Origin: Ptiloglossa arizonensis
Lineage: Eukaryota > Arthropoda > Insecta > Hymenoptera > Colletidae
DNA: 64,000 nucleotides
Direction: 5' to 3'
Assembly (NCBI RefSeq): GCF_051014685.1
Contig: NW_027478873.1
Location: forward strand, 248,001 to 312,000
In this document: positions 1-64,000 of the stretch, piece by piece
Numbering within the stretch: the first letter of the stretch is position 1
Layout: each line of letters opens with the position of its first letter
The notes under the pieces: model-generated
Databases searched by the model: none
Seen by the model: only the letters and a program-made list of their open reading frames with translations
Told to the model about the DNA's origin: nothing
Program-made: the position numbers and the translations under genes

Positions 1-2719
1 TTATTTCTCCGTTTCTCCGTTTATTTCTTCGTTTCTCCATTTATTTCTCCGTTTCTTTCTTCGTTTCTCCGTTTCTTTGTTCGTATCTCCGTTTCTTTCT
101 TCGTTTCTCCGTTTCTTTCTTCGTTTCTCCGTTTCTTTCTTCGTTTCTGCGTTTCTTTCTTCGTTTCTCCGTTTCTTTCTTCGTTTCTCCGTTTCTTTGT
201 TCGTTTCTCCGTTTCTTTCTTCGTTTCTCCGTTTCTTTCTTCGTTTCTCCGTTTCTTTCATCGTTTCGCCGTTTCTTTCTTCGTTTCTCAGTTTATTTCT
301 TCGTTTCTCCATTTATTTCTCCGTTTCTCCGTTTCTTTCTTCGTTTCTCCGTTTCTTTGTTCGTTTCTCCGTTTCTTCTTCCGTTTCTCGGTTTATTTCT
401 TCGTTTCTCCATTTATTTCCACGTTTCTTTCTTCGTTTCTCCGTTTCTTTGTTCGTATCTCCGTTTCTTTCTACGTTTCTCCGTTTCTTTCATCGTTTCT
501 ACGTTTCTTTCTTCGTTTCTCCGTTTCCTTGTTCGTTTCTCCGTTTATTTCTTCGTTTCTCCATTTATTTCTCCGCTTCTCTATTCGTTTCTCCGTTTCT
601 TTCTTCGTTTCTCCGTTTCTTTGTTCGTTTCTCCGTTTCTTTCTTCGTTTCTCCGTTTCTTTCTTCGTTTCTCCGTTTCTTTCATCGTTTCACCGTTTCT
701 TTCTTCGTTTCTCAGTTTATTTCTTCGTTTCTCCATTTATTTCTCCGTTTCTCCATTTTTTTCTCCGATTCTCCGTTTCTTTCTGCGTTTCATCGTTTCT
801 CTCTTCGTTACTCCGTTTCTTTCTTCGTTTCTCAGTTTCTTTCCTCGTTTCTCCGTTTCTTTCTTCGTTTCTACGTTTATTTCTTCGTTTCTCCATTTAT
901 TTCTCCGTTTCTTCGTTTCTTTCTTCGTTTCTCCGTTTCTCTCTTCGTTTCTCCGTCTCTTTCTTCGTTTCTCCGTTTATTTCTTCGTTTCTCCATTTAC
1001 TTCTCCGTTTCTCCGTTTCTTTGTTCGTTGTTGCGTTTCATTGGTCATTTCTGCTTTTCTTTCTCCGCTTCTCGGTTTACTTCTTCGTTCCTCCATTTAT
1101 TTCCCCGATTCTCCGTTTCTTTCTTCGTTTCTTCGTTTCTTTCTTCGTTACTCCGTTTCTTCCTTCGTTTCTGCGCTTCTCTCTTCGTTTCTCCGTTTCT
1201 TTCTCTGTTTCTCCGTTTCTTTCTTCGTTTCTCCGTTTCTTTCTTCGTTTCTCCGTTTCCTTGATCGTTTCTCCGTTTCTTTCTCCGTTTCTCGGTTTAT
1301 TTCTTCGTGTCTCCATTTATTTCTCCGACTCTCCGTTTCTTTCTGCGTTTCATCGTTTCTCTCTTCGTTACTCCGTTTCTTTCTTCGTTTCTCCATTTAT
1401 TTCTCCGTTTCTCCGTTTCTTTGTTCGTTTCTCCGTTTATTTCATCATTTCTCCATTTATTTCTCCGATTCTCCGTTTCTTTCTTCGTTTCTTCGTTTCT
1501 TTCATCGTTACTGCGTTTCTTTTTTCGTTTCTCCGTTTCTTTCTTCGTTTCTCCGTTTCTTTCTTCGTTTCTCCGTTTGCTTCTTCGATTCTCCATTTAT
1601 TTCTTCGTTTCTCCGTTTCTTTCTTCGTTTCTCTGTTTCATTGTTCGTTTCTCCGTTTCTTTGTTCGTTTCTCCGTTTACTTCATCATTTCTCCATTTAT
1701 TTCTCCGATTCTCCGTTTCTTTCTTCGTTTCTCCGTTTCCTTGTTCGTTTCTCCGTTTATTTCTTCGTTTCTCCATTTGTTTCTCCGTTTCTCCGTTTCT
1801 TTCTTCGTTTCACCGTTTCTTTGTTCGTTTCTCCGTTTCTTTCTTCGTTTCTCCGTTTCTTTGTTCGTTTCTCCGTTTCTTTCTTCGTTTCGCCGTTTCT
1901 TTGTTCGTTTCTCCGTTTCTTTCTTCGTTTCTCCGTTTCTTTGTTCGTTTCTCCGTTTCTTTCTTCGTTTCTTCGTTTCTTTCTTCGTTACTCCGTTTCT
2001 TTCTTTGTTTCTCCGTTTCTTTCTCCGTTTCTCGGTTTATTTCTTCGTTTCTCCATTTATTTCTCCGTTTCTTTCTTCGTTTCTCCATTTATTTCTCCGT
2101 TTCTTTCTTTGTTACTCCGTTTCTTTCTTCGTTTCTCCGTTTGTTTCTTCGTTTCTCCGTTTCTTTTTCCGTTTCTCAGTTTATTTCTTCGTTTCTCCAA
2201 TTATTTCTCCGTTTCTTTCATCGTTTCTTTCTTCGTTACTCCGTTTCTTTCTTCGTTTCTCCGTTTCTTTATTCTATTCTACGTTTCTTTCTCCGTTTCT
2301 CGCTTTATTTCTTCGTTTCTCCATTTATTTCTCCGTTTCTTTCTTCGTTACTCCGTATCTTTCTTCGTTTCTCCGTTTCTTTCTTCGTTTCTCCGTTTCT
2401 TTCTTGGTTTCTCCGTTTCGTTCTTCGTTTCTCCGTTTATTTCTTCGTTTCTCCATTTATGTCTCCGTATCTCCATTTCTTTCTTCATTTCTCCGTTTCT
2501 TTGTTCGTTTCTCCGTTTCTTTGTTCGTTTCTCCGTTTCTTTCTTCGTTTCTCCGTTTCTTTGTTCGTTTCTCCGTTTCTTTCTCCGTTTCTCGGTTTAT
2601 TTCTTCGTTTCCCCGTTTTTCTCTTCGTTTCTTCGTTTCTTTCTTCATTTCTCCGTTTCTTTCTTCGTTTCTTCGTTTCCCCATTTCTCCGTTTCTCCGT
2701 TTCTCCGTTTCTCCGTTTC
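1..2719. repeat. 20-bp pyrimidine-rich minisatellite array
   Basis: A tandem array of a 20-bp unit built from TTCGTTTC, TCCG and TTTCTTTC elements, with about 135 imperfect units. The period is visible because the same motif returns at the same phase three times per 60 bases. Variants replace CCG with CCA and TTTC with TTAT, giving recurring sub-blocks such as TTTATTTCTTCG. The array begins before the window. At its right end (about 2685-2719) it collapses to an 8-bp TTTCTCCG unit and stops abruptly at the mitochondrial insertion. The + strand is almost free of A and G apart from the CG steps, and the other strand is GAAA/GGAGAAA-rich. All three + frames stay open for hundreds of codons only because the unit lacks stop triplets. 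I do not treat these as genes. Confidence 0.95.
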
Positions 2720-2723
2720 GATT

Positions 2724-2763
2724 AAATGATTATAATAGTTATAATTTCTATTATAAATCATTT
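2724..2763. repeat. Fold-back inverted repeat at the minisatellite/NUMT junction
   Basis: A 15-nt arm (2724-2738, AAATGATTATAATAG), a 9-nt loop (2739-2747) and a 16-nt arm (2748-2763, CTATTATAAATCATTT). The arms are complementary except for one extra A. The right arm belongs to the nad2 copy, because the same bases occur in the other nad2 copy near 7978-7993. The left arm lies beyond the point where the two copies share sequence, so it appears to be a fold-back duplicate made at the insertion end. Confidence 0.75.
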
Positions 2764-3446
2764 GAGCCATAGTTAAATTGTACACTAATACTCTAAATAC
2801 ATATTTAATATATTTTTTGATCTCTTTAGCCTCCAGAAGAATTTTATTTATACTATTTACTATATATAATAATTTACACAGTATCGGAAAGAAATCTAAT
2901 TATTTATTTATAATAATAATTTTTTTTTCACTTATCTGGAAAATTTGGATGTACTCTTTAACTGTTCGATTCATTTCTTTAATTTATTCATTAAATTGAA
3001 TTAATCTATTCTTTATAATAACTTTAATAAAATTAATCTCGATAATTATTATAGAACTCATATTAAAATTTAATAATAAAATTTATTTAATTTGCCTAAT
3101 TAATATAATTATTGCCCCTATCATTTGCTTAAACAAAGAAATCAATCATAATAATTATAGGATATTCATCTGTTATACAAACATCTATTATAGTTATTTT
3201 ATTAATAATTAACAAAAATGAATTTTTAACATATTTCATTTTATATTCAATAATTTCTTTAATTTTAAATTTTATATTTAAAATAATAAAGATTAACTCT
3301 TCTTCCTTATTTAATATATTAACCTCTAATAAAAGAAAAATTATTTTATACTCAATAATTATTATGTACACAAATTTCCCACCTATAGCTCCCTTTATAC
3401 TGAAATGAATCGTCCTAGAAACATTAATAAATTCAAGAATAAAATT
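2757..3446 (+). pseudogene. nad2: nad2 NUMT fragment, copy A
   Basis: A partial, non-functional nuclear copy of mitochondrial NADH dehydrogenase subunit 2, a membrane subunit of complex I. In the invertebrate mitochondrial code the + strand reads an nad2-like hydrophobic protein. It includes the stretch NNLHSIGKKSNYLF and, further on, PPMAPFMLKWIVLETL, which matches the conserved PPF..F..KW region of the family. It matches copy B (7197-7998, opposite strand) at roughly 94% over a 240-bp stretch compared by eye. An extra base near 3140 shifts the frame relative to copy B. TGA at about 2997 would be a stop in the nuclear code. The true N-terminus and the last 60 or so codons are missing, and homology to copy B ends near 3446. 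Certain as a NUMT; the edges are approximate. Confidence 0.85.
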
Positions 3447-3515
3447 TACCGTGGAAGGTTTAGTTTTACATTTATTCGAAAGATGAAACATACAAAAGTT
3501 TGTACAAAGGTATTT

Positions 3516-3817
3516 ATTTATTTTATCGCACGGTAGGGAATATCATACAAATGGAAATACTTATCTCTAATGTCGATAAATTGTACTTGTCGCGCCATCT
3601 ATTTGTGGAAATTAGAACAATTCCTCGACAAGCTTGAGCGTTTCTCCGCCAGGTGTTTTCACCCCTTAAGTGTAGTTTAACCCTTTCTCCAATAGATGGC
3701 CACCCATGTAATTACCACGTTACAGGGATTTGTAATTGCGGGTTCAGAATATATTTGCATACATACAAACTATAATTCCGATATGTAGCGAAATATTCAT
3801 TTATTTTATCGCACGGT
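3516..3817. repeat. 19-bp exact direct repeat flanking a 264-bp segment
   Basis: ATTTATTTTATCGCACGGT occurs at 3516-3534 and again at 3799-3817, enclosing 264 bp. The enclosed segment contains GCCATCTATT at 3594-3603 and its exact reverse complement AATAGATGGC at 3691-3700. The arrangement resembles a long target-site duplication around a short insert, but a local tandem duplication is equally possible. Confidence 0.5.
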
Positions 3818-3880
3818 TTCTTCGATTGTATTTGTTCGATCTAACCAAATACTTCAAGAAATTGATGGCTTTATAGCCAT

Positions 3881-4150
3881 TATTTATACCGGAACATTGT
3901 GAAAAATTGTTTAATCTACGGTCCAACGACGGTTGTTAATTATTATGATAAATAAACGTCAAGATATTGCGAAATCTGCGAAGGCGAACGGTTTCGGTGA
4001 ATGTTTGTTCATTTCCGCCATTGTTACTAACATTTATGTATGTTCCCAATATTAATCGAACAATGTGCATCCTATTTATGCATTGAAAATGATTAAGTAC
4101 CTCATAGAAATTAATTTGGATCGAGATTCAAAGTAAAACGTGTTTCGTAA
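3881..4150. repeat. Spacer direct repeat, copy 1
   Basis: About 270 bp that recurs 543 bp downstream at 4424-4697. Shared landmarks are TATTTATAC at the left, then ATGATAAATAAAC, TCAAGATATTGC, TCTGCGAAGGCGAA, TTTCGGTGAATGTTT, CCCAATATTAATCGAACAAT and AAAGTTTTA at the right. Identity by eye is about 80%, so the duplication is old. No coding potential is seen. Confidence 0.8.
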
Positions 4151-4423
4151 AGTTTTATTGCAGGGAAAGTAACAATTGTTTGTTAAATACATCAATTTAA
4201 CATTTGCTTAATTCTTATAATTTACACAATACGCGTAGTAGTTGCATTTTTTATTTAAAAGCGCTGAAATTCAATTAATCGCTTTTCTAGATACAACAAT
4301 CATAGCGATGGACGCTTGTGAATCGGTCATCGATACGTGTAACCTTGAGAATGTCAGTTTGATCTCAACGAAAAATTCCATCGCGAGCAATGAATATTTC
4401 TATGAAATGATATTTTAAGCCTT

Positions 4424-4697
4424 TATTTATACTAGGGCATTGTTAATAATTATTTAAACTATGGTACTACGACAATTGTTAATAATTATGATAAATAAAC
4501 ATCAAGATATTGCAAAATCTGCGAAGGCGAATAGTTTCGGTGAATGTTTATTCATTTCCGCGAGTTTTACTAACATTCATGCATGTTCCCAATATTAATC
4601 GAACAATGTTCATCTTATTGATGCATTACAAATGATTAAGAACTTATAGAAATTAATTTTGATCGAGCTTCGATGTAAAGAGATGATTCTTAAAGTT
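4424..4697. repeat. Spacer direct repeat, copy 2
   Basis: Diverged second copy of 3881-4150. Its right end (AAAGTTTTA) abuts the trnK-like end of the minus-strand mitochondrial block. The NUMT breakpoint therefore falls at or very near the end of this repeat. Confidence 0.8.
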
Positions 4698-4699
4698 TT

Positions 4700-4771
4700 A
4701 AAATGAAAAGTGAAGTAATTTATTACTATAATTTGGTTTAAAAAATCAATTCTTTTGTCAGACATCTAATG
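4700..4771 (-). tRNA. trnK: trnK-like NUMT remnant (anticodon TTT)
   Basis: Directly downstream of cox2 on the minus strand, where insect mitochondria carry trnK. The 5' end CATTAGATG matches the usual trnK start. An anticodon arm can be drawn as TTGAT, loop TTTTTAA, AACAA-type partner (one mismatch), giving anticodon TTT. This is the Hymenoptera-frequent alternative to CTT. The 3' acceptor strand does not pair well, so it is decayed or truncated at the insertion breakpoint. It would not be expected to function in the nucleus. Confidence 0.6.
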
Positions 4772-4809
4772 ATTTGATTTAATTAAATATTATATGAGTA
4801 GGTTAAAAT

Positions 4810-5493
4810 TTAATTTTGGTTGTTAATTCAATTAATAAAGTTTGAATAATTAGTTCTTTCCACAACAATTGGCATAAATCTGTGATTAGCTCCGCAGATT
4901 TCAGAACATTGTCCGAAAAATACTCCAGGTCGATTAGTAATTAAATTTATTTGGTTAATTCGCCCTGGTACTGAGTCTATTTTTAAGCCTAAAGACGGAA
5001 CAGTTCAAGAGTGAATTACGTCGTTTGATGTTGTTAATATTCGAATTAGTGTATTAGATGGAATAATTATTCGATTATCTACGTCTAGGAGACGAAAAAT
5101 GTAATTATTATTTAAATCTTTATCTATATAGGAGTCAAAATTTAAATTATTAAATTCTGGGTATTCATAGGATCAATATCATTGGTGCCCAATTGATTTG
5201 ATTGTTAAGTATACGGGTATTCATAGTCCATCAATAAAATATAGGGTTTTTAAAGAAGGAAGTGCAATTACTCCTAAAATTATTATTGGGAGTAAAGTTC
5301 ATACAATTTCAATATGATGATTTTTAAGTAAAAATCGATTGATAAATTTATTAGTAAAAATATCTAATATAATTATTAGAGTTAATGAAGAGATTATAAT
5401 TATTATAATTATTGTGAAGTTGTGAAAAAGATTTAAATTATCGGCATATGGCGAATTGGGGTCTTGGAAATTAATTATTTTTCAATGAGACAT
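4810..5493 (-). pseudogene. cox2: cox2 NUMT copy, open in mitochondrial code
   Basis: Nuclear copy of mitochondrial cytochrome c oxidase subunit II, which carries the CuA centre that accepts electrons from cytochrome c. In the invertebrate mitochondrial code it reads 227 codons from ATG (5493-5491) to TAA (4812-4810) with no interruption, the expected length for an insect. It starts MSHWKMINFQ. The two-helix N-terminal region is followed by the IKSIGHQWYWSYEYPEF motif, VIHSWTVPSLG (CuA His) and [16 protein letters not shown], which holds the two Cys, Glu, His and Met of the CuA site. Many internal TGA codons make it unreadable in the nuclear code. An intact frame beside a damaged cox1 suggests a fairly recent transfer, or mitochondrial sequence joined in assembly. 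Identity is certain; the functional status is inferred. Confidence 0.93.
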
Positions 5494-5553
5494 TTTTAAT
5501 AAAAATATTAAATTTTATAAATGAATCTTAAATTCATGCACTAATCTGCCATA

Positions 5554-5559
<6 letters not shown>
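5494..5559 (-). tRNA. trnL2: trnL2 (UUR, anticodon TAA) NUMT copy
   Basis: Lies exactly between cox1 and cox2, the derived position of trnL(UUR) in insects and crustaceans. The minus strand reads TTAATATGGCAGATTAGTGC at the 5' side, the family's typical acceptor and D-arm sequence. The anticodon arm TGAAT-TTAAGAT-TCA places TAA in the loop. The acceptor pairs TTAATA with TATTAA. The 5' end overlaps the cox1 stop codon by a few bases, and cox2 starts right after the 3' end. Confidence 0.85.
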
Positions 5560-7078
<1,519 letters not shown>

Positions 7079-7196
7079 ATATTAATTATGCTAAAAATTA
7101 ATATAACCAGTAGATCATAAATATAAATATAAATATTAAAAAAGTTATAAATAGATAATAGATTAGAAAATTAAGGTTAATTTAATTGTATATATT
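7079..7196. other. Shortened tRNA gap between nad2 and cox1
   Basis: Insect mitochondria normally carry trnW, trnC and trnY here, about 200 bp together. Only 118 bp remain, about 90% A+T. I could not fold a convincing cloverleaf or place TCA, GCA or GTA anticodons in a proper arm. Either the tRNAs are decayed, partly deleted, or were rearranged in the source mitochondrion. Confidence 0.5.
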
Positions 7197-7998
7197 TTAT
7201 TTAATTGAAGGGAAAAAATATAAGAAGGATATATTTAAATAATTTCATGATGTAATTAATCTTATTAAAAGATATACAATTATTAAAAGTATAAATTTTA
7301 TTCTTGATATTATTAATGTTTCTAGGACGATTCATTTCAGTATAAAGAGTGCTATACGTGGGAAATTTGTGTACATAATAATTATTGAGTATAAAATAAT
7401 TTTTCTTTCATTAGAGGTTAATATATTAAATTAGGAAGAAGAATTAATCTTTATTATTTTAAATATAAAAATTAAATTTGAAGAAATTATTGAATATAAA
7501 TTGAAATATGTTAAAAATGTATCTTTGTTAATTATTAATAACATAACTATAATAGATGTTTGTATAACAGATGAATACCCTATAATTATTTTGATTGATT
7601 TTTTATTTAAGCAAATGATAGGGGCAATAATTACATTAATTAGGCAAATAAAATAAATTTCATTATTAAATTTTAATAGGAGTTCTATAATAATTATAGG
7701 GATTAATTTTATTAAAGTTATTAGAAAGAATAGATTAATTCAATTTAATGAATAAATTAAAGAAATGAATCGAACATTTAAAGAGTACATCCCAATTTTT
7801 AAGATAAGTGAAAAAAAAATTATTATTATAAATAAATAATTAGATTTATTTCCAATTCTGTGTAAATTATTATATATAGTAAATAGTATAAATACAATTC
7901 TTATGGAGGCTAAAGAGATTAAAAAATATATTAAATATGTATTTAGAGTATTAGTGTCAAATTTAACTATAGATCAAATGATTTATAATAGAAATTAT
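7197..7998 (-). pseudogene. nad2: nad2 NUMT fragment, copy B
   Basis: Minus-strand copy of mitochondrial NADH dehydrogenase subunit 2, immediately upstream of cox1 as in the ancestral insect order. In the mitochondrial code it reads about 265 codons to a TAA at 7199-7197. It includes NNLHSIGNKSNYLF, LKIGMYSL, KMIMGYSSVMQ (the family's K.M.YSS motif) and FMLKWIVLETLMM, ending YFFPSIK. An in-frame TAA at 7433-7431 interrupts it where copy A keeps TTA (Leu). The N-terminal 60 or so residues are absent, because the satellite begins at about 8004-8009. It shares an inverted repeat with copy A from about 7310 to 7998. The two copies carry different lesions, so they decayed separately after duplication. 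Confidence 0.9.
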
Positions 7999-8008
7999 AA
8001 ATATTCTC

Positions 8009-11000
8009 CCATATCTCGCGAACGGATTGACGAACTTCAGAAATTCCTGTTGCATCTGAAAGTTGAAACTCGCCCGATTACATTGCTATTTGTATTTTTC
8101 CCCTAAGCCATTATAGTTATTGGTTTCGAGTATCAGACTTGCGAAAATTTTAATGGCTTCTCAACCATTCCTTAATTTCAAACTCGCATATCTCGCGAAA
8201 GGATTGACGAACTCGGGTAATTCCTGTTGAATCTGAAAGCAGAGACTCGCCGGATTACAACGGCATGTGTATTTTTGCCCTAGACCTTTGTAATTAATGG
8301 CTTCGAGTATCAGATTCCGAAAATTTTGATGGTTTCTCAACCATTCCATAACTTCAAACTCCCATATATCGCGAACGGATTGACGAACTCGAGAAATTCC
8401 TGTTGCACCCGAAAGCAGAAATTCGCCCGATTACAACGGTATGTGCATTTTTGCCCTAGGCCATAGTAGTTATTGGTTTCGAGAATAAGACATGCGAAAA
8501 TTTTGATGGTTTCTCAACCATTCCTTAACTTCAAAATCCCATATCTCGCGAACGGATTGACGAACTCGAGAAATTCCTGTTGCATCTGAAAGTAGAAACT
8601 TGCCCGATTACAATGGGGTGTGTACTTTTCCCCTAGGCCATTCCAGTTATTGGTTTCGAGTATCAGACTTGCGAAAATTTTGATGGTTTCTCAACCATTC
8701 CTTAACTTCAAACTCCAATATCTCGTGAACGGACTGACGAACTAGAGAATTTCCTGTTGCATCTGAAAGTAGAAACTCGCCCGATTACAACGGTATGTGT
8801 ATTGTTGCCCTAGGCCATAGTAGTTATTGGTTTCGAGTATCAGACTTGCGAAAATTTTGATGGTTTCTCAAACATTCCTTAACTTCAAACTCCCATATCT
8901 CGCGAACGGATTGACGAACTGGAGAAATTCCTGTTGCATCTGAAAGTAGAAATTCGCGCGATTACAATGGTATGTGTATTTTTGCCCTGGACCATAGTAG
9001 TTATTGGTTTCGAGTATCAGATTCCGAAAATTTTGATGGTTTCTCAACCATTCCTTAACTTCAAACTCCCATATCTCGCGAACGGATTGACGAACTCGAG
9101 AAATTCCTGTTGCATCTGAAAGTAGAAACTCGCCCGATTACAATGGTGTGTGTACTTTTCCCCTAGGCCATTCCAGTTATTGGTTTCGTGTATCAGACTT
9201 GCGAAATTTTTGATTGTTTCTCAACCATTCCTTAACTTCAAACTCCCATATCTCGCGAACGGATTGACGAACTCGAGAAATTCCTATTGCATCTGAAGGC
9301 AGAAACTCGCCCGATTACAATGGTTTGTGTACTTTTCCCCTAGGCCATTGCAGTTATTGGTTTCGAGTATCAGACCTGCGAAAACTTTGATGGTTTCTCA
9401 ACCATTCCTTAACTTCAAACTCCCATATCTCGCGAACGGATTGACGAACTCGAAAAATTCCTGTTGCATCTGAAAGTAGAAATTTGCCCGATTACAATGG
9501 TGTGTGTACTTTTCCCCTAGGCCATTCCAGTTGTTGGTTTCGAGTATCAGACTTGCGAAAATTTTGATGGTTTCTCAACCATTCCTTAACTTCAAACCCC
9601 AATATCTCGTGAACGGATTGACGAACTGCAGAATTTCCTGTTGCATTTGAAAGTAGAAATTCGCCCGATTGCAATGGTGTGTGTACATTTCCCCTAGGCC
9701 ATTCCAGTTATTGATTTCGAGTATCAGACTTGCGAAAATTTTGAGGGTTTCTCAACCATTCCTTAACTTAAAACTCCCATATCTCGCGAACGGATTGACG
9801 AACTCGAGAAATTCATGTTGCATCTGAAAGTAGAAACTCGACCGATTACAATGGTGTGTGTACTTCTCCCCTAGGCCATTCCAGTTATTGGTTTCGAGTA
9901 TCAGACTTGCGAAATTTTTGTTTGTTTCTCCACCATTCCTTAATTTCAAACTCGCATATCTCGCGAATGGATTGACGGACTCGAGAAATTCCTGTTGCAT
10001 CTGAAAGTAGAAACTCCCCCGATTAGAATGGTGTGTGTACTTTTCCCCTAGGCCATTCCAGTTATTGGTTTCGAGTATCAGACTTGCGAAAATTTTGATG
10101 GTTTCTCAAACATTCCATAACTTCAAACTCCCATATCTCGCGAACGGATTGACGAACTCGTGAAATTCCTGTTGCAACTGAAAGTAGAAACTCGCCCGAT
10201 TACAACGGTATGTGTATTTCTCCCCTAGGCCATTCCAGGTATCGGTTTCGAGTATCAGAGCAGCAAAAGTTTTGGTGGTTTCACATCAGTTCCATGACTT
10301 CAAACTCCCATATCTCGCGAACGGATTGACGGACTCGAGAAATTCCTGTTGGATCTGAAAGTAGAAACTCGCGCGATTACAACGGTATGTGTATTTTTGC
10401 CCTAGGCCATAGTAGTTATTGGTTTCGAGTATCAGACTTGCGAAAATTTTGATGGTTTCTCAACCATTCCTTAATTTCAAACTCGCATATCTCGCGAACG
10501 GATTGACGAACTCGGGTAATTCCTGTTGAATCTGAAAGCAGAGACTCGCCGGATTACAACGGCATGTGAATTTTTGCCCTAGACCATTGTAATTAATGGC
10601 TTCGAGTATCAGATTCCGAAAATTTTGATGGTTTCTCAACCATTCCATAACTTCAAACTCCCATATATCGCGAACGGATTGACGAACTCGAGAAATTCCT
10701 GTTGCACCTGAAAGTAGAAACTTGCCCGATTACAATGGTGTGTGTACTTTAACCTTAGGCCATTCCAGTTATTGGTCTCGAGTATCAGACTTGCGAAAAC
10801 TTTGATGGTTTCTCAACCATTCCTTAACTTCAAACACGCATATCTCGCGAACGGATTGACGGACTCGAGAAATTCCTGTTGCATCTGAAAGCAGAAACTC
10901 GGCCGATTACAACGGTATGTGCATTTTTGCCCTAGGCCAAAGTAGTTATTGGTTTCGAGAATAAGACTTGCGAAAATTTTGATGGTTTCTCAAACATTCC

Positions 11001-11430
11001 TTAACTTCAAACTCCCATATCTCGCGAACGGATTGACGAACTGGAGAAATTCCTGTTGCCTCTGAAAGTAGAAACTCACCCGATTACAATGGTGTGTGTA
11101 CATTTCCCCTAGGCCATTCCAGTTATTGGTTTCGAGTATTAGACTTGCGAAAATTTTGATGGTTTCTCAACCATCTGTTAACTCCAAACTCCGATATTTC
11201 GCGAAAGGATTGACGAACTTGAGGAAATCCTGACGCATCTGAAAGTAGAAACTTGCCCGATTACAATGGTGTGTGTACTTTTCCCCTAGGCCATTCCAGT
11301 TATTGGTTTCGAGTATCAGACTTGCGAAAATTTTGATGGTTTCTCAACCATTCCTTAACTTCAAACTCCCATATCTCGCGAACGGATTGACGAACTCGAG
11401 AAATTCCTGTTGCATCTGAAAGTAGAAACT
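8009..11430. repeat. Divergent satellite edge next to the NUMT
   Basis: The first 3.4 kb contains the most heterogeneous monomers, with many private substitutions (for example CTTCAGAAATTCC and GGAGAAATTCC variants). It still holds two spaced duplications: the segment near 8161-8380 recurs 2,299 bp later (13 monomers) at 10460-10680. The segment near 8520-8900 recurs 2,830 bp later (16 monomers) at 11350-11730. Array edges that escape homogenisation typically look like this. Confidence 0.75.
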
Positions 11431-14400
11431 TGCCCGATTACAATGGGGTGTGTACTTTTCCCCTAGGCCATTCCAGTTATTGGTTTCGAGTATCAGACTT
11501 GCGAAAATTTTGATGGTTTCTCAACCATTCCTTAACTTCAAACTCCAATATCTCGTGAACGGACTGACGAACTAGAGAATTTCCTGTTGCATCTGAAAGT
11601 AGAAACTCGCCCGATTACAACGGTATGTGTATTGTTGCCCTAGGCCATAGTAGTTATTGGTTTCGAGTATCAGACTTGCGAAAATTTTGATGGTTTCTCA
11701 AACATTCCTTAACTTCAAACTCACATATCTCGCGAACGGATTGACGAACTGGAGAAATTCCTGTTGCATCTGAAAGTAGAAACTCGCCCGATTACAATGG
11801 TGTGTGTACTTTTCCCCTAGGCCATTCCAGTTATTGGTTTCGAGTATCAGACTTGCGAAAATTTTGATGGTTTCTCAACCATTCCTTAACTTCAAACTCC
11901 CATATCTCGCGAACGGATTGACGAACTCGAGAAATTCATGTTGCATCTGAAAGTAGAAACTCGCCCTATTACAATGGTGTGTGTACTTTTCCCCTAGGCC
12001 TTTCCAGTTATTGGTTTCGAGTATTAGATTTGCGAAAATTTTGATGGTTTCTCAACCATCTCTTAACTCCAAACTCCGATATTTCGCGAACGGATTGACG
12101 AACTTGAGGAATTCCTGACGCATCTGAAAGTAGAAACTTGTCCGATTACAATGGTGTGTGTACTTTTCCCCTTGGCCATTCCAGTTATTGATTTCGACTA
12201 TCAGACTTGCGAAAATTTTGATGGTTTCTCAACCATTCCATAACTTAAAACTCCCATATCTCGCGAACGGATTGACGAACTCGAGAAATTCCTGTTGCAC
12301 CTGAAAGTAGAAACTTGCCCGATTACAATGGTGTGTGTACTTTAACCTTAGGCCATTCCAGTTATTGGTCTCGAGTATCAGACTTGCGAAAACTTTGATG
12401 GTTTCTCAACCATTCCTTAACTTCAAACACGCATATCTCGCGAACGGATTGACGGACTCGAGAAATTCCTGTTGCATCTGAAAGCAGAAACTCGGCCGAT
12501 TACAACGGTATGTGTATTTTTGCCCCGGACCATAGTAGTTATTGGTTTCGAGTATCAGATTCCGAAAATTTTGATGGTTTCTCAGCCATTCCTTAACTTC
12601 AAACTCCCATATCTCGCGAACGGATTGGCGAAATCGAGAAATTCCTGTTGCATCTGAAAGTAGTAACTTGCCCGATTACAAGGGGATGTGCATTTTTGCC
12701 CTAGGCCATAGTAGTTATTGGTTTCGAGTATAAAACATGCGAAAATTTTGATGGTTTCTCAACCATTCCATAACTTCAAACTCCCATATCACGCGAACGG
12801 ATTGACGAACTCGAGAAATTCCTGTTGCATCTGAAAGCAGAAACTCGCCCGATTACAATGGTGTGTGTACTTTTCCCTTAGGCCATTCCAGTTATTGGTT
12901 TCGAGTATCAGACTTGCGAAAATTTTGATGGTTTCTCAACCATTCCATAACTTCAAACTCACATATATGCGAACGGATTGACGAACTCGAGAAATTCCTG
13001 TTGCATCTGAATGCAGAAACTCGTCCGATTACAAAGGTTTGTGCATTTTTGCCCTAGGCCATAGTAGTTATTGGTTTCGAGTATAAGACATGCGAAAATT
13101 TTGATTGTTTCTCAACCATTCCTTAACTTCAAACTCCCATATCTCGCGAACGGATTGACGAACTCGAGAAATTCCTATTGCATCTGAAAGTAGAAACTCG
13201 CCCGATTACAATGGGGTGTGTACTTTTCCCCTAGGCCATTCCAGTTATTGGTTTCGAGTATCAGACTTGCGAAAATTTTGATGGTTTCTCAACCATTCCT
13301 TAACTTCAAACTCCAATATCTCGTGAACGGACTGACGAACTAGAGAATTTCCTGTTGCATCTGAAAGTAGAAACTCGCCCGATTACAACGGTATGTGTAT
13401 TGTTGCCCTAGGCCATAGTAGTTATTGGTTTCGAGTATCAGACTTGCGAAAATTTTGATGGTTTCTCAAACATTCCTTAACTTCAAACTCCCATATCTCG
13501 CGAACGGATTGACGAACTGGAGAAATTCCTGTTGCATCTGAAAGTAGAAACTCGCCCGATTACAATGGTGTGTGTACTTTTCCCCTAGGCCATTCCAGTT
13601 ATTGGTTTCGAGTATCAGACTTGCGAAAATTTTGATGGTTTCTCAACCATTCCTTAACTTCAAACTCCCATATCTCGCGAACGGATTGACGAACTCGAGA
13701 AATTCATGTTGCATCTGAAAGTAGAAACTCGCCCTATTACAATGGTGTGTGTACTTTTCCCCTAGGCCTTTCCAGTTATTGGTTTCGAGTATTAGATTTG
13801 CGAAAATTTTGATGGTTTCTCAACCATCTCTTAACTCCAAACTCCGATATTTCGCGAACGGATTGACGAACTTGAGGAATTCCTGACGCATCTGAAAGTA
13901 GAAACTTGTCCGATTACAATGGTGTGTGTACTTTTCCCCTTGGCCATTCCAGTTATTGATTTCGACTATCAGACTTGCGAAAATTTTGATGGTTTCTCAA
14001 CCATTCCATAACTTAAAACTCCCATATCTCGCGAACGGATTGACGAACTCGAGAAATTCCTGTTGCACCTGAAAGTAGAAACTTGCCCGATTACAATGGT
14101 GTGTGTACTTTAACCTTAGGCCATTCCAGTTATTGGTCTCGAGTATCAGACTTGCGAAAACTTTGATGGTTTCTCAACCATTCCTTAACTTCAAACACGC
14201 ATATCTCGCGAACGGATTGACGGACTCGAGAAATTCCTGTTGCATCTGAAAGCAGAAACTCGGCCGATTACAACGGTATGTGTATTTTTGCCCCGGACCA
14301 TAGTAGTTATTGGTTTCGAGTATCAGATTCCGAAAATTTTGATGGTTTCTCAGCCATTCCTTAACTTCAAACTCCCATATCTCGCGAACGGATTGGCGAA

Positions 14401-17240
14401 ATCGAGAAATTCCTGTTGCATCTGAAAGTAGTAACTTGCCCGATTACAAGGGGATGTGCATTTTTGCCCTAGGCCATAGTAGTTATTGGTTTCGAGTATA
14501 AAACATGCGAAAATTTTGATGGTTTCTCAACCATTCCATAACTTCAAACTCCCATATCACGCGAACGGATTGACGAACTCGAGAAATTCCTGTTGCATCT
14601 GAAAGCAGAAACTCGCCCGATTACAATGGTGTGTGTACTTTTCCCTTAGGCCATTCCAGTTATTGGTTTCGAGTATCAGACTTGCGAAAATTTTGATGGT
14701 TTCTCAACCATTCCATAACTTCAAACTCACATATATGCGAACGGATTGACGAACTCGAGAAATTCCTGTTGCATCTAAATGCAGAAACTCGTCCGATTAC
14801 AAAGGTTTGTGCATTTTTGCCCTAGGCCATAGTAGTTATTGGTTTCGAGTATAAGACATGCGAAAATTTTGATTGTTTCTCAACCATTCCTTAACTTCAA
14901 ACTCCCATATCTCGCGAACGGATTGACGAACTCGAGAAATTCCTATTGCATCTGAAAGTAGAAACTCGCCCGATTACAATGGTGTGTGTACTTTTCCCCT
15001 AGGCCATTGCAGTTATTGGTTTCGAGTATCAGACTTGCGAAAACTTTGATGATTTCTCAACCATTCCTTAACTTCAAACTCCCATATCTCGCGAACGGAT
15101 TGACGAACTCGAGAAATTCATGTTGCATCTGAAAGTAGAAACTCGCCCGATTACAATGGTGTGTGTACTTTTCCCCTAGGCCATTCCAGTTATTGGTTTC
15201 GAGTATCAGACTTGCGAAATTTTTGACTATTTCTCTACCATTCCTTAATTTCAAACTCGCATATCTCGCGAACGGATTGACGAACTCGAGAAATTCCTGT
15301 TGCAACTGAAAGTAGAAATTTGCCCGATTACAATGGTGTGTGTACTTTTCCCCTAGGCCATTCCAGTTGTTGGTTTCGAGTATCAGACTTGCGAAAATTT
15401 TGATGGTTTCTCAACCATTCCTCAATTTCAAACTCGCATATCTCGCGAACGGATTGACGAACTCGAGAAATTCATGTTGCATCTGAAAGTAGAAACTCGC
15501 CCTATTACAATGGTGTGTGTACTTTTCCCCTAGGCCTTTCCAGTTATTGGTTTCGAGTATTAGATTTGCGAAAATTTTGATGGTTTCTCAACCATCTCTT
15601 AACTCCAAACTCCGATATTTCGCGAACGGATTGACGAACTTGAGGAATTCCTGACGCATCTGAAAGTAGAAACTTGTCCGATTACAATGGTGTGTGTACT
15701 TTTCCCCTTGGCCATTCCAGTTATTGATTTCGACTATCAGACTTGCGAAAATTTTGATGGTTTCTCAACCATTCCATAACTTAAAACTCCCATATCTCGC
15801 GAACGGATTGACGAACTCGAGAAATTCCTGTTGCACCTGAAAGTAGAAACTTGCCCGATTACAATGGTGTGTGTACTTTAACCTTAGGCCATTCCAGTTA
15901 TTGGTCTCGAGTATCAGACTTGCGAAAACTTTGATGGTTTCTCAACCATTCCTTAACTTCAAACACGCATATCTCGCGAACGGATTGACGGACTCGAGAA
16001 ATTCCTGTTGCATCTGAAAGCAGAAACTCGGCCGATTACAACGGTATGTGTATTTTTGCCCCGGACCATAGTAGTTATTGGTTTCGGGTATCAGATTCCG
16101 AAAATTTTGATGGTTTCTCAGCCATTCCTTAACTTCAAACTCCCATATCTCGCGAACGGATTGGCGAAATCGAGAAATTCCTGTTGCATCTGAAAGTAGT
16201 AACTTGCCCGATTACAAGGGGATGTGCATTTTTGCCCTAGGCCATAGTAGTTATTGGTTTCGAGTATAAAACATGCGAAAATTTTGATGGTTTCTCAACC
16301 ATTCCATAACTTCAAACTCCCATATCACGCGAACGGATTGACGAACTCGAGAAATTCCTGTTGCATCTGAAAGCAGAAACTCGCCCGATTACAATGGTGT
16401 GTGTACTTTTCCCTTAGGCCATTCCAGTTATTGGTTTCGAGTATCAGACTTGCGAAAATTTTGATGGTTTCTCAACCATTCCATAACTTCAAACTCACAT
16501 ATATGCGAACGGATTGACGAACTCGAGAAATTCCTGTTGCATCTGAATGCAGAAACTCGTCCGATTACAAAGGTTTGTGCATTTTTGCCCTAGGCCATAG
16601 TAGTTATTGGTTTCGAGTATAAGACATGCGAAAATTTTGATTGTTTCTCAACCATTCCTTAACTTCAAACTCCCATATCTCGCGAACGGATTGACGAACT
16701 CGAGAAATTCCTATTGCATCTGAAAGTAGAAACTCGCCCGATTACAATGGTGTGTGTACTTTTCCCCTAGGCCATTGCAGTTATTGGTTTCGAGTATCAG
16801 ACTTGCGAAAACTTTGATGATTTCTCAACCATTCCTTAACTTCAAACTCCCATATCTCGCGAACGGATTGACGAACTCGAGAAATTCATGTTGCATCTGA
16901 AAGTAGAAACTCGCCCGATTACAATGGTGTGTGTACTTTTCCCCTAGGCCATTCCAGTTATTGGTTTCGAGTATCAGACTTGCGAAATTTTTGACTATTT
17001 CTCTACCATTCCTTAATTTCAAACTCGCATATCTCGCGAACGGATTGACGAACTCGAGAAATTCCTGTTGCAACTGAAAGTAGAAATTTGCCCGATTACA
17101 ATGGTGTGTGTACTTTTCCCCTAGGCCATTCCAGTTGTTGGTTTCGAGTATCAGACTTGCGAAAATTTTGATGGTTTCTCAACCATTCCTCAATTTCAAA
17201 CTCGCATATCTCGCGAACGGATTGACGAACTCGAGAAATT
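11430..17240. repeat. 10-monomer HOR, period 1,768 bp, about three copies
   Basis: Private variants recur at exactly 1,768 bp: the TTCATGTTGC variant at 11935, 13703 and 15471; the CCCCGGACCATAG variant near 12522, 14290 and 16058; and TGTATTGTTGCCC near 11627 and 13395. Units 2 and 3 appear nearly identical throughout. Units 1 and 2 match over about the first 1.2 kb and then differ. Only one or two substitutions per unit are seen, so the amplification is recent. Confidence 0.88.
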
Positions 17241-20200
17241 CCTGTTGCATCTGAAAGCAGAAACTCGCCCGATTACAACGGTTTGTGCATTTTTACCCTA
17301 GGCCATAGTAGTTATTGGTTTCGAGTATAAGACTTGCGAAAATTTTGATGGTTTCTCAACCATTCCTCAATTTCAAACTCGCATATCTCGCGAACGGATT
17401 GACGAACTCGAGAAATTCCTGTTGCATCTGAAAGCAGAAACTCGCCCGATTACAACGGTATGTGTATTTTTGCCCTGGACCATAGTAGTTATTGGTTTCG
17501 AGTATCAGATTCCGAAAATTTTGATGGTTTCTCAACCATTCCTTAACTTCAAACTCCCATATCTCGCGAACGGATTGACGAACTCGAGAAATTCCTGTTG
17601 CATCTGAAAGTAGAAACTTGCCCGATTACAACGGTGTGTGTACTTTTCCCCTAGGCCATTCCAGTTATTGGTTTCGAGTATCAGACCTGCGAAAATTTTG
17701 ATGGTTTCTCAACCATTCCATAACTTCAAACTCACATATATGCGAACGAATTGACGAACTCGAGAAAATCCTGTTGCATCTGAAAGCAGAAACTCGCCCG
17801 ATTACAAAGGTTTGTGCATTTTTGCCCTAGGCCATAGTAGTTATTGGTTTCGAGTATCAGATTCCGAAAATTTTGATGGTTTCTCAACCATTCCTCAACT
17901 TCAAACTCGCATATCTCGCGAACGGATTGACGGACTCGAGAAATTTCTGTTGCATCTGAAAGCAGAAACTCGCCCGATTACAACGGGATGTGCATTTTTG
18001 CCCTGGACCATAGTAGTTATTGGTTTCGAGTATCAGATTCCGAAAATTTTGATGGTTTCTCAAACATTCCTTAACTTCAAACTCCCATATCTCGCGAACG
18101 GATTGACGAACTCGAAAAAATTCCTGTCGCATCTGAAAGTAGAAATTTGCCCGATTACAATGGTGTGTGTACTTTTCCCCTAGGCCATTCCAGTTGCTGG
18201 TTTCGAGTATCAGACTTGCGAAAATTTTGATGGTTTCTCAAACATTCCATAACTTCAAACTCCCATATCACGCGAACGGATTGACGAACTCGAGAAATTC
18301 CTGTTGCATCTGAAAGCAGAAACTCGCCCGATTACAATGGTGTGTGTACTTTTCCCCTAGGCCATTCCAGTTATTGGTTTCGAGTATCAGACTTGCGAAA
18401 ATTTTGATGGTTTCTCAACCATTTCTCAATTTCAAACTCGCATATCTCGCGAACGGATTGACGAACTCGAGAAATTCCTGTTGCATCTGAAAGCAGAAAC
18501 TCGCCCGATTACAAAGGTTTGTGCATTTTTGCCCTAGGCCATAGTAGTTATTGGTTTCGAGTATCAGATTCCGAAAATTTTGATGGTTTCTCAACCATTC
18601 CTCAATTTCAAACTCGCATATCTCGCGAACGGATTGACGAACTCGAGAAATTCATGTTGAATCTGAAAGTAGAAACTCGCCCGATTACAATGGTGTGTGT
18701 ACTTTTCCCCTAGGCCATTCCAGTTATTGGTTTCGAGTATCAGACTTGCGAAATTTTTGATTATTTCTCTACCATTCCTTAATTTCAAACTCGCATATCT
18801 CGCGAACGGATTGACGAACTCGAGAAATTCCTGTTGCATCTGAAAGTAGAAACTCCCCCGATTAGAATGTTGTGTGTACTTTTCCCCTAGGCCATTCCAG
18901 TTATTGGTTTCGAGTATCAGACTTGCGAAAATTTTGATGGTTTCTCAACCATTCCTTAATTTCAATCTCACATATCTCGCGAACGGATTGACGAACTCGA
19001 GTAAATCCTGTTGAATCTGAAAGCAGAGACTCGCCCGATTACAACGGCATGTGTATTTTTTCCTAGGCCATAGTAGTTATTGGTTTCGAGTATCAGACTT
19101 GCGAAAATTTTGATGGTTTCTCAACCATTCCTCAATTTCAAACTCGCATATCTCGCGAACGGATTGACGAACTCGAGAAATTCCTGTTGCATCTGAAAGC
19201 AGAAACTCGCCCGATTACAACGGTATGTGTATTTTTGCCCTGGACCATAGTAGTTATTGGTTTCGAGTATCAGATTCCGAAAATTTTGATGGTTTCTCAA
19301 CCATTCCTTAACTTCAAACTCCCATATCTCGCGAACGGATTGACGAACTCGAGAAATTCCTGTTGCATCTGAAAGTAGAAACTTGCCCGATTACAACGGT
19401 GTGTGTACTTTTCCCCTAGGCCATTCCAGTTATTGGTTTCGAGTATCAGACCTGCGAAAATTTTGATGGTTTCTCAACCATTCCATAACTTCAAACTCAC
19501 ATATATGCGAACGAATTGACGAACTCGAGAAAATCCTGTTGCATCTGAAAGCAGAAACTCGCCCGATTACAATGGTGTGTGTACTTTTCCCCTAGGCCAT
19601 TCCAGTTATTGGTTTCGAGTATCAGACTTGCGAAAATTTTGATGGTTTCTCAACCATTTCTCAATTTCAAACTCGCATATCTCGCGAACGGATTGACGAA
19701 CTCGAGAAATTCCTGTTGCATCTGAAAGCAGAAACTCGCCCGATTACAAAGGTTTGTGCATTTTTGCCCTAGGCCATAGTAGTTATTGGTTTCGAGTATC
19801 AGATTCCGAAAATTTTGATGGTTTCTCAACCAATCCTCAATTTCAAACTCGCATATCTCGCGAACGGATTGACGAACTCGAGGAATTCATGTTGAATCTG
19901 AAAGTAGAAACTCGCCCGATTACAATGGTGTGTGTACTTTTCCCCTAGGCCATTCCAGTTATTGGTTTCGAGTATCAGACTTGCGAAATTTTTGATTATT
20001 TCTCTACCATTCCTTAATTTCAAACTCGCATATCTCGCGAACGGATTGACGAACTCGAGAAATTCCTGTTGCATCTGAAAGTAGAAACTCCCCCGATTAG
20101 AATGTTGTGTGTACTTTTCCCCTAGGCCATTCCAGTTATTGGTTTCGAGTTTCAGACTTGCGAAAATTTTGATGGTTTCTCAACCATTCCTTAATTTCAA

Positions 20201-23200
20201 TCTCACATATCTCGCGAACGGATTGACGAACTCGAGTAAATCCTGTTGAATCTGAAAGCAGAGACTCGCCCGATTACAACGGCATGTGTATTTTTTCCTA
20301 GGCCATAGTAGTTATTGGTTTCGAGTATCAGACTTGCGAAAATTTTGATGGTTTCTCAACCATTCCTCAATTTCAAACTTGCATATCTCGCGAACGGATT
20401 GACGAACTCGAGAAATTCCTGTTGCATCTGAAAGCAGAAACTCGCCCGATTGAAACGGTATTAGTATTTTTCCCCTAGGCCATTGCAGTTATTGCTTTCG
20501 AGTATCAGACTTGCGAAAATTTTGATGGTTTCTCAACCATTCCTTAATTTCGAACTCCCATATCTCGCGAAAGGATTGACGAACTCGAGAAATTCCTGTT
20601 GCATCTGAAAGCAGAAACTCGCCCGATTACAATGGTATTTGTATTTTTCCCCTAGGCCATTGCAGTTATTGCTTTCGAGTATCAGACTTGCGAAAACTTT
20701 GATGGTTTCTCAACCATTCCTTAACTTCAAACTCCCATATCTCGCGAACGGATTGACGAACTCGAGAAATTCCTGCTGCATCTGAAAGTAGAAACTTGCC
20801 CGATTACAATGGTGTGTGTACTTTTCCCCTAGGCCATTCCAATTATTGGTTTCGAGTATCAGACTTGGGTAAATTTTGATGGTTTCTCAACCATTCCATA
20901 ACTTCAAACTCCCATATATGCGAACGGATTGACGAACTCGAGAAATTCCTGTTGCATCTGAAAGCAGAAACTCGGCCGATTACAACGGGATGTGCATTTT
21001 TGCCGTAGGCCATAGTAGTTATTGGTTTCGAGTATAAGACATGCGAAAATTTTGATGGTTTCTCAACCATTCCTTAACTTCAAACTCCCATATATGCGAA
21101 CGGATTGACGAACTCGAGAAATTCCTGTTGCATCTGAAAGCAGAAACTCGCCCGATTACAACGGTATTTGTATTTTTCCCCTAGGCCATTGTAGTTATTG
21201 GTTTCGAGTATCAGATTCCGAAAATTTTGATGGTTTCTCAACCATTCCTCAATTTCAAACTCGCATATCTCGCGAACGGATTGACGAAATCGAGAAATTC
21301 CTGTTGCATCTGAAAGCAGAAACTCGCCCGATTGCAACGGTATGTGTATTTTTGCCCTGGACCATAGTAGTTATTGGTTTCGAGTATCAGATTCCGAAAA
21401 TTTTGATGGTTTCTCAACCATTCCTCAACTTCAAACTCCCATATCTCGCGAACGGATTGACGAACTCGAGAAATTCCTGTTGCATCTGAAAGTAGAAACT
21501 CGCCCGATTACAATGGTGTGTGTACTTTTCCCCTAGGCCATTCCAGTTATTGGTTTCGAGTGTCAGACTTGCGAAAATTTTGATGGTTTCTCAACCATTC
21601 CATAACTTCGAACTCCCATATCACGCGAACGGATTGACGAACTCGAGAAATTCCTGTTGCATCTGAATGCAGAAACTCGCCCGATTACAACGGTTTGTGC
21701 ATTTTTGCCCTAGACCATAGTAGTTATTGGTTTCGAGTATAAGACTTGCGAAAATTTTTATGGTTTCTCAACCATTCCTCAATTTCAAACTCGCATATCT
21801 CGCGAACGGATTGACGAACTCGAGAAATTCCTGTTGCATCTGAAAGTTGAAACTCGCCCGATTACAACGGTATGTGTATTTTTGCTCTAGACCATAGTAG
21901 TTATTGGTTTCGAGTATAAGACTTGCGAAAATTGTTATGGTTTCTCAACCATTCCTCAATTTCAAACTCGCATATCTCGCGAACGGATTGACGAACTCGA
22001 GAAATTCCTGTTGCATCTGAAAGCAGAAACTCGCCCGATTACAACGGTATGTGTATTTTTGCCCTGGACCATAGTAGTTATTGGTTTCGAGTATCAGATT
22101 CCGAAAATTTTGATGGTTTCTCAACCATTCCTTAACTTCAAACTCCCATATCTCGCGAACGGATTGACGAACTCGAGAAATTCCTGTTGCATCTGAAAGT
22201 AGAAACTTGCCCGATTACAACGGTGTGTGTACTTTTCCCCTAGGCCATTCCAGTTATTGGTTTCGAGTATCAGACCTGCGAAAATTTTGATGGTTTCTCA
22301 ACCATTCCATAACTTCAAACTCACATATATGCGAACGAATTGACGAACTCGAGAAAATCCTGTTGCATCTGAAAGCAGAAACTCGCCCGATTACAAAGGT
22401 TTGTGCATTTTTGCCCTAGGCCATAGTAGTTATTGGTTTCGAGTATCAGATTCCGAAAATTTTGATGGTTTCTCAACCATTCCTCAACTTCAAACTCGCA
22501 TATCTCGCGAACGGTTTGACGGACTCGAGAAATTTCTGTTGCATCTGAAAGCAGAAACTCGCCCGATTACAACGGGATGTGCATTTTTGCCCTGGACCAT
22601 AGTAGTTATTGGTTTCGAGTATCAGATTCCGAAAATTTTGATGGTTTCTCAAACATTCCTTAACTTCAAACTCCCATATCTCGCGAACGGATTGACGAAC
22701 TCGAAAAAATTCCTGTCGCATCTGAAAGTAGAAATTTGCCCGATTACAATGGTGTGTGTACTTTTCCCCTAGGCCATTCCAGTTGCTGGTTTCGAGTATC
22801 AGACTTGCGAAAATTTTGATGGTTTCTCAAACATTCCATAACTTCAAACTCCCATATCACGCGAACGGATTGACGAACTCGAGAAATTCCTGTTGCATCT
22901 GAAAGCAGAAACTCGCCCGATTACAATGGTGTGTGTACTTTTCCCCTAGGCCATTCCAGTTATTGGTTTCGAGTATCAGACTTGCGAAAATTTTGATGGT
23001 TTCTCAACCATTTCTCAATTTCAAACTCGCATATCTCGCGAACGGATTGACGAACTCGAGAAATTCCTGTTGCATCTGAAAGCAGAAACTCGCCCGATTA
23101 CAAAGGTTTGTGCATTTTTGCCCTAGGCCATAGTAGTTATTGGTTTCGAGTATCAGATTCCGAAAATTTTGATGGTTTCTCAACCATTCCTCAATTTCAA

Positions 23201-24300
23201 ACTCGCATATCTCGCGAACGGATTGACGAACTCGAGAAATTCATGTTGAATCTGAAAGTAGAAACTCGCCCGATTACAATGGTGTGTGTACTTTTCCCCT
23301 AGGCCATTCCAGTTATTGGTTTCGAGTATCAGACTTGCGAAATTTTTGATTATTTCTCTACCATTCCTTAATTTCAAACTCGCATATCTCGCGAACGGAT
23401 TGACGAACTCGAGAAATTCCTGTTGCATCTGAAAGTAGAAACTCCCCCGATTAGAATGTTGTGTGTACTTTTCCCCTAGGCCATTCCAGTTATTGGTTTC
23501 GAGTATCAGACTTGCGAAAATTTTGATGGTTTCTCAACCATTCCTTAATTTCAATCTCACATATCTCGCGAACGGATTGACGAACTCGAGTAAATCCTGT
23601 TGAATCTGAAAGCAGAGACTCGCCCGATTACAGCGGCATGTGTATTTTTTCCTAGGCCATAGTAGTTATTGGTTTCGAGTATCAGACTTGCGAAAATTTT
23701 GATGGTTTCTCAACCATTCCTCAATTTCAAACTTGCATATCTCGCGAACGGATTGACGAACTCGAGAAATTCCTGTTGCATCTGAAAGCAGAAACTCGCC
23801 CGATTGAAACGGTATTAGTATTTTTCCCCTAGGCCATTGCAGTTATTGCTTTCGAGTATCAGACTTGCGAAAATTTTGATGGTTTCTCAACCATTCCTTA
23901 ATTTCGAACTCCCATATCTCGCGAAAGGATTGACGAACTCGAGAAATTCCTGTTGCATCTGAAAGCAGAAACTCGCCCGATTACAATGGTATTTGTATTT
24001 TTCCCCTAGGCCATTGCAGTTATTGCTTTCGAGTATCAGACTTGCGAAAACTTTGATGGTTTCTCAACCATTCCTTAACTTCAAACTCCCATATCTCGCG
24101 AACGGATTGACGAACTCGAGAAATTCCTGCTGCATCTGAAAGTAGAAACTTGCCCGATTACAATGGTGTGTGTACTTTTCCCCTAGGCCATTCCAATTAT
24201 TGGTTTCGAGTATCAGACTTGGGTAAATTTTGATGGTTTCTCAACCATTCCATAACTTCAAACTCCCATATATGCGAACGGATTGACGAACTCGAGAAAT
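17240..24300. repeat. 26-monomer segmental pair (4,589 bp) with nested 7-mer
   Basis: Variants at 17422-18960 recur 4,589 bp later at 22011-23550. The TTCAATCTCACATATC variant lies at 18962, 20197 and 23551, so the left copy holds an extra tandem 1,235-bp (7-monomer) duplication. This explains why downstream markers such as TGAAACGGTATTAG (20451 and 23805) are offset by only 3,354 bp. A 10-monomer spacing (1,765 bp) also links 17422 and 19187. Confidence 0.82.
20440..22010. repeat. Satellite segment duplicated 11.3-11.5 kb downstream
   Basis: Variant order here recurs at about 31920-33350. The TGAAACGGTATTAG marker is offset by 11,477 bp (20451 to 31928). Later markers are offset by 11,300 bp (20843 to 32143, and 21304 to 32604). 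The 177-bp difference is exactly one monomer, a clean single-repeat deletion or insertion between copies. Confidence 0.8.
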
Positions 24301-25399
24301 TCCTGTTGCATCTGAATGCAGAAACTCGCCCGATTACAACGGTTTGTGCATTTTTGCCCTAGACCATAGTAGTTATTGGTTTCGAGTATAAGACTTGCGA
24401 AAATTTTTATGGTTTCTCAACCATTCCTCAATTTCAAACTCGCATATCTCGCGAACGGATTGACGAACTCGAGAAATTCCTGTTGCATCTGAAAGTTGAA
24501 ACTCGCCCGATTACAACGGTATGTGTATTTTTGCTCTAGACCATAGTAGTTATTGGTTTCGAGTATAAGACTTGCGAAAATTGTTATGGTTTCTCAACCA
24601 TTCCTCAATTTCAAACTCGCATATCTCGCGAACGGATTGACGAACTCGAGAAATTCCTGTTGCATCTGAAAGTAGAAACTCGCCCGATTACAATGGTGTG
24701 TGCACTTTTCCCCTAGGCCATTCCAGTTATTGGTTTCGAGTATCAGACTTGCGAAAATTTTGATGGTTTCTCAACCATTCCATAAGTTCAAACTCCCATA
24801 TATGCGAACGGATTGACGAACTCGAGAAATTCCTGTTGCATCTGAAAGCAGAAACTCGCCCGATTACAACGGGATGTGCATTTTTGCCCTAGGCCATACT
24901 AGTCATTGGTTTCGAGTATAAGACGTGCGAAAATTTTGATGGTGTCTCAACCATTCCTTAACTTCGAACTTCCATATCTCGCGAACGCATTGACGAACTC
25001 GAGAAATTCCTGTTGCATCTGAAAGCAGAAACTCGCCCGTTTACAATGGTATGTGTACTCTTGCCCTAGGCCATAGTAGTTATTGGTTTCGAGTATCAGA
25101 CTTGCGAAAACTTTGATGGTTTCTTAACCATTCCTTAACTTCAAACTCCCATATCACGCGAACGGATTGACGAACTCGAGAAATTCCTGTTGCATCTGAA
25201 AGCAGAAACTCGCTCGTTTACAATGGTATGTGTACTCTTGCCCTAGGCCATAGTAGTTATTGGTTTCGAGTATCAGATTCCAAAAATTTTGTAGGTTTCT
25301 CAACCTTTCTTCAATTTCAAACTCGCATATCTCGCGAACGGATTGACGAACTCGAGAAAATCCTGTTGCATCTGAAAGTAGAAACTCGCCCGATTACAA

Positions 25400-27600
25400 T
25401 GGTGTGTGTACTTTTCCCCTAGGCCATTCCAGTTATTGGTTTCGAGTATCAGATTCCGAAAATTTTGTAGGTTTCTCAACCATTCCTCAATTTCAAACTC
25501 GCATATCTCGCGAACGGATTGACGAACTCGAGAAATTCCTGTTGCATCTGAAAGCAGAAACTCGCCCGATTACAACGGTGTGTGTACCCTTCCCCTAGGC
25601 CATTGCAGTTATTGGTTTCGAATATCAGACTTACGAAAACTTTGATGGTTTCTCGACCATTCCTCAATTTCATACTCCCATATCTCGCGAACGGATTGAC
25701 GAACTCGAGAAATTCCTGTTGCATCTGAAAGCAGAAACTCGCCCGATTACAACGGTATGTGTATTTTTGCCCTGGACCATAGTAGTTATTGGTTTCGAGT
25801 ATCAGATTCCGAAAATTTTGATGGTTTCTCAACCATTCCTTAACTTCAAACTCCCATATCTCGCGAACGGATTGACGAACTCGAGAAATTCCTGTTGCAT
25901 CTGAAAGTAGAAACTTGCCCGATTACAATGGTGTGTGTACTTTTCCCCTAGGCCATTCCAGTTATTGGTTTCGAGTATCAGACTTGCGAAAATTTTGATG
26001 GTTTCTCAACCATTCCATAACTTCAAACTCCCATATATGCGAACGGATTGACGAACTCGAGAAATTCCTGTTGCATCTGAAAGCAGAAACTCGCCCGATT
26101 ACAACGGGATGTGCATTTTTGCCCTAGGCCATAGTAGTTATTGGTTTCGAGTATAAGACATGCGAAAATTTTGATGGTGTCTCAACCATTCCTTAACTTC
26201 GAACTCCCATATCTCGCGAACGGATTGACGAACTCGAGAAATTCCTGTTGCATCTGAAAGCAGAAACTCGCCCGATTACAACGGTATTTGTATTTTTCCC
26301 CTAGGCCATCGTAGTTATTGCTTTCGAGTATCAGACATGCGAAAACTTTGATGGTTTCTCAACCATTCCTTAACTTCAAACTCCGATATCTCGCGAACGG
26401 ATTGACGAACTCGAGAAATTCCTGTTGCATCTGAAAGTAGAAACTCGCCCGATTACAATGGTGTGTGTACTTTTCCCCTAGGCCATTGCAGTTATTGGTT
26501 TCGAGTATCAGACTTGCGAAAACTTTGATGGTTTCTCAACCATTCCTTAACTTCAAACTCCCATATCTCGCGAACGGATTGACGAACTCGAGAAATTCCT
26601 GTTGCATCTGAAAGTAGAAACTCGCCCGATTACAATGGTGTGTGTACTTTTCCCCTAGGCCATTCCAGTTATTGGTATCGAGTATCAGACTTGCGAAAAT
26701 TTTGATGGTTTCTCAACCATTCCATAACTTCAAACTCCCATATCACGCGAACGGATTGACGAACTCGGGAAATTCCTGTTGCATCTGAAAGCAGAAACTC
26801 GCCCGATTACAACGGTTTGTGCATTTTTGCCCTAGGCCATAGTAGTTATTGGTTTCGAATATAAGACTTGCGAAAATTTTGATGGTTTCTCAACCTTTCC
26901 TCAATTTCAAACTCGCATATCTCGCGAACGGATTGACGAACTCGAGAATTTCCTGTTGCATCTGAAAGCAGAAACTCGCCCGATTACAACGGTATGTGTA
27001 TTTTTGCCCTGGACCATAGTAGTTATTGGTTTCGAGTATCAGACTTGCGAAAATTTTGATGGTTTCTCAACCATTCCATAACTTCAAACTCCCATATCAC
27101 GCGAACGGATTGACGAACTCGAGAAATTCCTGTTGCATCTGAAAGCAGAAACTCGCCCGTTTACAATGGTATGTGTACTCTTGCCCTAGGCCATAGTAGT
27201 TATTGGTTTCTAGTATCAGACTTGCGAAAATTTTGATGGTTTCTCAACCATTCCATAACTTCAAACTCCCGTATATGCGAACGGATTGACGAACTCGAGA
27301 AATTCCTGTTGCATCTGAAAGCAGAAACTCGCCCGATTACAACGGTTTGTGCATTTTTGCCCTAGGCCATAGTAGTTATTGGTTTCGAGTATCAGATTCC
27401 AAAAATTTTGTAGGTTTCTCAACCTTTCTTCAATTTCAAACTCGCATATCTCGCGAACGGATTGACGAACTCGAGAAAATCCTGTTGCATCTGAAAGTAG
27501 AAACTCGCCCGATTACAATGGTGTGTGTACTTTTCCCCTAGGCCATTCCAGTTATTGGTTTCGAGTATCAGACTTGCGAAAATTTTGATGGTTTCTCAAC
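25400..27600. repeat. Satellite segment duplicated 21.9 kb downstream
   Basis: A run of monomers with distinctive variants, including GAATATCAGACTTACG near 25620 and CCAAAAATTTTGTAGG near 27393, recurs at 47300-49500 with a constant offset of 21,894 bp (124 monomer lengths). The 25228 and 27347 variants are also 2,119 bp (12 monomers) apart within this segment. Confidence 0.78.
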
Positions 27601-29199
27601 CATTCCATAACTTCAAACTCCCATATATGCGAACGGATTGACGAACTCGAGAAATTCCTGTTGCATCTGAAAGCAGAAACTCGCCCGATTACAACGGTTT
27701 GTGCATTTTTGCCCTAGGCCATAGTAGTTATTGTTTTCGAGTATCAGATTCCGAAAATTTTGATGGTTTCTCAACCATTCCTCAACTTCAAACTCGCATA
27801 TCTCGCGAACGGATTGACGGACTCGAGAAATTTCTGTTGCATCTGAAAGCAGAAACTCGCCCGATTACAACGGGATGTGCATTTTTGCCCTGGACCATAG
27901 TAGTTATTGGTTTCGAGTATCAGATTCCGAAAATTTTGATGGTTTCTCAACCATTCCTCAACTTCAAACTCGCATATCTCGCGAACGGATTGACGGACTC
28001 GAGAAATTTCTGTTGCATCTGAAAGTAGAAACTCGCCCGATTACAATGGTGTGTGTACTTTTCCCTTAGGCCATTCCAGTTATTGGTTTCGTGTATCAGA
28101 CTTGCGAAAACTTTGATGGTTTCTCAACCATTCCTTAACTTCAAACTCCCATATCTCGCGAACGGATTGACGAACTCGAGAAATTCCTGTTGCATCTGAA
28201 AGTAGAAACTCGCCCGATTACAATGGTGTGTGTACTTTTCCCCTAGGCCATTGCAGTTATTGGTTTCGAGTATCAGACTTGCGAAAACTTTGATGGTTTC
28301 TCAACAATTCCTTAACTTCAAACTCCCATATCTCGCGAACGGATTGACGAACTCGAAAAAATTCCTGTCGCATCTGAAAGTAGAAATTTGCCCGATTACA
28401 ATGGTGTGTGTACTTTTCCCCTAGGCCATTCCAGTTGCTGGTTTCGAGTATCAGACTTGCGAAAATTTTGATGGTTTCTCAAACATTCCATAACTTCAAA
28501 CTCCCATATCACGCGAACGGATTGACGAACTCGAGAAATTCCTGTTGCATCTGAAAGCAGAAACTCGCCCGATTACAATGGTGTGTGTACTTTTCCCCTA
28601 GGCCATTCCAGTTATTGGTTTCGAGTATCAGACTTGCGAAAATTTTGATTGTTTCTCAACCATTTCTCAATTTCAAACTCGCATATCTCGCGAACGGATT
28701 GACGAACTCGAGAAATTCCTGTTGCATCTGAAAGCAGAAACTCGCCCGATTACAAAGGTTTGTGCATTTTTGCCCTAGGCCATAGTAGTTATTGGTTTCG
28801 AGTATCAGATTCCGAAAATTTTGATGGTTTCTCAACCATTCCTCAATTTCAAACTCGCATATCTCGCGAACGGATTGACGAACTCGAGAAATTCATGTTG
28901 AATCTGAAAGTAGAAACTCGCCCGATTACAATGGTGTGTGTACTTTTCCCCTAGGCCATTCCAGTTATTGGTTTCGAGTATCAGACTTGCGAAATTTTTG
29001 ATTATTTCTCTACCATTCCTTAATTTCAAACTCGCATATCTCGCGAACGGATTGACGAACTCGAGAAATTCCTGTTGCATCTGAAAGTAGAAACTCCCCC
29101 GATTAGAATGTTGTGTGTACTTTTCCCCTAGGCCATTCCAGTTATTGGTTTCGAGTATCAGACTTGCGAAAATTTTGATGGTTTCTCAACCATTCCTTA

Positions 29200-31500
29200 A
29201 TTTCAATCTCACATATCTCGCGAACGGATTGACGAACTCGAGTAAATCCTGTTGAATCTGAAAGCAGAGACTCGCCCGATTACAACGGCATGTGTATTTT
29301 TTCCTAGGCCATAGTAGGTATTGGTTTCGAGTATCAGACTTGCGAAAATTTTGATGGTTTCTCAAACATTCCTTAACTTCAAACTCCCATATCTCGCGAA
29401 CGGATTGACGAACTGGAGAAATTCCTGTTGCATCTGAAAGTAGAAACTCGCCCGATTACAATGGTGTGTGTACATTTCCCCTACGCCATTCCTGTTATTG
29501 GTTTCGAGTATTAGACTTGCGAAAATTTTGATGGTTTCTCAACCATCTCTTAACTCCAAACTCCGATATTTCGCGAACGGATTGACGAACTTGAGGAATT
29601 CCTGACGCATGTGAAAGTAGAAACTTGCCCGATTACAATGGTGTGTGTACTTTTCCCCTAGGCCGTTCCAGTTATTGGTTTCGAGTATCAGACTTGCGAA
29701 AATTTTGATGGTTTCTCAACCATTCCATAACTTCAAACTCCCATATCTCGGGACGGATTGACGAACTGGAGAAATTCCTGTTGCATCTGAAAACAGACAC
29801 TCGCCCGTTTACAACAGTGTGTGTCTTTTGCCCTAGGCCATAGTAGTTATTGGTTTCGATTATCAGACTTGCGAAAATTTTGATGGTTTCTTAACCATTC
29901 CATAACTTCAAACTCCCATATCACGCGAACGGATTGACGAACTCGAGAAATTCCTGTTGCATCTGAAAGCAGAAACTCGCCCGATTACAAATGTGTGTGT
30001 ACTCTTCCCCTAGGCCATTGCAGTTATTGGTTTCGAATATCAGACTTGCGAAAACTTTGATGGTTTCTCGACCATTCCTCAATTTCATACTCGCATATCT
30101 CGCGAACGGATTGACGAACTCGAGAAATTCCTGTTGCATCTGAAAGCAGAAACACTCCCGATTACAACGGTATGTGTATTTTTGCCCTGGACCATAGTAG
30201 TTATTGGTTTCGAGTATCAGATTCCGAAAATTTTGATGGTTTCTCAACCATTCCTCAATTTCAAACTCGCATATCTCGCGAACGGATTGACGAACTCGAG
30301 AAATTCCTGTTGCATCTGAAAGTAGAAACTCCCCCGATTAGAATGTTGTGTGTACTTTTCCCCTAGGCCATTCCAGTTATTGGTTTCGAGTATCAGACTT
30401 GCGAAAATTTTGATGGTTTCTCAACCATTCCTTAATTTCAATCTCACATATCTCGCGAACGGATTGACGAACTCGAGTAAATCCTGTTGAATCTGAAAGC
30501 AGAGACTCGCCCGATTACAACGGCATGTGTATTTTTTCCTAGGCCATAGTAGGTATTGGTTTCGAGTATCAGACTTGCGAAAATTTTGATGGTTTCTCAA
30601 ACATTCCTTAACTTCAAACTCCCATATCTCGCGAACGGATTGACGAACTGGAGAAATTCCTGTTGCATCTGAAAGTAGAAACTCGCCCGATTACAATGGT
30701 GTGTGTACATTTCCCCTACGCCATTCCAGTTATTGGTTTCGAGTATTAGACTTGCGAAAATTTTGATGGTTTCTCAACCATCTCTTAACTCCAAACTCCG
30801 ATATTTCGCGAACGGATTGACGAACTTGAGGAATTCCTGACGCATGTGAAAGTAGAAACTTGCCCGATTACAATGGTGTGTGTACTTTTCCCCTAGGCCG
30901 TTCCAGTTATTGGTTTCGAGTATCAGACTTGCGAAAATTTTGATGGTTTCTCAACCATTCCATAACTTCAAACTCCCATATCTCGGGACGGATTGACGAA
31001 CTGGAGAAATTCCTGTTGCATCTGAAAACAGACACTCGCCCGTTTACAACAGTGTGTGTCTTTTGCCCTAGGCCATAGTAGTTATTGGTTTCGATTATCA
31101 GACTTGCGAAAATTTTGATGGTTTCTTAACCATTCCATAACTTCAAACTCCCATATCACGCGAACGGATTGACGAACTCGAGAAATTCCTGTTGCATCTG
31201 AAAGCAGAAACTCGCCCGATTACAAAGGTGTGTGTACTCTTCCCCTAGGCCATTGCAGTTATTGGTTTCGAATATCAGACTTGCGAAAACTTTGATGGTT
31301 TCTCGACCATTCCTCAATTTCATACTCGCATATCTCGCGAACGGATTGACGAACTCGAGAAATTCCTGTTGCATCTGAAAGCAGAAACACTCCCGATTAC
31401 AACGGTATGTGTATTTTTGCCCTGGACCATAGTAGTTATTGGTTTCGAGTATCAGATTCCGAAAATTTTGATGGTTTCTCAACCATTCCTTAACTTCAAA
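29200..31500. repeat. 7-monomer HOR, period 1,235 bp, two copies
   Basis: The TTCAATCTCACATATC variant at 29203 and 30438, the CTCGGGACGGATTGACG variant near 29746 and 30981, and the CCATAGTAGGTATTGG variant near 29310 and 30545 all recur at 1,235 bp. The CGGGACGG lesion is found nowhere else in the window, which makes this a clean recent tandem duplication. Confidence 0.85.
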
Positions 31501-31919
31501 CTCCCATATCTCGCGAACGGATTGACGAGCTCGAGAAATTCCTGTTGCATCTGAAAGTAGAAACTTGCCCGATTACAATGGTGTTTGTACTTTTCCCCTA
31601 GGCCATTCCAATTATTGGTTTCGAGTATCACACTTGCGTAAATTTTGATGGTTTCTCAACCATTCCTCAATTTCAAACTCGCATATCTCGCGAACGGATT
31701 GACGAACTCGAGAAATTCCTGTTGTATCTGAAAGCAGAAACTCGCCCGATTACAACGGTATGTTTACATTTCCCCTAGGCCATTGCAGTTATTGGTTTCG
31801 AGTATCAGACTTGCGAAAACATTGATGGTTTCTCAACCATTCCTCAATTTCAAACTTGCATATCTCGCGAACGGATTGACGAACTCGAGAAATTCCTGTT
31901 GCATCTGAAAGCAGAAACT

Positions 31920-33350
31920 CGCCCGATTGAAACGGTATTAGTATTTTTCCCCTAGGCCATTGCAGTTATTGCTTTCGAGTATCAGACTTGCGAAAATTTT
32001 GATGGTTTCTCAACCATTCCTTAATTTCGAACTCCCATATCTCGCGAAAGGATTGACGAACTCGAGAAATTCCTGTTGCATCTGAAAGCAGAAACTCGCC
32101 CGATTACAATGGTGTGTGTACTTTTCCCCTAGGCCATTCCAATTATTGGTTTCGAGTATCAGACTTGCGTAAATTTTGATGGTTTCTCAACCATTCCATA
32201 ACTTCAAACTCCCATATATGCGAACGGATTGACGAACTCGAGAAATTCCTGTTGCATCTGAAAGCAGAAACTCGTCCGATTACAACGGGATGTGCATTTT
32301 TGCCGTAGGCCATAGTAGTTATTGGTTTCGAGTATAAGACATGCGAAAATTTTGATGGTTTCTCAACCATTCCTTAACTTCAAACTCCCATATATGCGAA
32401 CGGATTGACGAACTCGAGAAATTCCTGTTGCATCTGAAAGCAGAAACTCGCCCGATTACAACGGTATTTGTATTTTTCCCCTAGGCCATTGTAGTTATTG
32501 GTTTCGAGTATCAGATTCCGAAAATTTTGATGGTTTCTCAACCATTCCTCAATTTCAAACTCGCATATCTCGCGAACGGATTGACGAACTCGAGAAATTC
32601 CTGTTGCATCTGAAAGCAGAAACTCGCCCGATTGCAACGGTATGTGTATTTTTGCCCTGGACCATAGTAGTTATTGGTTTCGAGTATCAGATTCCGAAAA
32701 TTTTGATGGTTTCTCAACCATTCCTCAACTTCAAACTCCCATATCTCGCGAACGGATTGACGAACTCGAGAAATTCCTGTTGCATCTGAAAGTAGAAACT
32801 CGCCCGATTACAATGGTGTGTGTACTTTTCCCCTAGGCCATTCCAGTTATTGGTTTCGAGTATCAGACTTGCGAAAATTTTGATGGTTTCTCAACCATTC
32901 CATAACTTCGAACTCCCATATCACGCGAACGGATTGACGAACTCGAGAAATTCCTGTTGCATCTGAATGCAGAAACTCGCCCGATTACAACGGTTTGTGC
33001 ATTTTTGCCCTAGACCATAGTAGTTATTGGTTTCGAGTATAAGACTTGCGAAAATTTTTATGGTTTCTCAACCATTCCTCAATTTCAAACTCGCATATCT
33101 CGCGAACGGATTGACGAACTCGAGAAATTCCTGTTGCATCTGAAAGTTGAAACTCGCCCGATTACAACGGTATGTGTATTTTTGCTCTAGACCATAGTAG
33201 TTATTGGTTTCGAGTATAAGACTTGCGAAAATTTTTATGGTTTCTCAACCATTCCTCAATTTCAAACTCGCATATCTCGCGAACGGATTGACGAACTCGA
33301 GAAATTCCTGTTGCATCTGAAAGTAGAAACTCGCCCGATTACAATGGTGT
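31920..33350. repeat. Downstream copy of the 20.4-22.0 kb satellite segment
   Basis: Partner of 20440-22010 at an offset of 11.3-11.5 kb. It carries the same rare variants (TGAAACGGTATTAG; GATTGCAACGG near 32633; CTGAATGCAG near 32964) with a few private substitutions. Confidence 0.8.
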
Positions 33351-36300
33351 GTGCACTTTTCCCCTAGGCCATTCCAGTTATTGGTTTCGAGTATCAGACT
33401 TGCGAAAATTTTGATGGTTTCTCAACCATTCCATAAGTTCAAACTCCCATATATGCGAACGGATTGACGAACTCGAGAAATTCCTGTTGCATCTGAAAGC
33501 AGAAACTCGCCCGATTACAACGGGATGTGCATTTTTGTCCTAGGCCATACTAGTCATTGGTTTCGAGTATAAGACGTGCGAAAATTTTGATGGTGTCTCA
33601 ACCATTCCTTAACTTCGAACTCCCATATCTCGCGAACGCATTGACGAACTCGAGAAATTCCTGTTGCATCTGAAAGCAGAAACTCGCCCGTTTACAATGG
33701 TATGTGTACTCTTGCCCTAGGCCATAGTAGTTATTGGTTTCGAGTACCAGACTTGCGAAAACTTTGATGGTTTCTTAACCATTCCTTAACTTCAAACTCC
33801 CATATCACGCGAACGGATTGACGAACTCGAGAAATTCCTGTTGCATCTGAAAGCAGAAACTCGCCCGTTTACAATGGTATGTGTACTCTTGCCCTAGGCC
33901 ATAGTAGTTATTGGTTTCGAGTATCAGACTTGCGAAAACTTTGATGGTTTCTTAACCATTCCTTAACTTCAAACTCCCATATCTCGCGAACGGATTGACG
34001 AACTCGGGAAATTCCTGTTGCATCTGAAAGCAGAAACTCGCTCGTTTACAATGGTATGTGTACTCTTGCCCTAGGCCATAGTAGTTATTGGTTTCTAGTA
34101 TCAGACTTGCGAAAATTTTGATGGTTTCTCAACCATTCCATAACTTCAAACTCCCGTATATGCGAACGGATTGACGAACTCGAGAAATTCCTGTTGCATC
34201 TGAAAGCAGAAACTCGCCCGATTACAACGGTTTGTGTATTTTTGCCCTGGACCATAGTAGTTATTGGTTTCGAGTATCAGATTCCGAAAATTTTGATGGT
34301 TTCTCAACCATCCCTTAACTTCAAACTCCCATATCTCGCGAACGGATTGACGAACTCGAGAAATTCCTGTTGCATCTGAAAGTAGAAACTCGCCCGATTA
34401 CAATGGTGTGTGTACTTTTCCCCTAGGCCATTCCAGTTATTGGTTTCGAGTATCAGACTTGCGAAAATTTTGATGGTTTCTCAACCATTCCATAAATTCG
34501 AACTCCCATATCACGCGAACGGATTGACGAACTCGAGAAATTCCTGTTGCATCTGAATGCAGAAACTCGCCCGATTACAACGGTTTGTGCATTTTTGCCC
34601 TAGACCATAGTAGTTATTGGTTTCGAGTATAAGACTTGCGAAAATTTTTATGGTTTCTCAACCATTCCTCAATTTCAAACTCGCATATCTCGCGAACGGA
34701 TTGACGAACTCGAGAAATTCCTGTTGCATCTGAAAGTTGAAACTCGCCCGATTACAACGGTATGTGTATTTTTGCTCTAGACCATAGTAGTTATTGGTTT
34801 CGAGTATAAGACTTGCGAAAATTTTTATGGTTTCTCAACCATTCCTCAATTTCAAACTCGCATATCTCGCGAACGGATTGACGAACTCGAGAAATTCCTG
34901 TTGCATCTGAAAGTAGAAACTCGCCCGATTACAATGGTGTGTGCACTTTTCCCCTAGGCCATTCCAGTTATTGGTTTCGAGTATCAGACTTGCGAAAATT
35001 TTGATGGTTTCTCAACCATTCCATAAGTTCAAACTCCCATATATGCGAACGGATTGACGAACTCGAGAAATTCCTGTTGCATCTGAAAGCAGAAACTCGC
35101 CCGATTACAACGGGATGTGCATTTTTGCCCTAGGCCATACTAGTCATTGGTTTCGAGTATAAGACGTGCGAAAATTTTGATGGTGTCTCAACCATTCCTT
35201 AACTTCGAACTCCCATATCTCGCGAACGCATTGACGAACTCGAGAAATTCCTGTTGCATCTGAAAGCAGAAACTCGCCCGTTTACAATGGTATGTGTACT
35301 CTTGCCCTAGGCCATAGTAGTTATTGGTTTCGAGTATCAGACTTGCGAAAACTTTGATGGTTTCTTAACCATTCCTTAACTTCAAACTCCCATATCACGC
35401 GAACGGATTGACGAACTCGAGAAATTCCTGTTGCATCTGAAAGCAGAAACTCGCCCGTTTACAATGGTATGTGTACTCTTGCCCTAGGCCATAGTAGTTA
35501 TTGGTTTCGAGTATCAGACTTGCGAAAACTTTGATGGTTTCTTAACCATTCCTTAACTTCAAACTCCCATATCTCGCGAACGGATTGACGAACTCGAGAA
35601 ATTCCTGTTGCATCTGAAAGTTGAAACTCGCCCGATTACAACGGTATGTGTATTTTTGCTCTAGACCATAGTAGTTATTGGTTTCGAGTATAAGACTTGC
35701 GAAAATTTTTATGGTTTCTCAACCATTCCATAACTTCAAACTCCCGTATATGCGAACGGATTGACGAACTCGAGAAATTCCTGTTGCATCTGAAAGCAGA
35801 AACTCGCTCGATTACAACGGTTTGTGCATTTTTTCCCTAGGCCATAGTAGTTATTGGTTTCGAGTATAAGACTTGCGAAAATTTTTATGGTTTCTCAACC
35901 ATTCCTCAATTTCAAACTCGCATATCTCGCGAACGGATTGACGAACTCGAGAATTTCCTGTTGCATCTGAAGCAGAAACTCGCCCGATTACAACGGTATG
36001 TGTATTTTTGCCCTGGACCATAGTAGTTATTGGTTTCGAGTATCAGACTTGCGAAAATTTGGATGGTTTCTCAACCATTCCATAACTTCAAACTCCCATA
36101 TCACGCGAACGGATTGACGAACTCGAGAAATTCCTGTTGCATCTGAAAGCAGAAACTCGCCCGTTTACAATGGTATGTGTACTCTTGCCCTAGGCCATAG
36201 TAGTTATTGGTTTCTAGTATCAGACTTGCGAAAATTTTGATGGTTTCTCAAACATTCCATAACTTCAAACTCCCATATATGCGAACGGATTGATGAACTC

Positions 36301-39300
36301 GAGAAATTCCTGTTGCATCTGAAAGCAGAAACTCGCCCGATTATAACGGTTTGTGCATTTTTGCCCTAGGCCATAGTAGTTATTGGTTTCGAGTATCAGA
36401 TTCCGAAAATTTTGTAGGTTTCTCAACCATTCCTCAATTTCAAACTCGCATATCTCGCGAACGGATTGACGAACTCGAGAAATTCCTGTTGCATCTGAAA
36501 GCAGAAACTCGCCCGATTACAACGGTGTGTGTACCCTTCCCCTAGGCCATTGCAGTTATTGTTTTCGAATATCAGACTTGCGAAAACTTTGATGGTTTCT
36601 CGACCATTCCTCAATTTCAAACTCGCATATCTCGCGAACGGATTGACGAACTCGAGAAATTCATGTTGCATCTGAAAGTTGAAACTCGCCCGATTACAAC
36701 GGTATGTGTATTTTTGCTCTAGACCATAGTAGTTATTGGTTTCGAGTATAAGACTTGCGAAAATTCTTATGGTTTCTCAACCATTCCTCAATTTCAAACT
36801 CGCATATCTCGCGAACGGATTGACGAACTCGAGAAATTCCTGTTGCATCTGAAAGTAGAAACTCGCCCGATTACAGTGGTGTGTGCACTTTTCCCCTAGG
36901 CCATTCCAGTTATTGGTTTCGAGTATCAGACTTGCGAAAATTTTGATGGTTTCTCAACCATTCCATAAGTTCAAACTCCCATATATGCGAACGGATTGAC
37001 GAACTCGAGAAATTCCTGTTGCATCTGAAAGCAGAAACTCGCCCGATTACAACGGGATGTGCATTTTTGCCCTAGGCCATACTAGTCATTGGTTTCGAGT
37101 ATAAGACGTGCGAAAATTTTGATGGTGTCTCAACCATTCCTTAACTTCGAACTCCCATATCTCGCGAACGCATTGACGAACTCGAGAAATTCCTGTTGCA
37201 TCTGAAAGCAGAAACTCGCCCGTTTACAATGGTATGTGTACTCTTGCCCTAGGCCATAGTAGTTATTGGTTTCGAGTATCAGACTTGCGAAAACTTTGAT
37301 GGTTTCTTAACCATTCCTTAACTTCAAACTCCCATATCACGCGAACGGATTGACGAACTCGAGAAATTCCTGTTGCATCTGAAAGCAGAAACTCGCCCGT
37401 TTACAATGGTATGTGTACTCTTGCCCTAGGCCATAGTAGTTATTGGTTTCGAGTATCAGACTTGCGAAAACTTTGATGGTTTCTTAACCATTCCTTAACT
37501 TCAAACTCCCATATCTCGCGAACGGATTGACGAACTCGAGAAATTCCTGTTGCATCTGAAAGTTGAAACTCGCCCGATTACAACGGTATGTGTATTTTTG
37601 CTCTAGACCATAGTAGTTATTGGTTTCGAGTATAAGACTTGCGAAAATTTTTATGGTTTCTCAACCATTCCATAACTTCAAACTCCCGTATATGCGAACG
37701 GATTGACGAACTCGAGAAATTCCTGTTGCATCTGAAAGCAGAAACTCGCCCGATTACAACGGTTTGTGTATTTTTGCCCTGGACCATAGTAGTTATTGGT
37801 TTCGAGTATCAGATTCCGAAAATTTTGATGGTTTCTCAACCATCCCTTAACTTCAAACTCCCATATCTCGCGAACGGATTGACGAACTCGAGAAATTCCT
37901 GTTGCATCTGAAAGTAGAAACTCGCCCGATTACAATGGTGTGTGTACTTTTCCCCTAGGCCATTCCAGTTATTGGTTTCGAGTATCAGACTTGCGAAAAT
38001 TTTGATGGTTTCTCAACCATTCCATAAATTCGAACTCCCATATCACGCGAACGGATTGACGAACTCGAGAAATTCCTGTTGCATCTGAATGCAGAAACTC
38101 GCCCGATTACAACGGTTTGTGCATTTTTGCCCTAGACCATAGTAGTTATTGGTTTCGAGTATAAGACTTGCGAAAATTTTTATGGTTTCTCAACCATTCC
38201 TCAATTTCAAACTCGCATATCTCGCGAACGGATTGACGAACTCGAGAAATTCCTGTTGCATCTGAAAGTTGAAACTCGCCCGATTACAACGGTATGTGTA
38301 TTTTTGCTCTAGACCATAGTAGTTATTGGTTTCGAGTATAAGACTTGCGAAAATTTTTATGGTTTCTCAACCATTCCTCAATTTCAAACTCGCATATCTC
38401 GCGAACGGATTGACGAACTCGAGAAATTCCTGTTGCATCTGAAAGTAGAAACTCGCCCGATTACAATGGTGTGTGCACTTTTCCCCTAGGCCATTCCAGT
38501 TATTGGTTTCGAGTATCAGACTTGCGAAAATTTTGATGGTTTCTCAACCATTCCATAAGTTCAAACTCCCATATATGCGAACGGATTGACGAACTCGAGA
38601 AATTCCTGTTGCATCTGAAAGCAGAAACTCGCCCGATTACAACGGGATGTGCATTTTTGCCCTAGGCCATACTAGTCATTGGTTTCGAGTATAAGACGTG
38701 CGAAAATTTTGATGGTGTCTCAACCATTCCTTAACTTCGAACTCCCATATCTCGCGAACGCATTGACGAACTCGAGAAATTCCTGTTGCATCTGAAAGCA
38801 GAAACTCGCCCGTTTACAATGGTATGTGTACTCTTGCCCTAGGCCATAGTAGTTATTGGTTTCGAGTATCAGACTTGCGAAAACTTTGATGGTTTCTTAA
38901 CCATTCCTTAACTTCAAACTCCCATATCTCGCGAACGGATTGACGAACTCGAGAAATTCCTGTTGCATCTGAAAGTTGAAACTCGCCCGATTACAACGGT
39001 ATGTGTATTTTTGCTCTAAACCATAGTAGTTATTGGTTTCGAGTATAAGACTTGCGAAAATTTTTATGGTTTCTCAACCATTCCATAACATCAAACTCCC
39101 GTATATGCGAACGGATTGACGAACTCGAGAAATTCCTGTTGCATCTGAAAGCAGAAACTCGCTCGATTACAACGGTTTGTGCATTTTTGCCCTAGGCCAT
39201 AGTAGTTATTGGTTTCGAGTATAAGACTTGCGAAAATTTTTATGGTTTCTCAACCATTCCTCAATTTCAAACTCGCATATCTCGCGAACGGATTGACGAA

Positions 39301-42300
39301 CTCGAGAATTTCCTGTTGCATCTGAAGCAGAAACTCGCCCGATTACAACGGTATGTGTATTTTTGCCCTGGACCATAGTAGTTATTGGTTTCGAGTATCA
39401 GACTTGCGAAAATTTGGATGGTTTCTCAACCATTCCATAACTTCAAACTCCCATATCACGCGAACGGATTGACGAACTCGAGAAATTCCTGTTGCATCTG
39501 AAAGCAGAAACTCGCCCGTTTACAATGGTATGTGTACTCTTGCCCTAGGCCATAGTAGTTATTGGTTTCGAGTATCAGACTTGCGAAAACTTTGATGGTT
39601 TCTTAACCATTCCTTAACTTCAAACTCCCATATCACGCGAACGGATTGACGAACTCGAGAAATTCCTGTTGCATCTGAAAGCAGAAACTCGCCCGTTTAC
39701 AATGGTATGTGTACTCTTGCCCTAGGCCATAGTAGTTATTGGTTTCGAGTATCAGACTTGCGAAAACTTTGATGGTTTCTTAACCATTCCTTAACTTCAA
39801 ACTCCCATATCTCGCGAACGGATTGACGAACTCGAGAAATTCCTGTTGCATCTGAAAGTTGAAACTCGCCCGATTACAACGGTATGTGTATTTTTGCTCT
39901 AGACCATAGTAGTTATTGGTTTCGAGTATAAGACTTGCGAAAATTTTTATGGTTTCTCAACCATTCCATAACTTCAAACTCCCGTATATGCGAACGGATT
40001 GACGAACTCGAGAAATTCCTGTTGCATCTGAAAGCAGAAACTCGCTCGATTACAACGGTTTGTGCATTTTTTCCCTAGGCCATAGTAGTTATTGGTTTCG
40101 AGTATAAGACTTGCGAAAATTTTTATGGTTTCTCAACCATTCCTCAATTTCAAACTCGCATATCTCGCGAACGGATTGACGAACTCGAGAATTTCCTGTT
40201 GCATCTGAAGCAGAAACTCGCCCGATTACAACGGTATGTGTATTTTTGCCCTGGACCATAGTAGTTATTGGTTTCGAGTATCAGACTTGCGAAAATTTGG
40301 ATGGTTTCTCAACCATTCCATAACTTCAAACTCCCATATCACGCGAACGGATTGACGAACTCGAGAAATTCCTGTTGCATCTGAAAGCAGAAACTCGCCC
40401 GTTTACAATGGTATGTGTACTCTTGCCCTAGGCCATAGTAGTTATTGGTTTCTAGTATCAGACTTGCGAAAATTTTGATGGTTTCTCAAACATTCCATAA
40501 CTTCAAACTCCCATATATGCGAACGGATTGATGAACTCGAGAAATTCCTGTTGCATCTGAAAGCAGAAACTCGCCCGATTATAACGGTTTGTGCATTTTT
40601 GCCCTAGGCCATAGTAGTTATTGGTTTCGAGTATCAGATTCCGAAAATTTTGTAGGTTTCTCAACCATTCCTCAATTTCAAACTCGCATATCTCGCGAAC
40701 GGATTGACGAACTCGAGAAATTCCTGTTGCATCTGAAAGCAGAAACTCGCCCGATTACAACGGTGTGTGTACCCTTCCCCTAGGCCATTGCAGTTATTGT
40801 TTTCGAATATCAGACTTGCGAAAACTTTGATGGTTTCTCGACCATTCCTCAATTTCAAACTCGCATATCTCGCGAACGGATTGACGAACTCGAGAAATTC
40901 ATGTTGCATCTGAAAGTTGAAACTCGCCCGATTACAACGGTATGTGTATTTTTGCTCTAGACCATAGTAGTTATTGGTTTCGAGTATAAGACTTGCGAAA
41001 ATTCTTATGGTTTCTCAACCATTCCTCAATTTCAAACTCGCATATCTCGCGAACGGATTGACGAACTCGAGAAATTCCTGTTGCATCTGAAAGTAGAAAC
41101 TCGCCCGATTACAGTGGTGTGTGCACTTTTCCCCTAGGCCATTCCAGTTATTGGTTTCGAGTATCAGACTTGCGAAAATTTTGATGGTTTCTCAACCATT
41201 CCATAAGTTCAAACTCCCATATATGCGAACGGATTGACGAACTCGAGAAATTCCTGTTGCATCTGAAAGCAGAAACTCGCCCGATTACAACGGGATGTGC
41301 ATTTTTGCCCTAGGCCATACTAGTCATTGGTTTCGAGTATAAGACGTGCGAAAATTTTGATGGTGTCTCAACCATTCCTTAACTTCGAACTCCCATATCT
41401 CGCGAACGCATTGACGAACTCGAGAAATTCCTGTTGCATCTGAAAGCAGAAACTCGCCCGTTTACAATGGTATGTGTACTCTTGCCCTAGGCCATAGTAG
41501 TTATTGGTTTCGAGTATCAGACTTGCGAAAACTTTGATGGTTTCTTAACCATTCCTTAACTTCAAACTCCCATATCACGCGAACGGATTGACGAACTCGA
41601 GAAATTCCTGTTGCATCTGAAAGCAGAAACTCGCCCGTTTACAATGGTATGTGTACTCTTGCCCTAGGCCATAGTAGTTATTGGTTTCGAGTATCAGACT
41701 TGCGAAAACTTTGATGGTTTCTTAACCATTCCTTAACTTCAAACTCCCATATCTCGCGAACGGATTGACGAACTCGAGAAATTCCTGTTGCATCTGAAAG
41801 TTGAAACTCGCCCGATTACAACGGTATGTGTATTTTTGCTCTAGACCATAGTAGTTATTGGTTTCGAGTATAAGACTTGCGAAAATTTTTATGGTTTCTC
41901 AACCATTCCATAACTTCAAACTCCCGTATATGCGAACGGATTGACGAACTCGAGAAATTCCTGTTGCATCTGAAAGCAGAAACTCGCCCGATTACAACGG
42001 TTTGTGTATTTTTGCCCTGGACCATAGTAGTTATTGGTTTCGAGTATCAGATTCCGAAAATTTTGATGGTTTCTCAACCATCCCTTAACTTCAAACTCCC
42101 ATATCTCGCGAACGGATTGACGAACTCGAGAAATTCCTGTTGCATCTGAAAGTAGAAACTCGCCCGATTACAATGGTGTGTGTACTTTTCCCCTAGGCCA
42201 TTCCAGTTATTGGTTTCGAGTATCAGACTTGCGAAAATTTTGATGGTTTCTCAACCATTCCATAAATTCGAACTCCCATATCACGCGAACGGATTGACGA

Positions 42301-45300
42301 ACTCGAGAAATTCCTGTTGCATCTGAATGCAGAAACTCGCCCGATTACAACGGTTTGTGCATTTTTGCCCTAGACCATAGTAGTTATTGGTTTCGAGTAT
42401 AAGACTTGCGAAAATTTTTATGGTTTCTCAACCATTCCTCAATTTCAAACTCGCATATCTCGCGAACGGATTGACGAACTCGAGAAATTCCTGTTGCATC
42501 TGAAAGTTGAAACTCGCCCGATTACAACGGTATGTGTATTTTTGCTCTAGACCATAGTAGTTATTGGTTTCGAGTATAAGACTTGCGAAAATTTTTATGG
42601 TTTCTCAACCATTCCTCAATTTCAAACTCGCATATCTCGCGAACGGATTGACGAACTCGAGAAATTCCTGTTGCATCTGAAAGTAGAAACTCGCCCGATT
42701 ACAATGGTGTGTGCACTTTTCCCCTAGGCCATTCCAGTTATTGGTTTCGAGTATCAGACTTGCGAAAATTTTGATGGTTTCTCAACCATTCCATAAGTTC
42801 AAACTCCCATATATGCGAACGGATTGACGAACTCGAGAAATTCCTGTTGCATCTGAAAGCAGAAACTCGCCCGATTACAACGGGATGTGCATTTTTGCCC
42901 TAGGCCATACTAGTCATTGGTTTCGAGTATAAGACGTGCGAAAATTTTGATGGTGTCTCAACCATTCCTTAACTTCGAACTCCCATATCTCGCGAACGCA
43001 TTGACGAACTCGAGAAATTCCTGTTGCATCTGAAAGCAGAAACTCGCCCGTTTACAATGGTATGTGTACTCTTGCCCTAGGCCATAGTAGTTATTGGTTT
43101 CGAGTATCAGACTTGCGAAAACTTTGATGGTTTCTTAACCATTCCTTAACTTCAAACTCCCATATCTCGCGAACGGATTGACGAACTCGAGAAATTCCTG
43201 TTGCATCTGAAAGTTGAAACTCGCCCGATTACAACGGTATGTGTATTTTTGCTCTAAACCATAGTAGTTATTGGTTTCGAGTATAAGACTTGCGAAAATT
43301 TTTATGGTTTCTCAACCATTCCATAACATCAAACTCCCGTATATGCGAACGGATTGACGAACTCGAGAAATTCCTGTTGCATCTGAAAGCAGAAACTCGC
43401 TCGATTACAACGGTTTGTGCATTTTTGCCCTAGGCCATAGTAGTTATTGGTTTCGAGTATAAGACTTGCGAAAATTTTTATGGTTTCTCAACCATTCCTC
43501 AATTTCAAACTCGCATATCTCGCGAACGGATTGACGAACTCGAGAATTTCCTGTTGCATCTGAAGCAGAAACTCGCCCGATTACAACGGTATGTGTATTT
43601 TTGCCCTGGACCATAGTAGTTATTGGTTTCGAGTATCAGACTTGCGAAAATTTGGATGGTTTCTCAACCATTCCATAACTTCAAACTCCCATATCACGCG
43701 AACGGATTGACGAACTCGAGAAATTCCTGTTGCATCTGAAAGCAGAAACTCGCCCGTTTACAATGGTATGTGTACTCTTGCCCTAGGCCATAGTAGTTAT
43801 TGGTTTCTAGTATCAGACTTGCGAAAATTTTGATGGTTTCTCAAACATTCCATAACTTCAAACTCCCATATATGCGAACGGATTGATGAACTCGAGAAAT
43901 TCCTGTTGCATCTGAAAGCAGAAACTCGCCCGATTATAACGGTTTGTGCATTTTTGCCCTAGGCCATAGTAGTTATTGGTTTCGAGTATCAGATTCTGAA
44001 AATTTTGTAGGTTTCTCAACCATTCCTCAATTTCAAACTCGCATATCTCGCGAACGGATTGACGAACTCGAGAAATTCCTGTTGCATCTGAAAGCAGAAA
44101 CTCGCCCGATTACAACGGTGTGTGTACCCTTCCCCTAGGCCATTGCAGTTATTGTTTTCGAATATCAGACTTGCGAAAACTTTGATGGTTTCTCGACCAT
44201 TCCTCAATTTCAAACTCGCATATCTCGCGAACGGATTGACGAACTCGAGAAATTCCTGTTGCATCTGAAAGTTGAAACTCGCCCGATTACAACGGTATGT
44301 GTATTTTTGCTCTAGACCATAGTAGTTATTGGTTTCGAGTATAAGACTTGCGAAAATTTTTATGGTTTCTCAACCATTCCTCAATTTCAAACTCGCATAT
44401 CTCGCGAACGGATTGACGAACTCGAGAAATTCCTGTTGCATCTGAAAGTAGAAACTCGCCCGATTACAGTGGTGTGTGCACTTTTCCCCTAGGCCATTCC
44501 AGTTATTGGTTTCGAGTATCAGACTTGCGAAAATTTTGATGGTTTCTCAACCATTCCATAAGTTCAAACTCCCATATATGCGAACGGATTGACGAACTCG
44601 AGAAATTCCTGTTGCATCTGAAAGCAGAAACTCGCCCGATTACAACGGGATGTGCATTTTTGCCCTAGGCCATACTAGTCATTGGTTTCGAGTATAAGAC
44701 GTGCGAAAATTTTGATGGTGTCTCAACCATTCCTTAACTTCGAACTCCCATATCTCGCGAACGCATTGACGAACTCGAGAAATTCCTGTTGCATCTGAAA
44801 GCAGAAACTCGCCCGTTTACAATGGTATGTGTACTCTTGCCCTAGGCCATAGTAGTTATTGGTTTCGAGTATCAGACTTGCGAAAACTTTGATGGTTTCT
44901 TAACCATTCCTTAACTTCAAACTCCCATATCACGCGAACGGATTGACGAACTCGAGAAATTCCTGTTGCATCTGAAAGCAGAAACTCGCCCGTTTACAAT
45001 GGTATGTGTACTCTTGCCCTAGGCCATAGTAGTTATTGGTTTCGAGTATCAGACTTGCGAAAACTTTGATGGTTTCTTAACCATTCCTTAACTTCAAACT
45101 CCCATATCTCGCGAACGGATTGACGAACTCGAGAAATTCCTGTTGCATCTGAAAGTTGAAACTCGCCCGATTACAACGGTATGTGTATTTTTGCTCTAGA
45201 CCATAGTAGTTATTGGTTTCGAGTATAAGACTTGCGAAAATTTTTATGGTTTCTCAACCATTCCATAACTTCAAACTCCCGTATATGCGAACGGATTGAC

Positions 45301-47300
45301 GAACTCGAGAAATTCCTGTTGCATCTGAAAGCAGAAACTCGCCCGATTACAACGGTTTGTGCATTTTTGCCCTAGGCCATAGTAGTTATTGGTTTCGAGT
45401 ATAAGACTTGCGAAAATTTTTATGGTTTCTCAACCATTCCTCAATTTCAAACTCGCATATCTCGCGAACGGATTGACGAACTCGAGAATTTCCTGTTGCA
45501 TCTGAAGCAGAAACTCGCCCGATTACAACGGTATGTGTATTTTTGCCCTGGACCATAGTAGTTATTGGTTTCGAGTATCAGACTTGCGAAAATTTGGATG
45601 GTTTCTCAACCATTCCATAACTTCAAACTCCCATATCACGCGAACGGATTGACGAACTCGAGAAATTCCTGTTGCATCTGAAAGCAGAAACTCGCCCGTT
45701 TACAATGGTATGTGTACTCTTGCCCTAGGCCATAGTAGTTATTGGTTTCTAGTATCAGACTTGCGAAAATTTTGATGGTTTCTCAAACATTCCATAACTT
45801 CAAACTCCCATATATGCGAACGGATTGATGAACTCGAGAAATTCCTGTTGCATCTGAAAGCAGAAACTCGCCCGATTATAACGGTTTGTGCATTTTTGCC
45901 CTAGGCCATAGTAGTTATTGGTTTCGAGTATCAGATTCCGAAAATTTTGTAGGTTTCTCAACCATTCCTCAATTTCAAACTCGCATATCTCGCGAACGGA
46001 TTGACGAACTCGAGAAATTCCTGTTGCATCTGAAAGCAGAAACTCGCCCGATTACAACGGTGTGTGTACCCTTCCCCTAGGCCATTGCAGTTATTGTTTT
46101 CGAATATCAGACTTGCGAAAACTTTGATGGTTTCTCGACCATTCCTCAATTTCATACTCGCATATCTCGCGAACGGATTGACGAACTCGAGAAATTCCTG
46201 TTGCATCTGAAAGCAGAAACTCGCCCGATTACAACGGTATGTGTATTTTTGCCCTGGACCATAGTAGTTATTGGTTTCGAGTATCAGATTCCGAAAATTT
46301 TGATGGTTTCTCAACCATTCCTTAACTTCAAACTCCCATATCTCGCGAACGGATAGACGAACTCGAGAAATTCCTGTTGCATCTGAAAGTAGAAACTTGC
46401 CCGATTACAATGGTGTGTGTACTTTTCCCCTAGGCCATTCCAGTTATTGGTTTCGAGTATCAGACTTGCGAAAATTTTGATGGTTTCTCAACCATTCCAT
46501 AACTTCAAACTCCCATATATGCGAACGGATTGACGAACTCGAGAAATTCCTGTTGCATCTGAAAGCAGAAACTCGCCCGATTACAACGGGATGTGCATTT
46601 TTGCCCTAGGCCATAGTAGTTATTGGTTTCGAGTATAAGACATGCGAAAATTTTGATGGTGTCTCAACCATTCCTTAACTTCGAACTCCCATATCTCGCG
46701 AACGGATTGACGAACTCGAGAAATTCCTGTTGCATCTGAAAGCAGAAACTCGCCCGATTACAACGGTATTTGTATTTTTCCCCTAGGCCATTGTAGTTAT
46801 TGCTTTCGAGTATCAGACATGCGAAAACTTTGATGGTTTCTCAACCATTCCTTAACTTCAAACTCCGATATCTCGCGAACGGATTGACGAAATCGAGAAA
46901 TTCCTGTTGCATCTGAAAGTAGAAACTCGCCCGATTACAATGGTGTGTGTACTTTTCCCCTAGGCCATTGCAGTTATTGGTTTCGAGTATCAGACTTGCG
47001 AAAACTTTGATGGTTTCTCAACCATTCCTTAACTTCAAACTCCCATATCTCGCGAACGGATTGACGAACTCGAGAAATTCCTGTTTCATCTGAAAGTAGA
47101 AACTCGCCCGATTACAATGGTGTGTGTACTTTTCCCCTAGGCCATTCCAGTTATTGATTTCTAGTATCAGACTTGCGAAAATTTTGATGGTTTCTCAAAC
47201 ATTCCATAACTTCAAACTCCCATATATGCGAACGGATTGATGAACTCGAGAAATTCCTGTTGCATCTGAAAGCAGAAACTCGCCCGATTATAACGGTTTG
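33350..47300. repeat. Nested 24-monomer HOR region, main period 4,238 bp
   Basis: The AAATTTGGATGG variant lies at 36061, 39416, 40299, 43654 and 45596. The pairs 36061/40299 and 39416/43654 share a 4,238-bp spacing (24 monomers). The TTTTTTCCCTAGG variant at 35823 and 40061 and the ATTACAGTGG variant near 36878 and 41116 agree. Internal spacings of 1,590 bp (9-mer; GTGTGCACTTTT at 33351/34941, 36883/38473 and 41121/42711), 1,942 bp (11-mer), 3,355 bp (19-mer) and 1,412 bp (8-mer) show repeated unequal exchange within the large unit. A 2-bp deletion, CATCTGAAGCAG, marks one monomer class here. Confidence 0.85.
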
Positions 47301-49500
47301 TGCATTTTTGCCCTAGGCCATAGTAGTTATTGGTTTCGAGTATCAGATTCCGAAAATTTTGTAGGTTTCTCAACCATTCCTCAATTTCAAACTCGCATAT
47401 CTCGCGAACGGATTGACGAACTCGAGAAATTCCTGTTGCATCTGAAAGCAGAAACTCGCCCGATTACAACGGTGTGTGTACCCTTCCCCTAGGCCATTGC
47501 AGTTATTGGTTTCGAATATCAGACTTACGAAAACTTTGATGGTTTCTCGACCATTCCTCAATTTCATACTCGCATATCTCGCGAACGGATTGACGAACTC
47601 GAGAAATTCCTGTTGCATCTGAAAGCAGAAACTCGCCCGATTACAGCGGTATGTGTATTTTTGCCCTGGACCATAGTAGTTATTGGTTTCGAGTATCAGA
47701 TTCCGAAAATTTTGATGGTTTCTCAACCATTCCTTAACTTCAAACTCCCATATCTCGCGAACGGATTGACGAACTCGAGAAATTCCTGTTGGATCTGAAA
47801 GTAGAAACTTGCCCGATTACAATGGTGTGTGTACTTTTCCCCTAGGCCATTCCAGTTATTGGTTTCGAGTATCAGACTTGCGAAAATTTTGATGGTTTCT
47901 CAACCATTCCATAACTTCAAACTCCCATATATGCGAACGGATTGACGAACTCGAGAAATTCCTGTTGCATCTGAAAGCAGAAACTCGCCCGATTACAACG
48001 GGATGTGCATTTTTGCCCTAGGCCATAGTAGTTATTGGTTTCGAGTATAAGACATGCGAAAATTTTGATGGTGTCTCAACCATTCCTTAACTTCGAACTC
48101 CCATATCTCGCGAACGGATTGACGAACTCGAGAAATTCCTGTTGCATCTGAAAGCAGAAACTCGCCGGATTACAACGGTATTTGTATTTTTCCCCTAGGC
48201 CATTGTAGTTATTGCTTTCGAGTATCAGACATGCGAAAACTTTGATGGTTTCTCAACCATTCCTTAACTTCAAACTCCGATATCTCGCGAACGGATTGAC
48301 GAACTCGAGAAATTCCTGTTGCATCTGAAAGTAGAAACTCGCCCGATTACAATGGTGTGTGTACTTTTCCCCTAGGCCATTGCAGTTATTGGTTTCGAGT
48401 ATCAGACTTGCGAAAACTTTGATGGTTTCTCAACCATTCCTTAACTTCAAACTCCCATATCTCGCGAACGGATTGACGAACTCGAGAAATTCCTGTTGCA
48501 TCTGAAAGTAGAAACTCGCCCGATTACAATGGTGTGTGTACTTTTCCCCTAGGCCATTCCAGTTATTGGTTTCGAGTATCAGACTTGCGAAAATTTTGAT
48601 GGTTTCTCAACCATTCCATAACTTCAAGCTCCCATATCACGCGAACGGATTGACGAACTCGGGAAATTCCTGTTGCATCTGAAAGCAGAAACTCGCCCGA
48701 TTACAACGGTTTGTGCATTTTTGCCCTAGACCATAGTAGTTATTGGTTTCGAGTATAAGACTTGCGAAAATTTTGATGGTTTCTCAACCTTTCCTCAATT
48801 TCAAACTCGCATATCTCGCGAACGGATTGACGAACTCGAGAATTTCCTGTTGCATCTGAAAGCAGAAACTCGCCCGATTACAACGGTATGTGTATTTTTG
48901 CCCTGGACCATAGTAGTTATTGGTTTCGAGTATCAGACTTGCGAAAATTTTGATGGTTTCTCAACCATTCCATAACTTCAAACTCCCATATCACGCGAAC
49001 GGATTGACGAACTCGAGAAATTCCTGTTGCATCTGAAAGCAGAAACTCGCCCGTTTACAATGGTATGTGTACTCTTGCCCTAGGCCATAGTAGTTATTGG
49101 TTTCTAGTATCAGACTTGCGAAAATTTTGATGGTTTCTCAACCATTCCATAACTTCAAACTCCCGTATATGCGAACGGATTGACGAACTCGAGAAATTCC
49201 TGTTGCATCTGAAAGCAGAAACTCGCCCGATTACAACGGTTTGTGCATTTTTGCCCTAGGCCATAGTAGTTATTGGTTTCGAGTATCAGATTCCAAAAAT
49301 TTTGTAGGTTTCTCAACCTTTCTTCAATTTCAAACCCGCATATCTCGCGAACGGATTGACGAACTCGAGAAATTCCTGTTGCATCTGAAAGTAGAAACTT
49401 GCCCGATTACAATGGTGTGTGTACTTTTCTCCTAGGCCATTCCAATTATTGGTTTCGAGTATCAGACTTGCGTAAATTTTGATGGTTTCTCAACCATTCC
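47300..49500. repeat. Downstream copy of the 25.4-27.6 kb satellite segment
   Basis: Matches 25400-27600 at a constant offset of 21,894 bp. It shares GAATATCAGACTTACG, the ATTTCTAGTATC class and the CCAAAAATTTTGTAGG monomer near 49287. Confidence 0.78.
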
Positions 49501-49753
49501 ATAACTTCAAACTCCCATATATGCGAACGGATTGACGAACTCGAGACATTCCTGTTGCATCTGAAAGCAGAAACTCGCCCGATTACAACGGTATTTGTAT
49601 TTTTCCCCTAGGCCATTGCAGTTATTGCTTTCGAGTATCAGACTTGCGAAAATTTTGATGGTTTCTCAACCGTTCCTCAATTTCAAACTCGCATATCTCG
49701 CGAACGGATTGACGAACTCGAGAAATTCCTGTTGCATCTGAAAGCAGAAACTC

Positions 49754-49770
49754 GCCCGATTACAACGATG
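49754..49770. promoter_or_regulatory. CENP-B-box-like 17-mer in a satellite monomer
   Basis: GCCCGATTACAACGATG compared with the reverse-strand CENP-B box pattern NCCCGNNTNNNNCGAAN matches 8 of 9 essential positions; the last A is T. The same monomer class recurs near 52766, 52943, 55674, 55851, 58145, 61585 and 62642. Most other monomers carry CAACGGTA (7 of 9) or CAATGGTG (6 of 9). Chance similarity cannot be excluded. Confidence 0.3.
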
Positions 49771-50479
49771 TGTTCTTTTCCCCTAGGCCATTGCAGTTAT
49801 TGGTTTCGAGTATCAGACTTGCGAAAACTTTGATGGTTTCTCAACCATTCCTCAATTTCAAACTCGCATATCTCGCGAACGGATTGACGAACTCGAGAAA
49901 TTCCTGTTGCATCTGAAAGCAGAAACTCGCCCGATTACAACGGTATTTGTATTTTTCCCCTAGGCCATTGCAGTTATTGCTTTCGAGTATCAGACTTGCG
50001 AAAACTTTGATGGTTTCTCAACCATTCCTTAACTTCAAACTCCCATATCTCGCGAACGGATTGACGAACTCGAGAAATTCCTGTTGCATCTGAAAGCAGA
50101 AACTCGCCCGATTACAACGGTTTGTGCATTTTTGCCCTAGGCCATAGTAGTTATTGGTTTCAAGTATCAGATTCCGAAAATTTTGATGGTTTCCCAACCA
50201 TTCCTCAATTTCAAACTCGCATATCTCGCGAACGGATTGACGAACTCGAGAAATTCCTGTTGCATCTGAAAGCAGAAACTCGCCCGATTACAACGGTATT
50301 TGTATTTTTCCCCTAGGCCATTGTAGTTATTGCTTTGGAGTATCAGACATGCGAAAACTTTGATGGTTTCTCAACCATTCCTTAACTTCAAACTCCCATA
50401 TCTCGCGAACGGATTGACGAACTCGAGAAATTCCTGTTGCATCTGAAAGTAGAAACTAGCCCGATTACAGTGGTGTGTG

Positions 50480-52270
50480 TACTTATCCCTTAGGCCATTC
50501 CAGCTATTGGTTTCGTGTATCAGACTTGCGAAATTTTTGATTGTTTCTCAACCATTCCTTAACTTCAAACTCCCATATCTCGCGAACGGATTGACGAACT
50601 CGAGAAATTCCTATTGTATTTGAAGGTAGAAACTCGCCCGATTACAATGGTGTGTGTACTTTTCCCCTAGGACATTGCAGTTATTGGTCTCGAGTATCAG
50701 ACTTGCGAAAACTTTGATGGTTTCTCAACCATTCCTCAATTTCAAACTCGCATATCTCGCGAACGGATTGACGAACTCGAGAAATTCCTGTTGCATCTGA
50801 AAGCAGAAACTCGCCCGATTACAACGGTATTTGTATTTTTCCCCTAGGCCATTGTAGTTATTGCTTTGGAGTATCAGACATGCGAAAATTTTGATGGTTT
50901 CTCAACCATTCCTTAACTTCAAACTCCCATATCTCGCGAACGGATTGACGAACTCGAGAAATTCCTGTTGCATCTGAAAGCAGAAACTCGCCCGATTACA
51001 ACGGTATTTGTATTTTTCCCCTAGGCCATTGTAGTTATTGCTTTGGAGTATCAGACATGCGAAAACTTTGATGGTTTCTCAACCATTCCTTAATTTCAAA
51101 CTCCCATATCTCGCGAACGGATTGACGAACTCGAGAAATTCCTATTGTATTTGAAGGTAGAAACTCGCCCGATTACAATGGTGTGTGTACTTTTCCCCTA
51201 GGCCATTGCAGTTATTGGTCTCGAGTATCAGACTTGCGAAAACTTTGATGGTTTCACAACCATTCCTTAACTTCAAACTCCCATATCTCGAGAACGGATT
51301 GACGAGCTCGAGAAATTCCTATTGTATTTGAAGGTAGAAACTAGCCCGATTACAGTGGTGTGTGTACTTTTCCCTTAGGCCATTCCAGCTATTGGTTTCG
51401 TGTATCAGACTTGCGAAATTTTTGATTGTTTCTCAACCATTCCTTAACTTCAAACTCCCATATCTCGCGAACGGATTGACGAACTCGAGAAATTCCTATT
51501 GTATTTGAAGGTAGAAACTCGCCCGATTACAATGGTGTGTGTACTTTTCCCCTAGGACATTGCAGTTATTGGTCTCGAGTATCAGACTTGCGAAAACTTT
51601 GATGGTTTCTCAACCATTCCTCAATTTCAAACTCGCATATCTCGCGAACGGATTGACGAACTCGAGAAATTCCTGTTGCATCTGAAAGCAGAAACTCGCC
51701 CGATTACAACGGTATTTGTATTTTTCCCCTAGGCCATTGTAGTTATTGCTTTGGAGTATCAGACATGCGAAAACTTTGATGGTTTCTCAACCATTCCTTA
51801 ACTTCAAACTCCCATATCTCGCGAACGGATTGACGAACTCGAGAAATTCCTGTTGCATCTGAAAGCAGAAACTCGCCCGATTACAACGGTATTTGTATTT
51901 TTCCCCTAGGCCATTGTAGTTATTGCTTTGGAGTATCAGACATGCGAAAACTTTGATGGTTTCTCAACCATTCCTTAATTTCAAACTCCCATATCTCGCG
52001 AACGGATTGACGAACTCGAGAAATTCCTATTGTATTTGAAGGTAGAAACTCGCCCGATTACAATGGTGTGTGTACTTTTCCCCTAGGCCATTGCAGTTAT
52101 TGGTCTCGAGTATCAGACTTGCGAAAACTTTGATGGTTTCACAACCATTCCTTAACTTCAAACTCCCATATCTCGAGAACGGATTGACGAGCTCGAGAAA
52201 TTCCTATTGTATTTGAAGGTAGAAACTCGCCCGATTACAATGGTGTGTGTACTTTTCCCCTAGGCCATTG
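50480..52270. repeat. 5-monomer HOR, period 885 bp, two copies
   Basis: The CCAGCTATTGGTTTCGTG variant at about 50500 and 51385 and the TCCTATTGTATTTGAAGG class recur with an 885-bp period. Sites reading ATCTCGAGAACGG in place of ATCTCGCGAACGG mark particular positions of the unit (near 51287 and 52170). Confidence 0.8.
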
Positions 52271-55252
52271 CAGTTATTGGTCTCGAGTATCAGACTTGCG
52301 AAAACTTTGATGGTTTCTCAACCATTCCTTAACTTCAAACTCCCATATCTCGCGAACGGATTGACGAACTCGAGAAATTCCTGTTGCATCTGAAAGCAGA
52401 AACTCGCCCGATTACAACGGGATGTGCATTTTTGCCCTAGGCCATAGTAGTTATTGATTTCGAGTATAAGACATGCGAAAATTTTGATGGTGTCTCAACC
52501 ACCCCTTAAATTCAAACTCCCATATCTCGCGAACGGATTGACGAACTCGAGAAATTCCTGTTGCATCTGAAAGCAGAAACTCGCCCGATTACAACGGTAT
52601 TTGTATCTTTCCCCTAGGCCATTGCAGTTATTGCTTTCGAGTATCAGACTTGCGAAAATTTTGATGGTTTCTCAACCGTTCCTCAATTTCAAACTCGCAT
52701 ATCTCGCGAACGGATTGACGAACTCGAGAAATTCCTGTTGCATCTGAAAGCAGAAACTCGCCCGATTACAACGATGTGTTCTTTTCCCCTAGGCCATTGC
52801 AGTTATTGGTTTCGAGTATCAGACTTGCGAAAACTTTGATGGTTTCTCAACCATTCCTCAATTTCAAACTCGCATATCTCGCGAACGGATTGACGAACTC
52901 GAGAAATTCCTGTTGCATCTGAAAGCAGAAACTCGCCCGATTACAACGATGTGTTCTTTTCCCCTAGGCCATTGCAGTTATTGGTTTCGAGTATCAGACT
53001 TGCGAAAACTTTGATGGTTTCTCAACCATTCCTCAATTTCAAACTCGCATATCTCGCGAACGGTTTGACGAACTCGAGAAATTCCTGTTGCATCTGAAAG
53101 CAGAAACTCGCCCGATTACAACGGTATTTGTATTTTTCCCCTAGGCCATTGCAGTTATTGGTTTCGAGTATCAGACTTGCGAAAACTTTGATGGTATCTC
53201 AACCATTCCTTAACTTCAAACTCCCATATCTCGCGAACGGATTGACGAACTCGAGAAATTCCTGTTGCATCTGAAAGCAGAAACTCGCCCGATTACAACG
53301 GTATGTGTATTTTTGCCCTGGACCATAGTAGTTATTTGTTTCAAGTATCAGATTCCGAAAATTTTGATGGTTTCTCAACCATTCCTTAACTTCAAACTCC
53401 CATATCTCCCGAACGGATTGACGAACTCGAGAAATTCCTGTTGCATCTGAAAGCAGAAACTCGCCCGAATACAACGGTTTGTGCATTTTTGCCCTAGGCC
53501 ATAGTAGTTATTGGTTTCGAGTATCAGATTCCGAAAATTTTGATGGTTTCTCAACCATTCCTCAATTTCAAACTCGCATATCTCGCGAACGGATTGACGA
53601 ACTCGAGATATTCCTGTTGCATCTGAAAGCAGAAACTCGCCCGATTACAACGGTATTTGTATTTTTCCCCTAGGCCATTGTAGTTATTGCTTTGGAGTAT
53701 CAGACATGCGAAAACTTTGATGGTTTCTCAACCATTCCTTAACTTCAAACTCCCATATCTCGCGAACGGATTGACGAACTCGAGAAATTCCTGTTGCATC
53801 TGAAAGCAGAAACTCGCCCGATTACAACGGTATTTGTATTTTTCCCCGAGGCCATTGTAGTTATTGCTTTGGAGTATCAGACATGCGAAAACTTTGATGG
53901 TTTCTCAACCATTCCTTAACTTCAAACTCCCATATCTCGCGAACGGATTGACGAACTCGAGAAATTCCTATTGTATTTGAAGGTAGAAACTCGCCCGATT
54001 ACAATGGTGTGTGTACCTTTCCCCTAGGCCATTGCAGTTATTGGTCTCGAGTATCAGACTTGCGAAAACTTTGATGGTTTCACAACCATTCCTTAACTTC
54101 AAACTCCCATATCTCGAGAACGGATTGACGAACTCGAGAAATTCCTATTGTATTTGAAGGTAGAAACTCGCCCGATTACAATGGTGTGTGTACTTTTCCC
54201 CTAGGCCATTGCAGTTATTGGTCTCGAGTATCAGACTTGCGAAAACTTTGATGGTTTCTCAACCATTCCTTAACTTCAAACTCCCATATCTCGCGAACGG
54301 ATTGACGAACTCGAGAAATTCCTGTTGCATCTGAAAGCAGAAACTCGCCCGATTACAACGGGATGTGCATTTTTGCCCTAGGCCATAGTAGTTATTGATT
54401 TCGAGTATAAGACATGCGAAAATTTTGATGGTGTCTCAACCACCCCTTAAATTCAAACTCCCATATCTCGCGAACGGATTGACGAACTCGAGAAATTCCT
54501 GTTGCATCTGAAAGCAGAAACTTGCCCGAATACAACGGTTTGTGCATTTTTGCCCTAGGCCATAGTAGTTATTGGTTTCGAGTATCAGATTCCGAAAATT
54601 TTGATGGTTTCTCAACCATTCCTCAATTTCAAACTCGCATATCTCGCGAACGGATTGACGAACTCGAGATATTACTGTTGCATCTGAAAGTAGAAACTCG
54701 CCCGATTACAATGGTGTGTGTACTTTTCCCTTAGACCATTCCAGTTATTGGTTTCGTGTATCAGACTTGCGAAATTTTTGATTGTTTCTCAACCATTCCT
54801 TAACTTCAATCTCCCATATCTCGCGAACGGATTGACGAACTCGAGAAATTCCTATTGCATCTGAAGGCAGAAACTCGCCCGATTACAATGGTGTGTGTAC
54901 TTTTCCCCTAGGCCATTGCAGTTATTGGTTTCGAGCATCAGACTTGCGAAAACTTTGATGGTTTCTCAACCATTCCTTAACTTCAAACTCCCATATCTCG
55001 CGAACGGATTGACGAACTCGAAAAATTCCTGTTGCATCTGAAAGTAGAAACTTGCCCGATTACAATGGTGTTTGTACTTTTCCCCTAGGCCATTCCAGTT
55101 AATGGTTTCGAGTATCAGACTTGCGAAAATTTTGATGGTTTCTCAACCATTCCATAACTTCAAACTCCTGTGGCGGCACTACCCACGCCTGCCACCAGAG
55201 GGAAACTCACCACCAACCGTTTCCCGCAAGTTCCCGTACCTGCTGCGATCGC

Positions 55253-55260
55253 TATATATA
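55253..55260 (+). promoter_or_regulatory. Candidate TATA box in LTR-like element, copy 1
   Basis: TATATATA in a CG-containing context, 34 bp upstream of the first predicted ribozyme base. If this is an LTR promoter, transcription would start just before or within the ribozyme. The same tract lies at 59395-59402 and 63892-63899 in the other copies. Sequence match only. Confidence 0.3.
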
Positions 55261-55288
55261 CGACCTCTTACCGATCTTCCAATGTCCC

Positions 55289-55357
55289 GGCGTATAAGGC
55301 AGGGCCTGCTAGGATGCCTTACTGACGAGTCCACTAACAGGCCCGGGATGAAACGCT
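55289..55357 (+). ncRNA. Type III hammerhead ribozyme candidate, copy 1
   Basis: A full hammerhead can be drawn. Stem III is GCGU (55290-55293) with ACGC (55353-55356), extended by a G-U pair. The cleavage triplet is GUA, with predicted cleavage between 55294 and 55295. Stem I is UAAGGCA (55295-55301) with UGCCUUA (55315-55321), seven perfect pairs. The core CUGACGA (55322-55328) keeps the invariant CUGA.GA. Stem II is GUCC (55329-55332) with GGAU (55346-55349), all paired with one G-U. GAA plus the A that pairs with U of the triplet (55350-55353) complete the core. Stem III is the open helix, so the topology is type III. Loop I GGGCCUG (55302-55308) is exactly complementary to loop II CAGGCCC (55338-55344), fitting the loop-loop contact that natural hammerheads need for fast cleavage. 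Confidence 0.85.
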
Positions 55358-58300
55358 TATCCCCACTCCTTTTCCTATTTCCGTTCTCTCCTACCTTAAA
55401 CATCTTATTAGAGCCGCCAAACTCCCATATCACGCGAACGGATTGACGAACTCGAGAAATTCCTGTTGCATCTGAAAGCAGAAACTCGCCCGATTACAAC
55501 GGGATGTGCATTTTTCCCCTAGGCCATTGCAGTTATTGCTTTCGAGTATCAGACTTGCGAAAATTTTGATGGTTTCTCAACCGTTCCTCAATTTCAAACT
55601 CGCATATCTCGCGAACGGATTGACGAACTCGAGAAATTCCTGTTGCATCTGAAAGCAGAAACTCGCCCGATTACAACGATGTGTTCTTTTCCCCTAGGCC
55701 ATTGCAGTTATTGGTTTCGAGTATCAGACTTGCGAAAACTTTGATGGTTTCTCAACCATTCCTCAATTTCAAACTCGCATATCTCGCGAACGGATTGACG
55801 AACTCGAGAAATTCCTGTTGCATCTGAAAGCAGAAACTCGCCCGATTACAACGATGTGTTCTTTTCCCCTAGGCCATTGCAGTTATTGGTTTCGAGTATC
55901 AGACTTGCGAAAACTTTGATGGTTTCTCAACCATTCCTCAATTTCAAACTCGCATATCTCGCGAACGGATTGACGAACTCGAGAACTTCCTGTTGCATCT
56001 GAAAGCAGAAACTCGCCCGATTACAACTGTATTTGTATTTTTCCCCTAGGCCATTGCAGTTATTGCTTTCGAGTATCAGACTTGCGAAAACTTTGATGGT
56101 TTCTCAACCATTCCTTAACTTCAAACTCCCATATCTCGCGAACGGATTGACGAACTCGAGAAATTCCTGTTGCATCTGAAAGCAGAAACTCGCCCGATTA
56201 CAACGGTTTGTGCATTTTTGTCCTAGGCCATAGTAGTTATTGGTTTCAAGTATCAGATTCCGAAAATTTTGATGGTTTCCCAACCATTCCTCAATTTCAA
56301 ACTCGCATATCTCGCGAACGGATTGACGAACTCGAGAAATTCCTGTTGCATCTGAAAGCAGAAACTCGCCCGATTACAACGGTGTGTGTACTTTTCCCCT
56401 AGGCCATTGCAGTTATTGGTTTCGAGTATTAGACTTGCGAAAACTTTGATGGTTTCTCAACCATTCCTCAATTTCAAACTCGCATATCTCGCGAACGGAT
56501 TGACGAACTCGAGAAATTCCTGTTGCATCTGAAAGCAGAAACTCGCCCGATTACAACGGTATTTGGATTTTTCCCCTAGGCCATTGTAGTTATTGCTTTG
56601 GAGTATCAGACATGCGAAAACTTTGATGGTTTCTCAACCATTCCTTAACTTCAAACTCCCATGTCTCGCGAACGGATTGACGAACTCGAGAAGTTCCTGT
56701 TGCATCTGAAAGTAGAAACTAGCCCGATTACAGTGGTGTGTGTACTTTTCCCTTAGGCCATTCCAGTTATTGGTTTCGTGTATCAGACTTGCGAAATTTT
56801 TGATTGTTTCTCAACCATTCCTTAACTTCAAACTCCCATATCTCGCGAACGGATTGACGAACTCGAGAAATTCCTATTGTATTTGAAGGTAGAAACTCGC
56901 ACGATTACAATGGTGTGTGTACTTTTCCCCTAGGCCATTGCAGTTATTGGTCTCGAGTATCAGACTTGCGAAAACTTTGATGGTTTCTCAACCATTCCTC
57001 AATTTCAAACTCGCATATCTCGCGAACGGATTGACGAACTCGAGATATTCCTGTTGCATCTGAAAGCAGAAACTCGCCCAATTACAACGGTATTTGTATT
57101 TTTCCCCTAGGCCATTGTAGTTGTTGCTTTGGAGTATCAGACATGCGAAAACTTTGATGGTTTCTCAACCATTCCTTAACTTCAAACTCCCATATCTCGC
57201 GAACGGATTGACGAACTCGAGAAATTCCTGTTGCATCTGAAAGCAGAAACTCGCCCGATTACAACGGTATTTGTATTTTTCCCCTAGGCCATTGTAGTTA
57301 TTGCTTTGGAGTATCAGACATGCGAAAACTTTGATGGTTTCTCAACCATTCCTTAACTTCAAACTCCCATATCTCGCGAACGGATTGACGAACTCGAGAA
57401 ATTCCAATTGTATTTGAAGGTAGAAACTCGCCCGATTACAATGGTGTGTGTACTTTTCCCCTAGGCCATTGCAGTTATTGGTCTCGAGTATCAGACTTGC
57501 GAAAACTTTGATGGTTTCACAACCATTCCTTAACTTCAAACTCCCATATCTCGAGAACGGATTGACGAACTCGAGAAATTCCTATTGTATTTGAAGGTAG
57601 AAACTCGCCCGATTACAATGGTGTGTGTACTTTTCCCCTAGGCCATTGCACTTATTGGTCTCGAGTATCAGACTTGCGAAAACTTTGATGGTTTCTCAAC
57701 CATTCCTTAACTTCAAACTCCCATATCTCGCGAACGGATTGACGAACTCGAGAAATTCCTGTTGCATCTGAAAGCAGAAACTCGCCCGATTACAACGGGA
57801 TGTGCATTTTTGCCCTAGGCCATAGTAGTTATTGATTTCGAGTATAAGACATGCGAAAATTTTGATGGTGTCTCAACCACTCCTTAAATTCAAACTCCCA
57901 TATCTCGCGAACGGATTGACGAACTCGAGAAATTCCTGTTGCATCTGAAAGCAGAAACTCGCCCGATTACAACGGTATTTGTATCTTTCCCCTAGGCCAT
58001 TGCAGTTATTGCTTTCGAGTATCAGACTTGCGAAAATTTTGATGGTTTCTCAACCGTTCCTCAATTTCAAACTCGCATATCTCGCGAACGGATTGACGAA
58101 CTCGAGAAATTCCTGTTGCATCTGAAAGCAGAAACTCGCCCGATTACAACGATGTGTTCTTTTCCCCTAGGCCATTGTAGTTATTGCTTTGGAGTATCAG
58201 ACATGCGAAAACTTTGATGGTTTCTCAACCATTCCTTAACTTCAAACTCCCATATCTCGCGAACGGACTGACGAACTCGAGAAATTCCTGTTGCATCTGA

Positions 58301-59310
58301 AAGCAGAAACTCGCCCGATTACAACGGTATTTGTATTTTTCCCCTAGGCCATTGCAGTTATTGGTTTCGAGTATCAGACTTGCGAAAACTTTGATGGTAT
58401 CTCAACCATTCCTTAACTTCAAATTCCCATATCTCGCGAACGGATTGACGAACTCGAGGATTTCCTGTTGCATCTGAAAGCAGAAACTCGCCCGATTACA
58501 ACGGTATGTGTATTTTTGCCCTGGACCATAGTAGTTATTTGTTTCAAGTATCAGATTCCGAAAATTTTGATGGTTTCTCAACCATTCCTTAACTTCAAAC
58601 TCCCATATCTCCCGAACGGATTGACGAACTCGAGAAATTCCTGTTGCATCTGAAAGCAGAAACTCGCCCGAATACAACGGTTTGTGCATTTTTGCCCTAG
58701 GCCATAGTAGTTATTGGTTTCGAGTATCAGATTCCGAAAATTTTGATGGTTTCTCAACCATTCCTCAATTTCAAACTCGCATATCTCGCGAACGGATTGA
58801 CGAACTCGAGATATTACTGTTGCATCTGAAAGTAGAAACTCGCCCGATTACAATGGTGTGTGTACTTTTCCCTTAGACCATTCCAGTTATTGGTTTCGTG
58901 TATCAGACTTGCGAAATTTTTGATTGTTTCTCAACCATTCCTTAACTTCAATCTCCCATATCTCGCGAACGGATTGACGAACTCGAGAAATTCCTATTGC
59001 ATCTGAAGGCAGAAACTCGCCCGATTACAATGGTGTGTGTACTTTTCCCCTAGGCCATTGCAGTTATTGGTTTCGAGCATCAGACTTGCGAAAACTTTGA
59101 TGGTTTCTCAACCATTCCTTAACATCAAACTCCCGTATCTCGCGAACGGATTGACGAACTCGAAAAATTCCTGTTGCATCTGAAAGTAGAAACTTGCCCG
59201 ATTACAATGGTGTTTGTACTTTTCCCCTAGGCCATTCCAGTTAATGGTTTCGAGTATCAGACTTGCGAAAATTTTGATGGTTTCTCAACCATTCCATAAC
59301 TTCAAACTCT

Positions 59311-59561
59311 TGTGGCGGCACTACCCACGCTTGCCACCAGAGGGAAACTCACCACCAACCGTTTCCCGCAAGTTCCCGTACCTGCTGCGATCGCTATATA
59401 TACGACCTCTTACCGATCTTCCAATGTCCCGGCGTATAAGGCAGGGCCTGCTAGGATGCCTTACTGACGAGTCCACTAACAGGCCCGGAATGAAACGCTT
59501 ATCCCCACTCCTTTTCCTATTTCCGTTCTCTCCTACCTTAAACATCTTATTAGAGCTGCCA
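59311..59561 (+). mobile_element. 251-bp LTR-like / retrozyme-like element, copy 2
   Basis: Same element at the same satellite position, 4,142 bp downstream of copy 1. The left flank is AACTCT (59305-59310) and the right flank AACTCC (59562-59567), the same target duplication with one C-to-T change. About three internal differences from copy 1 are seen: CGCCTG to CGCTTG, GGGAT to GGAAT in ribozyme stem II, and GAGCCGCC to GAGCTGCC. The shared insertion point and flanks mean it was copied with the satellite, not inserted anew. Confidence 0.75.
59431..59499 (+). ncRNA. Type III hammerhead ribozyme candidate, copy 2
   Basis: Same fold as copy 1: GCGU at 59432-59435, predicted cleavage between 59436 and 59437, perfect 7-bp stem I, CUGACGA and GAAA cores, and complementary loops. 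A G-to-A change gives GGAAU before GAAA, so stem II loses a C-G pair (GUCC against GAAU) or must bulge. It is probably weaker than copy 1. Confidence 0.75.
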
Positions 59562-62500
59562 AACTCCCATATCACGCGAACGGATTGACGAACTCGAGAA
59601 ATTCCTGTTGCATCTGAAAGCAGAAACTCGCCCGATTACAACGGGATGTGCATTTTTGCCCTAGGCCATAGTAGTTATTGGTTTCGAGTATAAGACATGC
59701 GAAAATTTTGATGGTTTCTCAACCATTCCTTAACTTCAAACTCCCATATCTCGCGAACGGATTGACGAACTCGAAAAATTCCTGTTGCATCTGAAAGTAG
59801 AAACTTGCCCGATTGCAATGGTGTGTGTACTTTTCCCCTAGGCCATTCCAGTTAATGGTTTCGAGTATCAGACTTGCGAAAACTTTGATGGTTTCTCAAC
59901 CATTCCTTAACTTCAAACTCCCATATCTCGCGAACGGATTGACGAACTCGAGAAATTCCTGTTGCATCTGAAAGTAGAAACTCGCCCGATTACAATGGTG
60001 TGTGTACTTTTCCCTTAGGCCATTCCAGTTATTGGTTTCGTGTATCAGACTTGCGAAATTTTTGATTGCTTCTCAACCATTCCTTAACTTCAAACTCCCA
60101 TATCCCGCGAACGGATTGACGAACTCGAGAAATTCCTATTGCATCTGAAGGCAGAAACTCGCCCGATTACAACGGTTTGTGCATTTTTGCCCTAGGCCAT
60201 AGTAGTTATTGGTTTCGTGTATCAGACTTGCGAAATTTTTGATTGCTTCTCAACCATTCCTTAACTTCAAACTCCCATATATCGCGAACGGATTGACGAA
60301 CTCGAGATATTCCTATTGCATCTGAAGGCAGAAACTCGCCCGATTACAATGGTGTGTGTACTTTTCCCCTAGGCCATTGCAGTTATTGGTTTCGAGTATC
60401 AGACTTTCGAAAACTTTGATGGTTTCTCAACCATTCCTTAACTTCAAACTCCCATATCTCGCGAACGGATTGACGAACTCGAAAAATTCCTGTTGCATCT
60501 GAAAGTAGAAACTTGCCCGATTGCAATGGTGTGTGTACTTTTCCCCTAGGCCATTCCAGTTAATGGTTTCGAGTATCAGACTTGCGAAAATTTTGATGGT
60601 TTCTCAACCATTCCATAACTTCAAACTCCCATATCACGCGAGCGGATTGACGAACTCGAGAAATTCCTGTTGCATCTGAAAGTAGAAACTTGCCCGATTG
60701 CAATGGTGTGTGTACTTTTCCCCTAGGCCATTCCAGTTAATGGTTTCGAGTATCAGACTTGCGAAAACTTTGATGGTTTCTCAACCATTCCTCAATTTCA
60801 AACTCGCATATCTCGCGAACGGATTGACGAACTCGAGAAATTCCTCTTGCATCTGAAAGCAGAAACTCGCCCGATTACAACGGTACTTGTATTTTTCCCC
60901 TAGGCCATTGCAGTTATTGCTTTCGAGTATCAGACTTGCGAAAACTTTGATGGTTTCTCAACCATTCCTTAACTTCAAACTCCCATATCTCGCGAACGGA
61001 TTGACGAACTCGAGAAATTCCTGTTGCATCTGAAAGCAGAAACTCGCCCGATTACAACGGTTTGTGCATTTTTGCCCTAGGCCATAGTAGTTATTGGTTT
61101 CAAGTATCAGACTTGCGTAAATTTTGATGGTTTCTTAACCATTCCATAACTTCAAACTCCCATATATGCGAACGGATTGACGAACTCGAGACATTCCTGT
61201 TGCATCTGAAAGCAGAAACTCGCCCGATTACAACGGGATGTGCATTTTTGCCCTAGGCCATAGTAGTTATTGATTTCGAGTATAAGACATGCGAAAATTT
61301 TAATGGTGTCTCAACCACTCCTTAATTTCAAACTCCCATATCTCGCGAACGGATTGACGAACTCGAGAAATTCCTGTTGCATCTGAAAGCAGAAACTCGC
61401 CCGATTACAACGGTATTTGTATTTTTCCCCTAGGCCATTGCAGTTATTGCTTTCGAGTATCAGACTTGCGAAAATTTTGATGGTTTCTCAACCGTTCCTC
61501 AATTTCAAACGCGCATATCTCGCGAACGGATTGACGAACACGAGAAATTCCTGTTGCATCTGAAAGCAGAAACTCGCCCGATTACAACGATGTGTTCTTT
61601 TCCCCTAGGCCATTGCAGTTATTGGTTTCGAGTATCAGACTTGCGAAAACTTTGATGGTTTCTCAACCATTCCTCAATTTCAAACTCCCATATCTCGCGA
61701 ACGGATTGACGAACTCGAGAAATTCCTGTTGCATCTGAAAGCAGAAACTCGCCCGATTACAACGGTTTGTGCATTTTTGCCCTAGGCCATAGTAGTTATT
61801 GGTTTCAAGTATCAGATTCCGAAAATTTTGATGGTTTCCCAACCATTCCTCAATTTCAAACTCGCATATCTCGCGAACGGATTGACGAACTCGAGAAATT
61901 CCTGTTGCATCTGAAAGCAGAAACTCGCCCGATTACAACGGTGTGTGTACTTTTCCCCTAGGCCATTGCAGTTATTGGTCTCGAGTATCAGACTTGCGAA
62001 AACTTTGATGGTTTCACAACCATTCCTTAACTTCAAACTCCCATATCTCGAGAACGGATTGACGAACTCGAGAAATTCCTATTGTATTTGAAGGTAGAAA
62101 CTCGCCCGATTACAATGGTGTGTGTACTTTTCCCCTAGGCCATTGCACTTATTGGTCTCGAGTATCAGACTTGCGAAAACTTTGATGGTTTCTCAACCAT
62201 TCCTTAACTTCAAACTCCCATATCTCGCGAACGGATTGACGAACTCGAGAAATTCCTGTTGCATCTGAAAGCAGAAACTCGCCCGATTACAACGGGATGT
62301 GCATTTTTGCCCTAGGCCATAGTAGTTATTGATTTCGAGTATAAGACATGCGAAAATTTTGATGGTGTCTCAACCACTCCTTAAATTCAAACTCCCATAT
62401 CTCGCGAACGGATTGACGAACTCGAGAAATTCCTGTTGCATCTGAAAGCAGAAACTCGCCCGATTACAACGGTATTTGTATCTTTCCCCTAGGCCATTGC

Positions 62501-63807
62501 AGTTATTGCTTTCGAGTATCAGACTTGCGAAAATTTTGATGGTTTCTCAACCGTTCCTCAATTTCAAACTCGCATATCTCGCGAACGGATTGACGAACTC
62601 GAGAAATTCCTGTTGCATCTGAAAGCAGAAACTCGCCCGATTACAACGATGTGTTCTTTTCCCCTAGGCCATTGTAGTTATTGCTTTGGAGTATCAGACA
62701 TGCGAAAACTTTGATGGTTTCTCAACCATTCCTTAACTTCAAACTCCCATATCTCGCGAACGGACTGACGAACTCGAGAAATTCCTGTTGCATCTGAAAG
62801 CAGAAACTCGCCCGATTACAACGGTATTTGTATTTTTCCCCTAGGCCATTGCAGTTATTGGTTTCGAGTATCAGACTTGCGAAAACTTTGATGGTATCTC
62901 AACCATTCCTTAACTTCAAATTCCCATATCTCGCGAACGGATTGACGAACTCGAGGATTTCCTGTTGCATCTGAAAGCAGAAACTCGCCCGATTACAACG
63001 GTATGTGTATTTTTGCCCTGGACCATAGTAGTTATTTGTTTCAAGTATCAGATTCCGAAAATTTTGATGGTTTCTCAACCATTCCTTAACTTCAAACTCC
63101 CATATCTCCCGAACGGATTGACGAACTCGAGAAATTCCTGTTGCATCTGAAAGCAGAAACTCGCCCGAATACAACGGTTTGTGCATTTTTGCCCTAGGCC
63201 ATAGTAGTTATTGGTTTCGAGTATCAGATTCCGAAAATTTTGATGGTTTCTCAACCATTCCTCAATTTCAAACTCGCATATCTCGCGAACGGATTGACGA
63301 ACTCGAGATATTACTGTTGCATCTGAAAGTAGAAACTCGCCCGATTACAATGGTGTGTGTACTTTTCCCTTAGACCATTCCAGTTATTGGTTTCGTGTAT
63401 CAGACTTGCGAAATTTTTGATTGTTTCTCAACCATTCCTTAACTTCAATCTCCCATATCTCGCGAACGGATTGACGAACTCGAGAAATTCCTATTGCATC
63501 TGAAGGCAGAAACTCGCCCGATTACAATGGTGTGTGTACTTTTCCCCTAGGCCATTGCAGTTATTGGTTTCGAGCATCAGACTTGCGAAAACTTTGATGG
63601 TTTCTCAACCATTCCTTAACTTCAAACTCCCGTATCTCGCGAACGGATTGACGAACTCGAAAAATTCCTGTTGCATCTGAAAGTAGAAACTTGCCCGATT
63701 ACAATGGTGTTTGTACTTTTCCCCTAGGCCATTCCAGTTAATGGTTTCGAGTATCAGACTTGCGAAAATTTTGATGGTTTCTCAACCATTCCATAACTTC
63801 AAACTCT

Positions 63808-64000
63808 TGTGGCGGCACTACCCACGCTTGCCACCAGAGGGAAACTCACCACCAACCGTTTCCCGCAAGTTCCCGTACCTGCTGCGATCGCTATATATAC
63901 GACCTCTTACCGATCTTCCAATGTCCCGGCGTATAAGGCAGGGCCTGCTAGGATGCCTTACTGACGAGTCCACTAACAGGCCCGGAATGAAACGCTTATC
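63808..64000 (+). mobile_element. LTR-like / retrozyme-like element, copy 3 (cut by window end)
   Basis: The first 193 bases of the same element, 4,497 bp after copy 2, with left flank AACTCT (63802-63807). Over the visible part it appears identical to copy 2, including CGCTTG and GGAAT. The 3' end and right target duplication lie beyond the window. Confidence 0.75.
63928..63996 (+). ncRNA. Type III hammerhead ribozyme candidate, copy 3
   Basis: Complete within the window: GCGU at 63929-63932, predicted cleavage between 63933 and 63934, 7-bp stem I, CUGACGA, the weakened GGAAU stem II strand as in copy 2, then GAAACGC closing stem III. Confidence 0.75.

Follow-up and report, generated by a model that had tools for sequence, protein, structure and literature searches.

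A 253-bp insert in satellite DNA of a bee carries a predicted type III hammerhead ribozyme. Sequence and structural analyses suggest that this insert is the solo LTR of a non-autonomous LTR retrotransposon, probably a plant-style LTR retrozyme in a bee, with the replication cycle proposed below (probability about 0.6). There is strong evidence that the TRIM-like bee element is built like a plant LTR retrozyme. The self-cleavage of its RNA and the formation of circles are predicted from the sequence and are unproven.

The insert and its hammerhead motif

The window (the whole stretch of 64,000 nucleotides that was analysed) is C503:248001-312000 of a 998.7-Mb genome. It contains a 177-bp satellite array (8006-63806; about 313 copies in three TRF blocks), which hosts the insert. 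The first-pass annotation had given the insert as 251 bp of LTR-like sequence. The length had to be corrected: the LTR ends in ...CCAAA, which gives 253 bp with CTCC on both sides. The copies of the LTR in the window are located as follows.

55169-55421, plus strand: solo LTR copy 1, 253 bp, TGTGGCGGC...GCCGCCAAA, of the TRIM-like element
55165-55168: left 4-bp target-site duplication (TSD), CTCC
55422-55425: right 4-bp TSD, CTCC
55253-55260, plus strand: TATATATA, probable core promoter of the LTR, conserved among LTR copies
59311-59563, plus strand: solo LTR copy 2, satellite-duplicated, with a stem II change in its hammerhead
63808-64000, plus strand: solo LTR copy 3, interrupted by the window end; hammerhead at 63926-63998, with the same stem II change as copy 2

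The left flanks (708 bp) of the window copies are 99.3 and 99.9% alike, and the right flanks of copies 1 and 2 are 91.4% alike; 30 random pairs of satellite blocks of equal length, used as a control, are 76.4-89.2% alike. Because the flanks exceed the random pairs in identity, a single insertion appears to have been copied along with the satellite. In a scan of the satellite for a conserved word, the spacing was regular except at solo LTR copies 1 and 2.

Three other features lie to the left of the array. A 20-bp minisatellite (TTTCTCCGTTTCTTTCTTCG; about 137 copies) occupies 4-2719. Mitochondrial DNA in the nucleus, with COX1 and COX2 pseudogenes (minus strand), occupies 2720-8005 and directly adjoins the satellite. 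Its two ends (2701-3440 and 7301-8006) form inverted arms that are 89.7% alike. The top ten matches of the COX2 pseudogene (4816-5493, minus strand) are all bees, at 67-73% identity (Colletes 73%, Hylaeus 72%), which bears out the earlier impression of insect-like DNA.

The hammerhead motif has the following parts.

55289-55357, plus strand: type III hammerhead ribozyme motif, predicted cleavage at 55294/55295
55289-55293 with 55353-55357, plus strand: stem III, 5 pairs, G-U outermost; the open stem of the motif
55294, plus strand: H17 (A), the cleavage-site base of the window hammerhead in GUA context, read directly
55295-55301 with 55315-55321 (span 55295-55321), plus strand: stem I, 7 bp perfect, with a 13-nt loop at 55302-55314
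55322-55328, plus strand: catalytic core CUGACGA, identical in 98 LTRs
55329-55332 with 55346-55349 (span 55329-55349), plus strand: stem II, 4 bp including one G-U, with a 13-nt loop at 55333-55345
55350-55352, plus strand: GAA of the hammerhead (part of GAAA), read directly

All invariant hammerhead bases, the U-H cleavage site (GUA), and three helices in type III order are complete at 55289-55357, in agreement with the first reading of this predicted ribozyme; the perfect 7-bp stem I and the apical loops on stems I and II could likewise be read directly in the sequence. The proposed Rfam check gave a divided answer. At E up to 10, the window was matched by the type III model RF00008 alone, with E 0.011 over the 281 bases around the insert; its 22.9 bits fell below the gathering score of 48.5 bits, which is a threshold set by curation and describes no structural property, and its E-value over the whole window was 2.4. 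No match was found in the window at the gathering threshold. The score is probably lowered in part by the two unusual 13-nt loops. A strict type III descriptor, purpose-written for the hammerhead counts given here, matched a single site when both strands of the window were scanned and had no match on the one strand scanned of 60 Mb of first-order simulated sequence. As a pattern, the motif is thus genuine and not explained by chance. The hammerhead of copy 1 has a single base difference from the family majority, in loop II. In both copies at 59311 and 63808, a G in the 3' arm of stem II is replaced by A, and the hammerhead of copy 2 fails the strict descriptor.

Taken alone, the E-value of 2.4 over the window would be compatible with a chance resemblance, and the motif might also come from plant or other contaminant DNA. 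Both explanations are contradicted by the genomic copies. A genome search with the insert gave 1171 candidates, of which the best 40 are all at least 97% identical and are spread over many contigs of one genome, chromosome-size ones included. The same motif also occurs in a diverged element (L116/L117, described below). Chance or contamination is therefore extremely improbable.

A TRIM-like element with the anatomy of plant LTR retrozymes

Many of the best 40 matches are paired about 760 bp apart. The LTR-like nature of the insert is thereby confirmed: paired LTRs with a primer-binding site (PBS), a polypurine tract (PPT), and 4-bp TSDs occur at many places of the genome, and the suggested search for full-length elements with two such LTRs found many in the source genome. 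The full element is about 1.01 kb long. Each of its 253-bp LTRs contains a type III hammerhead motif, and the internal part is about 507 bp. In locus L010, the plan is an LTR (598-850), G plus TGGTGACCCCG (the PBS), the 507-bp internal part, and an LTR (1358-1610), with CGCA flanks; a PPT-like tract (GCAAGGGGGTTA) ends the internal part directly before the 3' LTR. The hammerhead-to-hammerhead unit of this element is 760 nt. Bases 1-11 of the PBS can pair with the 3' end (CCA added) of this genome's tRNA-Trp, the sole tRNA compared. A Pfam search at E 0.1 gave no match in 4 of the 21 listed frames of L010, picked among the longest. As in TRIMs, LTRs, a PBS, and a PPT surround a non-coding middle. 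TRIMs are defined by a total length below 1000 bp (PMC10886601); the bee element narrowly exceeds this limit and is hence called TRIM-like.

Exact 4-bp TSDs flank 48 of the 53 elements that were compared, and 5-bp TSDs flank two; the three with neither are two truncated elements and window copy 2 (CTCT vs CTCC). By LTR number, 14 elements are solo LTRs (including the 5'-truncated L099 and L101), 34 have two LTRs, and five have three or four. In a smaller element set, the two-LTR elements are 1009-1015 bp long, except two of 730 bp. A search with the internal part gave 285 candidates; 14 of the best 40, the query included, reached the top score over all 509 query bases, which suggests that the internal parts are young.

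The 53-element set omits four partial LTR matches (a pair in L101 and single ones in L099 and L113), window copy 3 (L006), and 14 further places from the internal-part search. Overlapped loci were left unused (L001, L002, L004-L008, L012, L016, L017, L018, L021, L024, L026, and L086-L095). Some copies are not independent, namely the satellite-borne ones (C503 and C224) and three alike elements on C285. As the insert and internal-part searches each give the best 40 matches, old copies are under-represented; the sole view of them is a divergent sample of 12 stretches, hand-picked from 42 matches.

The proposed cycle might run as follows. Transcription would begin shortly after the LTR's TATA box. 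Cleavage in both LTRs would yield 760-nt monomers, comparable to those of plant LTR retrozymes, and these would be ligated into circles or to each other. A postulated Ty3-like partner would prime at the PBS with tRNA-Trp and reverse-transcribe across the unit borders; integrase would insert the product, making the 4-bp TSD. LTR-LTR recombination would then leave a solo LTR, and satellite amplification would multiply the solo LTR in the window. An antisense RNase H fragment of a reverse transcriptase (PF17919, E 1.7e-10) lies at 1401-1541 (minus strand) of L099, adjoining a 5'-truncated copy. It is possibly a hint of the partner, or merely the target site; no autonomous partner came to light among the loci analysed.

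The closest anatomical parallel is given by the plant LTR retrozymes (Cervera et al. 2016, PMC4918200). The bee element shares with them a type III hammerhead in each LTR, a 4-bp TSD, a PBS, a PPT, a non-coding middle, a hammerhead-to-hammerhead unit of about 700 nt, solo LTRs, tandem copies, and a predicted fold in which the ribozyme is blocked. However, the plant LTRs are about 300-400 bp long, as against 253 bp in the bee element, and the plant PBS is that of tRNA-Met (PMC7761336), whereas the bee PBS fits tRNA-Trp. The bee host, the 11-nt loop complement, and the LTRs often differing in U5 within one element also set the bee element apart. The plant elements have abundant circular RNAs of 600-800 nt; the unit predicted for the bee element is 760 nt.

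Animal non-LTR retrozymes (Cervera and de la Pena 2020, PMC7229834) resemble the bee element as small non-coding animal retroelements with hammerheads. They are described with type I hammerheads and RNAs of about 170-400 nt, without LTR, PBS, and PPT; the bee element differs on these points. The contrast drawn in the first-pass annotation agrees with the literature, in which animal retrozymes are described as non-LTR elements with type I hammerheads (PMC7229834, PMC7761336, PMC12029980, PMC11722881). Penelope-like elements carry a minimal type I hammerhead in pseudo-LTRs that flank a coding part (PMC7761336, PMC11722881); unlike them, the bee element has the type III order, a 4-bp TSD, and no Pfam match in the four L010 frames tested.

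Insect type III hammerheads with loop I-II base pairs are described for HDV-like agents and for termite and dipteran genomes (PMC7936874). Their first stem I is shorter and contains an internal loop, they possess an additional hairpin, and the termite ones are isolated motifs. The authors' search for this architecture found none in some hymenopterans (PMC7936874). PbTRIM of the harvester ant (PMC3532108) is also a hymenopteran TRIM with a 4-bp TSD, solo LTRs, and a non-coding middle; compared by its description only, it differs in total length (480-781 bp), LTR length (152-184 bp), and a tRNA-Leu PBS, and the word "ribozyme" is absent from the text of that paper. The Helenus and Ajax TRIMs (PMC10886601) likewise have an RNA-gene-like part in the LTR, and the TSD of animal Helenus is 4 bp; this part is tRNA- or 5S-like, whereas that of the bee element is a ribozyme motif. 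One paper mentions type III hammerhead elements in bacteria or insects, as well as work in preparation (PMC7761336), so others may know such elements. A literature search for an animal LTR retrozyme found none; subscription papers and preprints lay outside its scope.

Conservation and folding of the hammerhead

Among the 98 LTRs, the 73-nt hammerhead sequence is identical in 84, the core is changed in none, and the strict descriptor is passed by 96. The deviations per site and copy are 0.0027 in the hammerhead, 0.0018 at positions 85-118, 0.0095 in U3 (1-84), and 0.157 in U5 (199-253). A more informative comparison is given by the diverged element L116/L117 (C7), whose LTRs lie about 735 bp apart and whose PBS sequence differs from that of the main family. 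Its two hammerheads keep 68/70 and 67/70 positions (96-97%), with a single core change, at the freely variable N7; U3 is 85 and 72% identical, and U5 48 and 50%. Selection on the hammerhead itself is best supported by this contrast with U3 and U5.

Older copies are less well kept. In the divergent sample (L116-L127 and L113:3397), 4 of 16 hammerhead matches passed the strict descriptor and 12 failed. The core change U4C is present in seven, four of which lie in the L127 cluster (C2). In that locus, a short tandem of LTR pieces (promoter and hammerhead, about 190 bp apart) with U4C lies at 806-1263 (minus strand); it appears that some core-broken copies were copied on. Helix covariation was not significant: 95.8% of cells pair, and the two double-change pairs were reached in 57 of 500 shuffles.

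A genome-wide search with RF00008, in which 68 of 95,232 candidates were scored, had no match at E 10 and missed the known copies as well; sub-cut-off matches of this model also occurred in 7 of 14 control genomes. The family covariance model was run on selected loci only; the matches of 10-14 bits that it gave on the minus strand were discounted as an effect of the palindromic loops. In viral contigs, the family-specific hammerhead pattern had no matches, and a loose pattern gave 44 stretches. Hammerheads of phages are already known, and these stretches were therefore set aside.

Two tracts in the apical loops of the motif are complementary to each other.

55302-55312, plus strand: loop I tract complementary to loop II, which may form a kissing pseudoknot or a competing hairpin
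55334-55344, plus strand: loop II tract complementary to loop I

The complementarity is 11/11 nt in the family majority and 10/11 in the window copy. About 40% of hammerheads were predicted to have pseudoknots of at least 4 pairs between loops I and II (PMC3088659). Eleven pairs would be too many to form easily with both stems closed. The minimum free energy (MFE) fold of the 73-nt motif is the competing hairpin (-23.6 kcal/mol), as against -13.4 kcal/mol for the nested hammerhead without loop contacts; the fold of the 73-nt motif has z = -0.94, and that of the 760-nt monomer as a circle has z = -4.8 relative to 25 shuffles. Since the loop tracts fold as a nested hairpin in the MFE structure, the element may have two states, one blocked and one active. 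Plant retrozymes are likewise predicted with the ribozyme blocked (PMC4918200).

The same fold could be read differently. The element might be a TRIM in which some other function, such as a strong hairpin for strand transfer or RNA packaging, keeps the R region conserved, and the hammerhead would then be inert or a relic. The competing MFE hairpin, the failure of 12 of the 16 divergent copies with a broken core in seven, and the equal conservation of positions 85-118, with U3 also well kept among young copies, are consistent with this explanation. However, a mere hairpin would have no use for CUGANGA, GAAA, and U-H in register, and chance gave no such match in the 60 Mb simulated. The core is also constant in the 98 LTRs, and in L116/L117 it is changed solely at the tolerant N7 while U3 and U5 are more diverged. 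An inert hammerhead is improbable.

Unlike LTRs and the formation of new copies

U5 (LTR 199-253) is hypervariable and mosaic, and the adjoining ribozyme motif is near-invariant in the 98 LTRs. From position 192 to the end, these LTRs show 55 variants, which resemble shuffled cassettes. In 24 of the 39 multi-LTR elements, U5 is less than 95% identical in at least one adjacent LTR pair (down to 63.6%); positions 1-198 of adjacent pairs in multi-LTR elements are 96-100% identical. For the analysis of U5 linkage, units shorter than 700 bases and exact repeats were removed (42 units kept, 38 distinct), after which U5 was unlike in 24/38 units. No linkage was seen between U5 and the internal part (r -0.12 and 0.00), and the U5 on one side is only weakly correlated with that on the other (r 0.11; 37 of 2000 permutations). 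All five multimers with three or four LTRs (L029, L030, L031, L032, and L114) have an exact single outer 4-bp TSD and unlike units. Unlike internal pairs within multimers are 92.0-98.1% identical; in L030, the first and third units are identical to each other and 92% identical to the second.

Ordinary LTR replication puts the same U5 in both LTRs of an element. The unlike LTRs and the multimers therefore need joined or multiple templates. Four candidates were considered: ligated hammerhead monomers, uncut multimers, jumps among several short RNAs in one particle, and recombination of cDNA before insertion. A single monomer circle as the full template was rejected because the units within multimers differ. 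A two-unit circle was rejected for L030, in which the U5 of the fourth LTR is unlike that of the second. Unequal exchange between sister chromatids was rejected for the multimers, whose units differ by up to 8%.

An active hammerhead might also merely trim the 5' leader behind the transcription start, in a TRIM that otherwise replicates in the usual way, through terminal R repeats and strand transfer, and makes no use of circles. The predicted cleavage site follows the TATA box by 34-41 nt, which would place the cut near the start; and if strong-stop DNA jumps among several short RNAs per particle, U5 and the internal part are expected to be unlinked. Against this, the 3' LTR has the same hammerhead, and cutting there would remove the terminal repeat needed for strand transfer; ordinary transfer would also give like LTRs, yet U5 is unlike in 24 of the 39 multi-LTR elements. 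Such trimming is rather unlikely.

Under the LTR retrozyme reading, it is tentatively proposed that the ribozyme drives the shuffling of U5 cassettes, with monomers of unlike lineages either joined by a host RNA ligase or hopped between by the reverse transcriptase. The non-linkage of U5 and the internal part fits strand switching as well as joining. If the shuffling were true, a single insertion would be made of unlike units, with LTRs identical in U3 and ribozyme and different in U5. This would be a mode of replication without precedent for LTR elements in the surveyed literature.

A 2024 review (PMC11722881) and a 2025 paper (PMC12029980) divide retrozymes into plant LTR elements with type III hammerheads and animal non-LTR elements with type I hammerheads. 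If its RNA self-cleaves, the bee element would break this division and extend a known kind of retrozyme, since it would bring the LTR retrozyme anatomy, so far described from plants in the literature consulted, into an animal. It would then pose the question of a common origin, horizontal transfer, or convergence. Because the unlike LTR pairs record the making of each copy, the bee family would also be an accessible case for testing circular RNA as the template of LTR retrozymes.
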